DNA from: Vibrio fortis
GTDB taxonomy: Bacteria > Pseudomonadota > Gammaproteobacteria > Enterobacterales > Vibrionaceae
Direction: 5' to 3'
DNA length: 64,000 nucleotides
NCBI RefSeq assembly: GCF_000695685.1
Contig: NZ_JFFR01000002.1
Coordinates: forward strand, 806,001-870,000
Below the pieces are notes generated by a model. It saw nothing but the letters and a program-made list of their open reading frames with translations, did not search any database and was not told the origin of the DNA. The position numbers and the translations under genes were made by a program. This document shows, piece by piece, positions 1 through 64,000 of the stretch (position 1 is the first letter of the stretch; each line of letters opens with the position of its first letter).

Positions 1-2563
1 AACCAGAAGGTTTGCCGTCGACTTCGGTTCGTACGTAGTTCTCTTTGGTCTTACGACTAAAGCGAACCACTGTTGGCTTACCGTCTGGGTCAGCAACAGG
101 TGCTGTCGTTAGGTATTGGAACTTCGGCGAGATTCTTTCTTTAAAGCGAACCAGCTCTTCCACTAATGGTGCACGCGTTTCACGTGATTTAGGGAAGTTG
201 CTTGCCGCCATAAATAGACCAGAGGCACCGTCACGCAGTACAAAGTACGCATCTGAGTTTTCACATGGAAGCTCAGGGAAGTGAACAGGGTCTTCTTTCG
301 GTGGCGCAACCTCACCGTTTTTCAGAATCTTACGTGTGTTCTTACAATCGTCGTTGGTACAGTCCATGTATTTACCGAAGCGACCGTTTTTCAGAACCAT
401 ATCTGAACCACACTTGTCACATTCAACAACAGGACCATCGTAGCCTTTAACTTTGAACTCGCCGTGCTCTACAACGTAACCATCACAGTTCGGGTTGTTA
501 CCACAAACGTGCATCTTACGCTTATCATCGATCAGGTAAGCGTCCATCGCTGTTTCACAAATAGGACAACGCTTCTTAGCTCGCAGTGCTGCGGTTTCAA
601 CGTCTTCTTCAAGAACATTGATAATGCCTTCTTCATCACCAAGGTTGATCGTTGTCTTACAACGCTCTTTTGGTGGCAATGCATAACCTGAACAGCCAAG
701 GAATACACCGGTAGAAGCAGTACGAATACCCATGTTACGGCCACACGTAGGACACTCAATATCAGTCTCTACGATGTGGTTTGGCTTCATACCGCCCGCA
801 GCTTCGTCAAGGTCCGCTTTTTCTAGATCACCGGTGAAGTCTGTAAAGAAGTTGTTTAGAACGCCTTTCCAGTTCGCTTCACCTTCCGCGATTTGGTCTA
901 ACTTCTGCTCCATACGAGCAGTAAAGTCATAGTTCATCAGGTCGTTAAAGCTCTGGTCGAGACGGTCAGTAACAATCTCACCCATTTTTTCAGCGTAGAA
1001 ACGACGCTGCTCAACCTTCACGTAGCCACGATCTTGGATCGTTGAGATGATTGATGCGTAAGTCGATGGTCGACCAATACCACGTTTTTCAAGCTCTTTA
1101 ACCAAAGCAGCTTCAGTGTAGCGTGCAGGTGGCTTAGTAAAGTGCTGCTTAGGATCAAGCGTCACAAGTTTAAGCTTATCGCCTAGCTCAACTGATGGCA
1201 GGATAGTGTCATCGTTCTTACCCATAGGGCGTTGTACACGAGTCCAACCATCAAACTTAAGGATACGCCCCTTAGCTTTCAGAGTGTACTCGTCTGCTTT
1301 TACACTGATTGTTGTTGAATCATATTGTGCTGGCGTCATTTGACACGCGACGAATTGATTCCAGATCAATGAGTACAGTTTGTGAGCATCAGCATCAACG
1401 CCTTTTAGGTCTTCAGACTTAACATCAACACTTGATGGACGGATTGCTTCGTGCGCCTCTTGTGCGCCCTCTTTGCTGCCGTAAACAAGTGGTTTAGCTG
1501 GTAAATACTTATCGCCAAACTCAGAGTTAATGTACTCACGCGCCATATCTACAGCTTCTGAGCTCAAGTTCGTCGAGTCAGTACGCATATACGTGATGTA
1601 ACCCGCTTCATAGAGTCGCTGAGCCAACATCATCGTCTTCTTAACGCCATAACCCAAGCGAGTACTCGCGGCTTGTTGTAGCGTCGACGTAATATAAGGT
1701 GCTGAAGGTTTGCTCTTAGTTGGGCGGTCTTCGCGCTTGCACACTTCGTATTCTGCTTTTTCTAGAATACTCAGTGCTGCTTTTGTCTGTTCTTCGTTTT
1801 CAGGCTTGAAAGCAACACCTGCTTTCTGAGCGACCTGAAGACGGAAATCTGTTTTGTCGCCTGTTTGCGTATCAGCGTGGATATCCCAGAACTCTTCTGG
1901 AATGAACGCGTTGATCTCGCGCTCACGCTCTACCAACAGCTTAACGGCTACCGACTGTACACGGCCTGCAGAAAGACCACGTGCTACTTTTTTCCAAAGT
2001 AGTGGCGAAACCATGAAGCCTACAACACGGTCCATGAATCGACGCGCTTGTTGAGCGTTTACGCCATCAATATTGAGCTCACCCGGAGTTTCGAACGCTT
2101 GTTGAATCGCGTTCTTAGTGATCTCGTTAAATACTACTCGTTTATATCTCGCTTCATCGCCACCGATGATCTCACGAAGGTGCCATGCGATAGCTTCTCC
2201 CTCGCGGTCCAAATCGGTTGCGAGATATACATGGTCTGCATTCTCAGCTAGCTTTTGGAGTTCAGCCACGACTTTTTCTTTGCCTGGCAGAACCTGATAG
2301 TTCGCTTCCCAATCTTTATATGGGTTGATACCCATCTTCTTGATGAGTGCTTTGCGATCTTTTTCTTTCTTGATACGAGCTTTCTCTTCTGGGCTCATAC
2401 CCTTTGTTGAAACAGCAGCCGCCTTCTTGCCTGTGCTTTGTCCCGCCGTTGGTAAGTCACGTACGTGACCTACACTCGACTTAACGACAAAGTCTTTGCC
2501 AAGATATTTATTGATAGTTTTTGCCTTGGCTGGCGACTCCACTATAACGAGCGATTTACCCAT
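1..2563 (-). CDS. topA: DNA topoisomerase I (3' end cut by window edge)
   Basis: Type IA topoisomerase that relaxes negative supercoils by single-strand passage. The minus-strand frame opens at 2563 with [17 protein letters not shown], the TOPRIM start of TopA, and continues with the acidic DLDREGEA motif and the YMRTDS segment that carries the catalytic tyrosine. Near the left edge the product contains paired-cysteine Topo_C4 zinc ribbons (a CTNDDC pair is visible), then the conserved [11 protein letters not shown] region. About 854 codons are visible; by comparison with E. coli TopA only some 15-20 C-terminal residues are missing. It is divergent from yciN, its neighbour in E. coli too. Confidence 0.97.
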
Positions 2564-3000
2564 ATTGACACTAACGTCCTTAATCACGATGCTTCAGCAC
2601 CAACAAATCAACTGTGGGCTTTTACGCATGATATTCTAAATTCATTGCTTCTTTTTTTACTATTGTGCGAGATTAAAAGAAGATCAACCGCTTTTTTCAA
2701 AATTGGATCTGATCGCTCGACAATTCAGCGACTCAGCTGAGAAAAGGGGCACAATAGGATTTGAGACTAAAGTACAATCAAACCGTACTTCAAAACGCCT
2801 GTTTTTCAAGCTTCTTATATAAACGGGGTCATACTAATCTTGTCTATGTTTCAATGGCGAGCCCTGTTCAATTATTTTTGTCATAAATCACAAAATATCG
2901 AACATAAAATCGAAAACTCCTATTCGACTTGGGGTCAGGTCATTGAATTTCTACTCTGTCGCTCTAAACTCCATCTATCCATCGTTATTAGAGAATCTCA
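2564..3000. other. Intergenic region between topA and yciN
   Basis: This 437-bp divergent region must hold the topA promoter and the yciN promoter. No open reading frame with a credible ribosome binding site was found. A short inverted repeat, AAGTAC/GTACTT, lies near 2770-2790. The phrase GGGGTCAGGTCATTGAA near 2931-2947 resembles repeat-associated sequence seen in other gammaproteobacteria, but no second copy is evident here. Confidence 0.5.
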
Positions 3001-3246
3001 ATGAGTAAACAAGCAATCACAGAGTTCGACCTTCTGCTTATCGCAAACCAAGTCATTCAATCTCACGCTAACTATATAGAGGGAATGCGCGCAGATAGCG
3101 TTACAGAGAAAGATGATGTATTAGTATTCAAAGGCGAATACTTCTTGGACGGCAATGGTCTACCGACCGAAAATACCACCGCAGTATTCAACATGTTCAA
3201 GTACCTAGCGCACCACCTGTCTAAAGAGTTCACACTACAACAATAG
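3001..3246 (+). CDS. yciN: YciN family protein (DUF2498)
   Basis: An 81-residue protein very similar along its whole length to E. coli YciN; shared landmarks are the VLVFKGEYFLDGNGLPT block and the AVFNMFKYLAHHLS helix. The family has no established biochemical role. As in E. coli it sits beside topA and is divergent from it. The gene ends in a shared bidirectional terminator with aroA. Small, soluble, no signal peptide. Confidence 0.93.
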   Translation: MSKQAITEFDLLLIANQVIQSHANYIEGMRADSVTEKDDVLVFKGEYFLDGNGLPTENTTAVFNMFKYLAHHLSKEFTLQQ

Positions 3247-3322
3247 CGCTCCAATAGAAAAATAGAGCTCTAACAAAAGCGGCTTCAGATAAGTCGACAT
3301 AGACAGAGCCACACTACCAAAT

Positions 3323-3350
3323 AAAAAGCTTGCCCTTGAGCAAGCTTTTT
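3323..3350. terminator. Bidirectional terminator yciN / aroA
   Basis: Perfect 11-bp hairpin, AAAAAGCTTGC / GCAAGCTTTTT, with loop CCTTGA. The A and T flanks give a U-run on either strand, so it serves both convergent genes. Confidence 0.9.
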
Positions 3351-3364
3351 TGATTTCCAATGAA

Positions 3365-4645
3365 CTACTGGCTAAGCATTTTCAACTTGTCAAAGTAGTC
3401 TGGGAAAGTCTTCGACGTACAACCAGGATCGTTAATCGTCACTGGGGTATCGCTCAGCGCAACCAAAGAGAAACACATTGCCATGCGGTGATCGTCGTAC
3501 GTATCGATTGCCGCATGTTTAAGCTCAGAAACAGGCTGAACAATGATGTAGTCCTCACCCTCTTCCACTTCTGCACCTACTTTACGTAGTTCTGTCGCCA
3601 TTGCAGCAAGACGATCGGTCTCCTTTACGCGCCAGTTGTATACATTGCGAATCGCCGTTGTACCTTCAGCAAACAGGGCTGTAGTTGCAATCGTCATCGC
3701 GGCATCAGGAATATGGTTGTAATCCATATCAATACCTTTTAACTGACCAACACGAGAGATAACGTAATCGTCGCCCCACTCAATCTCAGCACCCATTTTT
3801 TCGAGTGCGTCTGCAAACTGAATATCACCTTGGATACTGTTTTTACCAATACCCGTTACCTTGATCTCACCACCTTTGATCGCTGCAGCAGCTAGGAAGT
3901 AAGATGCTGATGAGGCATCACCTTCTACAAGGAAATCGCCCGGCGCAACGTATTGCTGGCCAGTTGGGATAACGAACTCTTGATAGTCGTTGTTAATCAC
4001 ATCAACACCGAACTGTTTCATGATATGTAGAGTAATGTCGATGTAAGGCTTAGATACCAGCTCACCTTCAATCTTGATGGTGATTTCACCCTCAGCTAAA
4101 GGTGCAGCCATTAGAAAAGCTGTTAGGAATTGGCTAGAGATCGAACCGTCAATTGATACGGTACCGCTCTTCAAGCCCGTGCCTTTGATTTTCAATGGCG
4201 GGTAGTTTTCATTTTCTAAATATTCAACGTCAGCGCCAGCTTCTCGTAGAGCAGTCACTAAGTGGCCAATCGGGCGCTCTTTCATGCGCGGCTCACCCGT
4301 CAATACGTATTCACCAGAACCTAAACATAGTGCTGCTGCAAGTGGACGCATCGCCGTGCCCGCGTTACCAAGAAACAGTTCTAACGCCTCTTGGCTTGCG
4401 AATGCACCACCAAGACCTTCAACTTCACAAACCGTTTTGTCATCTGACAGTTGGTAGCTAACACCTAGCTTAGTTAAAGCATTCAGCATATGACGAATAT
4501 CGTCACTGTCTAGAAGGTTAGTTAGGCGTGTTTTGCCACTCGAAAGTGCTGCAAGTAGCAACGCTCGGTTAGAAACACTTTTTGAGCCAGGTAGGTTAAC
4601 TTCCCCACTCACTTTTTGTATTGGTTGTAACGTAAGGCTTTCCAT
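3365..4645 (-). CDS. aroA: 3-phosphoshikimate 1-carboxyvinyltransferase (EPSP synthase)
   Basis: Sixth step of the shikimate pathway: transfers enolpyruvyl from PEP to shikimate-3-phosphate. The 426-residue protein has the class I signatures: the N-terminal [17 protein letters not shown], the PEP-binding [17 protein letters not shown], the [10 protein letters not shown] segment, and the C-terminal [15 protein letters not shown] and [14 protein letters not shown]. Length is the usual one. It is transcribed alone here, convergent with yciN. In many enterics aroA follows serC; that gene is not next to it here. Confidence 0.98.
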
Positions 4646-4808
4646 TAAATCTATTTAATCCTTGTATCACCTGACTGACCGTCTTCGATTTATTTTCAGG
4701 CGATGAATAATTCTTCGTAATTGCAGACTAACGAACTTTTTCGATGAACTCCAGAGCAAATCGACCAGAAAAACCTCAATCAGTCACCAAACGAAGTGTA
4801 ATTTCAAA

Positions 4809-5264
4809 CTAGTACGCTAGATCAACACGTACACCGTCTGAGAAGTACAGAATTCTTACGTCATCACCGCGAGAGAAAAGCATCGAGCTGTCGACATCTT
4901 GAATGATATTGATCAGCTTATTGTCGTCGGTTTTCACCAATAACTCGACAAGCTTATACTCAACTCGATATTGAGTATTGGCTCTGTTTCTTGCGATACC
5001 TGCGCCCGCCACTGCACCGACGGCTGTCGCCACTTCTTTACCGGTACCGCCACCAAACTGGTTACCAATCAAACCACCAATAGCCGCGCCAAGCAGCGTT
5101 TCCCAACCATTGGCTTTTGACTCTACAATCTCCTGTTGAGTGATATAACGCACGGTATCAATCTCACCATACACAACCTCATTGACCGGTCGAGCTTGAT
5201 TCCTGTTATAGGCTGCATTTGCTATAAGAGGCAAAAACAGTAAAATCCAAAGCAATTTCTTCAT
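4809..5264 (-). CDS. Glycine-zipper 2TM domain protein, exported
   Basis: A 151-residue protein starting MKKLLWILLFLPLIANA, a clear Sec signal peptide; this ATG at 5264 was chosen over an upstream in-frame start because it places the signal peptide at the N-terminus. The centre (residues about 50-80) holds a glycine zipper (GAAIGGLIGNQFGGGTGKE, then AVGAVAGAGIA), typical of the Rickettsia 17 kDa antigen/SlyB-like envelope proteins that insert in or span a membrane. No lipobox cysteine is present, so it is probably periplasmic or membrane-bound rather than a lipoprotein. The exact function is unknown. It is divergent from aat with only 50 bp between. Confidence 0.8.
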   Translation of the reverse strand: MKKLLWILLFLPLIANAAYNRNQARPVNEVVYGEIDTVRYITQQEIVESKANGWETLLGAAIGGLIGNQFGGGTGKEVATAVGAVAGAGIARNRANTQYRVEYKLVELLVKTDDNKLINIIQDVDSSMLFSRGDDVRILYFSDGVRVDLAY

Positions 5265-5314
5265 GACAACACTCCTAACGACCTTTGGTCTATGTGAATC
5301 TATAAGCGATAGCA

Positions 5315-6028
5315 ATGACTATATACTTAACAGAGTTGGATACTACTAGTATAGAATTCCCTTCACCATTTGAAGCGCTTGATGATCCAAACGGATTACT
5401 GGCTTTTGGTGGCGACCTTTCTCCTGCGCGTATTCTCAATGCATATAGTCATGGCATTTTTCCATGGTACGGACCTGGCGAGCCTATCCTTTGGTGGAGC
5501 CCAGCTCCGCGAGCCGTATTTAATCCTAAGACATTTCAACCGGCTAAAAGTCTCAAAAAATTTCAGCGTAAACACAAGTATCGTGTAAGCATCAACCAAG
5601 CCACCGACAAAGTGATTGGCCTATGTTCATCGCTACGCCCCGCTGAAGAGACATGGTTAAACCAAGATATGCAGTGCTCTTACATCGAACTGGCGAAAAT
5701 GGGACATTGTCACTCCGTTGAAGTGTGGAACGAAGACGAGTTGGTCGGTGGTTTGTATGGCATCCTTCGTGGTGAGCTTTTTTGTGGTGAGTCGATGTTT
5801 AGTACTCAGACCAACGCGTCGAAGATCGCCCTATGGTACTTTTGCCGTCACTTCTCACAACATGGCGGACAACTGATTGATTGCCAAGTAATGAACCCTC
5901 ATTTGGAGTCGCTCGGTGCAATGGAGATCGAAAGAGAGACTTTTCTAGAATCTCTGTCATTATTAAAAGAGCGTTCTATTGCAGCAGAGTGCTTTCAACC
6001 ACAATGGCTCGAGGATTGTTCGGAATGA
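5315..6028 (+). CDS. aat: Leucyl/phenylalanyl-tRNA--protein transferase
   Basis: N-degron pathway enzyme: transfers Leu or Phe from aminoacyl-tRNA to proteins with N-terminal Arg or Lys, marking them for ClpS-ClpAP. The 237-residue product matches E. coli Aat in length and in its motifs: FPSPFEALDDPNGLLAFGGDLSP, GIFPWYGPGEPILWWSP, ELFCGESMFS and LIDCQVMNPHLESLGA. It overlaps bpt by 4 bases (ATGA), so the two N-degron transferases are translationally coupled. Confidence 0.98.
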   Translation: MTIYLTELDTTSIEFPSPFEALDDPNGLLAFGGDLSPARILNAYSHGIFPWYGPGEPILWWSPAPRAVFNPKTFQPAKSLKKFQRKHKYRVSINQATDKVIGLCSSLRPAEETWLNQDMQCSYIELAKMGHCHSVEVWNEDELVGGLYGILRGELFCGESMFSTQTNASKIALWYFCRHFSQHGGQLIDCQVMNPHLESLGAMEIERETFLESLSLLKERSIAAECFQPQWLEDCSE

Positions 6029-6723
6029 GTTCAGGCTTACATCAGATCAGAATCGGATTAACCGATAATCATAGTTGTAGCTACCTACCAGAGCGGCAAG
6101 AGCGTGTGGCTGTTACTCTCGACGAACACATGCACACACCTGATAACTATGAAGTTCTATTGGCCAACGGTTTCCGTCGCAGTGGCGCAACCATATACAA
6201 ACCTCATTGCGATAATTGCTCTTCGTGTCACGCATTGAGGTTATCCATTCCAGAGATACAGCTTTCGAAAAGCCAGAAGCGTCTTCTAAATAAAGCCAAG
6301 TCATTTAAGTGGGTCATGAAACCGCAAATGGATGAGGCGTGGTTTGACCTGTATAGCCGTTATATTACCGCTCGCCATCGTTCAGGAACTATGTATCCAC
6401 CGAAAAAAGATGAATTTTTGCAGTTTTCAAAAAACGATTGGTTAAATACTCAATATTTACACATCTACCAAGATGAAAAATTGGTGGCGATTGCCGTTAC
6501 TGATGTGATGAGTCAAAGCACCAGTGCGTTTTATACCTTTTTCGACCCTGAGATCGATTTATCGCTAGGCACACTGGGAGTTTTGTTTCAAATTCAACAT
6601 GCTCAACAACTCCAAAAACAGTGGCTTTATTTGGGTTATCAAATCGACGAATGCCCCGCTATGAACTATAAAGTGCGATTTCAACGTCATCAAAGGCTAG
6701 TAAATCAAGTGTGGCAAGGGTAG
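6025..6723 (+). CDS. bpt: Aspartate/glutamate leucyltransferase (bacterial R-transferase homologue)
   Basis: Bpt attaches Leu to proteins beginning with Asp or Glu, making ClpS substrates; family homologous to eukaryotic Ate1. The start MSSGLHQIRIGLTDNHSCSYL at 6025 overlaps the aat stop (ATGA); a longer in-frame extension back to 5881 lies inside aat and is rejected. The 232-residue protein has the N-terminal CSYLPER element, the CDNCSSCHALRL cysteine cluster and the C-terminal YLGYQIDECPAMNYK motif. This is a Vibrio-type pairing; E. coli lacks bpt. Confidence 0.95.
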   Translation: MSSGLHQIRIGLTDNHSCSYLPERQERVAVTLDEHMHTPDNYEVLLANGFRRSGATIYKPHCDNCSSCHALRLSIPEIQLSKSQKRLLNKAKSFKWVMKPQMDEAWFDLYSRYITARHRSGTMYPPKKDEFLQFSKNDWLNTQYLHIYQDEKLVAIAVTDVMSQSTSAFYTFFDPEIDLSLGTLGVLFQIQHAQQLQKQWLYLGYQIDECPAMNYKVRFQRHQRLVNQVWQG

Positions 6724-6805
6724 AATACGCCACAACTTTACATAATTTGATTTTGACGGCACAATCATCGCCGTTGAAAACCGCCAAATGTCGAAAGAGG
6801 ATTAG

Positions 6806-7024
<219 letters not shown>

Positions 7025-7051
7025 TGTCTCATTAGTGAATACGATAAGAAG

Positions 7052-7074
7052 CGGAGCCTAGTGCTCCGTTTTTT
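7052..7074 (+). terminator. infA terminator
   Basis: CGGAGC / GCTCCG stem with loop CTAGT followed by six T residues, 28 bp after the infA stop. Confidence 0.88.
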
Positions 7075-7157
7075 ATTGCCTGACATTTAGCGCTTTGCCT
7101 TAACCACTTTTCTCTATCTTTCTCCGTCTCTCTTCGTATTTCGTATCTTCAAAACAT

Positions 7158-7188
7158 AAAAAAACGCACGACCGAAGCCGTACGTTTT
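7158..7188 (-). terminator. clpA terminator
   Basis: Imperfect hairpin AAAACGCACGACCG / CGTACGTTTT around a CGAAGC loop. Read on the minus strand it ends in seven T residues. It lies 27 bp after the clpA stop. Confidence 0.8.
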
Positions 7189-7214
7189 AGATTGATGTTT
7201 ATAAAAGAGAATGA

Positions 7215-9485
7215 CTAGTGCATCACTTCTTCTTTCGCACCAACGTAGCTAAATTGAAGCTCATCTTTCTTCAGCGTTACTTTCACAGTACCACCGTCAA
7301 CTAAACTACCAAACAGCAATTCATTTGCCAGAGGCTTCTTAAGCTGCTCTTGAATCACACGCCCCATTGGACGAGCACCCATCGCTTTGTCGTAACCTTT
7401 CTCAGCTAACCAGTGACGAGCATCTTCTGATACTTCCAGAGACACGCCACGAGCGTCTAGCTGAACTTGTAATTCAACAATGAACTTATCAACCACTTGG
7501 CTAATCACAGTCGGATCTAAGCTGTTAAACCAGATGATATTATCAAGACGATTGCGGAACTCTGGAGTGAACACTTTCTTGATTGCACCCATCGCATCTG
7601 GCGCGTGATCTTGCTGGATCAAGCCGATCGATTTCTTCTCTGTTTCAGCCACACCCGCGTTGGTTGTCATCACTAGGATCACGTTACGGAAATCCGCTTT
7701 ACGTCCGTTGTTATCCGTTAGAGTACCGTTATCCATTACCTGCAGTAGTAAGTTAAAGATATCAGGATGCGCTTTCTCGATCTCGTCTAGCAGTACAACA
7801 GAGTGAGGGTTTTTGATAACCGCATCTGTCAATAGACCGCCTTGATCATAACCAACATAACCAGGAGGCGCACCAATCAAACGGCTCACCGAGTGACGCT
7901 CACCGTATTCAGACATATCAAAACGCAGTAGCTCAATACCCATCAGTTTCGATAGTTGTACTGTCACTTCCGTTTTACCTACGCCTGTTGGGCCAGCGAA
8001 CAGGAATGAACCTACTGGTTTGTTATCTGCACCTAGACCCGCACGTGTAAGCTTAATCGCCTCACTCAATGCATCGATTGCCGTATCTTGACCAAACACC
8101 AACATTTTCATACGGTCATCTAGGTTTTGCAGAATGTCTTTGTCCGAAGAAGAGACAGACTTCTCAGGGATACGAGCCATCTTAGCAACCATAGACTCAA
8201 TATCAGCAACGCTAACCGTTTTCTTACGGCGGCTTGCTGGAGCTAGGCGACTACGAGCACCCGCTTCATCAATAACGTCAATTGCCTTATCAGGAAGGTG
8301 GCGTTCATTAATATATTTAGCCGATAACTCTACTGCAGCACGCAGCGCTTTATTGGTATAGCGAACCTCGTGATGCGCTTCGTACTTAGGCTTAAGACCA
8401 ATAAGGATCTTAGTTGTGTCATCAAGTGATGGCTCAACAATATCAATTTTTTGGAAGCGGCGAGACAATGCACGCTCTTTCTCAAAAATACTACTGTACT
8501 CTTGATAAGTCGTTGAACCAATGCAACGTAACTTACCGCTACTCAGTAGAGGTTTAATTAAGTTTGCTGCATCTACTTGGCCGCCCGATGCTGCTCCTGC
8601 ACCGATAATGGTGTGGATCTCATCGATGAATAGGATTGCGTCTTCTTCTTTCTCTAGCTGTTTCAGAATCGCTTTAAAACGCTTCTCAAAGTCACCACGG
8701 TATTTAGTACCCGCAAGTAGAGAACCAATATCCAATGAGTAGATAACGCTGCTTTGAATCACTTCGGGCACCTGGCCTTCTACAATTCTCCACGCAAGAC
8801 CTTCAGCAATCGCAGTTTTACCTACGCCTGCTTCACCAACGAGTAGAGGGTTGTTTTTACGACGACGGCATAGTACTTGGATTGTGCGTTCTAGCTCTTT
8901 ATCACGACCAATCAGTGGATCGATGTTACCTTTCTTCGCCACTTCGTTAAGGTTAGTCGCAAAATTTTCAAGTCTGTCTTCTGAACTCGCCTCTTCTGCA
9001 TTTTCAGCACCAAACGAGTCAGACGATGAAGCACTATCGCCTTCATTACTTGCTTTGGTGATGCCGTGAGAAATAAAGTTAACAATATCTAAGCGACTGA
9101 TATCGTTCTTCTTCAACAGGTAAGCTGCGTGAGACTCTTGCTCACTAAAGATAGCAACCAAAACATTAGCACCGGTTACTTCGCTGCGACCCGATGATTG
9201 AACATGGAAAACAGCACGCTGCAGTACGCGCTGGAAACTAAGTGTTGGCTGAGTTTCACGCGTTTCGTCGCTTTCTGGGATAAGAGGAGTGGTTTGATCG
9301 ATGAAGATATCGAGTTCGTTACGCAAGGCATCAAGATCGGCTTGGCATGCCAATAACGCTTCCTTAGCCGCATCATTTTCTAATAATGCAAGTAGGAGGT
9401 GCTCGACAGTCATAAACTCATGTCGCTTTTCTCGCGCTCGAGCAAAAGCGCCATTCAAGCTTGATTCTAATTCTTTATTCAGCAT
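7215..9485 (-). CDS. clpA: ATP-dependent Clp protease ATPase subunit ClpA
   Basis: Hexameric AAA+ unfoldase that feeds substrates to ClpP. The 756-residue protein has the N-domain repeats that bind ClpS (residues 1-145), D1 with Walker A GEAGVGKT at 217-224 and the LFIDEIH Walker B, and D2 with Walker A GPTGVGKT and [11 protein letters not shown]. The ClpP-docking IGL loop is present (KKSIGL). An AGGAGGT Shine-Dalgarno lies just before the start, and clpS is 42 bp upstream on the same strand, so clpS-clpA form an operon. Confidence 0.98.
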
Positions 9486-9527
9486 AAGTACCTCCTAAGG
9501 GAACAACAGTGTTGTCCGAACAAGTCT

Positions 9528-9848
9528 TTAAGCTTGCTCCATTGTACATAGTAGCGGATGCTCATTTTCCTTTGAATACATCGTCACTTGCGCTACTTTT
9601 GTTTCCGCTATCTCTGCGCTGTAAGTCCCACAGATAGCTTTACCTTCATAATGAACCTTGAGCATAATTTCCGTTGCTTTCTCGATATCTAGTGAGAAGA
9701 ATCGCTCTAGGATCTCGATTACAAAGTCCATTGGCGTGTAATCATCGTTATTAAGTACGACGTTATACATTGCCGGTGGCTTAACTTTCGTTTTTTCTTT
9801 CTCCAGTAAATCAGAGCCTGGAGCCGCCCATTCAAAGTTTCTACTCAT
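9528..9848 (-). CDS. clpS: ClpAP adaptor protein ClpS
   Basis: The 106-residue N-recognin binds N-terminal Leu, Phe, Tyr and Trp residues and delivers the substrate to ClpA. The core shows [24 protein letters not shown] and the [19 protein letters not shown] helix; these form the hydrophobic pocket and the ClpA-binding surface. It is the first gene of the clpS-clpA operon and divergent from cspD, as in E. coli. Confidence 0.98.
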
Positions 9849-10393
9849 GTTAGCTTTGCTAAGGTTATTTTTGGAAATCGGACATGTGCGATACTTAAAT
9901 CTACCACATTCACCGTTTAGGGTGTACTAAGAAACGGTGTTAGAAAACGAGACCAAAAATCAAACCCATACATTGAGCCTAATCCACCATTTACCTTGCT
10001 GCAAATAAAAGATGCCTATTGCGTCGATTAACATATGTGATTGATTAAAAAGGCAGCATAAACATACGCAAAACAAATATTTGCGCCCTTAAGTTACAAA
10101 CAAGTTAATAAATAGTTCAGATTCTCAGGTGTGATTTGTTATTAAAAATGATCAATTTTCTACCAATTTGCTATTGACTGTGCTCAATCATTAGCTACAT
10201 TGGAGCTAAAAGGTTTTTTTACATTAAAATTTAACAACACGGAATAATTACGCAAGGCAGCGATATTTCATGTCAGCAATGTAGAAGTTCAGAACAATGA
10301 CGATAATTTTCGTCGTTTCAGAATCGTATCAATGACACTTTTTAAAGTTGATATAAACAACATCAGTAACAAAATGCATGAGGGATGTATAGC
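9849..10393. other. Divergent regulatory region clpS / cspD
   Basis: This 545-bp AT-rich stretch holds no supported gene. A dyad CACCGTTT / AAACGGTG (9911-9918 and 9932-9939, 13-base spacer) lies 63-91 bp upstream of the clpS start. A small hairpin GACGA / TCGTC (10299-10303 and 10310-10314) lies in what would be the cspD leader. The remainder must carry both promoters; I could not fix their -10 and -35 elements. Confidence 0.5.
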
Positions 10394-10615
10394 ATGGCTA
10401 CAGGTACAGTAAAATGGTTTAACAATGCCAAAGGGTTTGGTTTCATTTGTCCAGAAGGTGAAGAAGGTGACATTTTTGCTCACTATTCAACGATACAGAT
10501 GGAGGGTTACCGTACACTCAAGGCGGGGCAACAAGTCGATTACGAAGTTGAAAGCGGCCCGAAAGGCTCACACGCAAGCTCCGTAGTACCGGTAGAAACT
10601 AGCCAAACAAAGTAG
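10394..10615 (+). CDS. cspD: Cold shock-like protein CspD
   Basis: A 73-residue single-stranded nucleic acid binding protein with both RNP motifs (KGFGFI and DIFAHY). The start MATGTVKWFNNAKGFGF at 10394 was chosen over an upstream ATG three codons away because it matches the family N-terminus. The position divergent from clpS-clpA identifies it as CspD, which in E. coli is induced in stationary phase and inhibits DNA replication. It is followed by a strong terminator. Confidence 0.93.
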   Translation: MATGTVKWFNNAKGFGFICPEGEEGDIFAHYSTIQMEGYRTLKAGQQVDYEVESGPKGSHASSVVPVETSQTK

Positions 10616-10641
10616 TCGCTATTCATTTACTGCTCTTATCT

Positions 10642-10671
10642 AAAACGCCCTGTTTAAAACAGGGCGTTTTT
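10642..10671 (+). terminator. cspD terminator
   Basis: Near-perfect palindrome, AAAACGCCCTGTTT / AAACAGGGCGTTTT, followed by T residues. Confidence 0.9.
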
Positions 10672-10682
10672 GTATGTGCAAT

Positions 10683-10709
10683 AAAAAACGCCCCTAGCGG
10701 AGCGTTTTT
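10683..10709 (-). terminator. icd terminator
   Basis: AAAAACGC / GCGTTTTT stem, with an inner CC/GG pair and one unpaired base on each side. The U-run on the minus strand serves icd, which ends 30 bp away. Confidence 0.82.
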
Positions 10710-10739
10710 AAACAAGATTTAGATTACTCTAAATAATAA

Positions 10740-13282
<2,543 letters not shown>

Positions 13283-14020
13283 ATGTCTACTCGCTCTCGT
13301 AGCACTTCGCACTCTAATGGCTCCTCTCGAAAAGGCGGTCAATTTAAACAACGCGGCAAAACCACATCGCGTTCGAATAACAAAGAGAATGAGCGCCGCT
13401 CTTCTGCTACAAGCAAGAGTAATTCATCTAGCAAGCAGCGTTATAAACGTAAACCAAACACGGATAAACCAAAAGTCGCTCTTGAAGACCGAAAAGTGAT
13501 TCTATTCAATAAACCATTCGATACGCTGAGTCAGTTTACGGATGGTGAAGGTCGTAAAACCTTGGCAGACTTTGTACCTGTAAAAGATGTGTATGCAGCT
13601 GGTCGTTTAGATCGCGATAGCGAAGGATTAATGGTGCTGACTAATGATGGTATCTACCAAGCTAAACTAACTCAGCCCAATTCAAAGTCACCAAAGACCT
13701 ATTGGGTACAAGTCGAAGGCGCCCCAGATGAGAGCGATTTAGATAAATTGAGAAAAGGGGTCGAACTTAAAGATGGCATGACGTTACCGGCTACAGTCGA
13801 GATTATGCCAGAACCGAGCGTTTGGGAGCGTAATCCGCCAGTGCGATTTCGCGCAGCGATTCCGACTACATGGCTTGCCATTACGATCATCGAAGGGCGA
13901 AATCGTCAAGTACGTCGCATGACGGCTAACATTGGCTTCCCTACTCTTCGCCTTATTCGTTACTCGATGGGAGGGATGACCTTAGGTGATTTGCAACCTG
14001 GTGAGTGGAAAGAGGTTTAA
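13283..14020 (+). CDS. rluE: 23S rRNA pseudouridine(2457) synthase with basic N-terminal tail
   Basis: RsuA/RluE-type pseudouridine synthase. The catalytic block [19 protein letters not shown] carries the conserved aspartate; downstream are the TYWVQVEG and [22 protein letters not shown] motifs. It lacks the S4 domain of RsuA. Residues 1-60 form a low-complexity tail rich in Ser, Arg, Asn and Lys, which makes the protein (245 residues) about 28 residues longer than E. coli RluE; such tails may help RNA binding. The tail is in frame and follows an AAGGT ribosome binding site. Neighbouring icd supports RluE. Confidence 0.9.
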
Positions 14021-14060
14021 AGCTACTGTCATCTGGTTACCCCTTAACCGAACTCAAAAC

Positions 14061-14087
14061 AACAGCCGCACATTTCGGCTGTTTTTA
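14061..14087 (+). terminator. rluE terminator
   Basis: AACAGCCG / CGGCTGTT stem with a 7-base loop and a following T-run, 40 bp after the rluE stop. Confidence 0.88.
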
Positions 14088-14121
14088 TATAAATTTACAA
14101 CTATTCACTGCGTGCAGACGT

Positions 14122-14149
14122 AAAAAAGCCAGTCATAAGACTGGCTTTT
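14122..14149 (-). terminator. Porin gene terminator
   Basis: Perfect 11-bp stem, AAAAGCCAGTC / GACTGGCTTTT, loop ATAA; an A-run on the plus strand gives the U-run for the minus-strand porin gene. Confidence 0.9.
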
Positions 14150-14181
14150 ATCATTTCTAAGTATTGCTAATTAAGCAATGA

Positions 14182-15207
14182 TTAGAAGCTGTAGAATGCA
14201 GCAGCAAAGATGAATGTCTCTTCGTCTTTAGAAACACCAGTAGTAGTGTCTTTACCAGCGTCTAGTTGTTGAAGGATATCGATACCCATATCTACGCGGT
14301 CGTTAAGCGTGTACATTGCAGCAACGTTGATAGAAGAAGTATCGTTGTCTAGCTTGCCATCTTCAGTAGTAGAGTTAGCGTTGTAGCCTGCAGCAAGAGT
14401 TAGTTGCTCAGTTACTGGGTAACCAGCAGAGATGTAGTAACCTACAGTCTCTAGGTTAGTAGTGTTAGAGTCAACTAGATCGCTCTTGTCACCTTCGTTG
14501 ATCCAGAAGTTAACACCTAGGTCTAGCTCACCAACTTTAGAGTTACCAGATACAGAGTAAACTTGGTAATCAGCTTCGTCACGAGTCTCGTAACCACCGT
14601 AAACGTTGAAGATTTCGCTTTCGTAACCTACGTAACCGTTAACACCTTTATCAGCAGCGTCGTGGTCTTCGTCAGTTTCGAAGTAAGAGATGCCGTAAGC
14701 GATACCTGAAGTATCACCTTGGAATTTAACTACGTTCCATGCGTCAGAAGCGTCGCCTGCAGAAGAACCGAACTCGTAAGTGTTGTCGCCAGCGCCGTCA
14801 ACTTTGTCTAGAGCAGTGTCGTTTTCCCAACCGAAAGAAAGTACACCGTAATCAGTCTCGTAACCCAACCACGCTTTATCTACGTCAGTGTTGAATTCGT
14901 TTTTAACACCAAAGCCGTTGTCTTTGTCGTCAGTAGTCCAGTTGAATTCGAAGTCAGTTTCGAAGTAACCAACTAGACGGTTGTTTTGGTAGCTAACTGC
15001 TAGAGTAAGAGCTGTTGCCCAGTCATCGTAAATAGCGTTAGTTTTAGTGTCGTAGTAACCACCTAGACCAATAGCACCAGAAACAGAGAACTGTTCTTTG
15101 TGCATTGGGTCAAATTCAAATGTTGGTTTTGCGTTTTCTAGACCTACGTTCGCGAATGCAGATGTTGAAGCTGCTGCGATAGTTAGAGCTAATAGAGTCT
15201 TTTTCAT
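14182..15207 (-). CDS. Outer membrane porin, general diffusion type
   Basis: A 341-residue precursor with signal peptide MKKTLLALTIAAASTSAFA, then a mature protein of alternating amphipathic strands rich in Gly, Asp and aromatics, ending in phenylalanine (FAAAFYSF), the outer membrane assembly signal. The ATG at 15207 was chosen because the signal peptide begins there; the frame stays open a further 61 codons upstream without a family match. Sequence style and length fit trimeric Gram-negative porins. It is not OmpU by its N-terminus, so no symbol is given. Codon use is strongly biased, as expected for an abundant protein. Confidence 0.85.
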   Translation of the reverse strand: MKKTLLALTIAAASTSAFANVGLENAKPTFEFDPMHKEQFSVSGAIGLGGYYDTKTNAIYDDWATALTLAVSYQNNRLVGYFETDFEFNWTTDDKDNGFGVKNEFNTDVDKAWLGYETDYGVLSFGWENDTALDKVDGAGDNTYEFGSSAGDASDAWNVVKFQGDTSGIAYGISYFETDEDHDAADKGVNGYVGYESEIFNVYGGYETRDEADYQVYSVSGNSKVGELDLGVNFWINEGDKSDLVDSNTTNLETVGYYISAGYPVTEQLTLAAGYNANSTTEDGKLDNDTSSINVAAMYTLNDRVDMGIDILQQLDAGKDTTTGVSKDEETFIFAAAFYSF

Positions 15208-15721
15208 AATAAATCCACTGCCTTTTCTAAGAATGGGAGATCCTTGCCCGGTTCCCTTTTTATTTTTTGTGATGGTCACTACCACTCTTTGTTGGTTAAT
15301 CACCGTCACTAAATTTCGAGGTCTAGATTGCAAAAGATTATCCTGCGTGTCAAATAAACTAAAAACAAACCTAAAAAAAACACAAATCAAATAAATTCAA
15401 TCACTTACAATTTTTTTCATCATTTTACGAGACACTTCTCGGCCAGTTTGAGCAAAAATATAATAGACCTAAAAACAACCAACACAGTCAAAAACACCAC
15501 AAACAGCATACTAAAAGAGCAAACCTCAGAACTAAACACTTAAAGTGGTATTTTTTTTGATATTTATATTTCGCACAATAAATAAAATCGCTAACTTCAT
15601 GAAGGTTCAGTTTTTTTTTGTGAACAAGATCTACCTTTGATTCAAAAGCAACCTATTTCGTCGAAAATGAACAGGCTAGTGAAATGTGCTACTATCGCGG
15701 CTTCGTTACTTGGGTCACAGT
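15208..15721. other. Divergent region porin / dinG
   Basis: This 514-bp, very AT-rich region has long A and T tracts and no supported gene. The porin leader covers roughly the first 180 bp. At 15605-15625 an inverted repeat GTTCA / TGAAC brackets a run of nine T residues. I looked for a LexA box (CTG, ten bases, CAG) before dinG and did not find one. No firm promoter could be assigned. Confidence 0.45.
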
Positions 15722-17797
15722 ATGCTAACCACTAAAATTCAAAACTCTATTCGCACCAGTTATCAAAACCTTCAATCACAGTTGGAAAACTTTGTACCTA
15801 GACGTGCACAAAACTACCTTGTTGCTGAAATAGCAAAGACACTTTGTGGCCAATACCATAAAAGTAATCGCATGATTGTGGCTGAAGCGGGTACCGGAAT
15901 CGGAAAATCCCTCTCTTATTTAATGGCAACCATACCTGTGGCTGTTTTAAACAATCGAAAAATTGTGATCTCTACAGCTACCGTTGCTCTACAAGAACAA
16001 CTGGTCAATAAAGACCTCCCTCTATATAGACGACTTACCGATAGAGAGTTTTCCTTTATATTGGCTAAAGGACGACAAAGGTATTGCTGTGCCGAAAAAC
16101 TGGCTGTGGCATGTGGTGCTGACGGCGGTCAGATGGCGATGTTTGAATCAAAGCCAAAGAAGAAAGACATTGAGCAGCTGGAAACCATGTATCGAAGCCT
16201 CGCTCAGGGTAAATGGGATGGAGACCGCGACTCATGGCCTAAGCCGATTGACGATATGATCTGGCAGATGATCGTGAGTGACAAACACAGTTGTAACAAC
16301 AGTATGCCCGCACACCGAGATTGTCCGTTCCAAAAAGCACGCTCTGAACTCGACAAAGCAGATGTCATTATCGCTAACCACAGCTTAGTGATGGCAGACG
16401 CAGACCTAGGTGGTGGCGTCATTCTACCTGAGCCAGAAAATAGCATTTATGTGTTCGACGAAGCGCATCATCTACCTCATGTTGCACGAGACCACTCTTC
16501 CGCAGCTGCAAGCTTAAAAGGTGCAGCTTCATGGTTAGAGCGCTTAAATCAATCAATCAGCAAGCTTTCAGGCCTAGCGGAAGAGAAACGAGTCTATCGG
16601 TTCAGAAATGAGCTGCAAGACTCTGTTCAACAACTTATTCCAACTCTTTCTCAACTGAGTAAGCGCTTCGATGCTACCCAATTTGAAGACGGCTTATATC
16701 GCTTTGAACACGGTGACCTTCCAGAATGGCTTGAAAGTGAATCAAAAGATCTCAAGCAATTGAGTCAGAAAGCCAGCCAAGCCGTGGCAAAGATTGCCGA
16801 CCTTATCGCAGAGAGAGTAAAAGATGGTGAGCTCTCAGCCAAACTTGCAGAACCCGCGCTAGCAGAGATTGGTTTCTATATACAGAGAACTGAAAACCTC
16901 GCACAAGTCTGGCGCTTAATGGCAGAGCCTAAGCGTGATAAAGGTGCACCATTGGCACGTTGGTTAGAGCTTAATAAAGAGAATGAAGGCGATTTCATTG
17001 TCAATGTGTCGCCTTTAGAGGTCGGTTGGCAGCTAGACCAACAGATCTGGAGCCGCTGTGTCGGTGCAGTATTAGTTTCAGCTACCATGCGAGCACTGAA
17101 CTCTTTCAGTTTTTTCTGTCACCAAGCAGGTATCAGTCAAAAGCCTGAGGATGGAGTGCAATTTCTAGCATTAGCCTCGCCGTTTGATTATCAAAATCAA
17201 GCGGAGCTAGTCGTACCGGCAATGAAGTACGAGCCTCAGGATCCGCAGTTTACAGAATATCTTATCGAGATTTTGCCTAAAGTAATTGAAGACAACAAAG
17301 CTAACCTCGTTTTATTCTCTTCGTACTGGCAAATGAATCAGGTTGCTGAAGGTTTATCTACAGATTTCGTTAAAAAGGGCTGGGCGTTACAAGTACAAGG
17401 TGATACTTCCCGCTCAGAAATTCTAAAAAAACATAAAGCCTTGGTAGAAAAAGGAAAAACTAGTGTGCTTTTCGGTACAGGTAGCTTTTCTGAAGGCCTT
17501 GATTTGCCCGGTGAACTGCTAGAAAACCTAATCATCACCAAAATTCCATTTGGTGTTCCAACCTCACCGGTAGAGCAAGCTCACTCAGAATACATTGAGT
17601 CCAAAGGCGGGAATCCTTTTATGCAAATTACCGTACCTGAGGCGAGTAAAAAACTGATCCAATCTGTCGGCCGACTGCTGCGTAAAGAACGAGATTCTGG
17701 TAAAGTCACGATCCTTGATCGACGCATAGTCACAAAGCGCTATGGCAAGTCCTTATTAGACTCCCTACCGCCTTTTAAACGTACGATAAAATACTAA
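15722..17797 (+). CDS. dinG: ATP-dependent DNA helicase DinG (XPD-like)
   Basis: Superfamily 2 5'-3' helicase that resolves R-loops and other structures. The 691-residue protein shows Walker A AEAGTGIGKS (about 54-63), the VFDEAHHLPH DEAH box (about 244-253), and C-terminal motifs including SVGRLLRKERDSGKVTILDRR. The start MLTTKIQNSIRTSYQN aligns with E. coli DinG; a 12-codon upstream extension is rejected. Cysteines in the iron-sulphur region are C122, C123, C131, C191 and C201. The C-x4-C-x5-C arrangement of E. coli is not matched: between C191 and C201 no cysteine is present. It starts 515 bp from the divergent porin gene. Confidence 0.96.
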   Translation: MLTTKIQNSIRTSYQNLQSQLENFVPRRAQNYLVAEIAKTLCGQYHKSNRMIVAEAGTGIGKSLSYLMATIPVAVLNNRKIVISTATVALQEQLVNKDLPLYRRLTDREFSFILAKGRQRYCCAEKLAVACGADGGQMAMFESKPKKKDIEQLETMYRSLAQGKWDGDRDSWPKPIDDMIWQMIVSDKHSCNNSMPAHRDCPFQKARSELDKADVIIANHSLVMADADLGGGVILPEPENSIYVFDEAHHLPHVARDHSSAAASLKGAASWLERLNQSISKLSGLAEEKRVYRFRNELQDSVQQLIPTLSQLSKRFDATQFEDGLYRFEHGDLPEWLESESKDLKQLSQKASQAVAKIADLIAERVKDGELSAKLAEPALAEIGFYIQRTENLAQVWRLMAEPKRDKGAPLARWLELNKENEGDFIVNVSPLEVGWQLDQQIWSRCVGAVLVSATMRALNSFSFFCHQAGISQKPEDGVQFLALASPFDYQNQAELVVPAMKYEPQDPQFTEYLIEILPKVIEDNKANLVLFSSYWQMNQVAEGLSTDFVKKGWALQVQGDTSRSEILKKHKALVEKGKTSVLFGTGSFSEGLDLPGELLENLIITKIPFGVPTSPVEQAHSEYIESKGGNPFMQITVPEASKKLIQSVGRLLRKERDSGKVTILDRRIVTKRYGKSLLDSLPPFKRTIKY

Positions 17798-17903
17798 CGA
17801 GTAGGGTTGTTGCGCGCTCCTGCTAAATTTTGCTTTAGTTTGCTTCCAGCAAATTGAAAAGCAACGCTGCTGATACAGCATATAACGAGAATAATAGCTA
17901 TCT

Positions 17904-18683
17904 ATGGAAATGATTGAACCAACCATGTTGGTCATACTTGCACTGGTTGCCTTTGCTGCCGGTTTTATCGATGCCGTTGCTGGCGGCGGCGGTATGCTGA
18001 CTGTGCCTGCTCTTCTGTCTTTGGGTTTACCACCGCACATTGCTCTGGGTACCAATAAGCTCGCTGCAACTTTTGCATCATCAACAGCGGCTTTTACTTA
18101 CTACAAGAAGAAACTGTTCAAGCCTCAATGTTGGATTAACGCATTTATTGCAACTTTAATTGGCGCAACTGTAGGTACATTAGTTGTCGACGCCATCAGT
18201 ACCCAGTGGTTAGAAAAAGTCTTGCCGCTAGTAATATTAGCAGCCGCGATTTACACGATTTTCCACAAAACGCCGAATGCCAATCAGAATGTATCTCCTA
18301 AGCCCTGCCCTGTTCTCAAGAAGAAACAGATTGCTCAAGGTTTTACTCTAGGTTTCTATGATGGTGTAGCCGGCCCAGGAACAGGCGCATTTTGGACAGT
18401 GAGCTCAATGGCGCTATATCGCTTGAACATTTTGCTCGCGTCTGGTTTATCGAAAGCGATGAATTTCACCAGTAACTTCACCTCCCTGGTTACTTTTGCA
18501 ATTCTAGGTCATATCGATTGGGTTCTCGGATTGACGATGGGCGTTTGTTTGATGGTTGGCGCGTTTGTTGGTGCTCACTCTGCTATACGCTTTGGCGCCA
18601 AGTTTATTCGCCCGGTATTTGTTACCGTGGTAAGTGTGCTCGCTATCAAACTGGCTTATGAAGCTTGGTTTGTAAACCTGTAA
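17904..18683 (+). CDS. TSUP family membrane permease (TauE/SafE, YfcA type)
   Basis: The 259-residue protein has about eight hydrophobic segments and two sequence-related halves. Both halves carry the family's glycine-rich signature: FAAGFIDAVAGGGGMLTVPAL near the N-terminus and LGFYDGVAGPGTGAFWT in the middle. TSUP (UPF0721) proteins export or import sulphonates, sulphite or other small anions; the YfcA branch has no fixed substrate. It lies 106 bp after dinG and 16 bp before priC, so it may head the priC-rsmS-roxA transcription unit. Confidence 0.88.
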   Translation: MEMIEPTMLVILALVAFAAGFIDAVAGGGGMLTVPALLSLGLPPHIALGTNKLAATFASSTAAFTYYKKKLFKPQCWINAFIATLIGATVGTLVVDAISTQWLEKVLPLVILAAAIYTIFHKTPNANQNVSPKPCPVLKKKQIAQGFTLGFYDGVAGPGTGAFWTVSSMALYRLNILLASGLSKAMNFTSNFTSLVTFAILGHIDWVLGLTMGVCLMVGAFVGAHSAIRFGAKFIRPVFVTVVSVLAIKLAYEAWFVNL

Positions 18684-18699
18684 AAATTTTAAATGTAGA

Positions 18700-19248
18700 A
18701 TGTCTCACTTTAAGCAACTCGGCAAAATTCTCGACACGTTAATCGGGCATTGTCAACAAGTAGATAGCGCTCGTGGGGCATACCATCAACCGCTATTCGA
18801 TAGTACCCTCTTTAAATCTAGAGCTAAGGTACTGATGCCCTACGCATTGGAAACACAATCCAACTACCAACGGATTCTCTCCGAGCAAGCCAAAAACCAA
18901 TTAACGGCAGCAAGAGCGGTTCATCTAACTGAAAAGTTAACTAACCAGGTTGCTGCTCTCCAAAGAGAACTCGCAAACTACGACCTACGTGACGATCGTA
19001 ATCTGCATCAACCACATTCCACTAATCAACTCTATAATGACCTTGCGCAACACCAAGATTGGCAGCGACGTTTAACCGCTCTTGTTCAGCAAAAAAAGGC
19101 TGTACTTGATACCTGCCCTGCCTATCAGAAAGAACAGGCAGAAAAAGCCTGGCAACTATCAAGTGAACGGCTAGAGCGTTGCGAAGAATCAATGAAGAAA
19201 ATACACAGGCAAATAGATTTAGAGGTTCCAAATAGAGATGAGCACTGA
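18700..19248 (+). CDS. priC: Primosomal replication protein N'' (PriC)
   Basis: PriC reloads DnaB helicase at stalled forks, by a route independent of PriA. The 182-residue product is a charged, largely helical protein that matches the PriC family in length and N-terminus (LDTLIGHCQQVDSARGAYHQPLFDSTLFKSR). The neighbour rsmS(ybaM) overlaps its 3' end by 11 bases, the same pairing as priC-ybaM in E. coli, which strengthens the call. Confidence 0.88.
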   Translation: MSHFKQLGKILDTLIGHCQQVDSARGAYHQPLFDSTLFKSRAKVLMPYALETQSNYQRILSEQAKNQLTAARAVHLTEKLTNQVAALQRELANYDLRDDRNLHQPHSTNQLYNDLAQHQDWQRRLTALVQQKKAVLDTCPAYQKEQAEKAWQLSSERLERCEESMKKIHRQIDLEVPNRDEH

Positions 19249-19408
19249 ACAAGCCCCATCACCACTTGATAGCGCACCAGATGAGATCAAACTAGCTGTT
19301 GATCTTATCTACCTTTTTGAAAGCAACGAGATCGACCCTAAGGTTGCTTTAGAGGCGATCAAGATCGTCGAAAAAGACCTTCAAGCTAAATTAGAACCTA
19401 GCACTTAG
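19238..19408 (+). CDS. rsmS: RsmS/YbaM family small protein (DUF2496)
   Basis: A 56-residue protein; its core APDEIKLAVDLIYLFESNEI matches E. coli YbaM (RsmS), a small factor associated with the ribosome or pleiotropic regulation. Its ATG lies inside the end of priC, and its stop is 21 bp before roxA, indicating one transcript. The coding evidence is the family match and the conserved priC neighbour. The role in Vibrio is not established. Confidence 0.85.
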   Translation: MSTEQAPSPLDSAPDEIKLAVDLIYLFESNEIDPKVALEAIKIVEKDLQAKLEPST

Positions 19409-19429
19409 AACGAATATTACAGGATACAC

Positions 19430-20563
19430 ATGTACCAACTTAACTTCTCTATGGCCGAGTTTGTTGAACAATACTGGCATAAACAACCAACCATCATCAA
19501 AGGCGGTTTCAAAGATTTCGTTGACCCAATCAGCCCAGAAGAGCTGGCAGGGTTATCAATGGAAGAAGAAGTCGACTCACGCTTTGTTTCTAACCACGAT
19601 AATAAATGGTCAGCGGAACACGGTCCATTTAGTGAAGATAAGTTTGGTCAACTCCCACAAAGCCACTGGCAGCTTATCGTTCAAGCAGCAAACCATTGGC
19701 ATCAAGGTGCCGCTCAACTGGCGGAGTCATTTAAACAACTGCCAAACTGGTTGTTTGACGATCTAATGATCTGCTACTCGGCTGAGCATGGTGGCGTTGG
19801 TCCTCACATTGATCAATATGATGTTTTTATTGTTCAAGGTCACGGTAAACGTCAGTGGAAAGTCGGCGCTAAAGATGAAGGACAATACAAAGAGAGCATT
19901 CAAGCATCTGCACTTCGCCAAATTGAAGGCTTTGATCCTATCATCGACCAAGTATTAGAGCCGGGTGACATTCTCTACATCCCACCGGGCTTCCCTCACG
20001 AAGGTACCACTTTGGAGCCTTCAATGAGTTACTCAATTGGTTACCGCTCACCTAAAGAGCAAGAGCTGATCAGTAATTTTGCTGACTTCGTGCTTGCGCA
20101 TGACATGGGTGATACCCACTTACATGATCCTGAGTTCAAAACACAAAGCAACTTCGGTCAGATACGCCAATCAGACCTTGCAAGCCTAACAAAAATGCTA
20201 CATTCAGCGCTAGAGCAACCTAATACAGTAAGTGACTTTATGGGATGCCTACTGAGCCAGTCACGCCACCAGCTTGATATTGTGGCCCCAGAGCCATTGT
20301 GGAAAGCGGAAGAGGTATCTAATCATCTTGCAGCACAAGGTGAGATTTACAAAGTTTCAGGACTTAAAGCGCTTTACCATGAGACAGAGACTAATGTGGC
20401 GTATATCAATGGTGAAGTAATTAAAGTTGAAGAAGGTGATAGTGCACTATTAACGTCATTGTGCAATGAATCCATCATCGCTCCAGAGCAAACATTCAGC
20501 CCATCAGCTATTGCTCTTATTACAGACCTAGTAAATAAAGGCTATTGGTTTATCGAAGAGTAG
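19430..20563 (+). CDS. roxA: Ribosomal oxygenase, 50S uL16 arginine hydroxylase (JmjC cupin)
   Basis: Fe(II)/2-oxoglutarate oxygenase of the YcfD/RoxA family, which hydroxylates an arginine of ribosomal protein uL16. The 377-residue product has the cupin metal triad at H126, D128 (in VGPHIDQYDVF) and H190 (in PPGFPHEGTT), equivalent to E. coli YcfD H125, D127 and H187. A winged-helix-like C-terminal domain follows the cupin domain, as in the E. coli protein. It is last in the priC-rsmS-roxA unit and closed by a terminator. Confidence 0.93.
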   Translation: MYQLNFSMAEFVEQYWHKQPTIIKGGFKDFVDPISPEELAGLSMEEEVDSRFVSNHDNKWSAEHGPFSEDKFGQLPQSHWQLIVQAANHWHQGAAQLAESFKQLPNWLFDDLMICYSAEHGGVGPHIDQYDVFIVQGHGKRQWKVGAKDEGQYKESIQASALRQIEGFDPIIDQVLEPGDILYIPPGFPHEGTTLEPSMSYSIGYRSPKEQELISNFADFVLAHDMGDTHLHDPEFKTQSNFGQIRQSDLASLTKMLHSALEQPNTVSDFMGCLLSQSRHQLDIVAPEPLWKAEEVSNHLAAQGEIYKVSGLKALYHETETNVAYINGEVIKVEEGDSALLTSLCNESIIAPEQTFSPSAIALITDLVNKGYWFIEE

Positions 20564-20586
20564 TTTGAAGAACTCATAACAAAAGA

Positions 20587-20614
20587 AAAGGGACACGCAA
20601 ATACGTGTCCCTTT
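20587..20614. terminator. Terminator between roxA and chemoreceptor gene
   Basis: Perfect 11-bp stem, AAAGGGACACG / CGTGTCCCTTT, with loop CAAATA. It lies between two convergent genes and has A-rich and T-rich flanks, so it probably serves both. Confidence 0.88.
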
Positions 20615-20636
20615 GTTGTTCTAAAACGATAAAAGC

Positions 20637-22754
20637 TTAAACCTTGAATTGATTCACTAGTGCTTGTTGCTGCTGAGATAAGGTATCAATCTGATTCCCT
20701 TGCTCTTCTGATTTCGAAGCCTGTTCAAGAATTTGTGCGCTTAGATCACGAATGTTCACCACGCTTTGGTTCACTTCGCCAGAAACCGACTGTTGCTCTT
20801 CTGCTGCCCTTACAATCTGGTTATTCATATCGCTAATGGCCTCAATCGAGGTAAAGATTGAGCCTAAGTCTTCAACCGCATTCTGAACGTGTAGAGCCGT
20901 ATCATTCGCTAAGATATTACCCTCTTGAATCGCTTCAACGACATCCTGCGTTCCAGCTTGAACCTTATCAATAACTTGACGAATTTCGCCTACAGATGCT
21001 TGAGTGCGACTTGCAAGATTACGAACTTCATCCGCAACCACGGCAAAGCCTCTACCCTGTTCACCGGCACGAGCCGCTTCAATCGCCGCGTTTAGAGCCA
21101 ACAAGTTTGTTTGTTCTGAGATACCTTCGATCACACCCAAGATATCTGTGATGTTGGCGTTGTTCTTGGCAAGCTCTTCAACAATAGGTACTGCACTCGA
21201 CATACGCTCCACCAGCTTCCTCATCTCTCCAGCTGACAGTTCGATCACCTGCTGCCCTTGCTTAGCAGAAGAGTTAGCTTCACTCGCAGCGCCTACCGCG
21301 ACCTCCGCATTCTGGACAACTAGACTTGCAGTCTGCGTCATCTCTTCTGCTGCTGTTGCCACTAAGTCGACTTCTTTGAACTGCGATTCACTGCTCTGGC
21401 GGGTGCTAGAAGCCGAAGCCTTAGCGGCGCTTGTGGTATTCGCGACTTGCTCTGACGTCGCAATCACTTCTTTGATCGTTGGCTGTAGCTTATCGAGGAA
21501 TCGGTTAAAGCCTTGTGCTAACTGCCCAACTTCGTCTTGTGATTTAACATCAAGCCTTTGGGTTAAATCACCTTCACCAGATGCGATATCGTCTAACCTT
21601 TCAACCACTTGACGAATCGGCTTCACAATAGAAAGTGAAGAAAACGCAATGATCGCTAAGCCAATAACAATGAACAGACCACCAGCAATGAGCTCAGTTT
21701 TAATGCCTTCACTTAGCTTGTCACTAATAATCGCATCAAGCAGGTTTGCATCCGCCACAACACTGTCTCGTGGGATCTCCAACAACACACCCCAAGTTTG
21801 ATTCGCTGCTACAACCGGTGCGAAAGCAAGTAACCACTCACCATTTTCGCTCCATTGTGTCATCGTCTCGCCACCAAACATAAAGTCCGTGAGTTGGTCA
21901 TTGCTTGTATGCTTACTTGCGAATTGAGAGCCAGTAGGAATTAATGTGTCATCTGCGGCAATCACAGAGCCATCTAAGCTCACTACATAGATAGCACCAT
22001 TGCCTTCAAACAACTCTGCATCTGACTCAGCAACAATATGAGTTAAAGCGTCAAGTCGAAGATCGATACCTAAAAAGCCAATTGGCGTGTCATCAATCAG
22101 AATTGGCACAGAGATCGAGGAAGTTAATAGTGACTGACCACCGCTAGTCACCACCTTAGGTGTGCTGATACATGTTTGACCACTCGATAGTGGGCAATAG
22201 AAGCGTTCACTGTTTGAGTTATCGTTGAGAATTTGCTCGGAAAGGACATTTGACAGTACATTCTCTCCATTGTCTGCCACTTTCCAATAGGGTGCAAAAC
22301 GCCCCACTTCGTTAGAACCTACGTAATCTGCATCTACGTAGTTTCCGTCTTCACCATCAAGCATTTCAGGGCGAAATACCAAGTAAGCGCCAAGAATAGA
22401 ATCAAAGTCCAATACTGAACGACGAATCATCTCATCCAACGCAGTACGTAGCTCTTCGCTTGGCGTGAAGTTCTCTTCAGCATTAGTCTTTAGGAATTTA
22501 GCGCTTGCGGCCAGCATTTCAGCTCGATAGATGGCTTCGTCTACATAGCGTTGGGTTTCCTGTGCATTTAACTGCGAAACCGATGCCAATAACTGCTCTG
22601 TTTTGTTAATAACAGAGTCTGAACTTTGAGACTTAATCACCTGCTGATTGCTTGAAGCGTTGTAGATCGAGAAACCAATAAGAGAGAGGGAAGTGATAAG
22701 TAAACAACACCCTGCCAAGAGGGTGATTTTCCACTGTACTGAAAGTGAGCGCAT
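20637..22754 (-). CDS. Methyl-accepting chemotaxis protein with periplasmic Cache-type sensor
   Basis: A 705-residue transmembrane chemoreceptor. Membrane segment 1 is at about 9-31; a large periplasmic domain follows (about 32-350) with double-Cache features ([15 protein letters not shown], the [18 protein letters not shown] strand). Membrane segment 2 is at about 350-372, then HAMP ([27 protein letters not shown]), then the signalling domain with the conserved hairpin tip [30 protein letters not shown]. There is no CheR/CheB pentapeptide at the C-terminus. The ligand is unknown, but Cache receptors of this kind often bind amino acids or organic acids. Monocistronic. Confidence 0.95.
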
Positions 22755-23307
22755 TGAATATCCTTATTTAAGCCAAAAGACTTCCGTGGACCTAAAAACA
22801 TACCGATAGCAAAAATGCAATTCTACTTATGTCTGTTAGACGAATAGCTTAGCCGACAATTACAGCACAAATCGGTCACATATAAAACGAAAGTTTATAT
22901 AAATGTTAATAAATCGTATCTTTCTATTTTTAAATACTGATTTCCTCTCACTTTCATCTTGTCACGCTTAGTCAAGTGATTGGATTTGGAGCACTCAACT
23001 AACGGTGTTCGCAACTTATATGGATGTTTGTTCTCACACTATTAATGAGAGTTTTGCTTTGTTAAAGAGACAGTTCAATGCAGCTCACTCCTACATTTCA
23101 ATTCCTTAAATGCTGTAATTTCGGATTATTTTTTCTAATCCAAGTTATAGATTTTTATCTTGATCAAGTTCACACTTTTTGATTGCTAATTCGGCAATCA
23201 AACTCTAATATCTCGCGCCTAGATTCCCTAATCGCTTTATTCAATTTGGTTCTCCTTTATGGAGCGCTAAGGCTGTTTACGTCTTTAATTTTTGGAGAGA
23301 TACGCAA
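22755..23307. other. Divergent region chemoreceptor / emrD, with dyads
   Basis: This 553-bp AT-rich region has no well supported gene. Two dyads lie on the emrD side: GGATTA / TAATCC (23123-23141) and a perfect 9-bp repeat TTTGATTGC / GCAATCAAA (23178-23202, loop TAATTCG). A 29-codon frame near 23021-23110 lacks a good ribosome binding site and was not called. A TGTGACCGATTTGTGC half-symmetric CRP-like sequence lies near 22865-22880 on the minus strand, upstream of the chemoreceptor gene. Confidence 0.45.
23178..23202. promoter_or_regulatory. Perfect 9-bp dyad upstream of emrD
   Basis: TTTGATTGC and GCAATCAAA are separated by seven bases. The dyad ends 105 bp before the emrD ATG. It could be an operator for a dimeric regulator or a leader hairpin; no T-run follows, so it does not look like an intrinsic terminator. 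Confidence 0.4.
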
Positions 23308-24513
23308 ATGTCCGCCTCGTTTCCATTAGCGAAACTTACCTTTTTAATCGCTATTCTGACAGCCGTAGGTCAAATGACTCAAACGATGTACGTGCCTTCT
23401 ATCGGTCATATGGCAGGTGAGTTCTTGGTTTCTGCGTCTTCACTTCAAGCAGTGATGGCGTGTTACCTGATCCCTTATGGTTTGTCGCAATTTGTTTACG
23501 GTCCACTTTCAGATCGGCTTGGTCGTAAGCCTATCATCGTTGCTGGCTTAGTCATCTACATCGTAGGTACCTTGGCAGCCTTATTCGCTCATGAATTCGA
23601 ATGGTTCTTGGCGGGTAGCTTTATTCAAGGGCTCGGCATTGGTTGTGGCGGTGCGATGTCTCGTACATTAACTCGTGACTGTTTTGAGGGCACTGAATTA
23701 CATCGTGCAAACAGCTTAATCAGCATGTGTGTGATTTTCTCCCCATTGATGGCACCTGTATTGGGCGGTTACCTAACAGAAGCTTTTGGCTGGCGTTCTA
23801 GCTACTTGTTTCTAGCACTGTTTGGTATCGCTGTGGTGATCACCATGATGACGAGCATGATGGAAACATTGCCAAAAGAGCGACGCAAAAATGAATCAGT
23901 AGTCAACAGCTACAAATTCGTTCTGTCTGACAAACGCTTCCAAGGTTTCTTATTGGTACTGGTGGCAACATTTGCGGGCGTAGCAGTGTTCGAGGCAGCA
24001 GCTGGGGTATTACTTGGCGGTGTACTTGGCTTGCCAGCAACAACCGTGAGTTTACTGTTTGTGCTACCGATTCCTGGTTACCTAGTAGGTGCAGGCCTAT
24101 CGAGTTACATCGCACAACGCCGTTCTGAACGCCGCGCGCTGAATGTTGGTTTGGTTTCGATCTTAGTTGGCTCAGCTGTCGTGCTTATCCCAGGTCTGTT
24201 TGGTCAAACAACAGCATTAACTCTGATTGGCGGTGCAACTATTTACTTCTTGGGCGCTGGTATCTTATTTCCAGCAGCAACAACGGGAGCACTTTCGCCA
24301 TTCCCATATCACGCAGGTACAGGAGGCGCGATCTTAGGTGGTATGCAGAACCTAGGTGCCGGTATTGCAACACTGTTGGCATCGTTCTTCCCAGCTCAAG
24401 ACCAGCTGCCACTGGGTTGCTTAATGATTACCATGTCACTTATCGCTATGCTTGGTTTACGTTGGGTTAATCGTAAGCCTGACCACTCAAACGAAATGCC
24501 ATTGGCTATCTAA
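23308..24513 (+). CDS. emrD: Multidrug efflux MFS transporter EmrD
   Basis: A 401-residue, 12-segment major facilitator of the drug:H+ antiporter-1 group. The product aligns with E. coli EmrD from the N-terminus (AVGQMTQTMYVPSIGHMA) and has the MFS motif A between segments 2 and 3 (GPLSDRLGRKPII). EmrD exports uncouplers, detergents and related amphipathic compounds. The ribosome binding site is TGGAGAG. It is monocistronic, with a 553-bp upstream region and its own terminator. Confidence 0.92.
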   Translation: MSASFPLAKLTFLIAILTAVGQMTQTMYVPSIGHMAGEFLVSASSLQAVMACYLIPYGLSQFVYGPLSDRLGRKPIIVAGLVIYIVGTLAALFAHEFEWFLAGSFIQGLGIGCGGAMSRTLTRDCFEGTELHRANSLISMCVIFSPLMAPVLGGYLTEAFGWRSSYLFLALFGIAVVITMMTSMMETLPKERRKNESVVNSYKFVLSDKRFQGFLLVLVATFAGVAVFEAAAGVLLGGVLGLPATTVSLLFVLPIPGYLVGAGLSSYIAQRRSERRALNVGLVSILVGSAVVLIPGLFGQTTALTLIGGATIYFLGAGILFPAATTGALSPFPYHAGTGGAILGGMQNLGAGIATLLASFFPAQDQLPLGCLMITMSLIAMLGLRWVNRKPDHSNEMPLAI

Positions 24514-24544
24514 AGTAGAACGCAAATCTTGCCTCACAAATAGA

Positions 24545-24574
24545 GGGACATGCTAAAAGGCGTGTCCCTTTTTT
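24545..24574 (+). terminator. emrD terminator
   Basis: GGGACATGC / GCGTGTCCC (one G-U pair), loop TAAAAG, followed by six T residues. Confidence 0.88.
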
Positions 24575-24721
24575 ATTACCCGTTTACCCTCGCCTGATGT
24601 CTACCATCAATTTAATCAAACATTACTTTGATTTTTTAAAAACAATAACAGACACTTACGATGAAAGTGCATATCCAGAATCCAATTATAAATAACATCA
24701 CTGGAAGGAAACTAAGGGACA

Positions 24722-24989
24722 TAGGGCGTGTTGATCTTTCGAGCTGATTTTTGCAGCGAGTTGCTGGGTATTTATACAAGGCAGAGGCGTCGATGTGTAG
24801 CTAGCCTACATGAGAAGTCGATAACGCAGTAAAAATGACCAGCAAACGCTGCCCGAAGGGTTCGGCTAAAAGCGTTTTACTCTTTGTTGAGGGAGATTTG
24901 CTTAGAATGACTAGGCGACTTCCCCCTCGCCGCGATTAAAACGCTTTTATCTCGAACAAAATTTAACCGCGAAAGGTCAACACGCCCTA
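24722..24989. mobile_element. MITE-like element with 20-bp terminal inverted repeats
   Basis: A 268-bp segment bounded by TAGGGCGTGTTGATCTTTCG (24722-24741) and CGAAAGGTCAACACGCCCTA (24970-24989); these are inverted copies with one mismatch. It has no coding capacity. An internal dyad TAAAAGCGTTTTA / TAAAACGCTTTTA (24867-24879 and 24937-24949) and another, CAGCGAGTTGCTGG / CCAGCAAACGCTG (24754-24767 and 24839-24851), make the interior highly structured. Such non-autonomous elements are common in Vibrio genomes. No clear target-site duplication was seen beyond the terminal TA. Sits between emrD and the oligopeptidase gene. Confidence 0.7.
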
Positions 24990-25050
24990 GACTCCAACTA
25001 CAAAGGATGCTGGCTTTAAAACGAGTAAGGTGCACACTAAGGATATACAG

Positions 25051-27216
25051 ATGCGTTTCGCTTTAACCACATTAGCCGCATCAGTGGCGCTTGTCGCCGG
25101 ATGCAGCAATCAAGGAATAACAACCATGAACCATTACTCTCCATCGCAACTTATCGCTCAACAAACCCAAGCTCCCGTTGCTAAGAAAGTCCCTCATTCA
25201 ATGACGACTCATGGTGACACACGAATTGATGATTACTATTGGATGCGTGATGACGAACGCCAAGACCCAGAGATCTTGCAGCACCTCGAGCAAGAGAACC
25301 AGTATGCCGAGACTGTGCTGAAACACACAGAAGCATCTCAAGAACAGTTATTTGAAGAGATCAAAGGCCGAATCGCGAAAGACGACAATTCGGTACCGGT
25401 TCGCAAAGGCAGCTACTACTACTCAAATAAAGTCACAGGTGACAACGAATACCCAGTTCATTTGCGCGAAAAACACTTTTTAGGAATAGACAAACAAGTC
25501 ATCTTAGACGTTAACGAACTCGCCAAAGAACATGAATTTTTCAGTATTGGTGGTCTATCTGTCAGCCCGAGCGAAAATATGTTGGCCTATGGCGAGGATA
25601 CTCTGAGCCGCCGTATTTACACCATCAAGATTAAAGACCTCACAACCGGTGAATACCTAAACGATGAAATTGAAGGTGCTTCGAGCGCTATCGCGTGGCA
25701 AAACGACAACCAGGCCTTCTACTACATCAAGAAAGATCCACAAACTCTACTCGGCTATCAAGTTTACCGCCATGTATTGGGCACACCTCAAACAAGCGAT
25801 GAGCTGATCTACGAAGAAGCTGACAGCGCTTACTATACTAGCATCAGTAAGAGTAAAGATGGCCAGCAGGTATACATTTGGCACTCGAGCACTGAAACCA
25901 GTGGTGTTTCAATTATTGATGCCAACAACCCAAATGCAAAAGCAGAAGCCTTCTACCCAAGAGAAAAGGGTATTGAGTACAGCATCGCCAAGCTAGAGGA
26001 TTGGTATTACATCTACACCAACTACCAAGCGGTCAACTTCCGCTTGATGAAAGCCACGTCCGAAGACATACATGACCGTTCAAAATGGGTCGATGTCATT
26101 CCAGCTGACGACAATGTACAGCTTGTCGATTTTGAGCTGTTTAATGATCATCTGGTTTACGAGCAGCGTTCAAATGGATTGTCTACAGTGAAGGTTCGTC
26201 AACTCTCTACAGGCAAAGAGTTTCCACTTGAGTTCAACGACACCGCCTTTGCTGCCTACCTAACAAGTAACCATGAGTTAGATAACTCTAAAGTTCGAAT
26301 TTATTACAGCAGCTTAACGACTCCTGGCACTTACTATGATTTCGACCTTAATACGGGTGAATCCGAAGTCATGAAGCAAACGCCCGTACTAGGTGACTTC
26401 GACGCGGATAACTACCAATCAGAACGAATCATGCTCACGGCTCGCGATGGTAAGCAAGTACCTGTCTCTTTGGTTTATCGCAAAGATAAATTCAAAAAAG
26501 ACGGAACTAACCCGATTTACCAATACGGCTATGGTTCTTATGGCTCAACCATAGAACCGATCTTCAGCTCAGTTCGCCTCAGCCTGCTTGATCGAGGCTT
26601 CGTTTACGCTATTGCACATATTCGTGGTTCAGAGATGCTGGGACGCCCTTGGTATGAAGATGGCAAAAAACTGACTAAACAAAACACGTTCAGTGACTTC
26701 ATCGATGTCACCAAAGGCCTAGTGGAAGAGGGTTACGGCGCTAAAGATAAAGTGTTCGCAGTAGGCGGTTCGGCAGGCGGTCTGTTGATGGGTGCAATCA
26801 TTAATCAAGCCCCTGAGTTATATCGAGGCATTGGCGCTCATGTTCCATTTGTTGACGTCGTCACTACCATGCTTGATGAGTCAATCCCTCTTACAACTAA
26901 CGAGTACGACGAATGGGGTGATCCAAACAATAAAACCTACTACGATTACATGTTGAGTTACTCGCCATACGACAACGTGAAAGCTCAGAACTACCCGAAT
27001 ATGTTGGTGACAACAGGTCTGCATGACTCACAAGTACAGTACTTTGAACCTATGAAGTGGGTAGCGAAGTTGCGTGAGGTGAAAACAGACAACAATGTAC
27101 TTGTGTTCAAAACCGACATGGAAGCGGGTCACGGCGGTGCATCGGGTCGATTTAAGCGACTAAAAGAAGACGCCCTGGAATACGCGTTCTTTTTAGATTT
27201 ACTCAAGACTCAATAG
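25051..27216 (+). CDS. Prolyl oligopeptidase family serine peptidase (S9A, oligopeptidase B-like lipoprotein)
   Basis: A 721-residue peptidase resembling E. coli PtrB (686 residues) with a beta-propeller domain followed by an alpha/beta hydrolase domain. The triad is S574 (VGGSAGG), D659 (LHDSQV) and H694 (AGHGGA); the spacings of 85 and 35 residues equal those of PtrB. Unlike PtrB, it starts with a lipoprotein signal, MRFALTTLAASVALVAGC, so C18 would be acylated and the enzyme anchored in the envelope. The ATG at 25051 was chosen for this signal and the AAGGAT ribosome binding site; a GTG seven codons upstream is less likely. It would cut peptides after Arg or Lys. Confidence 0.9.
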   Translation: MRFALTTLAASVALVAGCSNQGITTMNHYSPSQLIAQQTQAPVAKKVPHSMTTHGDTRIDDYYWMRDDERQDPEILQHLEQENQYAETVLKHTEASQEQLFEEIKGRIAKDDNSVPVRKGSYYYSNKVTGDNEYPVHLREKHFLGIDKQVILDVNELAKEHEFFSIGGLSVSPSENMLAYGEDTLSRRIYTIKIKDLTTGEYLNDEIEGASSAIAWQNDNQAFYYIKKDPQTLLGYQVYRHVLGTPQTSDELIYEEADSAYYTSISKSKDGQQVYIWHSSTETSGVSIIDANNPNAKAEAFYPREKGIEYSIAKLEDWYYIYTNYQAVNFRLMKATSEDIHDRSKWVDVIPADDNVQLVDFELFNDHLVYEQRSNGLSTVKVRQLSTGKEFPLEFNDTAFAAYLTSNHELDNSKVRIYYSSLTTPGTYYDFDLNTGESEVMKQTPVLGDFDADNYQSERIMLTARDGKQVPVSLVYRKDKFKKDGTNPIYQYGYGSYGSTIEPIFSSVRLSLLDRGFVYAIAHIRGSEMLGRPWYEDGKKLTKQNTFSDFIDVTKGLVEEGYGAKDKVFAVGGSAGGLLMGAIINQAPELYRGIGAHVPFVDVVTTMLDESIPLTTNEYDEWGDPNNKTYYDYMLSYSPYDNVKAQNYPNMLVTTGLHDSQVQYFEPMKWVAKLREVKTDNNVLVFKTDMEAGHGGASGRFKRLKEDALEYAFFLDLLKTQ

Positions 27217-27246
27217 ATTCAATACAAGTATTCACATCATTTTATG

Positions 27247-27273
27247 TCGCCACTTTGTCTCTACAAATGGCGA
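27247..27273 (+). terminator. Possible terminator after oligopeptidase gene
   Basis: TCGCCA(C)TTTGT / ACAAATGGCGA stem with a CTCT loop. The following sequence has no clear T-run, so it may be a weak terminator or only a stabilising hairpin. Confidence 0.4.
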
Positions 27274-27377
27274 GATACATTATTAAGCATGGTTAAATAC
27301 GATTAACTATGAAACTCACCAAATCAAATAGTCTTTGCTGCACTACAGGTAAAGGTTTACGAGAGGTATAAAAATAA

Positions 27378-28184
27378 ATGAAAGTAATTAGCTTCAACAT
27401 CAATGGTCTAAGAGCCCGCCTTCATCAACTACAAGCGGTTATCGATAAGCACCAACCAGATGTTATTGGCCTACAAGAAATCAAAGTTCATGACGAAGCA
27501 TTTCCTCTCGCTGACGTTGAAGCTATGGGCTATAAGGTTTACTTCCACGGCCAAAAAGCACACTACGGTGTTGCGATGCTGTGCAAGCAAGAGCCTATCT
27601 CTGTTCAGAAGGGTTTCCCAACAGACAATGAAGAACATCAAAAACGTATGATCATGGCGACGTTTGAAGATGATAATGGCGAAAAGACAACCGTGCTAAA
27701 TGGTTACTTCCCACAAGGCGACAACATTAATCACGAGACTAAGTTCCCATACAAACGCCAGTTCTACAAAGATCTAATGACTTACCTAAACGATCACCAC
27801 AGCAATGACGAACAGATTGTTGTTATGGGTGATATCAACATCAGCCCAATTGATGCAGATATCGGTATCGGTGAGCCAAACGCTAAACGTTGGCTAAAAA
27901 CAGGTAAATGTTCGTTCCAACCAGAAGAGCGTGAATGGCTGAAAACCTTATTAGATTGGGGGTTTGTTGACACTTTCCGCCAGCTTCACCCTGATGTAAC
28001 CGATCAATATTCGTGGTTTGATTACCGTTCAAAAGGTTTTGTAGACAACCGCGGCCTTCGTATTGATGTGGTATTAGCTACTCCAAAACTTGCAGATAAG
28101 TGTACTGAAGCAGGCATCGACTACGAACTGCGTGGTATCGAAAAGCCGTCTGATCACGCGCCGATTTGGTCAACGTTTAAGTAA
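27378..28184 (+). CDS. xthA: Exodeoxyribonuclease III (AP endonuclease)
   Basis: Base-excision repair enzyme that cleaves 5' of abasic sites and degrades one strand of duplex DNA from 3' ends. The 268-residue product has the same length as E. coli Xth. It shows the N-terminal [14 protein letters not shown], the metal ligand E34 in GLQEIKV, the [16 protein letters not shown] loop with the catalytic aspartate/asparagine, and the C-terminal SDHAPIW with the catalytic histidine (H260). Monocistronic; its terminator is shared with the convergent metalloprotease gene. Confidence 0.97.
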
Positions 28185-28198
28185 TGAATTGCTAAGTG

Positions 28199-28228
28199 AA
28201 AAGGGGAACCATCGCGGTTCCCCTTTTT
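28199..28228. terminator. Bidirectional terminator xthA / metalloprotease gene
   Basis: Perfect 12-bp stem, AAAAGGGGAACC / GGTTCCCCTTTT, loop ATCGC, with A and T flanks on both sides, lying between two convergent genes. Confidence 0.92.
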
Positions 28229-28231
28229 AGA

Positions 28232-30964
28232 TTAGTTAAGAGGCCAAGCCGTCACTCCATCCACACTAATCGGTGTTTTAGCAAACTCATCAACACAATA
28301 CCCTTTGCTCGAACTTGCAAAGTAAGTCAACGGCATTGGCGCTAGGCTCAGAGTCGCTACTTGCTGTTTCGCTTTATCGCTAAAACTAAAGCCCCACATA
28401 TCTAAGTAGCTTCTCATATCACGTTCATTCACGTAGCTCAGTGCGATCAACAACCAATCATCATTGGAAATCTGGTTTGCTTCATCGCGAGAGTAGCTAT
28501 CAAAGCCGATGTTTTGTTTATTCGCATCCCATAGTTCATCACTCGACTTAAGGCGATTAAACTCACGTTCAATCAAGTGAAGTCGACCTAGCATATGCCA
28601 GCCGTAGTCTATTACACCCTGTTCTTGCGCTAACATCATCATCTGAATGAAGACACGCGCCCCCCAACTCCAACTGGTTTGATTTTGCTGTGCCATAAAC
28701 GCATTAGGATCAGGCTGCGTTCGACTCTGTTGAAGCAACTCATACTGGCCTTTAAAGTCTAGACTCTGACAATCGGATACTTTGCCCGTATCTAGATAGT
28801 ATCGAGACTTACTGTAATAGGAGTAGTAGTTGGTTGTAGCATGCCCATCCCAACCACTAAAACGGAATCGACCTTTCTCTAAGCCATGCCCTAATTCATG
28901 TAAATCACCGTGACCAAGTGGATGAAACGACCAATAAGCATCGTAAGGGTTTCCTGAACAGCCATAACCACACGTCGCTTGGTCGGCGTTCATATGCTTA
29001 ACGATATCTATCGTCTCGACTTGCCAACCTTTACTCTCTCCATACCCATGAACTTCTGCTATTTCATCAATTCCCGGTCCTCTGAAGCCCGCTAATGCAT
29101 GAGGGAAATTGTGCATGTATCGCTCTGTCGCTAGCGCCATATCATGTGGTTGATTCCAATCACTTGAACCAATTGACGTTTGCATCTTGTCTAACTTTGA
29201 GTGCACCTCAAAGCCTGGAGTAATCAATTCTGCCCAATCAAACTTCGCCTCTTCTAGTTCTGCAACAAAGCGTTCGTTATCTTCTTCGCTTCTCCATACC
29301 GGGTGCTGAGCAACATTCTCAAACTTCAACTCGACATTAATATCATTCTTATCAAAATGAACCTGCAGTGTTCCACCATATGCAGAGGTCAGAGTAATGG
29401 TTTCTCCGGATTCCACTGGATAAGCGACCGATGTTAGGAACTTAGGCCTCGCATAGCCGCCGTCTTTTGAGAACTCATGAGTTGCACCACTACGCAGTGA
29501 ATTAAATGCAATGGAAGTACTCACATCGTTACTATCGATACGTGTCACTTTGATTGTCTGACCTGGTAGCGCATATAAACCCGCCGAGCGGAAGTGGCGT
29601 TTCGATTCTAGCATCACCGTTTTGCTAACCAGCGGAACATCTTCAAAGGTTTTAGTGCTGAAGTTACCCAAGCTTGGTTGAGCAGCATTCAGGGTTCGAC
29701 TTTGATACTGTGCGTAATCACTGAAATAAGACCTGAGAAAATCAATTCGCTCAGTGTTATTCTTGTCCATTGGATAAGTAACACCTTGTCGATAGCTATC
29801 AGCTAGCAGCAGTATCAATTTTTCATATTGATAATCATCGTTAGCAAACAGATCGACTTTCTGTTTATCTAGGTTGTTCAAGTGAGTACGGATGGTATTC
29901 GCCGCTTGATAAAACTCGGAATTCATCAAGGATTCGTCGGTGCAGGACTTGTCATCACATAGCTTCAGGTCGACATTAAAACTATCGTCTTTGAGACGTT
30001 TTAACAGGGCTTGTTCCGCGACAATAGAGTCTGGAATTTGGTCAACGAGTTGCTTTGGGTCCCAATCTGATAAGCCTAATTTACGCCAATAGTTGTCACC
30101 CACATATTGAATGTGCATTTCAGCAAACAAAGCACGACCAAGCTCTGTCATTCCGCCGTCTAAATGCAAATACAAAACCGGGATTTGATGTTCAAATGCG
30201 TAGTTTAAGCCTTCGACTACATCACTTAAGTTGTCACCGTCATTTAGCTTCTGAGAAATAATCAAAAGATCCGGCTTATCTTCAAGACACGCCTTTAATT
30301 TACCCGCATCACAAGCGTCGTCATCATTGATCACCGCTTCTGTATTTATATTGCCCTTAATCCAGTTTCGGGTCGCACCATCATCAGGAAAGTAGTAAGA
30401 CTGATCCATTTGAGCCATTACGATCCTTGTTGGCTTGTCCGATCCTACCGTCCAACTAAACAGGTTTTTCAACCATGTCTCCATCTGCTCGTTAACCGAG
30501 TCAGGAAAGCGTTGCTGAGTACGGAATGGATTACTGGCGAGTGCTGCATAGCGAGTTTGCGAAGACGTGTAACCAGCAACGCCGATGACCAGCTCTTGGT
30601 CGGCGTAACTGTCATTCATTGCCTTGTTAGTTTTAAGAATGGTGTCGTTAAAGCCATAAGTAGGAGAGATAATGGCCGTGTCGTGGGTAGGGTCCCAATG
30701 CAACTGATTGAGTGATTGTCCCGCCTCCCCTTGCATCAGGTGATTCTTGATCTGATTGTATTGACGATTAAGGTCAGAAACTAAAGATTCGCTCGCAGTG
30801 ATAAACTCACTAGGATCGGAAACCAAAGAGGCATCGCCACTCTCAAGTGCTTTCTGTACTGCCGTTTTCGGCTGAGTTGATCCATCAGAACCGCTACCTC
30901 CACCACAGCCGGTGAGTAACAATGAAGGCATTGCCATGCATAAAAATAGTGTGCTTTTTTTCAT
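28232..30964 (-). CDS. ImpA-like M60 family zinc metalloprotease, lipoprotein
   Basis: A 910-residue predicted lipoprotein: signal MKKSTLFLCMAMPSLLLTGC with C20 as the lipid-modified residue, followed by a Gly/Ser-rich linker. The zinc-binding motif H689-E-L-G-H693 (LHELGHGLEKGRF) lies in the C-terminal third. Length and organisation resemble Pseudomonas ImpA (about 920 residues), which cleaves host glycoproteins, and more distantly the AcfD/SslE mucinases. Substrate here is unknown; mucin-type glycoproteins are a reasonable guess. The start at 30964 was chosen for the signal peptide over a site 15 codons upstream. Monocistronic. Confidence 0.82.
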   Translation of the reverse strand: MKKSTLFLCMAMPSLLLTGCGGGSGSDGSTQPKTAVQKALESGDASLVSDPSEFITASESLVSDLNRQYNQIKNHLMQGEAGQSLNQLHWDPTHDTAIISPTYGFNDTILKTNKAMNDSYADQELVIGVAGYTSSQTRYAALASNPFRTQQRFPDSVNEQMETWLKNLFSWTVGSDKPTRIVMAQMDQSYYFPDDGATRNWIKGNINTEAVINDDDACDAGKLKACLEDKPDLLIISQKLNDGDNLSDVVEGLNYAFEHQIPVLYLHLDGGMTELGRALFAEMHIQYVGDNYWRKLGLSDWDPKQLVDQIPDSIVAEQALLKRLKDDSFNVDLKLCDDKSCTDESLMNSEFYQAANTIRTHLNNLDKQKVDLFANDDYQYEKLILLLADSYRQGVTYPMDKNNTERIDFLRSYFSDYAQYQSRTLNAAQPSLGNFSTKTFEDVPLVSKTVMLESKRHFRSAGLYALPGQTIKVTRIDSNDVSTSIAFNSLRSGATHEFSKDGGYARPKFLTSVAYPVESGETITLTSAYGGTLQVHFDKNDINVELKFENVAQHPVWRSEEDNERFVAELEEAKFDWAELITPGFEVHSKLDKMQTSIGSSDWNQPHDMALATERYMHNFPHALAGFRGPGIDEIAEVHGYGESKGWQVETIDIVKHMNADQATCGYGCSGNPYDAYWSFHPLGHGDLHELGHGLEKGRFRFSGWDGHATTNYYSYYSKSRYYLDTGKVSDCQSLDFKGQYELLQQSRTQPDPNAFMAQQNQTSWSWGARVFIQMMMLAQEQGVIDYGWHMLGRLHLIEREFNRLKSSDELWDANKQNIGFDSYSRDEANQISNDDWLLIALSYVNERDMRSYLDMWGFSFSDKAKQQVATLSLAPMPLTYFASSSKGYCVDEFAKTPISVDGVTAWPLN

Positions 30965-31085
30965 TACTGTACGACACTCTAATAAAATTGAACTGAGTGT
31001 ATCTATCATTCTTTCTAAATCAATTTATACACTCAATACCAATGTGAGATCGGAACCAAGTTAACGATTTTAGATAAGTCGCAAT

Positions 31086-31248
31086 TTATACCAATCGTAG
31101 TAAATAACTACTCACCCTAGCTTGCTAAAATGCTCGATAACTGCGTTAGAATTTTTGATTGTAGAATAACTACTTATCAAAAAATGCTGCCTTGTTCTCA
31201 AGCCTTTTTTCTGCGCTATTTCTGAACACTTACTGTGATTGGTATGAA
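31086..31248. repeat. Inverted-repeat element with TTATACCAATC-type ends
   Basis: Ends read TTATACCAATCGTAGTAA on the left and TTACTGTGATTGGTATGAA on the right, an imperfect inverted repeat of about 18 bp, 163 bp in total. The interior has a further dyad, TTTTTGAT / ATCAAAAA, around 31152-31188. It is non-coding. The end motif TATACCAAT/C resembles that of a short palindrome at 57652-57701. Confidence 0.6.
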
Positions 31249-31273
31249 CCAGAGGACGAGCGAAGATTGGAAT

Positions 31274-31300
31274 AAAAAACGGCGCTAAAAAGCGCCGTTT
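31274..31300 (-). terminator. Terminator of the amino acid ABC transporter operon
   Basis: Perfect AAACGGCGC / GCGCCGTTT stem, loop TAAAAA; the A-run on the plus strand gives the U-run for the minus-strand operon ending at 31303. Confidence 0.9.
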
Positions 31301-31302
31301 AA

Positions 31303-31980
31303 TTAACTAAGTGGTCTTAGGTAAGCCAAGAATCGTTTCTCAGCATACTTAAATATGGCGATGATAATAAACGTTAACGCCATGTAGAACAGGCCTGCTG
31401 TTAAGAACGACTCAAATGGCGCGTAGTAACGTGAGTTAACCAGACGTGCTGCACCTGTTAAGTCCATAATCGTTACGATACCCGCAACAGCTGAACCGTG
31501 AAGCATGAAGATAACTTCGTTACTGTAAGCTGGCAGCGCGCGACGTAGAGCACTTGGCAGAATGATGCGACGGTACGTCTTCGGTGTACTCATGCCGTAT
31601 GCTTTCGCGGCTTCAACTTCACCTTTTGGTAGGCCGTTAATCGCACCACGAATGATCTCTGCCGTGTAAGCCGAGGTATTTAAGATAAATGCCACCAAAG
31701 CACAGAACCATGCGTTTTCCCACAGCGTATCTTTCACTGGGAAAAATTGGTCCATACCGTAATAAATCAGGTAAAGCTGAACCAGCAGTGGTGTACCACG
31801 GAAAAAGTAGATAAATGACCACGCAGGACCATTAATCAGCATGTTATGGCTGTTACGCGCTATCGCCAATGGGATAGCCACAAAAAGACCGATAACTAGA
31901 GCTACTGTTACCATCCACGCCGTTGTCCAAAGACCACTCAGGTAAATTGGAAAACTTTCAACAATCAATGAAAAGTCCAT
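31303..31980 (-). CDS. Basic amino acid ABC transporter, permease (ArtM/HisM type)
   Basis: A 225-residue inner membrane permease of the polar amino acid uptake family. It has about five membrane segments and the EAA loop for docking the ATPase (GEVEAAKAYGMSTPKTYRRIILPSALRRALP). Length fits ArtM/HisM. Its start is 2 bp from the end of the other permease gene, so the two are translationally coupled. It is the last gene of the four-gene operon. Confidence 0.9.
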   Translation of the reverse strand: MDFSLIVESFPIYLSGLWTTAWMVTVALVIGLFVAIPLAIARNSHNMLINGPAWSFIYFFRGTPLLVQLYLIYYGMDQFFPVKDTLWENAWFCALVAFILNTSAYTAEIIRGAINGLPKGEVEAAKAYGMSTPKTYRRIILPSALRRALPAYSNEVIFMLHGSAVAGIVTIMDLTGAARLVNSRYYAPFESFLTAGLFYMALTFIIIAIFKYAEKRFLAYLRPLS

Positions 31981-31982
31981 AG

Positions 31983-32723
31983 TTACCTCGCGTGAATACT
32001 AAATTTACGTTCAACTAGCTTTAACAGGCCGGTTGAAACACTGGTAAAGAATAAGAAAATCAGTGCGACTGCCATGTAGAAAGTAAATGGCATCTTAGTT
32101 GAACCTGCCGCTAGCGCACTGACTCGCACCATATCTTCTAGGCCGATGATCGATACCAGAGCGGTCGTTTTTAGCAGTACGAGCCAGTTGTTACCAAAAC
32201 CAGGCAATGCATGACGAATCATCTGAGGAAGCAAGATACGATGAAATGCCTTCACAGGGCTCATGCCGTAAGCTTTTGCAGCTTCCATTTCACCCGCGTC
32301 AACGGCCATGATCGCACCACGGAACGTTTCTGCCATGTACGCACCGAAAATGAACCCAATGGTCAATACACCTGCTACAAATGGGCTAACATCGATGTAG
32401 TCAGGCAAGTATGAGGTCCATTCATGGTTCGGATCGCTTGAAGTGAACCACTCGTTAAGCCACTCATTGATGGAATACAAACTGTTGTTTAAAAGGATCT
32501 GTCCACCAAAGAAGATCAACATCATCAATACGAGGTCTGGAATGCCGCGAATAATGGTGGTGTAAAGTGTGGCAATGGCTCTTGCCCATCGATAAGGTGC
32601 TAATTTTGCTAATGCGCCTAACATCCCTAGCACCATAGCTAGAAATAGCGAAAGCAACGCAACCTGAATTGTGAGTACAGCTCCATTAAGTATCGAAGCT
32701 TCATACCCTTGTAAATCAAACAT
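31983..32723 (-). CDS. Basic amino acid ABC transporter, permease (ArtQ/HisQ type)
   Basis: A 246-residue permease, partner of the downstream one. The EAA loop is AGEMEAAKAYGMSPVKAFHRILLPQMIRHALPG. The ATG at 32723 (MFDLQGYEAS) was preferred to a TTG four codons upstream. The insertion before the EAA loop (LNEWFTSSDPNHEWTSYL) makes it slightly longer than E. coli ArtQ. It lies third in an operon with the order ATPase, binding protein, permease, permease. Confidence 0.9.
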   Translation of the reverse strand: MFDLQGYEASILNGAVLTIQVALLSLFLAMVLGMLGALAKLAPYRWARAIATLYTTIIRGIPDLVLMMLIFFGGQILLNNSLYSINEWLNEWFTSSDPNHEWTSYLPDYIDVSPFVAGVLTIGFIFGAYMAETFRGAIMAVDAGEMEAAKAYGMSPVKAFHRILLPQMIRHALPGFGNNWLVLLKTTALVSIIGLEDMVRVSALAAGSTKMPFTFYMAVALIFLFFTSVSTGLLKLVERKFSIHAR

Positions 32724-32802
32724 AATGAATTCCAACAGAACAGCGAAAAAGTTGGGAGAGATAGGGAGAGATGTGCTCTCTCCCTAGAGTCTTCTCAGGA
32801 TA

Positions 32803-33573
32803 TTACTGACCGTATACGTCGTAGTTGAAGTATTTAGCCGCGATATCTTGGTAAATACCCTTTTCACGTAGCGAGATGATCGCTTCGTCTAGTTTCTTAG
32901 TTAGGTCTTTGTCTTGCTTACGTACCGCGATACCAAAGCCTTCACCGAACCATTTTGGATCTGTTAGAGATGGACCAACAAACTCGTACGCTTCACCGCC
33001 CGCTTTGTTTAGAACACCTTCTTCAAGTGCTGACGCATCACCCAGTACCGCTGCAACACGGCCGTTTGCTAGGTCAAGGTAAGCTTCGTCGAAAGAACCG
33101 TAACGAACGATGTCTACGGTGTCACCGTAGTTGTCTGTTAGGTATTTGTCGTGCGTCGTTGCACGTTGTACCGCAATTTTTTGACCGCTTAGGTCGTCAA
33201 AGTTAAGACCAGCGCCCTTTTTCGCGATGAATTTGTTTGGAATAAGTGCGTATTTACCTGTGAAGTCGATCTTCTTCTTACGCTCTTCAGTGATAGACAT
33301 TGCCGCAATGATCGCATCATATTTACGAGCTAGTAGAGAAGGAATAATACCATCCCAGTCTTGAGCAACGATCTTACATTTCACTTGCATCTCAGTACAA
33401 AGAGCATTTGCCATATCCACGTCGAAGCCTTTTAGAGAGCCGTCAGCTTCTGTCCAGCTAAATGGAGGGTAAGCACCTTCAATACCAAAACGAACTGTTT
33501 TCCACTCTTTTGCTTGAGCTACGCCAGTTGCAGCAGTTGCAGCAAGTGCTGCTACCAGTAACCACTTTTTCAT
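32803..33573 (-). CDS. Basic amino acid-binding periplasmic protein (HisJ/ArgT/AotJ type)
   Basis: A 256-residue precursor with signal peptide MKKWLLVAALAATAATGVAQA. The mature protein begins KEWKTVRFGIEGAYPPFSW and contains GFDVDMANALCTEM, SMSITEERKKKIDFT and the C-terminal KYFNYDVYGQ; these resemble HisJ, ArgT and AotJ rather than E. coli ArtI. It should bind arginine, ornithine, lysine or histidine. The gene order is that of artPIQM, so naming by order and naming by sequence disagree; no symbol is given. Confidence 0.88.
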   Translation of the reverse strand: MKKWLLVAALAATAATGVAQAKEWKTVRFGIEGAYPPFSWTEADGSLKGFDVDMANALCTEMQVKCKIVAQDWDGIIPSLLARKYDAIIAAMSITEERKKKIDFTGKYALIPNKFIAKKGAGLNFDDLSGQKIAVQRATTHDKYLTDNYGDTVDIVRYGSFDEAYLDLANGRVAAVLGDASALEEGVLNKAGGEAYEFVGPSLTDPKWFGEGFGIAVRKQDKDLTKKLDEAIISLREKGIYQDIAAKYFNYDVYGQ

Positions 33574-33681
33574 ATCCCTACTCCTGTGATTTAGATATTT
33601 TTTAATGTTGTGTTTATAGTTTGGTTGTTGTGTTTATTACACAGCACCGCCTCATACCTTGATAGCGATACTCGCAATACG

Positions 33682-34452
33682 TTAATAAATCGATGAGATA
33701 AACTGTTGTAGACGTTCAGACTCAGGGTTAGTAAAGAGTTTAGCTGGATCGCCCTGCTCTTCCACTAGACCTTGGTGTAGGAACATCACATGATTAGAAA
33801 CATCACGTGCAAACGCCATTTCGTGCGTTACCACCAGCATGGTTCGACCTTCCTCAGCCAAATCACGCATAACACCCAATACTTCACCCACAAGTTCAGG
33901 GTCAAGCGCCGATGTCGGTTCATCAAACAGCATTACTTCAGGGTCAACCGCCAATGCACGCGCGATAGCGGCACGCTGTTGTTGACCACCAGAAAGGTGA
34001 CCAGGGTAATAATCTTTACGCTCGTACAGCCCTACTTTTTTGAGAAGCATCTCTGCGTTTTCAATCGCTTGTGCTTTAGGAACACCCAGTACATGGACAG
34101 GTGCTTCAATAACATTCTCAAGAACAGTTAAGTGAGACCATAGATTGAAGCCTTGAAAAACCATCGCCAAGCGAGAACGGATTCGCTGAACTTGTTTTTC
34201 ATTGGCAGGAACTGATTCACCAAGGCGGTTGTTTTTCATTTGGATAAGTTCTCCGTTTACCCAAATCTCACCGGCAGTTGGTGTTTCTAGAAGGTTGATA
34301 CAGCGAAGAAAGGTACTCTTGCCAGAGCCAGAGGAACCGATGATTGAAACCACGTCCCCTTTATGTGCAGAAAGCGAAATTCCTTTTAAAACTTCATTTT
34401 GACCAAACGTTTTGTGTAAGTCCTTTATATCCAGCGCTGGTACATCTTTCAT
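33682..34452 (-). CDS. Basic amino acid ABC transporter, ATP-binding protein (ArtP/HisP type)
   Basis: A 256-residue ATPase: Walker A GSSGSGKST, signature LSGGQQQRAAIARALA, Walker B VMLFDEPTSALDPELV and the switch histidine in VVTHEMAFARDV. Length and the NLWSHLTVLENVIEAPVHVLG segment match HisP/AotP. The ATG at 34452 has a GGGAGAG ribosome binding site; the frame extends 30 codons upstream without a family match. It is the first gene of the operon. I searched the upstream 230 bp for an ArgR box and found no convincing one. Confidence 0.92.
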   Translation of the reverse strand: MKDVPALDIKDLHKTFGQNEVLKGISLSAHKGDVVSIIGSSGSGKSTFLRCINLLETPTAGEIWVNGELIQMKNNRLGESVPANEKQVQRIRSRLAMVFQGFNLWSHLTVLENVIEAPVHVLGVPKAQAIENAEMLLKKVGLYERKDYYPGHLSGGQQQRAAIARALAVDPEVMLFDEPTSALDPELVGEVLGVMRDLAEEGRTMLVVTHEMAFARDVSNHVMFLHQGLVEEQGDPAKLFTNPESERLQQFISSIY

Positions 34453-34637
34453 GCGCTTTCTCTCCCAAGTTTGTGTAAATGCAAGGTACTCCGACCTTTT
34501 CATGCGATACAAACTAGCACCCAACGCAGCAACATGCAACAAATTATTAACCTATCATTTAGGAATAAATAGCACTTCACTCTGACTTATTATGCACTAG
34601 GTAGCGTTTTCCTCTCAATTCGATGAATAGTAGTTAT

Positions 34638-34664
34638 AAAAAAGCCCCGATTAACGGGGCTTTT
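34638..34664 (-). terminator. Terminator of the poly-glycine lipoprotein gene
   Basis: AAAAGCCCCG / CGGGGCTTTT stem, loop ATTAA, with an A-run on the plus strand that gives the U-run for the minus-strand gene. Confidence 0.9.
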
Positions 34665-34682
34665 ATGTTTTATTTTTGTTAA

Positions 34683-36155
34683 CTAGGTATCATCACGACT
34701 TAACTTCAACGTTTCTTGCTGAGAGCGTTTTATTTGGTTATCTCTTACTTCTTTTGAAGTAAAGAGCATACCCATGACATCTTGAGAGGTGTCAACGCCA
34801 GAGCCGTTACGGAAGTCCATTACGAATTCGTGTAGCAGAATTGAAGACTCTTCTTTAGTGAACAAATAAGATTGAGAAACACTAGAATTTTGCGATACCA
34901 ATAAATCGTCGGCTATTGCAGATGGTACACTCGACATGTCAATCGTAGGTACTTGTACCCCAGAGTCTATATTTGAGTAAATAGTGTGCCTCATTACATA
35001 TGGAGTAGAGCCATTCGTCGCTCCTTGTTGAAAACTAACTCGCTGAAAACCAGTCTCCGACCCCAAGCCTAAACTTGTACTTAAGTCAATTTGCTGAGCG
35101 CCCATTGTCGGTTTTGAGTCATTAGTATTTGAAAGCGTGAACAAAGAGGTGTCATCTATAACAAGATCCCAATTTTCTGATACCGATGCACCATACTCTG
35201 CAGACCAGTTTGCTGTATTGATTGTACCTTCTACGCCAAAGGTCCATACATCGCCATTACTTAAATTAGTTGGGTGATAGAATGACGCGCTACGATTAAT
35301 GTCAACTAAATCATAATTAAACCCACCAAACACAACGTCAATGGAAATGTTAGTGAAGTTAATAAGGCTGCTTGAAACATCAGGCGTGCTCGATGTGCCT
35401 GCAAATATCATTTGATTATCAGGCCAAGAATCAAAGCCATACTGGAACAACTCGCTTCTATCTGCGGTACGATACTGTGAAACCATAGTTTTCTCAGGAG
35501 AAACCGACTTAAGTACATTAGCTCCGGTTAACTGAGGGTTTGTGCTGGTTTGCGTCTCTATCTGTGAATCAAAATAGTAAGTAACGTTAGGGTTACCCAC
35601 GCTATCACTAGCGTTTAGGTATCGTAACTCAGATAAAGTAACTTCTTGGTCATTTGATCCTGAATTAGAAATACATTGGGTGTTTGCCACAGACTGTTCA
35701 ACTGAAAGGTAAGCAGACTTAAGCTCTTGGTCAGCTTCTAGCACATCACGGCTAAAGGTAATAGCATTGATAATGGTTCCATTAGCTTCTTGTAAGGTAA
35801 ACGCGCCTCCGTCAGGAACATTTTCTAAAACCATTTCCACAACGCCATTTGATGCTTCAATCAAGCTACCATCTATGTTGCCGTTTGTATCAGAGTACGA
35901 GCCAACGATACGATCGTCCAAAGCACTACCTATACTATGATATGTAAGAACCTTCGGCGTTCCATTGTCATCAAACTCCCTATAAATAGTACAGCTGCCT
36001 ACATTGGTAGCATCAACCACAACCGGTGTTACAAAAGTAAATTGATACTTAGTTTGTGCAGGGCCGCCACCACCGCCACCGCCGCCTCCGCCGCCACAGC
36101 CAACAAGTAGTCCTGAGATAATTGCCGCTAGTGGCAACATTTGTGTCTTTTTCAT
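34683..36155 (-). CDS. Uncharacterised lipoprotein with poly-glycine linker
   Basis: I do not recognise a family. The 490-residue precursor has lipoprotein signal MKKTQMLPLAAIISGLLVGC, with C20 followed directly by eleven glycines and then PAQTKYQFTF. The rest is acidic, rich in Ser, Thr, Asn and short beta-strand-like stretches, with a few cysteines (CTIYRE, TQCISN), in keeping with a secreted beta-sandwich or beta-propeller protein on the outer membrane surface. No catalytic motif is evident. It has its own GGACGGAA ribosome binding site and terminator, and stands alone between the ABC transporter operon and the DUF3360 gene. Confidence 0.75.
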   Translation of the reverse strand: MKKTQMLPLAAIISGLLVGCGGGGGGGGGGGPAQTKYQFTFVTPVVVDATNVGSCTIYREFDDNGTPKVLTYHSIGSALDDRIVGSYSDTNGNIDGSLIEASNGVVEMVLENVPDGGAFTLQEANGTIINAITFSRDVLEADQELKSAYLSVEQSVANTQCISNSGSNDQEVTLSELRYLNASDSVGNPNVTYYFDSQIETQTSTNPQLTGANVLKSVSPEKTMVSQYRTADRSELFQYGFDSWPDNQMIFAGTSSTPDVSSSLINFTNISIDVVFGGFNYDLVDINRSASFYHPTNLSNGDVWTFGVEGTINTANWSAEYGASVSENWDLVIDDTSLFTLSNTNDSKPTMGAQQIDLSTSLGLGSETGFQRVSFQQGATNGSTPYVMRHTIYSNIDSGVQVPTIDMSSVPSAIADDLLVSQNSSVSQSYLFTKEESSILLHEFVMDFRNGSGVDTSQDVMGMLFTSKEVRDNQIKRSQQETLKLSRDDT

Positions 36156-36595
36156 CTATTTCCGTCCTGTTTGTGGCAACAGCGCGCCAAAATTTAGTCT
36201 CTACGGATGATGTAGCAAAAAACAAGCCAAGCATTAAAAGGCTTACTTGTTTTTCTAACAAAAATGTGACGGGATGAGATAAACGTCAAGTTATGAAAAC
36301 AAATTACACGTTTTTTTAAAGATTACTTATTGAGCATTGTCATTTTGTAGCTTTCTTTCACATAAACTCATAAAGTGATCAAGATCAATCACCCTAAAGG
36401 GTAAGCTTGTTAGACTCCTCGACACACAATAAGGCATATAAAAATGCCAAATGTTTCTTTTAACTTAGCTGCACAAGGCACGCAAAAACCGTGCAACATT
36501 GTGTTAATGAGTTATAAACAAAAGAGATGACGCAGTTTTGCGCATTTATAGAATTCATTTTTAGAATTACTACCAAATAAAAATATGAGGAATCT
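36156..36595. other. Region upstream of the DUF3360 gene
   Basis: This 440-bp AT-rich region contains an FNR-like site (listed separately), a GCACG / CGTGC hairpin near 36479-36496, and a 28-codon frame at 36444-36530 (starting MPNVSFNLAAQ) whose ribosome binding site is poor; it was not called as a gene. The promoters of the two divergent genes must lie here. Confidence 0.45.
36375..36388. promoter_or_regulatory. FNR/CRP-family-like site
   Basis: GTGATCAAGATCAA matches the FNR consensus TTGAT-N4-ATCAA at nine of ten conserved positions. It lies 208 bp before the start of the DUF3360 gene. FNR control would fit with the neighbouring pflB. Confidence 0.5.
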
Positions 36596-38137
36596 ATGTC
36601 AGACGTTGTCAACAATGCGAACTCTGAAGTAGAAGAAAAGAGCTATCAAGAGCTACACCGCCCTGCTTCTGAATTCGAAAGCCGCTCCGACTATCTAGAT
36701 CACGAGCTGCAAATCATGAAGCCTCGCCGCTTCGGCCTTAACCTTCCTGGTCGTGACTTCCGTTTTGAACTTGAAGACCTTGTTCCGGCGCTTGCTGGTA
36801 CTATCGGCATCATCGCGATGTACTCTGCGGTTATGATGTCTTGGGCTGAAGGTCTGACGCAAGCTTGGGATCACGTGAACCTAGGTAAAGACTTCGCTAT
36901 CGAAGTCGCTCGTGTAGAGATGCTTATTCCTGCACTACTCTTCTGTATCCTTGCTTCTGGTTTCTTCAACCCGAAAGCAAACCTTGCCGGTAACCACGGC
37001 CCAATGATCCCACTTATCGGTACCATCGCTCTTGCAGGTGCTCACCCTCTTGCATTGGCTATCCTTATCGGTGTGTTTGGTTTAATCCTGAGTTTGCTCA
37101 AAGGTGGCTCTAAACTGGTTAACCTCACTTCCGAAGGTACTGCTGGTGGCTTGCTTATTTTCTTAGGTCTAACGGGTACGATGAGCCAGATCAACTCGAT
37201 CCAAGCTTGGGCTGTTGGTCTAGAGTCTGACACAGTTGCTGCGGGTAGCATGGGTTACATTGGCCTTATCGTACTTGCTGTTACCATCGGCCTTTACGCT
37301 TTCCTTGCTAAAGTGAACAAGCGTTGGCTAGCAATTCCTGTTTGTGCTTTCACTGGTCTAGCGATTGCTCTGGTTCTTGGTGCAGGCTTCGACATTAAAT
37401 TCGTAACAGAAACAGGTCTTCCAAACCTAAACCCAGTTTACTGGTGGGGTTCTACTGAAGAAGGTTGGATGCTAGGTCTTCCAAACATGGAGCACTTCAT
37501 TGCATCTCTACCATTTGCAATCCTTGCGGTAGCAATGTGGTCACCAGATTTCCTAGGTCACCGTATCTTCCAAGAGCTGAACTACCCTAAAAAATCTGAA
37601 AAAGTACTGATGGACGTAGATGACACAATGACTATGTGTTCTGTGCGTCAAATGGTTGGTACAGCTGTAGGTGGCGGTAACATCACTTCATCTTGGGGTA
37701 CTTACATGATCCCAGCAGCGATCGCTAAACGTCCTATCCCGGGCGGTGCAATCCTACTTGGCTCTCTATGTATCATCGTTGCGATTCTTGGCTTCCCAAT
37801 GGACGTTGCGGTGTGGCCACCAGTGATGCGTGTTGCTCTTCTAGTTGGTGTATCTCTTCCTCTACTTGAAGCAGGTATGCAGATGGTTAAAGACAGCAAA
37901 GATTCACAAGCGGCGGGTATCTGTATCTTCGGCTCTGCGGTTGTTAACCCAGTTCTAGCATGGGCTCTAACGATGCTTCTAGATAACAACGGCCTGATCG
38001 GTGACAAAGAGCGTCCTAAGCGTCTATCTTTTGTAGACAAGATTGTTATCCCAGTAGGTGTACTTGTTATCTGTCTTGTTGCAATGCTTGCAGTAGGTAT
38101 GCTTGAAGGTCAATACGGCATTAAAGCTTGGCTGTAA
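36596..38137 (+). CDS. DUF3360 multi-pass membrane protein (putative permease)
   Basis: A 513-residue protein with a soluble N-terminus of about 70 residues, then eleven or twelve hydrophobic segments. I assign it to the uncharacterised DUF3360 family, common in Vibrio. Conserved-looking polar motifs within membrane segments include GNHGPMIPLIG, LTSEGTAGGLLIF and GTAVGGGNITSSWGTYMIP, which suggest an anion or nucleobase/sulphate-type permease fold (NAT/SulP-like), but the substrate is unknown. It has its own terminator and lies 342 bp upstream of pflB, the place usually taken by the formate channel gene focA. Confidence 0.78.
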   Translation: MSDVVNNANSEVEEKSYQELHRPASEFESRSDYLDHELQIMKPRRFGLNLPGRDFRFELEDLVPALAGTIGIIAMYSAVMMSWAEGLTQAWDHVNLGKDFAIEVARVEMLIPALLFCILASGFFNPKANLAGNHGPMIPLIGTIALAGAHPLALAILIGVFGLILSLLKGGSKLVNLTSEGTAGGLLIFLGLTGTMSQINSIQAWAVGLESDTVAAGSMGYIGLIVLAVTIGLYAFLAKVNKRWLAIPVCAFTGLAIALVLGAGFDIKFVTETGLPNLNPVYWWGSTEEGWMLGLPNMEHFIASLPFAILAVAMWSPDFLGHRIFQELNYPKKSEKVLMDVDDTMTMCSVRQMVGTAVGGGNITSSWGTYMIPAAIAKRPIPGGAILLGSLCIIVAILGFPMDVAVWPPVMRVALLVGVSLPLLEAGMQMVKDSKDSQAAGICIFGSAVVNPVLAWALTMLLDNNGLIGDKERPKRLSFVDKIVIPVGVLVICLVAMLAVGMLEGQYGIKAWL

Positions 38138-38217
38138 GTTGGTCTGAATACTCTGACCAAACGTATCTAGCCATCACAGCTAGATTCAAATAAACAGAGT
38201 AAATTCAAAAAAAGTTT

Positions 38218-38245
38218 GGGTGGTGAACGTCACCACCCCCTTTTT
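38218..38245 (+). terminator. DUF3360 gene terminator
   Basis: GGGTGGTGA / TCACCACCC stem with ACG loop, then CC and five T residues. Confidence 0.9.
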
Positions 38246-38346
38246 CTCAACTTTTTTTAGCATTTATTGATTTAGTTTAAGGTTTGCAGGATTTTTTTAG
38301 CGTAGTCTTGAATACATCGAAGTGAGACACCATTTAAAAAGTAATG

Positions 38347-38391
38347 ACAATATATATAATCATATGAATCCGATGTGATAATACATATTGT
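38347..38391. promoter_or_regulatory. Long imperfect dyad upstream of pflB
   Basis: ACAATATATATAATCATA and TGTGATAATACATATTGT are inverted copies over 18 bp with three mismatches, around a 9-base centre. The dyad ends 88 bp before the pflB ATG. It could be a regulator-binding site within the promoter, and it overlaps TATAAT-like sequences. Confidence 0.45.
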
Positions 38392-38479
38392 TATTAATAA
38401 GAGTGTACTACCCTATACAGGGGCGCTGGCTCAATAGCGTTAAAGTACGTGTTTTTTCTACTAAAAAGGTAGGTATGTC

Positions 38480-40756
38480 ATGGCAGAGCAATTTGCTAAA
38501 GCTTGGGAAGGTTTTGCTGCAGGTGAGTGGCAAAATGAAGTAAACGTTCGTGATTTCATTCAAAAGAACTACGCGCCGTATGAAGGCGACGAATCTTTCC
38601 TAGTTTCTGAAGGTACTGAGGCTACTAACAAGCTTTGGGCTTCGGTAATGGAAGGTATCAAACAGGAAAACGCAACTAAAGCACCTGTAGAATTCGATAC
38701 TTCTGTTATCTCTACCATCACTTCTCACGATGCTGGTTACATTGAGAAAGACCTAGAAACAATCGTTGGTCTTCAAACTGAGAAGCCACTTAAGCGTGCT
38801 ATCATCCCTAACGGCGGTATCCGCATGGTTGAGGGTTCTTGTAAAGCATACGGTGAGACTCTTGATCCAGCTGTTTCAAAAATCTACTCTGAATACCGTA
38901 AAACACACAACGCAGGTGTTTTCGATATCTACACGCCTGACATCCTAAAATGTCGTAAGTCTGGTGTTCTGACTGGTCTTCCAGATGCATACGGTCGTGG
39001 TCGTATCATCGGTGACTACCGTCGTGTAGCTCTATACGGTATCGACTTCCTAATGAAAGACAAGCAAGCTCAATTTGCTTCTCTTCAAGAGCAATTCGAA
39101 AGCGGCGAAAACCTAGCAGAAACAATGCAACTTCGCGAAGAGATCTCTGAGCAACACCGCGCTCTAGGTCAAATCAAAGAGATGGCTGCTAAATACGGCT
39201 TCGATATCTCTGAGCCAGCTCAAACTGCTCAAGAAGCTATCCAATGGACGTACTTCGGTTACCTAGCGGCTGTTAAGTCTCAAAACGGTGCTGCAATGTC
39301 TCTAGGTCGTACTTCGACTTTCCTAGACATCTTCATCGAGCGTGATATCGCTGCAGGCAAGATCACTGAAGTTGAAGCTCAAGAGATGATCGACCACTTC
39401 GTAATGAAGCTACGTATGGTTCGTTTCCTGCGTACTCCTGAGTACGATGAGCTATTCTCTGGTGACCCAATCTGGGCTACTGAGTCTATGGGTGGTATGG
39501 GTATTGACGGTCGTACACTAGTTACACGTACTAACTTCCGTTTCCTAAACTCTCTATACACAATGGGTCCTTCTCCAGAGCCAAACATCACTGTTCTTTG
39601 GTCTGAGCAACTACCTGACGGCTTCAAGCGTTTCTGTGCGAAGGTATCTATCGATACTTCTTCTATCCAGTACGAAAATGATGACCTAATGCGTCCTGAC
39701 CTAGAGTCTGATGATTACGCTATCGCTTGTTGTGTATCTCCAATGATCGTTGGTAAGCAAATGCAGTTCTTCGGTGCTCGTGCTAACCTTGCGAAAACAA
39801 TGCTTTACGCAATCAACGGTGGTGTAGATGAGAAGCTTAAACTTCAAGTAGGTCCTGTTTCTGACAAGATCACTGACGAAGTTCTTAACTACGATGACGT
39901 AATGGGTCGCCTAGACACATTCATGGACTGGCTAGCTAAGCAGTACGTGACTGCACTAAACAGCATCCACTACATGCACGACAAGTACAGCTACGAAGCG
40001 TCTCTAATGGCTCTTCACGACCGTGACGTTCGTCGTACTATGGCTTGCGGTATCGCTGGTCTATCTGTTGCGGCTGACTCTCTATCTGCAATTAAGTTTG
40101 CTACAGTTAAGCCAATCCGTGACGAAGACGGCATTGCTATCGATTTCGAAATCGAAGGCGATTACCCTAAATACGGTAACAACGACTCTCGTGTAGATGA
40201 TATCGCTTGTGAACTAGTTTCTACGTTCATGAACAAGATCCGTAAGCTTAAGACTTACCGTAACTCTATCCCTACACAGTCAGTTCTTACTATCACGTCT
40301 AACGTTGTATACGGTAAGAAAACTGGTAACACTCCAGACGGTCGTCGTGCTGGTGCTCCTTTCGCTCCTGGTGCTAACCCAATGCACGGTCGTGATGAGA
40401 AAGGTGCTGTAGCGTCACTAACGTCTGTAGGTAAACTACCGTTTGCTGATGCACAAGATGGTATCTCTTACACGTTCTCTATCGTACCTAACGCTCTTGG
40501 TAAAGACGTTGAAGGTCAGAAAGCGAACCTTGCAGGCCTAATGGATGGTTACTTCCACCACGAAGCTGGCATCGAAGGTGGTCAACACCTTAACGTGAAC
40601 GTTCTTAACCGCGACACTCTAGAAGACGCAGTTAAGCACCCTGAGAAATACCCTCAGCTAACAATCCGTGTATCTGGTTACGCTGTTCGCTTCAACTCTC
40701 TAACTGCAGAGCAACAAGCTGACGTAATCGCACGTACATTTACTGAGTCTCTATAA
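38480..40756 (+). CDS. pflB: Formate C-acetyltransferase (pyruvate formate-lyase)
   Basis: Glycyl-radical enzyme that converts pyruvate and CoA into acetyl-CoA and formate under anaerobiosis. The 758-residue protein starts [17 protein letters not shown]. The adjacent catalytic cysteines are C417 and C418 (AIACCVSPM), and the radical glycine is G733 in RVSGYAVRF, each one residue less than in E. coli. Codon use is highly biased, as for an abundant protein. The activating enzyme gene pflA lies 1.4 kb downstream, separated by an lpxR-type gene. Confidence 0.98.
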
Positions 40757-40787
40757 TCTTATAGCTGACTAACACAGTAAAAATATT

Positions 40788-40814
40788 AGCCTCGCCAATG
40801 TGCGGGGCTTTTTT
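40788..40814 (+). terminator. pflB terminator
   Basis: GCCTCGC / GCGGGGC stem (one G-U pair), loop CAATGT, followed by six T residues. Confidence 0.87.
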
Positions 40815-40956
40815 ATATCTGCAAAGTATTTCGTGCGCTGTCTCGACAAAATGAAATGTTAAGTTGCGCAAAAATGTTTTCTTACGTTCACTTTTTTTCC
40901 ACACCAATCACCAATTTGGGGTACTATTTCGGTTCGTTACCAAAGAGTACTTTTTA

Positions 40957-41958
40957 ATGAAACTTGTCCGTTTTTTACCTCTACTTCTATTGTCTTTTTC
41001 ATCGATCGCCTCAGAACGTTCTACCGTCACTTTCGCTCTCGATAACGACGGCATTTTTGGCGTCGACCAAGACTATACGAACGGCTTGTTTTTAAGCTAT
41101 ACCTCATCGGGAATCACTCCCTACAGCTGGGCCAAACCATTAAGCCTTTCGGCTTGGGGCGCTAGCTCGCTTGATAAATGGGAAATCACCATCGGTCACA
41201 AAATGTATACCCCATCCGATATTGAGGTGACTGAACCTTTAGCCAATGATCGTCCGTATGCTGGTTTCCTCCACTCAGAATTTAACTACATCAGTCTTCA
41301 CCCACAACAGGCTCAACGGTTCAACCTAACCCTGGGTACGACTGGTGAAAGTGCACTTTCTGAACAAGCACAAAAACTCGTGCACTCCATTACCAAGTCT
41401 GATGAACCAAATGGTTGGGAATTCCAGGTCGATGATGAGTTCGTCGGCAGTGTCGGTTACCTTAGCCACTTCAATATGATGCGTGCTCGCTCTATCGCAA
41501 ATACTGATTTCGAAATATCTAACGTGTCAGAAATTAACGCGGGTAACTTTAGGAGCGACATTTCAACAGGCTTTATGCTTCGTTGGGGTACTGACCTCGG
41601 TGGTAACTTTGGTGCGGCAACCATCACCTCAGAAAATCCGTTCCGCCCAGGTATGATTGGCGCTTCGAATAGAGGTTGGTTTACTTATGCTGGTATCGAA
41701 GGCCGTTATCGCTTCAATGATATTACGATTGAGGGTGACCGCTCTGGTGTTGAGAAGTATGCGCTAGAAAATGGCGAAAACCCAGCCATCTATGATGTGA
41801 CTTTAGAGAATATTCAAGCCACTGCAGTAGCTGGTGTTGCTTGGTACAATCAACATGTGGGCGCAGCGTTCTCATTAACCATGAAAACACCTGATTATGA
41901 AGAAGCCAAAGAGTCCATTTATACAACAGGTGGTGTGACTTTCTTTGCGTTCTTTTAG
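40957..41958 (+). CDS. LpxR-type lipid A 3'-O-deacylase, outer membrane (DUF2219)
   Basis: A 333-residue precursor with signal peptide MKLVRFLPLLLLSFSSIAS. The mature protein has the LpxR family hallmarks: an N-terminal strand with the LDNDG motif (Asn-Asp of the active site), the TNG block, NDRPYAGFLHSEF, and the LVHSITKSDEPNGWEFQ segment that carries the catalytic histidine. It ends in phenylalanine (TFFAFF) for barrel assembly. In Salmonella and Helicobacter, LpxR removes the 3'-acyloxyacyl chain of lipid A in the outer leaflet. The start at 40957 was chosen for the signal peptide; an upstream in-frame start would add 31 residues. It stands alone between pflB and pflA, with its own terminator. 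Confidence 0.85.
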   Translation: MKLVRFLPLLLLSFSSIASERSTVTFALDNDGIFGVDQDYTNGLFLSYTSSGITPYSWAKPLSLSAWGASSLDKWEITIGHKMYTPSDIEVTEPLANDRPYAGFLHSEFNYISLHPQQAQRFNLTLGTTGESALSEQAQKLVHSITKSDEPNGWEFQVDDEFVGSVGYLSHFNMMRARSIANTDFEISNVSEINAGNFRSDISTGFMLRWGTDLGGNFGAATITSENPFRPGMIGASNRGWFTYAGIEGRYRFNDITIEGDRSGVEKYALENGENPAIYDVTLENIQATAVAGVAWYNQHVGAAFSLTMKTPDYEEAKESIYTTGGVTFFAFF

Positions 41959-42000
41959 ACAAAAAGTAACGAAATTATTCATTTGCTAAACATAGAGATA

Positions 42001-42035
42001 AAGGCAATCAACTTCGGTGTTGATTGCCTTTATTT
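42001..42035 (+). terminator. lpxR-type gene terminator
   Basis: AAGGCAATCAAC / GTTGATTGCCTT, perfect 12-bp stem, loop TTCGGT, with T-rich sequence downstream. Confidence 0.9.
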
Positions 42036-42121
42036 TTGGGCGTTCAAAGGGGATTGACCCTATTTTATGTACCGTTTTTGTAATAAAATAACCAACATAA
42101 ATACTAATACGAGAGCAGCTC

Positions 42122-42862
42122 ATGTCTACAACTGGTCGCATTCACTCATTCGAATCTTGTGGTACCGTCGACGGCCCAGGAATCCGCTTTATTGTGTTTC
42201 TACAGGGCTGTTTAATGCGCTGTATGTATTGTCATAACCGTGACACTTGGGACACTCATGACGGCAAAGAAGTTACCGTTGAGGAGATCATCAACGAAGC
42301 AAAATCGTATCGTCATTTTATGAAGGCCTCAGGTGGTGGTGTGACATGTTCAGGCGGCGAAGCGATGCTTCAACCTGAGTTTGTACGCGACTTCTTCTTA
42401 GCAGCAAAAGCCGAAGGTATACACACTTGTCTTGATACTAACGGCTACATCCGTAAACACACCGAAGTTGTTGATGAAGTTCTCGACGCTGCAGATTTGG
42501 TGATGTTGGACCTCAAGCATATGCGAGATGAGATTCACCAAGATTTCATCGGTGTCTCTAATAAACGTACTCTAGACTTCGCGCGCTATTTACACAAAAT
42601 TGGTAAGACGACGTGGATTCGTTACGTAGTGGTACCTGGTTACACAGATAACCCTGAAGATGCTCGCCTATTAGGTGAATTCATCAAAGACATGGACAAC
42701 ATCGAAAAAGTTGAGCTACTACCGTACCACAAACTTGGCGCTCACAAGTGGGAAGCTCTAGGCATTGAGTACCCTCTAGAAGGCGTAAATCCGCCAAGCA
42801 AAGAGACCATGGATGAGATCGTATCAATACTGAGTGAGTACCACTCAAACGTTAAATACTGA
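42122..42862 (+). CDS. pflA: Pyruvate formate-lyase 1 activating enzyme
   Basis: Radical SAM enzyme that installs the glycyl radical on PflB. The 246-residue product, the same length as in E. coli, has the CxxxCxxC cluster motif at C30, C34 and C37 ([16 protein letters not shown]), the glycine-rich [15 protein letters not shown] segment and the [14 protein letters not shown]-terminal block. GAGAGC near the ATG is a weak ribosome binding site. It has its own promoter region of about 160 bp after the upstream terminator. Confidence 0.97.
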
Positions 42863-42879
42863 TCCACCAATTCTCTGAG

Positions 42880-42907
42880 AGCGCTTCATTTGATGAGGCG
42901 CTTTTTT
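42880..42907 (+). terminator. pflA terminator
   Basis: AGCGCTTCAT / ATGAGGCGCT stem (one G-U pair) with a 3-base loop, followed by six T residues. Confidence 0.88.
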
Positions 42908-43099
42908 ATTGGCGCTCTACCTCGCCACTCATTCACGGTTTCTATTCATCTCCTCTCATTTTTCGTTACAACTTCTGTTGATCATTTCAAAAAAACGTAT
43001 TAAATCCGTGTTGAGATCATGTTTCGGTAAGTAGAATTGCTGTTACTCTTACTTCAACAAACAAATTACAACATTTAGTTTTTTAGTGAGGTTCCTCCC

Positions 43100-43600
43100 A
43101 TGGAAATGACCAATGCTCAGCGTCTAATTCTATCAAATCAATACTACCTAATGTCTCAAATGGATCCTGAGAACTCAGCTAAATACCAACGTCTACAAAC
43201 GATTGTAGAACGTGGTTACGAACTACAAATGCGTGAACTGAACAAAGAGTTTGGTTGCCTAACAGAAGCAGAGTGTCGTGAAATTATCGACATCATGGAG
43301 ATGTACCACGCGATGCAAGAATCAAACAAAATGCTTGCAGAAGACGAGCGTAAAGAAGTAGATCAACGTCGTTTACAGTTCCTAGGTTTTGACATTGCAT
43401 CTGAAGCACAGATCGTACATTACGTGCGCTTCCTGACTGATTCGGAAGGCCTTTACCCGCAGTTTGATAAAGCGGATCACCACTTCAACAGCCAGATGCC
43501 GATGCTTGATAAGTACCGCCGCATGCTGACGACATGGCGCAACTGCCCTCGCCAATACCACCTATGTGCGACAGAACTATCTCAAATCTTCAACGCATAA
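43100..43600 (+). CDS. yfbU: YfbU family protein
   Basis: A 166-residue protein aligning end to end with E. coli YfbU (164 residues): [18 protein letters not shown] at the start, then [32 protein letters not shown] and [18 protein letters not shown] at the end. All-helical and soluble. Overproduction of the E. coli protein is toxic, but no molecular function is established. Monocistronic, with a GAGG ribosome binding site and a terminator shared with the convergent mipA-like gene. Confidence 0.93.
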
Positions 43601-43618
43601 TAGATAAGTAAAAATAAT

Positions 43619-43646
43619 AAAGGGTTGCTCATGAGCAACCCTTTTT
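43619..43646. terminator. Bidirectional terminator yfbU / mipA-like gene
   Basis: Palindrome AAAGGGTTGCTC / GAGCAACCCTTT followed by T residues on the plus strand and A residues before it, between two convergent genes. Confidence 0.9.
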
Positions 43647-43679
43647 CGTTCGATTCTCTTAAAGAGAGAAAATCAGTAA

Positions 43680-44435
43680 TTAGAAGACGTAGGCGATGCC
43701 GACGTTTGCCGTAGTATTGACACCACTCTCGATAATTGGACTCTTCTCAATATCGCCTTCTAGATTGGTATAACGGACACCACCAGTTACACGGATATTT
43801 GGCGTGATATGCATATAACCACCTAAACCAATAAAATACTGACCATCCCAATCCGCATCAAACTCATCTAGCGTTGTTCTATTAGCTTCATCCGAGCTCA
43901 CACCATAAAGATGATTGTTAATACGTTCGCTGTTGTAAGCGTAACCAATCGAAGGGGTAATCGCCCAACCTTTGCGTCGAATCGGTAGTCGCCAAGCCGC
44001 CTCTCCATACACACCATTATGTTTAAAACCGATGTCTGAACCAATCGTCGCTTCGAACATACCAACCAATGTAATGACTTGATAACTTACGCCACCTAAT
44101 ATCGATGCTTCACGCTCATCAAGCTTTTGAATGTCAACATTATCGGAATCACTAGGTTTTAAGGTTCTTGGGTCGTACACCGCTCTAAATACAATGTTCT
44201 GAGGTGTGCCAACTGGGAATAGACGATAACCGGCACTGAAACCACGCATAAAGAAGTGCTCTCCCTCATAACCAACCATTGGGATCACGGCTCTATTTGA
44301 AGGGGTTTCTTTATACACAGCTGGAGAGTAAGAAGCTGCAACACCTAAAGACCATTGAGATATCTTTGCTTGCACCCCAGAAGTCGCCAATAAAGTGGTG
44401 CCCACCACTAACGCTTTTACCCAATTACTCTTCAC
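43680..44435 (-). CDS. MipA/OmpV family outer membrane protein
   Basis: A 251-residue beta-barrel protein. The chosen GTG start at 44435 follows AAGG and gives a signal peptide (WVKALVVGTTLLATSGVQA) at the N-terminus. The mature sequence begins KISQWSLGVAASYSPAVYK and has the family blocks VIPMVGYEGEHFFMRGFSAGYRLF, FEATIGSDIGFKHNG and a C-terminal phenylalanine (NVGIAYVF). MipA was described as a scaffold for murein synthases and OmpV as an osmoregulated Vibrio outer membrane protein; the function here is not certain. An upstream in-frame start would bury the signal peptide. Confidence 0.82.
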   Translation of the reverse strand: MKSNWVKALVVGTTLLATSGVQAKISQWSLGVAASYSPAVYKETPSNRAVIPMVGYEGEHFFMRGFSAGYRLFPVGTPQNIVFRAVYDPRTLKPSDSDNVDIQKLDEREASILGGVSYQVITLVGMFEATIGSDIGFKHNGVYGEAAWRLPIRRKGWAITPSIGYAYNSERINNHLYGVSSDEANRTTLDEFDADWDGQYFIGLGGYMHITPNIRVTGGVRYTNLEGDIEKSPIIESGVNTTANVGIAYVF

Positions 44436-44789
44436 TGCTAAAACCTTATTCACATCGTCTAAATAAAAACCAAAGCCATTATATGGTACGAAATACCCAA
44501 AAATCAACCATACACAGAATCAATACCAGATATTACATATTTTTATCTATCAAATAATAAAAACTGAAAATTTAAAACTCTGTTTAAAAAGGCTTCGTAT
44601 AAAAAGTAATTTGTTTAAGTATAAACCCGCAGTTCGCAACATTCGCGGACATCACAATTCAGACAAAAATGTAAATAAATGCATAATTGTTAAGCAAAAT
44701 TGTATAAGCGGGTCTAGGCTTAAGTTGTGGGGAGTTCGTAATTTTCAATCGCTCGTCAGTTTTGACAGGTTAACAAGGGGAATGTGACT
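44436..44789. other. Divergent region mipA-like / prkA
   Basis: This 354-bp AT-rich stretch contains the promoters of two divergent genes. No gene, dyad or riboswitch could be supported. The last 15 bp carry the AAGGGG ribosome binding site of prkA. Confidence 0.45.
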
Positions 44790-46724
44790 ATGAGTATTTT
44801 CGACCACTATCAATCACGCTATGAAGCAGCCAAGGAAGAAGAGCTGACTCTGCAAGAGTTCCTTGGGCTGTGTAAAGACGATAAAAGTGCTTATGCCAAC
44901 GCTGCTGAGCGCCTGTTGCTTGCGATCGGTAAGCCTGAAGTCATCGACACCGCACAAGACCCTCAGCTCAGCCGAATTTTCTCTAACCGAGTGATATCTC
45001 GTTATCGAGAATTTGAAGACTTCTATGGCATGGAAGACGCTATCGAACAGATTGTTTCTTATCTAAAACATGCTGCGCAAGGGTTAGAAGAGCGCAAACA
45101 AATTCTGTACCTTCTTGGCCCAGTGGGTGGTGGTAAATCCTCTCTGGCTGAGAAACTAAAATCACTGATGCAAAAAGTGCCGATTTACGTACTTTGCGCT
45201 GACGGCGAGCGAAGCCCTGTTAATGACCACCCATTCTGTCTATTCGACGTTAACGAAGATGGCGACGTACTGAAGCAAGAGTATGGCATCGAGAAGCGTT
45301 ACCTACGCTCAATTATGTCTCCGTGGGCTGCAAAGCGTCTGCATGAATTTGGTGGCGACATTTCTCGCTTCAAAGTCGTGAAAGTACGCCCTTCAATCCT
45401 CGATCAGGTTGCTATCGCCAAAACCGAGCCGGGTGATGAAAACAACCAAGACATCTCATCATTGGTTGGTAAAGTTGATATCCGTAAACTCGAGCACTTC
45501 TCTCAAGATGATCCTGATGCATATAGCTATTCTGGCGCATTGTGTAAGGCGAACCAAGGTCTGATGGAATTTGTAGAGATGTTTAAGGCACCAATTAAAG
45601 TGCTACACCCTCTACTAACCGCAACCCAAGAAGGTAACTTCAACGGTACTGAAGGCCTTTCAGCTCTGCCATTCGACGGCATGATCCTCGCGCACTCAAA
45701 TGAATCTGAGTGGCAGACATTCCGTAACAACAAAAACAACGAAGCTTTCCTAGACCGTGTGTACATTGTAAAAGTCCCTTACTGCCTACGCGTATCTGAA
45801 GAAGTGAAAATCTATCAGAAACTGCTTGAGCACAGTGAACTGTCAAAAGCACCATGTTCACCGAGCACACTCGAGCTACTCTCTCAATTCAGCATCCTGT
45901 CTCGTCTGAAAGAGCCTGAAAACTCATCGCTATTCTCAAAAATGCGCGTTTACGATGGTGAGACGCTTAAAGATACCGATCCAAAAGCGAAGAGCTACCA
46001 AGAGTACCGTGACTACGCAGGTGTAGACGAAGGTATGTCAGGTCTATCGACTCGTTTCGCCTTTAAGATTCTTTCAAGAGTATTCAACTTCGACCAAACC
46101 GAAGTCGCGGCAAACCCAGTACACCTCTTCTACGTCATTGAGCAACAAATCGAGCGAGAGCAGTTCCCTCAAGAGACTGCAGAGAAGTACCTAGAGTTCT
46201 TGAAAGGCTACCTAGTACCTCGCTACGTGGAGTTCATTGGCAAAGAGATTCAAACCGCATACTTAGAGTCATACTCTGAGTACGGCCAAAACATCTTTGA
46301 CCGCTATGTCACCTACGCTGACTTTTGGATTCAAGACCAAGAGTACCGTGATCCTGAAACAGGTCAGCTATTCGACCGAGCTTCACTGAATGGTGAACTC
46401 GAAAAAATTGAGAAAACCGCGGGTATTAGTAACCCTAAAGACTTCCGTAATGAAATTGTGAACTTCGTGCTTCGTGCGAAAGCGAACAACAATGGTAAGA
46501 ACCCAGTTTGGACCAGTTACGAGAAGCTACGCACTGTGATTGAGAAGAAAATGTTCTCGAACACCGAAGAGTTACTACCGGTTATCTCTTTCAATGCGAA
46601 AACATCTTCTGAAGACCAGAAGAAGCACGATGACTTCGTCGCTCGTATGATGGAAAAAGGCTACACCGAGAAACAAGTAAGACTGCTCTCTGAATGGTAC
46701 CTAAGAGTTCGTAAGTCCTCATAA
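44790..46724 (+). CDS. PrkA family serine protein kinase (YeaG)
   Basis: A 644-residue AAA+-fused protein kinase, exactly the length of E. coli YeaG. The N-terminal AAA domain has Walker A GPVGGGKS at 110-117; the C-terminal part is the PrkA kinase domain. The ATG at 44790 follows AAGGGG; the GTG two codons upstream is rejected. Forms a stress operon with yeaH and ycgB, typically induced by starvation or stationary phase. Targets are not well defined. Confidence 0.95.
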   Translation: MSIFDHYQSRYEAAKEEELTLQEFLGLCKDDKSAYANAAERLLLAIGKPEVIDTAQDPQLSRIFSNRVISRYREFEDFYGMEDAIEQIVSYLKHAAQGLEERKQILYLLGPVGGGKSSLAEKLKSLMQKVPIYVLCADGERSPVNDHPFCLFDVNEDGDVLKQEYGIEKRYLRSIMSPWAAKRLHEFGGDISRFKVVKVRPSILDQVAIAKTEPGDENNQDISSLVGKVDIRKLEHFSQDDPDAYSYSGALCKANQGLMEFVEMFKAPIKVLHPLLTATQEGNFNGTEGLSALPFDGMILAHSNESEWQTFRNNKNNEAFLDRVYIVKVPYCLRVSEEVKIYQKLLEHSELSKAPCSPSTLELLSQFSILSRLKEPENSSLFSKMRVYDGETLKDTDPKAKSYQEYRDYAGVDEGMSGLSTRFAFKILSRVFNFDQTEVAANPVHLFYVIEQQIEREQFPQETAEKYLEFLKGYLVPRYVEFIGKEIQTAYLESYSEYGQNIFDRYVTYADFWIQDQEYRDPETGQLFDRASLNGELEKIEKTAGISNPKDFRNEIVNFVLRAKANNNGKNPVWTSYEKLRTVIEKKMFSNTEELLPVISFNAKTSSEDQKKHDDFVARMMEKGYTEKQVRLLSEWYLRVRKSS

Positions 46725-46737
46725 ACCAAAACGTGCA

Positions 46738-46760
46738 GAGCTGCCTAACGCAGGCAGCTC
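46738..46760 (+). other. Intra-operon hairpin between prkA and yeaH
   Basis: Perfect 9-bp stem, GAGCTGCCT / AGGCAGCTC, loop AACGC, with no T-run after it. It lies 14 bp after the prkA stop. It probably adjusts mRNA processing or stability rather than ending transcription. Confidence 0.55.
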
Positions 46761-46810
46761 CACTACTCACAAGAAGTAGGTTCACGACGTAAATTTGAGA
46801 GGGAGTTCTT

Positions 46811-48082
46811 ATGGCACAATTTATTGATCGGAGGCTCAATGGTAAGAATAAGAGCGCAGTGAACAGGCAGCGCTTCATTCGACGCCATAAAGAGCAAATC
46901 AAAGAGTCGGTAGCAGATGCTGTTAACCGTCGCTCAATCACCAACACCGAAACGGGTGAGGATGTCTCGATCCCACACAAAGACATCAAAGAGCCAAGCT
47001 TCCATCAAGGGCAAGGAGGCGTGCGCGAGCGCGTTCACCCAGGTAACGACCAATTTATCACTGGCGACAAAATTGAGCGTCCGAAAGGTGGTGGGCAAGG
47101 CGGAGGTTCAGGACAGGGCGAAGCAAGTCCAGATGGTGAAGGGCAAGACGAATTTATCTTTCAGATCTCCAAAGACGAATATTTAGACATTCTGTTTGAA
47201 GACCTCGAGCTGCCTAATCTAGAAAAAAATCAAATCAACAAAATCACCGAGTGGAAGACGCACCGCTCTGGTTACCAAACCGCAGGTATCCCATCGAACA
47301 TTGCTGTGGTTCGCTCGCTACAACAGTCGCTTGCAAGAAGAACAGCGATGACAGCAGGCAAACGTCGCGAATTGAACTCATTGATGGAGCAACTCGACAA
47401 AGTTCAAATGACAGAGCCCGCTCAGCCTTTCGAAGAGACGCGACTTAAAGAAGAGATCGCCGAATTAAGGAAGAAAATCGAAAGCGTGCCATTCATTGAC
47501 ACGTTTGACCTGCGCTACAAGAACTACGAGAAGCGCCCTATCCCATCTAGCCAAGCGGTTATGTTCTGCTTAATGGATGTGTCAGGCTCAATGGATCAAG
47601 CAACAAAAGACATCGCAAAACGCTTCTATGTGTTGCTGTACCTCTTCTTGAACCGTACCTATGAGAACGTTGACGTTGTGTTCATTCGCCACCACACACA
47701 AGCGAAAGAAGTCGATGAACATGAATTTTTCTACTCACAAGAGACAGGCGGAACGATCGTATCCAGTGCCCTTAAGTTAATGGACGAAATTGTTGCGGAG
47801 CGTTATCCGTCAAATGAGTGGAACATATACGCTGCACAAGCATCCGATGGCGATAACTGGGCAGACGACTCCCCGCGCTGTAAAGAACTGCTTGTGAACA
47901 AACTACTGCCAACCTGTCAGTACTACTCCTACATAGAAATCACTCGTCGTTCGCACCAAACGTTGTGGCATGAGTATGAGAAGTTAGAAGCAAGCTTCGA
48001 TAACTTCGCCATGAAAAACATAAAAACCGTGGACGACATTTTCCCGGTATTCAGAGAACTGTTCCAGAAAGAGACAGCGTAA
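46811..48082 (+). CDS. YeaH/YhbH family protein (DUF444)
   Basis: A 423-residue protein with a basic N-terminus, a Gly/Gln-rich linker (about 92-112) and a von Willebrand A-like domain with the metal-site motif D256-V-S258-G-S260-M. In Bacillus and enterics the family (YhbH, YeaH) is encoded next to PrkA and SpoVR and acts in the general stress or sporulation programme. It lies 86 bp after prkA and 11 bp before ycgB. Confidence 0.93.
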
Positions 48083-48093
48083 GGAGGCTTTTC

Positions 48094-49656
48094 ATGACAG
48101 CAAAATCAAGCGTTGCAGAGAAAGATAGCCCTGCGGATAAAAACAGAGGCAAGATGCTGCCAGACGGCCCTGATTGGACGTTTAACCTCTTAGAACAATA
48201 CCATGTCGAGATCAAACGTGTGGCCGAGCACTACCGACTCGACACCTATCCTAACCAAATCGAGGTTATTACCTCTGAGCAGATGATGGACGCCTACTCA
48301 AGTATTGGCATGCCCATCAATTACAACCACTGGTCATTTGGTAAAAAGTTCATCCAAACCGAGCAAAACTACAAGCACGGTCAGATGGGGCTTGCTTATG
48401 AGATCGTGATTAACTCAAATCCATGTATTGCCTACCTAATGGAAGAGAACACGGTGACGATGCAGGCGTTGGTAATGGCGCACGCATGTTACGGGCATAA
48501 CTCTTTCTTTAAAGGCAACTACCTATTCCAAACATGGACCGATGCGAGCTCTATCATCGACTATCTTCTGTTCGCGAAAAAGTACATTGCGGACTGTGAA
48601 GAAAAGTACGGCGTCTCTGAAGTCGAACAGCTACTCGATTCGTGCCACGCCTTGATGAATTACGGTGTAGACCGCTATAAACGACCAGAGAAAATTTCTA
48701 TCGCTGAAGAGACAGCACGTCAACAAGAGCGAGAGGCATACCTGCAGTCTCAAGTGAATGAACTGTGGCGTACTGTACCGAAGAACCGCGATAAAGAGGA
48801 AGAGCAGAAGGTACGTTTCCCTAGTGAACCACAAGAGAACATTCTCTACTTCATCGAGAAAAATGCGCCGCTGCTAGAACCGTGGCAACGAGAGTGTGTT
48901 CGTATCGTGCGCAAGATCAGCCAGTATTTCTACCCACAAAAACAGACTCAAGTGATGAACGAAGGCTGGGCGACCTTCTGGCACTATACGATTTTGAATC
49001 ATCTTTACGATGAAGCTTTGGTCAGTGACAAATTCATTCTGGAGTTCCTGCATAGCCACACCAGTGTTGTCGCACAACCTGCCTACAACAGCCCTTATTT
49101 CAGCGGAATTAACCCTTACGCACTCGGCTTTGCGATGTTCCAAGATATACGTCGAATCTGTGAGAATCCTACAGATGAAGACAAGGAGTGGTTCCCTGAG
49201 CTGGCTGGTAGTGATTGGCTCGAGGCTGTTCACTTTGCTATGCATAACTTCAAAGATGAAAGCTTTATCAGCCAATATCTGTCACCAAAGATCATTCGCG
49301 ACTTTAAGCTGTTCTCGATACTCGATGATGACCGTAAAAGCGTGATTGAGGTGAGTGCGATTCATGATGAAATGGGCTACCGCATGATTCGTGAAAAACT
49401 CGCAGCGCAATACAACTTGAGCAACCTAGAACCAAACATTCAAGTCTTCAACGTGGATGTGCGCGGTGACCGTTCAATGACTCTACAATACGTACCTCAC
49501 GACCGTATTCCGCTTGATAAAGGCTACGACGAGGTAATGAAGCACCTCTATCGTCTATGGGGTTTTGACGTGATATTGGAAGAGCTCAAAGACACAGGAC
49601 ATAGAGAAATCCTTGCGACGTGTCCAAAGCGTAACGATTATGGCTCGAAGATCTAA
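48094..49656 (+). CDS. SpoVR family protein (YcgB)
   Basis: A 520-residue protein close to E. coli YcgB (510 residues) and related to Bacillus SpoVR. It has the conserved blocks GPDWTFNLLEQYHVEIKRVA, YPNQIEVITSEQMMDAYSS, NEGWATFWHYTILNHLYDE and PYALGFAMFQDIRRICE, with several conserved His residues that suggest metal binding. TAAGGAGG directly precedes the ATG. Last gene of the prkA-yeaH-ycgB operon. Confidence 0.94.
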   Translation: MTAKSSVAEKDSPADKNRGKMLPDGPDWTFNLLEQYHVEIKRVAEHYRLDTYPNQIEVITSEQMMDAYSSIGMPINYNHWSFGKKFIQTEQNYKHGQMGLAYEIVINSNPCIAYLMEENTVTMQALVMAHACYGHNSFFKGNYLFQTWTDASSIIDYLLFAKKYIADCEEKYGVSEVEQLLDSCHALMNYGVDRYKRPEKISIAEETARQQEREAYLQSQVNELWRTVPKNRDKEEEQKVRFPSEPQENILYFIEKNAPLLEPWQRECVRIVRKISQYFYPQKQTQVMNEGWATFWHYTILNHLYDEALVSDKFILEFLHSHTSVVAQPAYNSPYFSGINPYALGFAMFQDIRRICENPTDEDKEWFPELAGSDWLEAVHFAMHNFKDESFISQYLSPKIIRDFKLFSILDDDRKSVIEVSAIHDEMGYRMIREKLAAQYNLSNLEPNIQVFNVDVRGDRSMTLQYVPHDRIPLDKGYDEVMKHLYRLWGFDVILEELKDTGHREILATCPKRNDYGSKI

Positions 49657-49701
49657 CTCAGTTTCAAACCACATCATGTAGAAAACAAGTAATATAAACA
49701 A

Positions 49702-49733
49702 AAAAGCGCACTGGTCGAAACCAATGCGCTTTT
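49702..49733 (+). terminator. prkA-yeaH-ycgB operon terminator
   Basis: AAAAGCGCA-TGGT / ACCA-TGCGCTTTT stem with one unpaired base on each side and a CGAA tetraloop, followed by T residues. It lies between ycgB and the convergent sohB. Confidence 0.88.
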
Positions 49734-49776
49734 GTTTTCCAGCACTTTAAATTAAAAGCCATGCGATAAAGACAGC

Positions 49777-50844
49777 TTATACAATTGGCTTTTGGCCACG
49801 CTCAATCAGCTTCAGCAAAATATTATCTGCCGACTTACCTGCTACTCCAGCAAGTTTGTCTGATAGCTTCTTCTTCTGAACATAGTGAATCGCAAGAACC
49901 GTTTTCTCTTTGCACGCACCCACTACGATGTCATCAGAAGTGCGAATTTCATCGACTAAACCTAGAGCGTGAGCTTGAGTACCAAACCAGTGTTCACCAG
50001 TCGCTACTTTTTCTAGGTCTAAGCCTGGGCGGTGATCGCGAATAAAGTCTTTGAATAAACCGTGAGTCTCTTCGAGCTCCTGCTTGAACTTCTCGCGCGC
50101 TTTATCGTTGTTTTCACCGAACATAGTCAAGGTGCGTTTGTACTCACCGGCTGTCAGCTGTTCAAACTCAATGTCGTACTTTTTCAGTAGCTTATTGAAA
50201 TTAGGTAGTTGAGCAATAACACCAATAGAGCCAACAATAGCGAAAGGCGCTGAAACAATCTTATCGGCAATACATGCCATCATGTAGCCGCCACTCGCTG
50301 CTACCTTATCAACAGAGATCGTCAGAGGAAGACCCGCCGCTTTAATACGGTCAAGCTGAGAAGACGCTAAACCATAGCCGTGAACCATGCCGCCGCCAGA
50401 CTCAAGCTTAAGCAATACTTCATCGCCCTCACGAGCCACCGCTAATACAGCTGTTACCTCTTCACGAAGAGAAGCCACCTCTTTTGCATCAATACTGCCA
50501 TTGAATTCCAAAACAAACAGGTGCGGTTCGCGCTTGCTATCCAACTCGCCCTCTTTCGCTGCTTTTTTAACTTCTTTGCCGCGTGACTTGGTTTTCTCTT
50601 TTTCCGCTTTCTTTTCAGCCTTATCACGAGCCTTGATGAACGCATCATCATGTAAATGATGCTCTAGCTGCTCGATAGTCTGTTTGTGGTGATCAGATAG
50701 GTTAGTGATTTCCAGCTCACCTTTTATCGCGCTTGATTTGCCTCCCACCGATTTCGCAATCACTAAAATTGCAATAATGGCGATTACAACAGTCGCAATC
50801 TTGGCTAAAAACAAGCCGTAGTCCAACAAAAAGTCCAATGTCAT
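49777..50844 (-). CDS. sohB: Signal peptide peptidase-type protease SohB
   Basis: Inner membrane serine protease of the S49 family. The 355-residue protein has an N-terminal membrane segment (about 10-30), a charged Lys/Glu-rich stretch (70-105) and the protease domain with a Ser-Lys dyad: S184 in VAASGGYM and K236 in GEYKRTL, 52 residues apart as in E. coli SohB. It is divergent from yciK, the same arrangement as in E. coli, where topA and yciN are also near. Confidence 0.96.
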   Translation of the reverse strand: MTLDFLLDYGLFLAKIATVVIAIIAILVIAKSVGGKSSAIKGELEITNLSDHHKQTIEQLEHHLHDDAFIKARDKAEKKAEKEKTKSRGKEVKKAAKEGELDSKREPHLFVLEFNGSIDAKEVASLREEVTAVLAVAREGDEVLLKLESGGGMVHGYGLASSQLDRIKAAGLPLTISVDKVAASGGYMMACIADKIVSAPFAIVGSIGVIAQLPNFNKLLKKYDIEFEQLTAGEYKRTLTMFGENNDKAREKFKQELEETHGLFKDFIRDHRPGLDLEKVATGEHWFGTQAHALGLVDEIRTSDDIVVGACKEKTVLAIHYVQKKKLSDKLAGVAGKSADNILLKLIERGQKPIV

Positions 50845-50977
50845 ATCCCCTAATGTACGAATTAGTGTATTGTAACCATCTTGTCACGATTACCAAGAAT
50901 TTCTAATCATTCCTGCGGTTATCTGTGTGATTAAACATCAATGGAATGACGAACATAAAAATAGAAGGATAAGCACA

Positions 50978-51721
50978 GTGGATTACCCAATCTCTACAGA
51001 TGCCCTCAAAGATAAAGTAATTTTGGTTACAGGCGCTGGAGCCGGTATTGGCCGCCAAGCTGCATTGAGTTTTGCTCAACACGGTGCGACAGTGATTCTG
51101 CTCGGCCGTAACGTAAAAAACCTAGAGTTTATTTACGATGAAATCGAGAAAGCAGGCTACCCACAACCTGCGATCATCCCGTTGGATCTTAAGGGTGCAA
51201 CAAAGCAAAACTACATCGACATGGCTGAAACGATCGAATCTCAATTCGGTCGCCTAGACGGACTACTACACAACGCAGGTGTGCTTGGTACTCTGAGTCC
51301 ATTCGATCAAATCGAAGAAGACACATTTGATGATGTGATGCAGATTAACGTAAAAGCTGAGTTCTTAATGACTCAAGCTCTTCTACCGGTACTTAAGAAA
51401 GCAGAAGCGGGCCGTATCGTATTCACCTCTTCAACAGTTGGTCACTCTGGCCGTGCATTCTGGGGCTCTTACGCTATCTCTAAATTTGCGACTGAAGGCA
51501 TGATGCAGATCCTAGCCGACGAAGTAGAAGGCACTGCACTGCGTGTCAATGCGATTAACCCAGGTGCGACTCAAACACGCATGCGTGCAAAAGCTTACCC
51601 AGGCGAAGATGCAAACAAGCTGAAGACACCACTCGACATTATGCCGCTGTACTTGCACTTGATGAACCCAAGTGTGACTGACGTACACGGCCAATGCATT
51701 GATGCGCAACCTAAGCGATAA
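50978..51721 (+). CDS. yciK: YciK family short-chain dehydrogenase
   Basis: Classical SDR of 247 residues. It has the NAD(P)-binding TGAGAGIGR motif, LHNAGVLG, and the catalytic Ser/Tyr/Lys in the FTSSTVGHSGRAFWGSYAISK block. The GTG start at 50978 is preceded by AGAAGGA and matches the family N-terminus (DALKDKVILVTGAGAG); a 17-codon extension upstream is rejected. The substrate is unknown. It is divergent from sohB. Confidence 0.92.
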   Translation: MDYPISTDALKDKVILVTGAGAGIGRQAALSFAQHGATVILLGRNVKNLEFIYDEIEKAGYPQPAIIPLDLKGATKQNYIDMAETIESQFGRLDGLLHNAGVLGTLSPFDQIEEDTFDDVMQINVKAEFLMTQALLPVLKKAEAGRIVFTSSTVGHSGRAFWGSYAISKFATEGMMQILADEVEGTALRVNAINPGATQTRMRAKAYPGEDANKLKTPLDIMPLYLHLMNPSVTDVHGQCIDAQPKR

Positions 51722-51747
51722 CCGCGCAGCATTTTAGACGAAGCATA

Positions 51748-51775
51748 AAAAAAGAGCTCCTAGGAGCTCTTTTTT
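51748..51775. terminator. Bidirectional terminator yciK / ndh
   Basis: Perfect 28-bp palindrome, arms AAAAAAGAGCTCCT and AGGAGCTCTTTTTT, between two convergent genes. It gives a U-run in both directions. Confidence 0.93.
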
Positions 51776-51806
51776 AGTCATAACTACACAACTAACTTTA
51801 AGCTAA

Positions 51807-53096
51807 TTAGTGAAGCTTAAGGTTTGGACGTAGTACGCGGTTAATACGGCCTACCAACATCATCAGTGATGTCTTAATCACGCCATGTAGCGCCATTTGG
51901 TGCATGCGGTATAGCGAGATGTAAACCACGCGAGCAATGCGACCTTCAACCATCATTGAACCTTTGGTTAGGTTACCCATCAAGCTACCAACCGTTGAGA
52001 AGCGGCTCAAAGAAACCAAAGAGCCTTTATCTTTGTAGATATAAGCCTTCTGCTCACGACCATTTAGTTTGGCAATGATGTTGCTGAATGCGCATCTAGC
52101 CATTTGATGAGCCGCTTGAGCACGTGGTGGGACAAAAGAGCCGTCCGCTTGTGTGCATTGTGCTAGGTCACCAATAACGAAAATATCGTCATCACGTGTC
52201 GTTTGCAGTGTATCTTTCACTACCAATTGGTTGATACGGTTTGTCTCTAAACCACCGATGTCTTTAATGAAATCTGGCGCTTTGATGCCTGCAGCCCAAA
52301 CCATGATCTGAGCAGGGATCTTCTCACCCTCTTTAGTCGTTAGACCATCAGCGTCAGCTTGCGTCACCATAGTCATAGTACGAACGTTCACACCAAGCTT
52401 AGTCAGCTCAGAGTGTGCCGCACTTGAGATACGTGGTGGAAGTGCAGGAAGAATGCGCTCACCCGCTTCGATTAAGTTTACGTTTAGCTTGCTTGAATCT
52501 AGGTCGCCAAAACCGTAAGTACGCAGCTCTTTAACCGCATTGTGCAGTTCAGCAGACAGCTCTACGCCTGTTGCACCCGCACCAACAATAGCGATGTCTA
52601 CAGTACCTTGGCCGTTCTTAGCATGCAGCTTCAGGAACTCATTGTTCATCTCGGTACGGAAACGGTGCGCCTGTTCTGGGCTATCTAGGAAGATACAGTT
52701 GTCACGGACACCTGGAGTATTGAAATCATTCGACGTTGAGCCAATCGCCATAACTAGAATGTCGTATTCCAACTCACGGCTAGGCATCAATAGTTCGCCA
52801 TTTTCATCACGAAGTTCGCTTAGGGCGATAACCTTACGTTCGCGATCGATGTCGTTAAGGCTACCCATCTGGAAATCAAAGTAGTGATTCTTTGCATGTG
52901 CACGGTAGCTCAATGCGTCGACACCTTCATCCAAAGAGCCGGTTGCTACTTCATGCAGTAACGGTTTCCAAAGGTGGCTCGCTTTGCGGTCAACCAGTGT
53001 AATCGTTGCGCGTTTTTTACGGCCTAGGGTGCGCCCTAGCTTGGTTGCTAGTTCTAAACCACCAGCACCACCGCCTACTACGATAATTTTTGTCAC
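51807..53096 (-). CDS. ndh: NADH dehydrogenase, type II
   Basis: Single-subunit, non-proton-pumping NADH:quinone oxidoreductase on the inner membrane. The 429-residue flavoprotein has an N-terminal FAD site ([17 protein letters not shown]), the second NADH-binding site ([19 protein letters not shown]) and FVIGDLAQC near the FAD ribityl chain. Length fits E. coli Ndh. In E. coli, FNR represses ndh; a perfect FNR box lies upstream here. Confidence 0.96.
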
Positions 53097-53342
53097 GATG
53101 ACAATCCTCTACAAAATAAATAAATGGGGCTCGGCTCGATTACTCCAACCGATAAATTCTGTTTTCTACTCAGTAACCTGCGTTATCGCAGTGGGAAGTT
53201 CGATTCGCTTCCTATCACCGAGTGTTTAGAGGGGCTAAGACTAAAGTCATCTGCTTTAGTAAGTTCACGTGGATAAAAAAGGGCTTACCTGAGAGGTAAA
53301 GCGCAAAAAATGGGCAAGTTTATGACTCGCTCTCAATTTTTT

Positions 53343-53356
53343 TTGATATTTATCAA
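53343..53356. promoter_or_regulatory. Perfect FNR box upstream of ndh
   Basis: TTGATATTTATCAA equals the FNR consensus TTGAT-N4-ATCAA at all ten positions and lies in a wider TTTTGATA-TT-TATCAAAA palindrome. It is 247-260 bp upstream of the ndh start. Repression of ndh by FNR is established in E. coli. Confidence 0.7.
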
Positions 53357-53489
53357 AATATTTTATTACCGAACATTATATAGAGCAAAAACGTGACCGC
53401 AACTAAAATCCTTACCTTCCATGAGGTTTCGTAGAAAAAATAGTTAACGTTTGCGTCATTTTCATTCACGTTGAAAATGCGTTGAATAT

Positions 53490-53520
53490 AAAAAAAGCAG
53501 TGCTCTGAAAAGCACTGCTT
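53490..53520 (-). terminator. ycfP terminator
   Basis: AAGCAGTGCT / AGCACTGCTT perfect stem, loop CTGAAA, with an A-run on the plus strand that gives the U-run for ycfP. Confidence 0.9.
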
Positions 53521-53544
53521 CTTGCTATCAAATTTTATAAGAAA

Positions 53545-54084
53545 TTAAGCGTTCTTGAAGGCTTTCATCGCTTGTAAATGCTGAGAAATCTTCTTGAACT
53601 TGTGACTCTCTTTCTCATCCCAAATGATTTGATAATAGTCTTCAAGTTCAGCCGCTGTTTTACTGTTGTCGTGAATTTCATCTTCACGAGACAGTACAAC
53701 TAAGCAGCGATCTTTGTTCTTCATGCGATACTGGCTGACACACTTTGTTGCAATATCTTCGTATTCTTCTGGGCGATCAATTCTGCCGACCATGTTCTTT
53801 TCAGGTCTCAAATTCGGGTTGAAGATCACCTGCTTGATACCACATAAGAAGCCAATACGTTCAGACCAATATCCACCTAAGCCAACACCACAAATTATCG
53901 GGTGTGGGTCATCAGATTGTTCAATTACTTTATGCACTTCTTTAAGCAAGTGCTGCATGTCGTGTTTCGGGTGAAGAGTACTGTAGTTAATGAAACGAAC
54001 GTCATCGTCAATGAATTGCAACTGCAGTATTTTTTCGTGGTTGCCCGGGCTTGTTGAGTCAAAGCCGTGTAGGTAAATAATCAT
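53545..54084 (-). CDS. ycfP: YcfP family alpha/beta-hydrolase-like protein (UPF0227)
   Basis: A 179-residue protein matching E. coli YcfP (180 residues): [22 protein letters not shown] at the start, [18 protein letters not shown] in place of the nucleophile elbow (Gly-Leu-Gly-Gly, without a serine), and [10 protein letters not shown]. The missing nucleophile means that hydrolase activity is doubtful. It lies in the order ndh-ycfP-thiK known from E. coli, but without nagZ between ycfP and thiK. Confidence 0.92.
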
Positions 54085-54192
54085 TGTACCTCCCTGGTAA
54101 AATGCTGGTACGTTTTGATAAATCTAACATGAAAAATAAGGTTTTAAAGTACAGATACCTGAATTTGCATTTTTCCCATCCTAAACGTGATC

Positions 54193-55047
54193 CTAGCTAC
54201 ATAAAGTGCAACTGAGTGCCCGCGCTTCATCCATATATTGTTCATCCCCCCACAGCTGATGAGCCAGCAAATACCAAAGCATCGCCATCATTTTGCTGCG
54301 TGGTTGCCAAGCCTCGACGCCGTCTATCCATGCTTGAGTATCATGGATACCTCGAAACTGGCAGTATTGTTTAACGGCCTCTTCTACCGGTACGTTAGCG
54401 ACCGAAATCGTCAATGTTAAATCGAGTCGAGGATCCGCTAATGCTGCATACTCCCAATCAATAATCTTAATCTCACCATGCTGACGTACAAGGTTGTAGC
54501 CACCGAGATCAAAATGACAAAGTGAATTTTCGATTGGAGGTAGGTTAGGTGCCGAGCGCCATTGTTGATAAATAGCTTCAAACTCCTCACCTCTATGCTC
54601 TTTATCAAGTCGCAACCAATAATGGTCAACTCGAGCGGTAAAACAGAAGGGATGCAGAGGGAGTCGCGAAGTGTTAACTAAATGCACAGATACCAAGGTT
54701 CTAATTAGCTGTTGAAGTGAGAGGTCATCGTGAATGGTATCCCCTTCAACCCACTCTACCAGCAAGCCTTGCTTATTGATGGTCATCGCTTGGGGTGCAA
54801 TATGAAGCTGCTCTATCGCCGAGAGCACTTGATACTCTTCATGACGCGAAATGCCGAAGGCTTCAGTAATGGAAGTAGCGGGTCGCCAGACAAAAGCTTT
54901 CCCCTCGCCAGTTTCTATCTTCCAACAACGGTTGGTGAGGCCACCGGTTAACGTTTGTGCTTTCACAGGAGGGACATCGAAATAGTCATCAAGTGAGCCT
55001 AGACTCGCATCCAGTTTTTTGGCTTCATCCCAGCAAAAAATCGCCAT
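54193..55047 (-). CDS. thiK: Phosphotransferase family kinase, thiamine kinase-like (ThiK)
   Basis: A 284-residue APH/choline-kinase-fold kinase. It shows the TGGLTNRCWKIE nucleotide loop, the catalytic Brenner motif CHFDLGGYNLV, and the IIDWEYAALADPRLDL metal site. In E. coli the gene at this place, between lpoB and ycfP, is thiK (ycfN), thiamine kinase of the salvage pathway; the position supports the call, but the substrate is not certain. The ATG at 55047 follows GGGAGAAC; an in-frame start 20 codons upstream lies inside the lpoB terminator hairpin and is rejected. Confidence 0.8.
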   Translation of the reverse strand: MAIFCWDEAKKLDASLGSLDDYFDVPPVKAQTLTGGLTNRCWKIETGEGKAFVWRPATSITEAFGISRHEEYQVLSAIEQLHIAPQAMTINKQGLLVEWVEGDTIHDDLSLQQLIRTLVSVHLVNTSRLPLHPFCFTARVDHYWLRLDKEHRGEEFEAIYQQWRSAPNLPPIENSLCHFDLGGYNLVRQHGEIKIIDWEYAALADPRLDLTLTISVANVPVEEAVKQYCQFRGIHDTQAWIDGVEAWQPRSKMMAMLWYLLAHQLWGDEQYMDEARALSCTLCS

Positions 55048-55065
55048 ACTCTCTGTTCTCCCTAT

Positions 55066-55098
55066 AAAAAAGACACCAACGTTACCGCCAGTGTCTTT
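55066..55098 (-). terminator. lpoB terminator
   Basis: AAAGACAC / GTGTCTTT stem with a 14-base loop and a U-run on the minus strand. It lies between lpoB and thiK and overlaps the upstream in-frame extension of thiK. Confidence 0.7.
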
Positions 55099-55169
55099 TA
55101 TTCTCACTCAATCCAAGTGTAGCTTAAAGAGCCGTGCATAATGCAACACTCTATATGGCTACTGCTTGA

Positions 55170-55760
55170 TTACAGACCCAGTAGGCTCTTAGATTTTTGC
55201 TTACGGATTTCTGTTTCATCTGCCCATTCGATTAGACCAGACTCAAGATCCATTAAACGCATTGTCATTTTGTAGTAAACGTCTTGGTCACTACCGTCGT
55301 TCTTAACGATGCTTGATAGGTTGCCGTAAAGCATGTATTGAGCGCCAACCATCTTACCGAACTGAATCGCTGAGCTTTGGTTAACAAGCTCATCGTTGTT
55401 CTGGAAGTTCAGTTGTTCACGAACTGACTCAACGCGGTCCATGTCAACGAAACGGAACTTGCCTGAATTCAACATCTTAGTACTGATCGTATCTGTGATA
55501 GATTCAGTATCGATGTGCTCGCTGGTTTTGTTCTTAATACGCTCTACAAACACGATCGGACGCTGATCACGGGTGATGTAAGAAACCGAACCAGAAGCCA
55601 TCATGCTATCAACCATTTCGCCAGCAATCGTTTGAAGGTCCGTAGAACCGAAATCGATGGTTGTGGTCTCTACAGCTTGCGCATCACCATAACTTACTTT
55701 GTTTGAACAACCGCCTAGAATTACTGCCAATCCTAATAGCGCAATGACACTCTTTTTCAT
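55170..55760 (-). CDS. lpoB: Penicillin-binding protein activator LpoB
   Basis: Outer membrane lipoprotein that activates PBP1b transpeptidase and glycosyltransferase functions. The 196-residue precursor has lipobox LGGC (C18), then the LpoB domain: TTIDFGSTDLQTIAGEMVDSM, PIVFVERIKNKTSEHID, and ALYGNL-like GAQYMLYGNLSSIV. It lacks the long disordered Pro-rich linker of E. coli LpoB. First noted in the hinT-ycfL-lpoB order of enterics, kept here with an extra COG3014 gene upstream. Confidence 0.9.
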   Translation of the reverse strand: MKKSVIALLGLAVILGGCSNKVSYGDAQAVETTTIDFGSTDLQTIAGEMVDSMMASGSVSYITRDQRPIVFVERIKNKTSEHIDTESITDTISTKMLNSGKFRFVDMDRVESVREQLNFQNNDELVNQSSAIQFGKMVGAQYMLYGNLSSIVKNDGSDQDVYYKMTMRLMDLESGLIEWADETEIRKQKSKSLLGL

Positions 55761-55858
55761 TTTATTTCCTCACATATCCAAGCAGAACAACGCCCTACTC
55801 ATAAATTTTGTTGGCTTAGCTGACCAGTAGTAGTCGTGCCCAGCTTAACCGTTAAATA

Positions 55859-56242
55859 TTACTGTTCCCGAAACTGCACGCGAAATTGTGTCGCTTTCGG
55901 GTTCACTGAAATCTCTGACAAGGTGATGGTCTCGAAACCGCGGACAATGGCTTGCTTCCAAGGCCCTTGCTTCAAGTTCACTTCAAGGCCTGCATCGTCG
56001 TACCAGTAGAATCGATACAGGATGTTTTGGTCACCCTTGTAGTCGCTCGTCAGACGTACAAGTCCTCGGGTATGACCATCAACTTGATCGGTTCTAACGT
56101 CATCAACTAGCAGTCGACTACCCAGTACCTTGTCACCAAAAAATACGTTTTGCGTTAGGCCATCTACACGTACACCTGCTGTGTTATCCGCACAACCGGC
56201 CAAGGCTGCAACAGCCGCTAAGCTCACTAACCACTTTTTCAT
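55859..56242 (-). CDS. ycfL: YcfL family lipoprotein
   Basis: A 127-residue lipoprotein with signal MKKWLVSLAAVAALAGC (C17) and a small beta-rich domain ending in KATQFRVQFREQ. E. coli YcfL holds the same position between hinT and lpoB. The ATG overlaps the stop of the COG3014 gene by one base (TAATG), so the two are coupled. Function unknown; its place suggests a role with LpoB in cell wall synthesis. Confidence 0.88.
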   Translation of the reverse strand: MKKWLVSLAAVAALAGCADNTAGVRVDGLTQNVFFGDKVLGSRLLVDDVRTDQVDGHTRGLVRLTSDYKGDQNILYRFYWYDDAGLEVNLKQGPWKQAIVRGFETITLSEISVNPKATQFRVQFREQ

Positions 56243-57633
56243 TACAGCCTCCCTAGCTGCTTGTGCCACATGGTGGCGTTATTCCCTTGGCGAGAAACCC
56301 AAACTAATGTGGTTTGCCCCTCTCGCACATCAAACTGATACGACTTGCCGCCCGCTTCTAGCGTGTAGTTGCCAGAAGTCGCCACATAGGTACTGCTCTT
56401 CACCTGAGCAGGTAGCGACTGCCAACTGCGAGTATCAGGTTGTTCAGTCAGCGTATTCCAAACATTGAACAACAAGTTACCGACATCATCGCCTTTGGTC
56501 GCTTCTTTACGAATTCGGTCTTTCGCGACCACTCGCAGTGCTTGGCGAATAACAATACCCGGCAGACGCTCAGATAAATCGTTCTGTGCCATTGCGTCTA
56601 CATCGGTCAACAAACTGCCATTGAGCGAGGTACCGTTGATGCGAATCGACGTAAATCTTTCATTTGGCTGCTTTGAATAGTATGGCAGAGCTAGAGAATA
56701 TATGGCGCCTTGGTCACGACTGTCATAAACAGGTAAATCTAAACGCCAGCTGTCCATTGCTTGTACAACGCTCTGCTCATCTAAGACGATTACTCGCCCT
56801 TCGCCAGATTTAAGAGACGCTGGCATCGAGTAGCGTTTTTTCAACTTCACCAAATCTTCACGCATACCAAGGCGCTGAGCCACCAGCATAGTGCGCTCAA
56901 TAACCTGTTGATTGTCAGGCATAACCGCCAAGGCACGTCGATAATCAACATACGCACTGTTGAGGTCATTGGACGCTTCATAAAGCAGACCAGACAAGAA
57001 CATCAAATAGGCATTTTGTACCGATTGTAGCTTTTTGCCTGCGTCCGGGTAGTTCGAGAGAATGCTGCCAACGTTAGCCGAAAGGCCTTGCGAGCGAGCA
57101 TCATTTGCTGCTTGCTGCAATTCTGCTTCACGTTGCTTCTTTGCTTGCTCTTGAACTTGGTTAGCGCGACGCATCTCAACCAATGCGCCCTCTAAATCAT
57201 TCTGTTTGAGATAATTCAGCCCAAGATAAAGATGAAGAAAGCCTAATTCATAGTCGGCTGGGGTATATTCGGTAATATTGTCATTAACTGCTAACGCACC
57301 AACGCTCGCCGCGCTGTCCGTCACCGATACCACGGCTTTATCTTGCTGAACTCTTACGGCTTGGTCTGCTTGTTCAAACCAAGACTTACTCTCTGCATAT
57401 TGTTGGTCTAGTAAATATACGCGGCCTTTTTCAAGGTTATCCAAAATGTCGCCTGCGGCATAATCGGGCAATTCTTGCTGCGCTTCTGAGTAATCACCCG
57501 CTCTTAACGCTTTATACACACTCTCGTTTTGAGCACTGTAGTGACTAAACAAGTTCCCCGCAGACATGCTTGCACACCCAACGGTCAATGCCGACATCAT
57601 CGCGACTGAAACGAACTTAACGTACTGTTTCAA
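56242..57633 (-). CDS. COG3014 family lipoprotein with TPR-like repeats
   Basis: A 463-residue lipoprotein with signal MKQYVKFVSVAMMSALTVGC (C20). The N-terminal half (about 30-250) is helical with tetratricopeptide-like repeats (GDYSEAQQELPDY, LGLNYLKQNDLEGALVEMRRA, NDLNSAYVDYRRALAVMPDN). The C-terminal half is beta-rich, with FDVREGQTTLVWVSRQ near its end. The COG3014 family has no defined function. It forms one transcript with ycfL and lpoB, which implies an envelope or peptidoglycan role. Confidence 0.85.
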   Translation of the reverse strand: MKQYVKFVSVAMMSALTVGCASMSAGNLFSHYSAQNESVYKALRAGDYSEAQQELPDYAAGDILDNLEKGRVYLLDQQYAESKSWFEQADQAVRVQQDKAVVSVTDSAASVGALAVNDNITEYTPADYELGFLHLYLGLNYLKQNDLEGALVEMRRANQVQEQAKKQREAELQQAANDARSQGLSANVGSILSNYPDAGKKLQSVQNAYLMFLSGLLYEASNDLNSAYVDYRRALAVMPDNQQVIERTMLVAQRLGMREDLVKLKKRYSMPASLKSGEGRVIVLDEQSVVQAMDSWRLDLPVYDSRDQGAIYSLALPYYSKQPNERFTSIRINGTSLNGSLLTDVDAMAQNDLSERLPGIVIRQALRVVAKDRIRKEATKGDDVGNLLFNVWNTLTEQPDTRSWQSLPAQVKSSTYVATSGNYTLEAGGKSYQFDVREGQTTLVWVSRQGNNATMWHKQLGRL

Positions 57634-57651
57634 AGATTAACTCCTGCCTAT

Positions 57652-57701
57652 CTATACCAACCAACGCTTTGGACTACAGTTCACGCAGAAAGTTGGTATA
57701 G
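57652..57701. repeat. Short palindromic repeat with TATACCAAC ends
   Basis: Perfect 10-bp inverted repeat, CTATACCAAC / GTTGGTATAG, with a 30-base centre, lying between hinT and the COG3014 gene. The ends are similar to those of the larger element at 31086-31248. It has no U-run of terminator type. Confidence 0.55.
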
Positions 57702-57715
57702 AAAGTCATTTTTTA

Positions 57716-58066
57716 TTAGCTCATTAATAGTGGGCCAAGAGGGCGACCACCTACGAGGTGCATATGAATATGATAAACTTCTTGGCCACCGTGAGAGTTA
57801 CAATTCACAATCAGTCGGTAACCATCTTCTGCAATACCCTCTTCTTTCGCCAGTTTACGAGCAACCGTAAATAGACGCCCCATCATCGCTTCATCTTCCG
57901 CTTCAACATCATTCGCTGTTGGAATCAGCTTGTTTGGGATAATCAGGATATGACTTGGCGCACGAGGATTAATGTCACGAAACGCGGTAACTAGATCGTC
58001 CTGGTAAAGAAGGTCTGCTGGAATATCTTTATTAATTATTTTGCTAAAAATGGTTTCTTCAGCCAT
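57716..58066 (-). CDS. hinT: Histidine triad nucleotide-binding protein HinT
   Basis: A 116-residue purine nucleoside phosphoramidase. The HIT signature HIHMHLVGG is intact, with QEVYHIHMH carrying the nucleophilic histidine; the N-terminal block is [18 protein letters not shown]. The ATG at 58066 follows GGAG; a start four codons upstream is rejected. It is the first gene before the COG3014-ycfL-lpoB cluster, as in enterics. Confidence 0.95.
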
Positions 58067-58344
58067 GTTTTTCTCCAATAAAACATTTACTTCTAAGAGC
58101 TTTGAGTATGCGTCAAGCCACTAGAAACCTCAATCAACCTGAGCTAAAGCATAATAAAAAACAGTGTTCAAATCAAAGAAAACCCTATCAAGCGCAAAAG
58201 AATGTTATGTCGCTTATTGCTGACAGCTATTTTTGACGGGTGCGTCATAAAATGTGTTACTGGAACTCAATAGAATGCTGACACTTTTGTTACTTTGTTT
58301 TGGACCGGATTTTCGGTCTGTATTTATTTTTAGGGAGAATGGCC

Positions 58345-60336
58345 ATGAAAGGCTCAGTGATAAAACGCATGTATGCGGGCTTCGCACTGATCATCATCAT
58401 GTTTGCAATTACGATTACAATCATGATGAGCAGCATGAATCAGATACACAGTAATTTCGAAAGCGTCTCAAAATCTTCGCTGCCTCTTGTTACTCTCTCT
58501 AATCAAACCAGTGTGCAGCTACTCTCTGCAGACAAATCCTTTAAAGATTACCTCACTACACAGAATCAAGAGCGCATGACAGCAATGCGCAGTGAATTTG
58601 CTCAATCACAACAAGCATTTTCTTCTGTACTTAATGAACTTGAAGTAGCTAGCGCAACGAACCCTGTACTGGTAGAGCGTGTTGAACAGCTAAAACAACT
58701 CGAAGAGCGCTACTTCTCTGAAGCAGAAGAAGCGATGAACAACTACGTCGCGATGTTTGAAGCACAAGAGCAAGTACAAAAAGCATCGCGCGAATTCCAA
58801 CGCCTACACTCAGAATTAACAGTTGGGATGAAAGAGTATGTTGCCGATCAGAAAAGCATCTCTGTGAAGGTAATGGCGAAAAGCTACTTTATTAAGCTGA
58901 AAGACGCAGAGGTGATCACCTCTGATGCTCTAGCAAGCTCAGATGTAGAGTTAGTTCAAAGCGCAGTAAACAAAAACAAAAAAGCGGTAACACACCTTAA
59001 CTACGCATACCGTGGTTTAACGACTCAACTGCCCGAGCTAAAAGGCGCGTTCGATGAGTCGGTACAAAAGTTCACGAAAGACGTTGGTCAAAAAGGCGGT
59101 GTACTTGATAAACATAATAACTACCTACAAGCGAAGAAGGCACTCTACATCAACATCGCTAACCTAGCTGTAGACGTTGACCAAGCAATGGCCGTTCTGG
59201 ACTCATTCAACGTCACGGCGGGTGAACAGCTTAATAGCTCACTGGCAGATGCAGGTGAAGTCTACGACCAAGGCCTAATGAAAGCTATCGCGATTGGTGT
59301 TGTGGTGACGGTATTCGCAGCAGCGATTGGCTATCACATTGCACACAGTGTGCGCGAACCTTTGACTCGTATTTTGCATGCACTTGAAGGGCTAACACAG
59401 GGTGATATGACTAAGCGTATCGACATTCGTTACGACAACGAATTTAGCCGGGTGAGTCGTCATATCAACACTCTTGCCGATAACCTACATAATATTCTAG
59501 TTAAGCTAAATGAAGCATCTGATGAGCTAACTGAAACCGCAAGCATCAACCAGAAGACCTCTTCTACAACGCAAGGTCAGCTCAGCAATCAGCGCGAACA
59601 GACTGCTAACGTGGCAACGGCAATGACAGAGATGTCACATTCGGTGCAAGAAGTCGCAAGCAGCGCGCAGAGCTCATTAACCATGGTTCAACAGGTTGAG
59701 TCAGCATCTGAATCCGGTCGTCAAATCATGAACACCAACATCAGCACCATCAATCAGCTAGAGACTCGCCTCAATGAGTCGGTTGTCGCTGTGGGTGAAC
59801 TGCAACAGATGAGTAGCCAGATTGGCTCAATCCTAGATGTAATTCGTGGTATTGCAGAACAAACCAACCTACTTGCACTCAATGCCGCTATCGAGGCTGC
59901 ACGTGCGGGTGAACAAGGCCGTGGCTTTGCTGTAGTAGCTGACGAGGTTCGCGTTCTTGCTCAGAAGACCACGCAATCTACCTCTGAGATTGAAACTATG
60001 ATCAGCAACCTACAGTCGAGCTCTAAGACAGCAGGTAACGTGATTGAGAGCTGTATGAATGATATGGAAATGTCGGTTGAGCAGGCTTCCAATGCCAATA
60101 GTGCGATGGAAGAGATTCAAGCGCTTATCCTAGAGATCAGCCACATGAGTACACATATTTCTCAGGCGGCAGCAGAACAAAGTGAGACATCGAGCGACAT
60201 TGCACGCAACATTGAAGACATCAACCACATTGCGGATGCAAGTTATCAAGCGATGTCGTCAATCGCTCAAGCGAGTGAGAACCTAACGATTCTTGCGAAC
60301 CAACAAGGAGATTTGGTGCACCAATTCAAACTTTAG
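58345..60336 (+). CDS. Methyl-accepting chemotaxis protein with helical periplasmic sensor
   Basis: A 663-residue chemoreceptor. Membrane segment 1 is at about 10-30; a long all-helical periplasmic domain (about 31-310), rich in Gln, Glu and Ala, resembles helical bimodular (HBM) sensors; membrane segment 2 is [21 protein letters not shown], followed by HAMP ([20 protein letters not shown]). The signalling tip [34 protein letters not shown] is conserved. The ATG at 58345 has the AGGGAGA ribosome binding site at normal spacing. No C-terminal pentapeptide. Ligand unknown. Confidence 0.94.
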
Positions 60337-60394
60337 GTCCACTTTAAAGCGAATAAAGGTAAGACTTTGCTCGCACCAAATCGTTAACTGACTG

Positions 60395-60434
60395 AACAAG
60401 GGTAACTTTTATCAAAGGTTACCCTTGTTTTTTT
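60395..60434 (+). terminator. Chemoreceptor gene terminator
   Basis: AACAAGGGTAAC / GTTACCCTTGTT, perfect 12-bp stem with an 11-base loop, followed by T residues. Confidence 0.9.
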
Positions 60435-60518
60435 AAGGCGTTGTCATTATATGAGTATTATGGCTTGCTGCTTTCCGTTACGATCCCATTTTGAGCGAGC
60501 CAATATTAAGGAATTTAT

Positions 60519-61685
60519 ATGGCTGTTCACGTTGGCATTATTGATCAAGACCCCATTAGGTTGATTACCCCGTTATTGGATAATCGAACCGTCAGTTCTC
60601 ACATTGTTTTTATCGGTGACAAGACTCAAGAAGGCATGTATCTGCGCCTTCACTCTGTACTCCAAAAGCGCGACATTACCAGTGAGTTCTTTGAGATTCC
60701 TACCATCGTCAACACCTCTGTTATCAAAGAATCAATTCAAAACTTAGCCGAAGATCTCAAGGCGCGTGGTCAAGAAGTCAAGCTGAACGCAAGTTGTGGC
60801 CTAAGACACCGCCTACTCTCTGTTTACGAAGTATTCCGAACTTACCACTGGCCGATTTTCGTGGTTGAACCAAACAGTGACAAACTGTGTTGGTTATACC
60901 CAAATGGCAAAGAAGACGCACAAGTACAAGATCGCATCACCATTGATGACTACCTAACTGTATTTGGTGCTCGTGGTGAATTTAATGATTTCGAATTGCC
61001 ACCACAGCTAGATCAGAAACTCTACGAGCTAGGTGAACGCTGGGCGAGTAATGCCCTTGAATTAGGGCCAGGTCTAGCAACGCTAAACTACCTAGCAACA
61101 ACATGTCGTAAAGAGCAGAAACTGGACGTTGAGCTTTCAGAGAAGCAACAAGGCTATCGTGAGCTGAACATGCTGCTTACAGACCTCGTTGAAGCAAAAA
61201 TCGCGACCTACCAAGACGGTATTTTGACCTTTGCTAATGAAGATGCGCGTCGTTTCTCGAACGGTGAATGGCTAGAAACACTGGTGCACAGCACGGTGAA
61301 ACAGATTCAAGATGACATGCCAACCATTCAAGACCGCTCGTTAAACGTTCAGGTTTATCGCCAGCTTGGTGAGCGCGAAGTACGTAATGAGCTGGATGTC
61401 GCGTCAGTAGTCAACAATAAACTGCACATCATCGAGTGTAAGACCAAGGGTATGCGTGACGATGGTGATGACACCTTATACAAGCTGGAATCGCTGCGTG
61501 ACCTACTAGGTGGCCTTCAGGCGCGAGCTATGCTGGTCAGCTTCCGTCCACTACGCCATAACGACATCACTCGTGCAGAGGATTTAGGGTTAGCTTTGAT
61601 TGGCCCTGATGAGTTGAAAGACCTTAAGACACATCTAACGTCTTGGTTTGCGGCCGCAGGCGGTCACGAAGACCTAGAGTACTAA
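60519..61685 (+). CDS. DUF1887 CARF-domain nuclease (VC1899/Card1/Can2 type), orphan
   Basis: A 388-residue protein of DUF1887. The N-terminal CARF-type Rossmann domain (about 1-150; VHVGIIDQDPIRLITPLLD) is followed by a winged-helix-like linker (about 160-245) and a C-terminal PD-(D/E)XK nuclease domain. Its active-site residues are visible: E253 in GEWLETLVH, D293 in NELDVA, and E306 and K308 in HIIECKTKG. The family includes V. cholerae VC1899, known from an early structural-genomics structure (PDB 1XMX), and the type III CRISPR effectors Card1/Can2, activated by cyclic tetra-adenylate. The CARF signature region is N90-ASCGLRHRLLS, in which the typical T-G-G-T-K is replaced. The gene has its own promoter region and terminator and lies between a chemoreceptor gene and udp. 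Confidence 0.88.
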   Translation: MAVHVGIIDQDPIRLITPLLDNRTVSSHIVFIGDKTQEGMYLRLHSVLQKRDITSEFFEIPTIVNTSVIKESIQNLAEDLKARGQEVKLNASCGLRHRLLSVYEVFRTYHWPIFVVEPNSDKLCWLYPNGKEDAQVQDRITIDDYLTVFGARGEFNDFELPPQLDQKLYELGERWASNALELGPGLATLNYLATTCRKEQKLDVELSEKQQGYRELNMLLTDLVEAKIATYQDGILTFANEDARRFSNGEWLETLVHSTVKQIQDDMPTIQDRSLNVQVYRQLGEREVRNELDVASVVNNKLHIIECKTKGMRDDGDDTLYKLESLRDLLGGLQARAMLVSFRPLRHNDITRAEDLGLALIGPDELKDLKTHLTSWFAAAGGHEDLEY

Positions 61686-61729
61686 GCAAGTAAGCGACTA
61701 AGCTGTCAAAGACTCACTTCTCACACATT

Positions 61730-61753
61730 AAAGGCGCATCATGCGCCTTTTTA
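61730..61753 (+). terminator. CARF-nuclease gene terminator
   Basis: AAAGGCGCA / TGCGCCTTT perfect stem with a TCA loop and a T-run. Confidence 0.9.
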
Positions 61754-61792
61754 TTTGTCTTAAATTTCACTCTGACGCTGATCGACACATAC

Positions 61793-61822
61793 AAAAAAGC
61801 CGCACCAGTAAGTGCAGCTTTT
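61793..61822 (-). terminator. udp terminator
   Basis: AAAAGCCGCAC / GTGCAGCTTTT stem with one mismatch, loop CAGTAA; the A-run gives a U-run on the minus strand. Confidence 0.82.
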
Positions 61823-61878
61823 GAGGATTTAAATCAAGCTATCTTGGGCGATAACTGAATTAAACAGTATCGAAGCGA

Positions 61879-62637
61879 TTAAAGCATTTTACGCGCAGCT
61901 TCTACAACCACTTTGATTGAGCGTGCTTCTGTCTCTTTTAGAGTATCGTGATCTGGGATCTCTTTCTGTGTACGGTTGATAATAACACCCGCTACACAAC
62001 CTGCTTTCAGGCCAGAACTTGCACACATAGTTAGCAGTGTTGCAGATTCCATTTCGAAGTTAAGAACGCCCATGTCTTGCCACTCTTGCATAGAACCTTG
62101 GAAACGCTTAACAACGCGACCAGAGAACGTGTCGTAACGCTCTTGACCTGGGTAGAACGTATCGCTTGATGCTGTAACACCAGTGTGAACAGTTGCGCCA
62201 GACTCTTCTACTGCCGCTTTCATTGCTGTTGCGATTTCGAAGTCAGCTACTGCTGGGAACTCCATTGGAGCAAAGTGTAGGCTTGCACCGTCTAGACGAA
62301 CAGAGCCCGTTGTTACAATCATGTCACCCACGTTTACGTGAGGTTGGATTGCACCAGTTGTACCAACACGTAGGAAAGTGCGTACACCTAGTTGTGCTAG
62401 CTCTTCTACAGCGATAGATGTAGATGGACCACCAATACCAGTAGAACAAACAACCACAGGCTTACCGTCTAGCTCAGCGCGGTACAGCGTGTACTCACGG
62501 TGGCTTGCTAGAAATACTGGGTTTTCCATTTCGTCAGCGATTTTTTGTACACGTGCAGGATCACCTGGGATGATCGCTAGTGTCGCACCTTGAAGATCAG
62601 CTTCAGTAATACCTAAGTGGAAAACAGCTTGAGACAT
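61879..62637 (-). CDS. udp: Uridine phosphorylase
   Basis: Cleaves uridine with phosphate to uracil and ribose-1-phosphate in pyrimidine salvage. The 252-residue product matches E. coli Udp (253 residues): [68 protein letters not shown] and [14 protein letters not shown]. The ATG at 62637 follows AAGGAGC; a 17-codon extension is rejected. A CRP-like site lies about 110 bp upstream, in keeping with cAMP-CRP control of udp in E. coli. Confidence 0.97.
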
Positions 62638-62739
62638 AGTTTGCTCCTTGTGGCTTATTGAGTGTTCATCACCCTTATCTAAGCGCATTATAAGTTTGTG
62701 GGGTACGTGTTTACTCTAACCAAGCTATTCACAAAATGA

Positions 62740-62755
62740 AGTGACAATCGTCACA
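62740..62755. promoter_or_regulatory. CRP-like site upstream of udp
   Basis: AGTGACAATCGTCACA matches TGTGA-N6-TCACA at nine of ten positions. It lies 103-118 bp upstream of the udp ATG. Catabolite control of udp is known in E. coli. Confidence 0.6.
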
Positions 62756-62848
62756 CCTCTCCACGCAACATACACTCAAGTTTCACGAAAAACCGATTGG
62801 CATCACACTTTTACCGTAATCGACCAGCTTCGTTGCATAATAATGACG

Positions 62849-62912
62849 AAAAAAACGCCTCTAGTTCATAAAACACAAATCAAACAACATGCGCTTAATA
62901 AACTAGAGGCGT
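62849..62912 (-). terminator. zntA 3' hairpin with long loop
   Basis: Perfect 12-bp inverted repeat, ACGCCTCTAGTT / AACTAGAGGCGT, with a 34-base loop. On the minus strand the second arm is followed by seven T residues, as in a terminator, but the loop is unusually long. It begins 21 bp after the stop codon of the metal ATPase gene. Confidence 0.6.
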
Positions 62913-62932
62913 CCTGTAACTAATTAGACGCC

Positions 62933-64000
62933 CTAATCAGCTTTTGACTTAAATCTTAGTAGTCTTAAAGCATTAAGTGTCACAAGCGCGGTTGCGCCAC
63001 TATCGGCAAGCACGGCTACCCATAAGCCAGTAATACCAAATAGGCTCGTCACCAAGAAGACACCTTTTAACCCCAACGCCAAAGCGACGTTCTGACGAAT
63101 GTTTCTCATGGTTGCCTGTGACAGCTCAATCATAGCTGGCAGTTCAGTTAAACGATTGTGAGTCAGTGCCGAGTCTGCGGTTTCCAAAGCTACATCGGTG
63201 CCGCCTCCCATAGCAATACCTACGTTGGCAGTTTTCATTGCTGGCGCGTCGTTAATACCATCACCCACCATAGCGACATGAGAACGGCGAGTCAGCTCTT
63301 CAACATAACTCACTTTATCCGCAGGCAATAGGCTTGCTTTGTACTGCATGCCAACCACAGAGCTGATTGCCTCGGCACTGCGAGGGTTATCGCCCGTCAA
63401 CATAATCGACTCAACACCCAACTGGCTTAAACGCTCTACTGCAGCTTTGGCGTCACTGCGCAAAGTATCTTGCCACGCAATCAAACCAATGACGGTCTGA
63501 GGAAGCTCTACTGCGACTACCACCGTCTTGCCTTGCATTTCAAGCGAAGCAACCTGTTCTTGTACTGAAGAATCAAGAGCAAACATCACTTTCGATGGTG
63601 AAAGCACCTGATAAGTCCGTCCTTCGACGTCACCTTCAACGCCACTACCAATAAGGGCACGTTTGTTCTCAGATTCAGGAATATCAATCCCCATCTCTTT
63701 AACTTTATTGACGAGAGACAGTGCTAATGGATGGCTTGAACCAACTTCAATCGCACCAATCACACGCAATAACTGTTGCTCGTTCCAATCTTGCAACGGT
63801 GTCACGTTAGTAACTTGTGGCTTGCCCTCGGTCAGTGTGCCTGTTTTATCAAACGCAATGGTTTCAACTTTACCTAACTGCTCTAGCGCTGCACCACCTT
63901 TAATCAAAGCACCACGTTTTGCCGCCGCAGCCAAGCCAGACGTAATCGCAGCGGGTGTCGAGATAACCAAGGCACATGGACACGCAATCAACAGTAGCGC
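62933..64000 (-). CDS. zntA: Zn/Cd/Pb P1B-type ATPase ZntA-like (5' end cut by window edge)
   Basis: C-terminal part, about 356 codons, of a heavy-metal-transporting P-type ATPase. It has the metal-binding membrane motif CPC (IACPCALVIST), the phosphorylation site FDKTGTLTEGK, the HP motif in SSHPLALSL, the TGDNPR loop and MVGDGINDAPAMKTANVGIAMGGGTDVA. The last membrane segments contain VLADSGATALVTLNALRLLRF; the aspartate in that helix is typical of Zn/Cd/Pb exporters, not Cu exporters, so ZntA is preferred to CopA. The N-terminal metal-binding domain and the first six membrane segments lie beyond 64000. Confidence 0.9.
   Translation of the reverse strand, partial: ALLLIACPCALVISTPAAITSGLAAAAKRGALIKGGAALEQLGKVETIAFDKTGTLTEGKPQVTNVTPLQDWNEQQLLRVIGAIEVGSSHPLALSLVNKVKEMGIDIPESENKRALIGSGVEGDVEGRTYQVLSPSKVMFALDSSVQEQVASLEMQGKTVVVAVELPQTVIGLIAWQDTLRSDAKAAVERLSQLGVESIMLTGDNPRSAEAISSVVGMQYKASLLPADKVSYVEELTRRSHVAMVGDGINDAPAMKTANVGIAMGGGTDVALETADSALTHNRLTELPAMIELSQATMRNIRQNVALALGLKGVFLVTSLFGITGLWVAVLADSGATALVTLNALRLLRFKSKAD

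Follow-up and report, generated by a model that had tools for sequence, protein, structure and literature searches.

The analyzed window is a stretch of 64,000 nucleotides from Vibrio fortis (contig NZ_JFFR01000002.1), and the gene under study lies at positions 36596-38137 of its forward strand. It encodes a 513-aa putative carrier, homologous to PurT/UraA-like proteins, which was assigned to the DUF3360 family by its Pfam match and to clade A of that family by tree analysis. The match to the Pfam model PF11840 reached 969.5 bits (cut-off 26.2) over residues 9-513, confirming the DUF3360 gene that the initial annotation had placed upstream of pflB. On the same strand follow pflB, encoding pyruvate formate-lyase (PFL; 38480-40756; TIGR01255, 1331 bits), a gene for an LpxR-like outer membrane protein (40954-41958; PF09982), and pflA, encoding the PFL-activating enzyme (42122-42862; PRK11145/TIGR02493). 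The gap between DUF3360 and pflB contains a perfect, bidirectional terminator-like hairpin followed by T-rich sequence (38218-38238, both strands), and 221 nt before the DUF3360 start codon a palindrome, GTGATCAAGATCAA (36375-36388), agrees at 9 of 10 positions with TTGAT-N4-ATCAA, the FNR consensus used here for scoring sites. An Rfam scan of positions 36000-38700 gave nothing at gathering score.

Divergently from DUF3360, a lipoprotein-like open reading frame (ORF) of unassigned family (34683-36155, reverse strand; ORF prediction and Pfam scan) forms a variable neighbour in the interval between an ABC-transporter operon and DUF3360. It includes a long glycine run and had no above-threshold match in the Pfam scan, and its relatives were present upstream of DUF3360 in only part of the Vibrio loci. 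Most of the Vibrio loci examined had the LpxR-like gene between pflB and pflA; as a tblastn query it matched nothing in the pfl loci searched from Enterovibrio, Photobacterium and other families. A second DUF3360 paralogue (L006:6232-7740; G000:C2:136246) was 55% identical to the window protein, and its neighbours on either side had no Pfam matches. In three Vibrio genomes (G001:C56, G003:C2 and G010:C2) the DUF3360 match was split into two pieces. In the literature searched, no paper mentioning the names DUF3360 or PF11840 was found.

A single DUF3360 sequence yielded no match among PDB sequences. A profile of 40 diverse members, searched against the same sequences, matched PurT (7tak, "putative membrane protein PurT"), a NAT/SLC23 purine carrier of Colwellia psychrerythraea, with an E-value of 2e-5, the sole other match being FliQ (E 0.26). 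The reverse search, with the PurT stretch as query against 295 genomes of the order, brought up 12 proteins that were clearly PurT-like and at least one PF00860 gene. It also reached DUF3360 at nine places, distributed over eight genomes, with nearly the whole stretch covered (per-genome E-values of 2.6e-6 to 4.5e-4); eight of these places belonged to other DUF3360 clades and one (G012:C5) to clade A, while the DUF3360 genes of the remaining genomes in this sample were not reached. Alignment of the 40 DUF3360 members with the 12 PurT-like proteins by hhalign gave 96.4% (P 1.3e-9, 389 columns); with unchanged settings, none of five control sets (FNT, ArtQM, MCP, PFL and an unnamed family) exceeded 2.4%. 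No direct signal was obtained by hhalign between DUF3360 and the sets labelled here UraA-like (0.6%) and AzgA-like (0.5%), which counts against the reading favoured below; PurT-like and AzgA-like sets matched each other at 26%.

DUF3360 was accordingly classed with PurT-like members of NAT/NCS2, on significant homology in both directions to a member of solved structure, and outside NAT/NCS2 proper, since the window protein scored 10.3 bits against PF00860 (cut-off 27); a PF00860 match at E ≤ 1 was seen in 1 of the 40 members. This apparent placing of DUF3360 as a remote, near-full-length homologue of PurT is new. The family probably consists of carriers with the UraA/NAT fold, and homology to PurT, a protein of 14 transmembrane segments, suggests the same number for DUF3360. 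The mean hydropathy of 40 homologues showed ten hydrophobic stretches, of which two could each accommodate a pair of segments by their length, in line with the 11-12 membrane segments initially proposed. An AlphaFold2 model built from 67 close relatives (sharing 85-99% identity with the window protein) had a pLDDT of 39.6; as this model was poor, the fold assignment rests on sequence homology. A scan of viral contigs provided no more diverse DUF3360 sequences.

Asp318 was invariant in the 40 DUF3360 members and aligned with an aspartate that PurT-like proteins and many UraA-like ones have in TM8. The acidic positions of TM8 and TM10 in UraA-like proteins, which in UraA/UapA are acidic/amide nucleobase-binding positions, correspond in the joint alignment to Met314 and Gly368 of DUF3360, the placing of TM10 being uncertain at this remote level. 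In a tree of 91 proteins (79 DUF3360 and 12 PurT-like) computed with a quick method, clade A comprised 40 rows with an SH-aLRT support of 100. It was separated from the rest of the family at 23 positions, six of them in TM1 (68, 72, 76, 77, 80 and 83), one at the entry of TM3 (Asn133 vs. Thr) and 16 elsewhere; substrate binding in the UraA/NAT fold involves TM1 and TM3.

Clade A might transport purines or nucleobases as PurT does, with its position beside pfl genes explained by the link between formate and purine synthesis. PurT is the nearest and sole solved relative and a purine carrier, which also counts against a formate cargo, and in clade-A locus L133 DUF3360 has a 5'-nucleotidase gene two genes away, as would suit a purine carrier. 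The replacement of the TM8 and TM10 acids by Met314 and Gly368 argues the other way, yet the TM8 acid is missing from PurT as well, and these residues are therefore not decisive; and among about 30 scanned neighbours, a minority of all, no known purine gene was present except at L133. Taken together, we regard a purine cargo as distinctly unlikely.

The named Vibrionaceae set, made up of the 80 best among 418 confirmed matches, was highly uniform in position relative to pflB: pflB was directly downstream on the same strand in 76 of the 80 loci, and in the other four a contig edge was located at most 332 bp from DUF3360. Adjacency inside Vibrio alone was set aside as weak evidence, and other families were examined instead. 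All sources together provided 130 distinct loci of the clade-A type, of which 103 were assessable, either showing pflB or having 3 kb or more of sequence available downstream. DUF3360 was beside pflB in 97 of these 103 loci, distributed over six families and several rearranged layouts (same strand within 1 kb in 89, same strand at 1-3 kb in 5, divergent in 3), so that the contextual link to PFL pointed out in the initial annotation extends beyond Vibrio. The six assessable loci without pflB (L124, L133 and L166-L169) count against the reading that we favour below. When only loci with at least 3 kb downstream were considered, pflB was found in 95 of 101 (71 named Vibrionaceae and 30 others); since Vibrio dominates the loci, the other families, with pflB in 24 of 30, weigh more.

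The layouts differed among families (< and > give gene orientation; "art" is a label coined here for an operon of an ABC ATPase, a family-3 binding protein, both by Pfam, and permeases). Families f10 and f2 showed art < > DUF3360 > pflB > pflA > rlmA-like, and most members of f6 focA < > DUF3360 > pflB. In f12 the order was DUF3360 > ACT-domain gene < focA > pflB, or the same without focA, while in f21 DUF3360 was either divergent from pflB or followed by an ACT-domain gene, an exonuclease-family gene, focA and pflB. In Photobacterium, focA was downstream of pflA. The content of the slot between art and pflB also varied, being DUF3360, focA or neither: focA occupied it in the DUF3360-less genomes G037, G240 and G143 (divergently oriented in G122), neither gene was there in G116, G242, G272, G196 and G171, and an MscS-like gene was found in G262. 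Two genomes with an identical genus label differed in this slot, which held focA in G037 and DUF3360 in G151, the latter with a further focA elsewhere. The place beside pflB is thus old and exchangeable. In Vibrio G013 the slot was empty and DUF3360 was elsewhere in the genome; there it followed a DUF2813 gene, the place of a focA-CBS gene in the window's genome, a single case to which no evidential weight was given.

The initial annotation had proposed that DUF3360 occupies the place of focA. As a statement of position this holds, as the pair G037 and G151 illustrates; as functional replacement it does not. A genome search revealed three FNT genes in the window's genome, two of which passed the FocA equivalog TIGR04060 (382 and 372 bits; cut-off 290), so that loss of focA was ruled out; the third, which comes after nitrite-reductase-like and Rieske-like genes, remained below the cut-off with 115 bits. 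Moreover, focA and DUF3360 shared one locus in Photobacterium and in some members of f6, f12 and f21. In some lineages, therefore, DUF3360 takes the position of focA but supplements the set of formate genes. As for the pair of observations initially named as speaking against the idea, focA was indeed found elsewhere in the genome, whereas the clade-A gene proved to lie near pflB in most relatives. One of the two FocA proteins has a CBS domain at its C-terminus, and its gene is paired with a divergent LysR gene (L008:5764-7215, G000:C27, with L008:4600-5505). FocA/LysR pairs of this kind were also observed in Photobacterium (L111) and in members of f2, f6, f13 and f21, and in f13 a LysR gene homologous to the FocA-paired one adjoined DUF3360 as well.

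In the sample of 295 genomes of the order, 82 had a DUF3360 match, 63 of them high-scoring (≥ 912 bits); the high score served as a proxy for clade A, the tree having taken in only part of these genomes. A TIGR04060 match was present in all 63 (best E-values ≤ 1e-91). All 63 likewise had a pfl match (a weak one in the incomplete genome G160), compared with 142 of the 232 other genomes (Fisher P 5e-12, uncorrected for the relatedness of genomes). The tree added the lower-scoring G058 and G085 to clade A, giving 65 of 65 for pfl and TIGR04060 alike. Among genomes with only non-A DUF3360, 13 of 17 were without a pfl match. Four vibrios (G116, G242, G262 and G272) had pfl and no DUF3360 match, which again counts against the favoured reading.

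Outside clade A, pflB was found in none of the DUF3360 loci with surrounding sequence. A gene for a permease of the SatP/YaaH family, whose substrates are acetate and succinate, was near DUF3360 in three of these loci (adjoining in L185 and L199, about 2.5 kb off in L125), and a Cache/PAS/DUF294 sensor gene adjoined it in six (L123, L127, L128, L131, L184 and L195), which form one cluster with two members domain-scanned. These neighbours hint at small acids as substrates in the wider family; in many non-A loci no common neighbour was seen, the neighbour scans covering a minority.

The clade-A protein could carry an acid linked to PFL other than formate, such as its substrate pyruvate, acetate or lactate, with formate left to FocA alone. 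Such a division of labour agrees with the FocA matches already present in the sampled clade-A genomes, which make the need for another formate carrier not obvious, and with the SatP/YaaH genes near three non-A relatives. The exchange of clade A with focA at the same slot points instead to formate, as does the LysR gene adjoining DUF3360 in f13, 52-53% identical to the focA-CBS partner in the window's genome, a weak link because the focA-CBS gene of f13 retains its own LysR neighbour. On balance we judge a non-formate acid rather unlikely.

An FNR-like site scoring 9-10 of 10 within 450 bp upstream was detected in 110 of 129 clade-A promoters (4.7% in Markov shuffles, which overstate the surprise as the loci are related), corroborating the FNR-like site initially noted in the DUF3360 promoter; one of the 130 loci was dropped from this count for its short upstream stretch. 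The corresponding figure was 2 of 39 for other DUF3360 loci (shuffles 4.1%), and with the stricter pattern NTGAT-N4-ATCAA the counts were 108 of 129 in clade A vs. 1 of 39 in other clades. The arms of the sites were constant, while spacer and position varied, and in a few loci the best match was off the usual distance. The site was retained in a Vibrio where DUF3360 had left pflB (G013, L133). No good site was found in f6 (0/9) and f13 (0/4), where the best scores were 7-8, and this counts against the favoured reading. Clade-A promoters carry the site looked for in members of the FNR regulon, and FNR is most likely the regulator, as a candidate suggested by these motifs; sites similar to those of FNR can also be used by CRP.

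The gene neighbourhood might instead be an inherited order with no functional link. Synteny is generally conserved in Vibrio, so the 76 of 80 Vibrionaceae loci are not independent, and in some vibrios a locus that is otherwise similar does not contain the gene. However, the association spans six families with varied layouts (same strand, divergent, or with an ACT-domain gene and focA in between), pfl was found in 63 of 63 high-scoring genomes, and the FNR-like site is conserved, all of which renders this explanation very unlikely.

Terminator-like hairpins were found in 66 of 93 same-strand gaps between DUF3360 and pflB. At the window locus the hairpin bears out the view that the two genes are joined by context and not by a shared transcript. 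In f10, where the gaps are short (107-116 bp) and the hairpin was present in 0 of 5, separate transcripts are perhaps not the case.

By synteny, VC1865 would be the Vibrio cholerae orthologue of the DUF3360 gene. Locus L097 of V. mimicus has the order art < > DUF3360 > pflB, which matches the divergence of VC1864 and VC1865. According to the respective reports, PFL of V. cholerae is VC1866 (PMC2714520), VC1864 and VC1865 are divergently oriented with a CRP ChIP peak in the region between them, upstream of VC1865 (PMC6050953), a pulse of VqmR represses VC1865 9.6-fold (PMC6451090), and VC1865 is among the genes listed by a study on riboflavin and iron (PMC5816637). VC1865 is termed a hypothetical protein there, and its proposed orthology to the DUF3360 gene is one of synteny.

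The reading that we favour, tentatively and as something just short of probable, is that clade A is an FNR-induced, proton-coupled, PurT-like carrier serving PFL metabolism, most likely for formate or a small carboxylate, which complements FocA. The protein would belong to the NAT/UraA (NCS2) superfamily as a secondary carrier, probably with 14 transmembrane segments arranged in a core and a gate domain. Its gene would be induced when oxygen is absent, most likely through FNR, and the product would serve pyruvate formate-lyase metabolism by moving formate most likely, or a small carboxylate such as pyruvate or acetate, together with protons, for which the invariant Asp318 in TM8 would be the coupling residue. 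DUF3360 may then work beside the FocA channel in the manner of a pump and not as its replacement. Of this reading, the family, the remote homology, the association of loci, the conserved FNR-like site and the co-existence with focA are observed, while fold details, proton coupling, transport direction, regulator and substrate are proposed. In a narrower form, which we consider doubtful, clade A would be a second, evolutionarily unrelated formate carrier, under FNR control and with a proton-coupled NAT fold, that moves formate against its gradient, FocA providing only a leak. Candidate substrates were ranked with formate first, other small acids second and purines third.

A putative secondary carrier is in itself ordinary; what is new is the placing of an unstudied family together with its strong PFL and FNR-site context. 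Gene order, co-occurrence and the conservation of an FNR-like site connect DUF3360 with pyruvate formate-lyase, and this connection, combined with the superfamily placement, opens its substrate to direct tests. Accounts of formate handling in mixed-acid fermentation usually name FocA alone, and the association could bear on the reason for focA being far from pflB in vibrios. If the formate reading were true, a fold of purine and vitamin-C carriers would have been adapted to a one-carbon acid, and fermenting vibrios and their relatives could move formate against its gradient.

Compared with known systems, DUF3360 is most similar to PurT, with which it has in common the GSKLV stretch and the TM8 aspartate (Asp318) as well as a remote homology that is found in both search directions and covers most of the length, at 24-27% identity in the DUF3360 matches of the reverse search. 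It differs from PurT in a longer N-terminal region, in forming a separate clade in the tree and in the little purine context of its loci. Resemblance to UraA/Xan_ur_permease (PF00860) is weak and sub-threshold; one PurT-like protein found in the order, which shares 88% identity with the PurT stretch, itself just passes this model (27.4 vs. 27 bits), and the acidic TM8 and TM10 positions of UraA are not kept in DUF3360. FNT proteins are short pentameric channels, and a simple FNT relative was ruled out, as the window protein had no match to PF01226 or TIGR04060, and hhalign of DUF3360 against FNT gave 0.2%. FocA, a member of that family, can nevertheless hold the same slot upstream of pflB, and it occurs together with DUF3360, a putative carrier of 500 aa.
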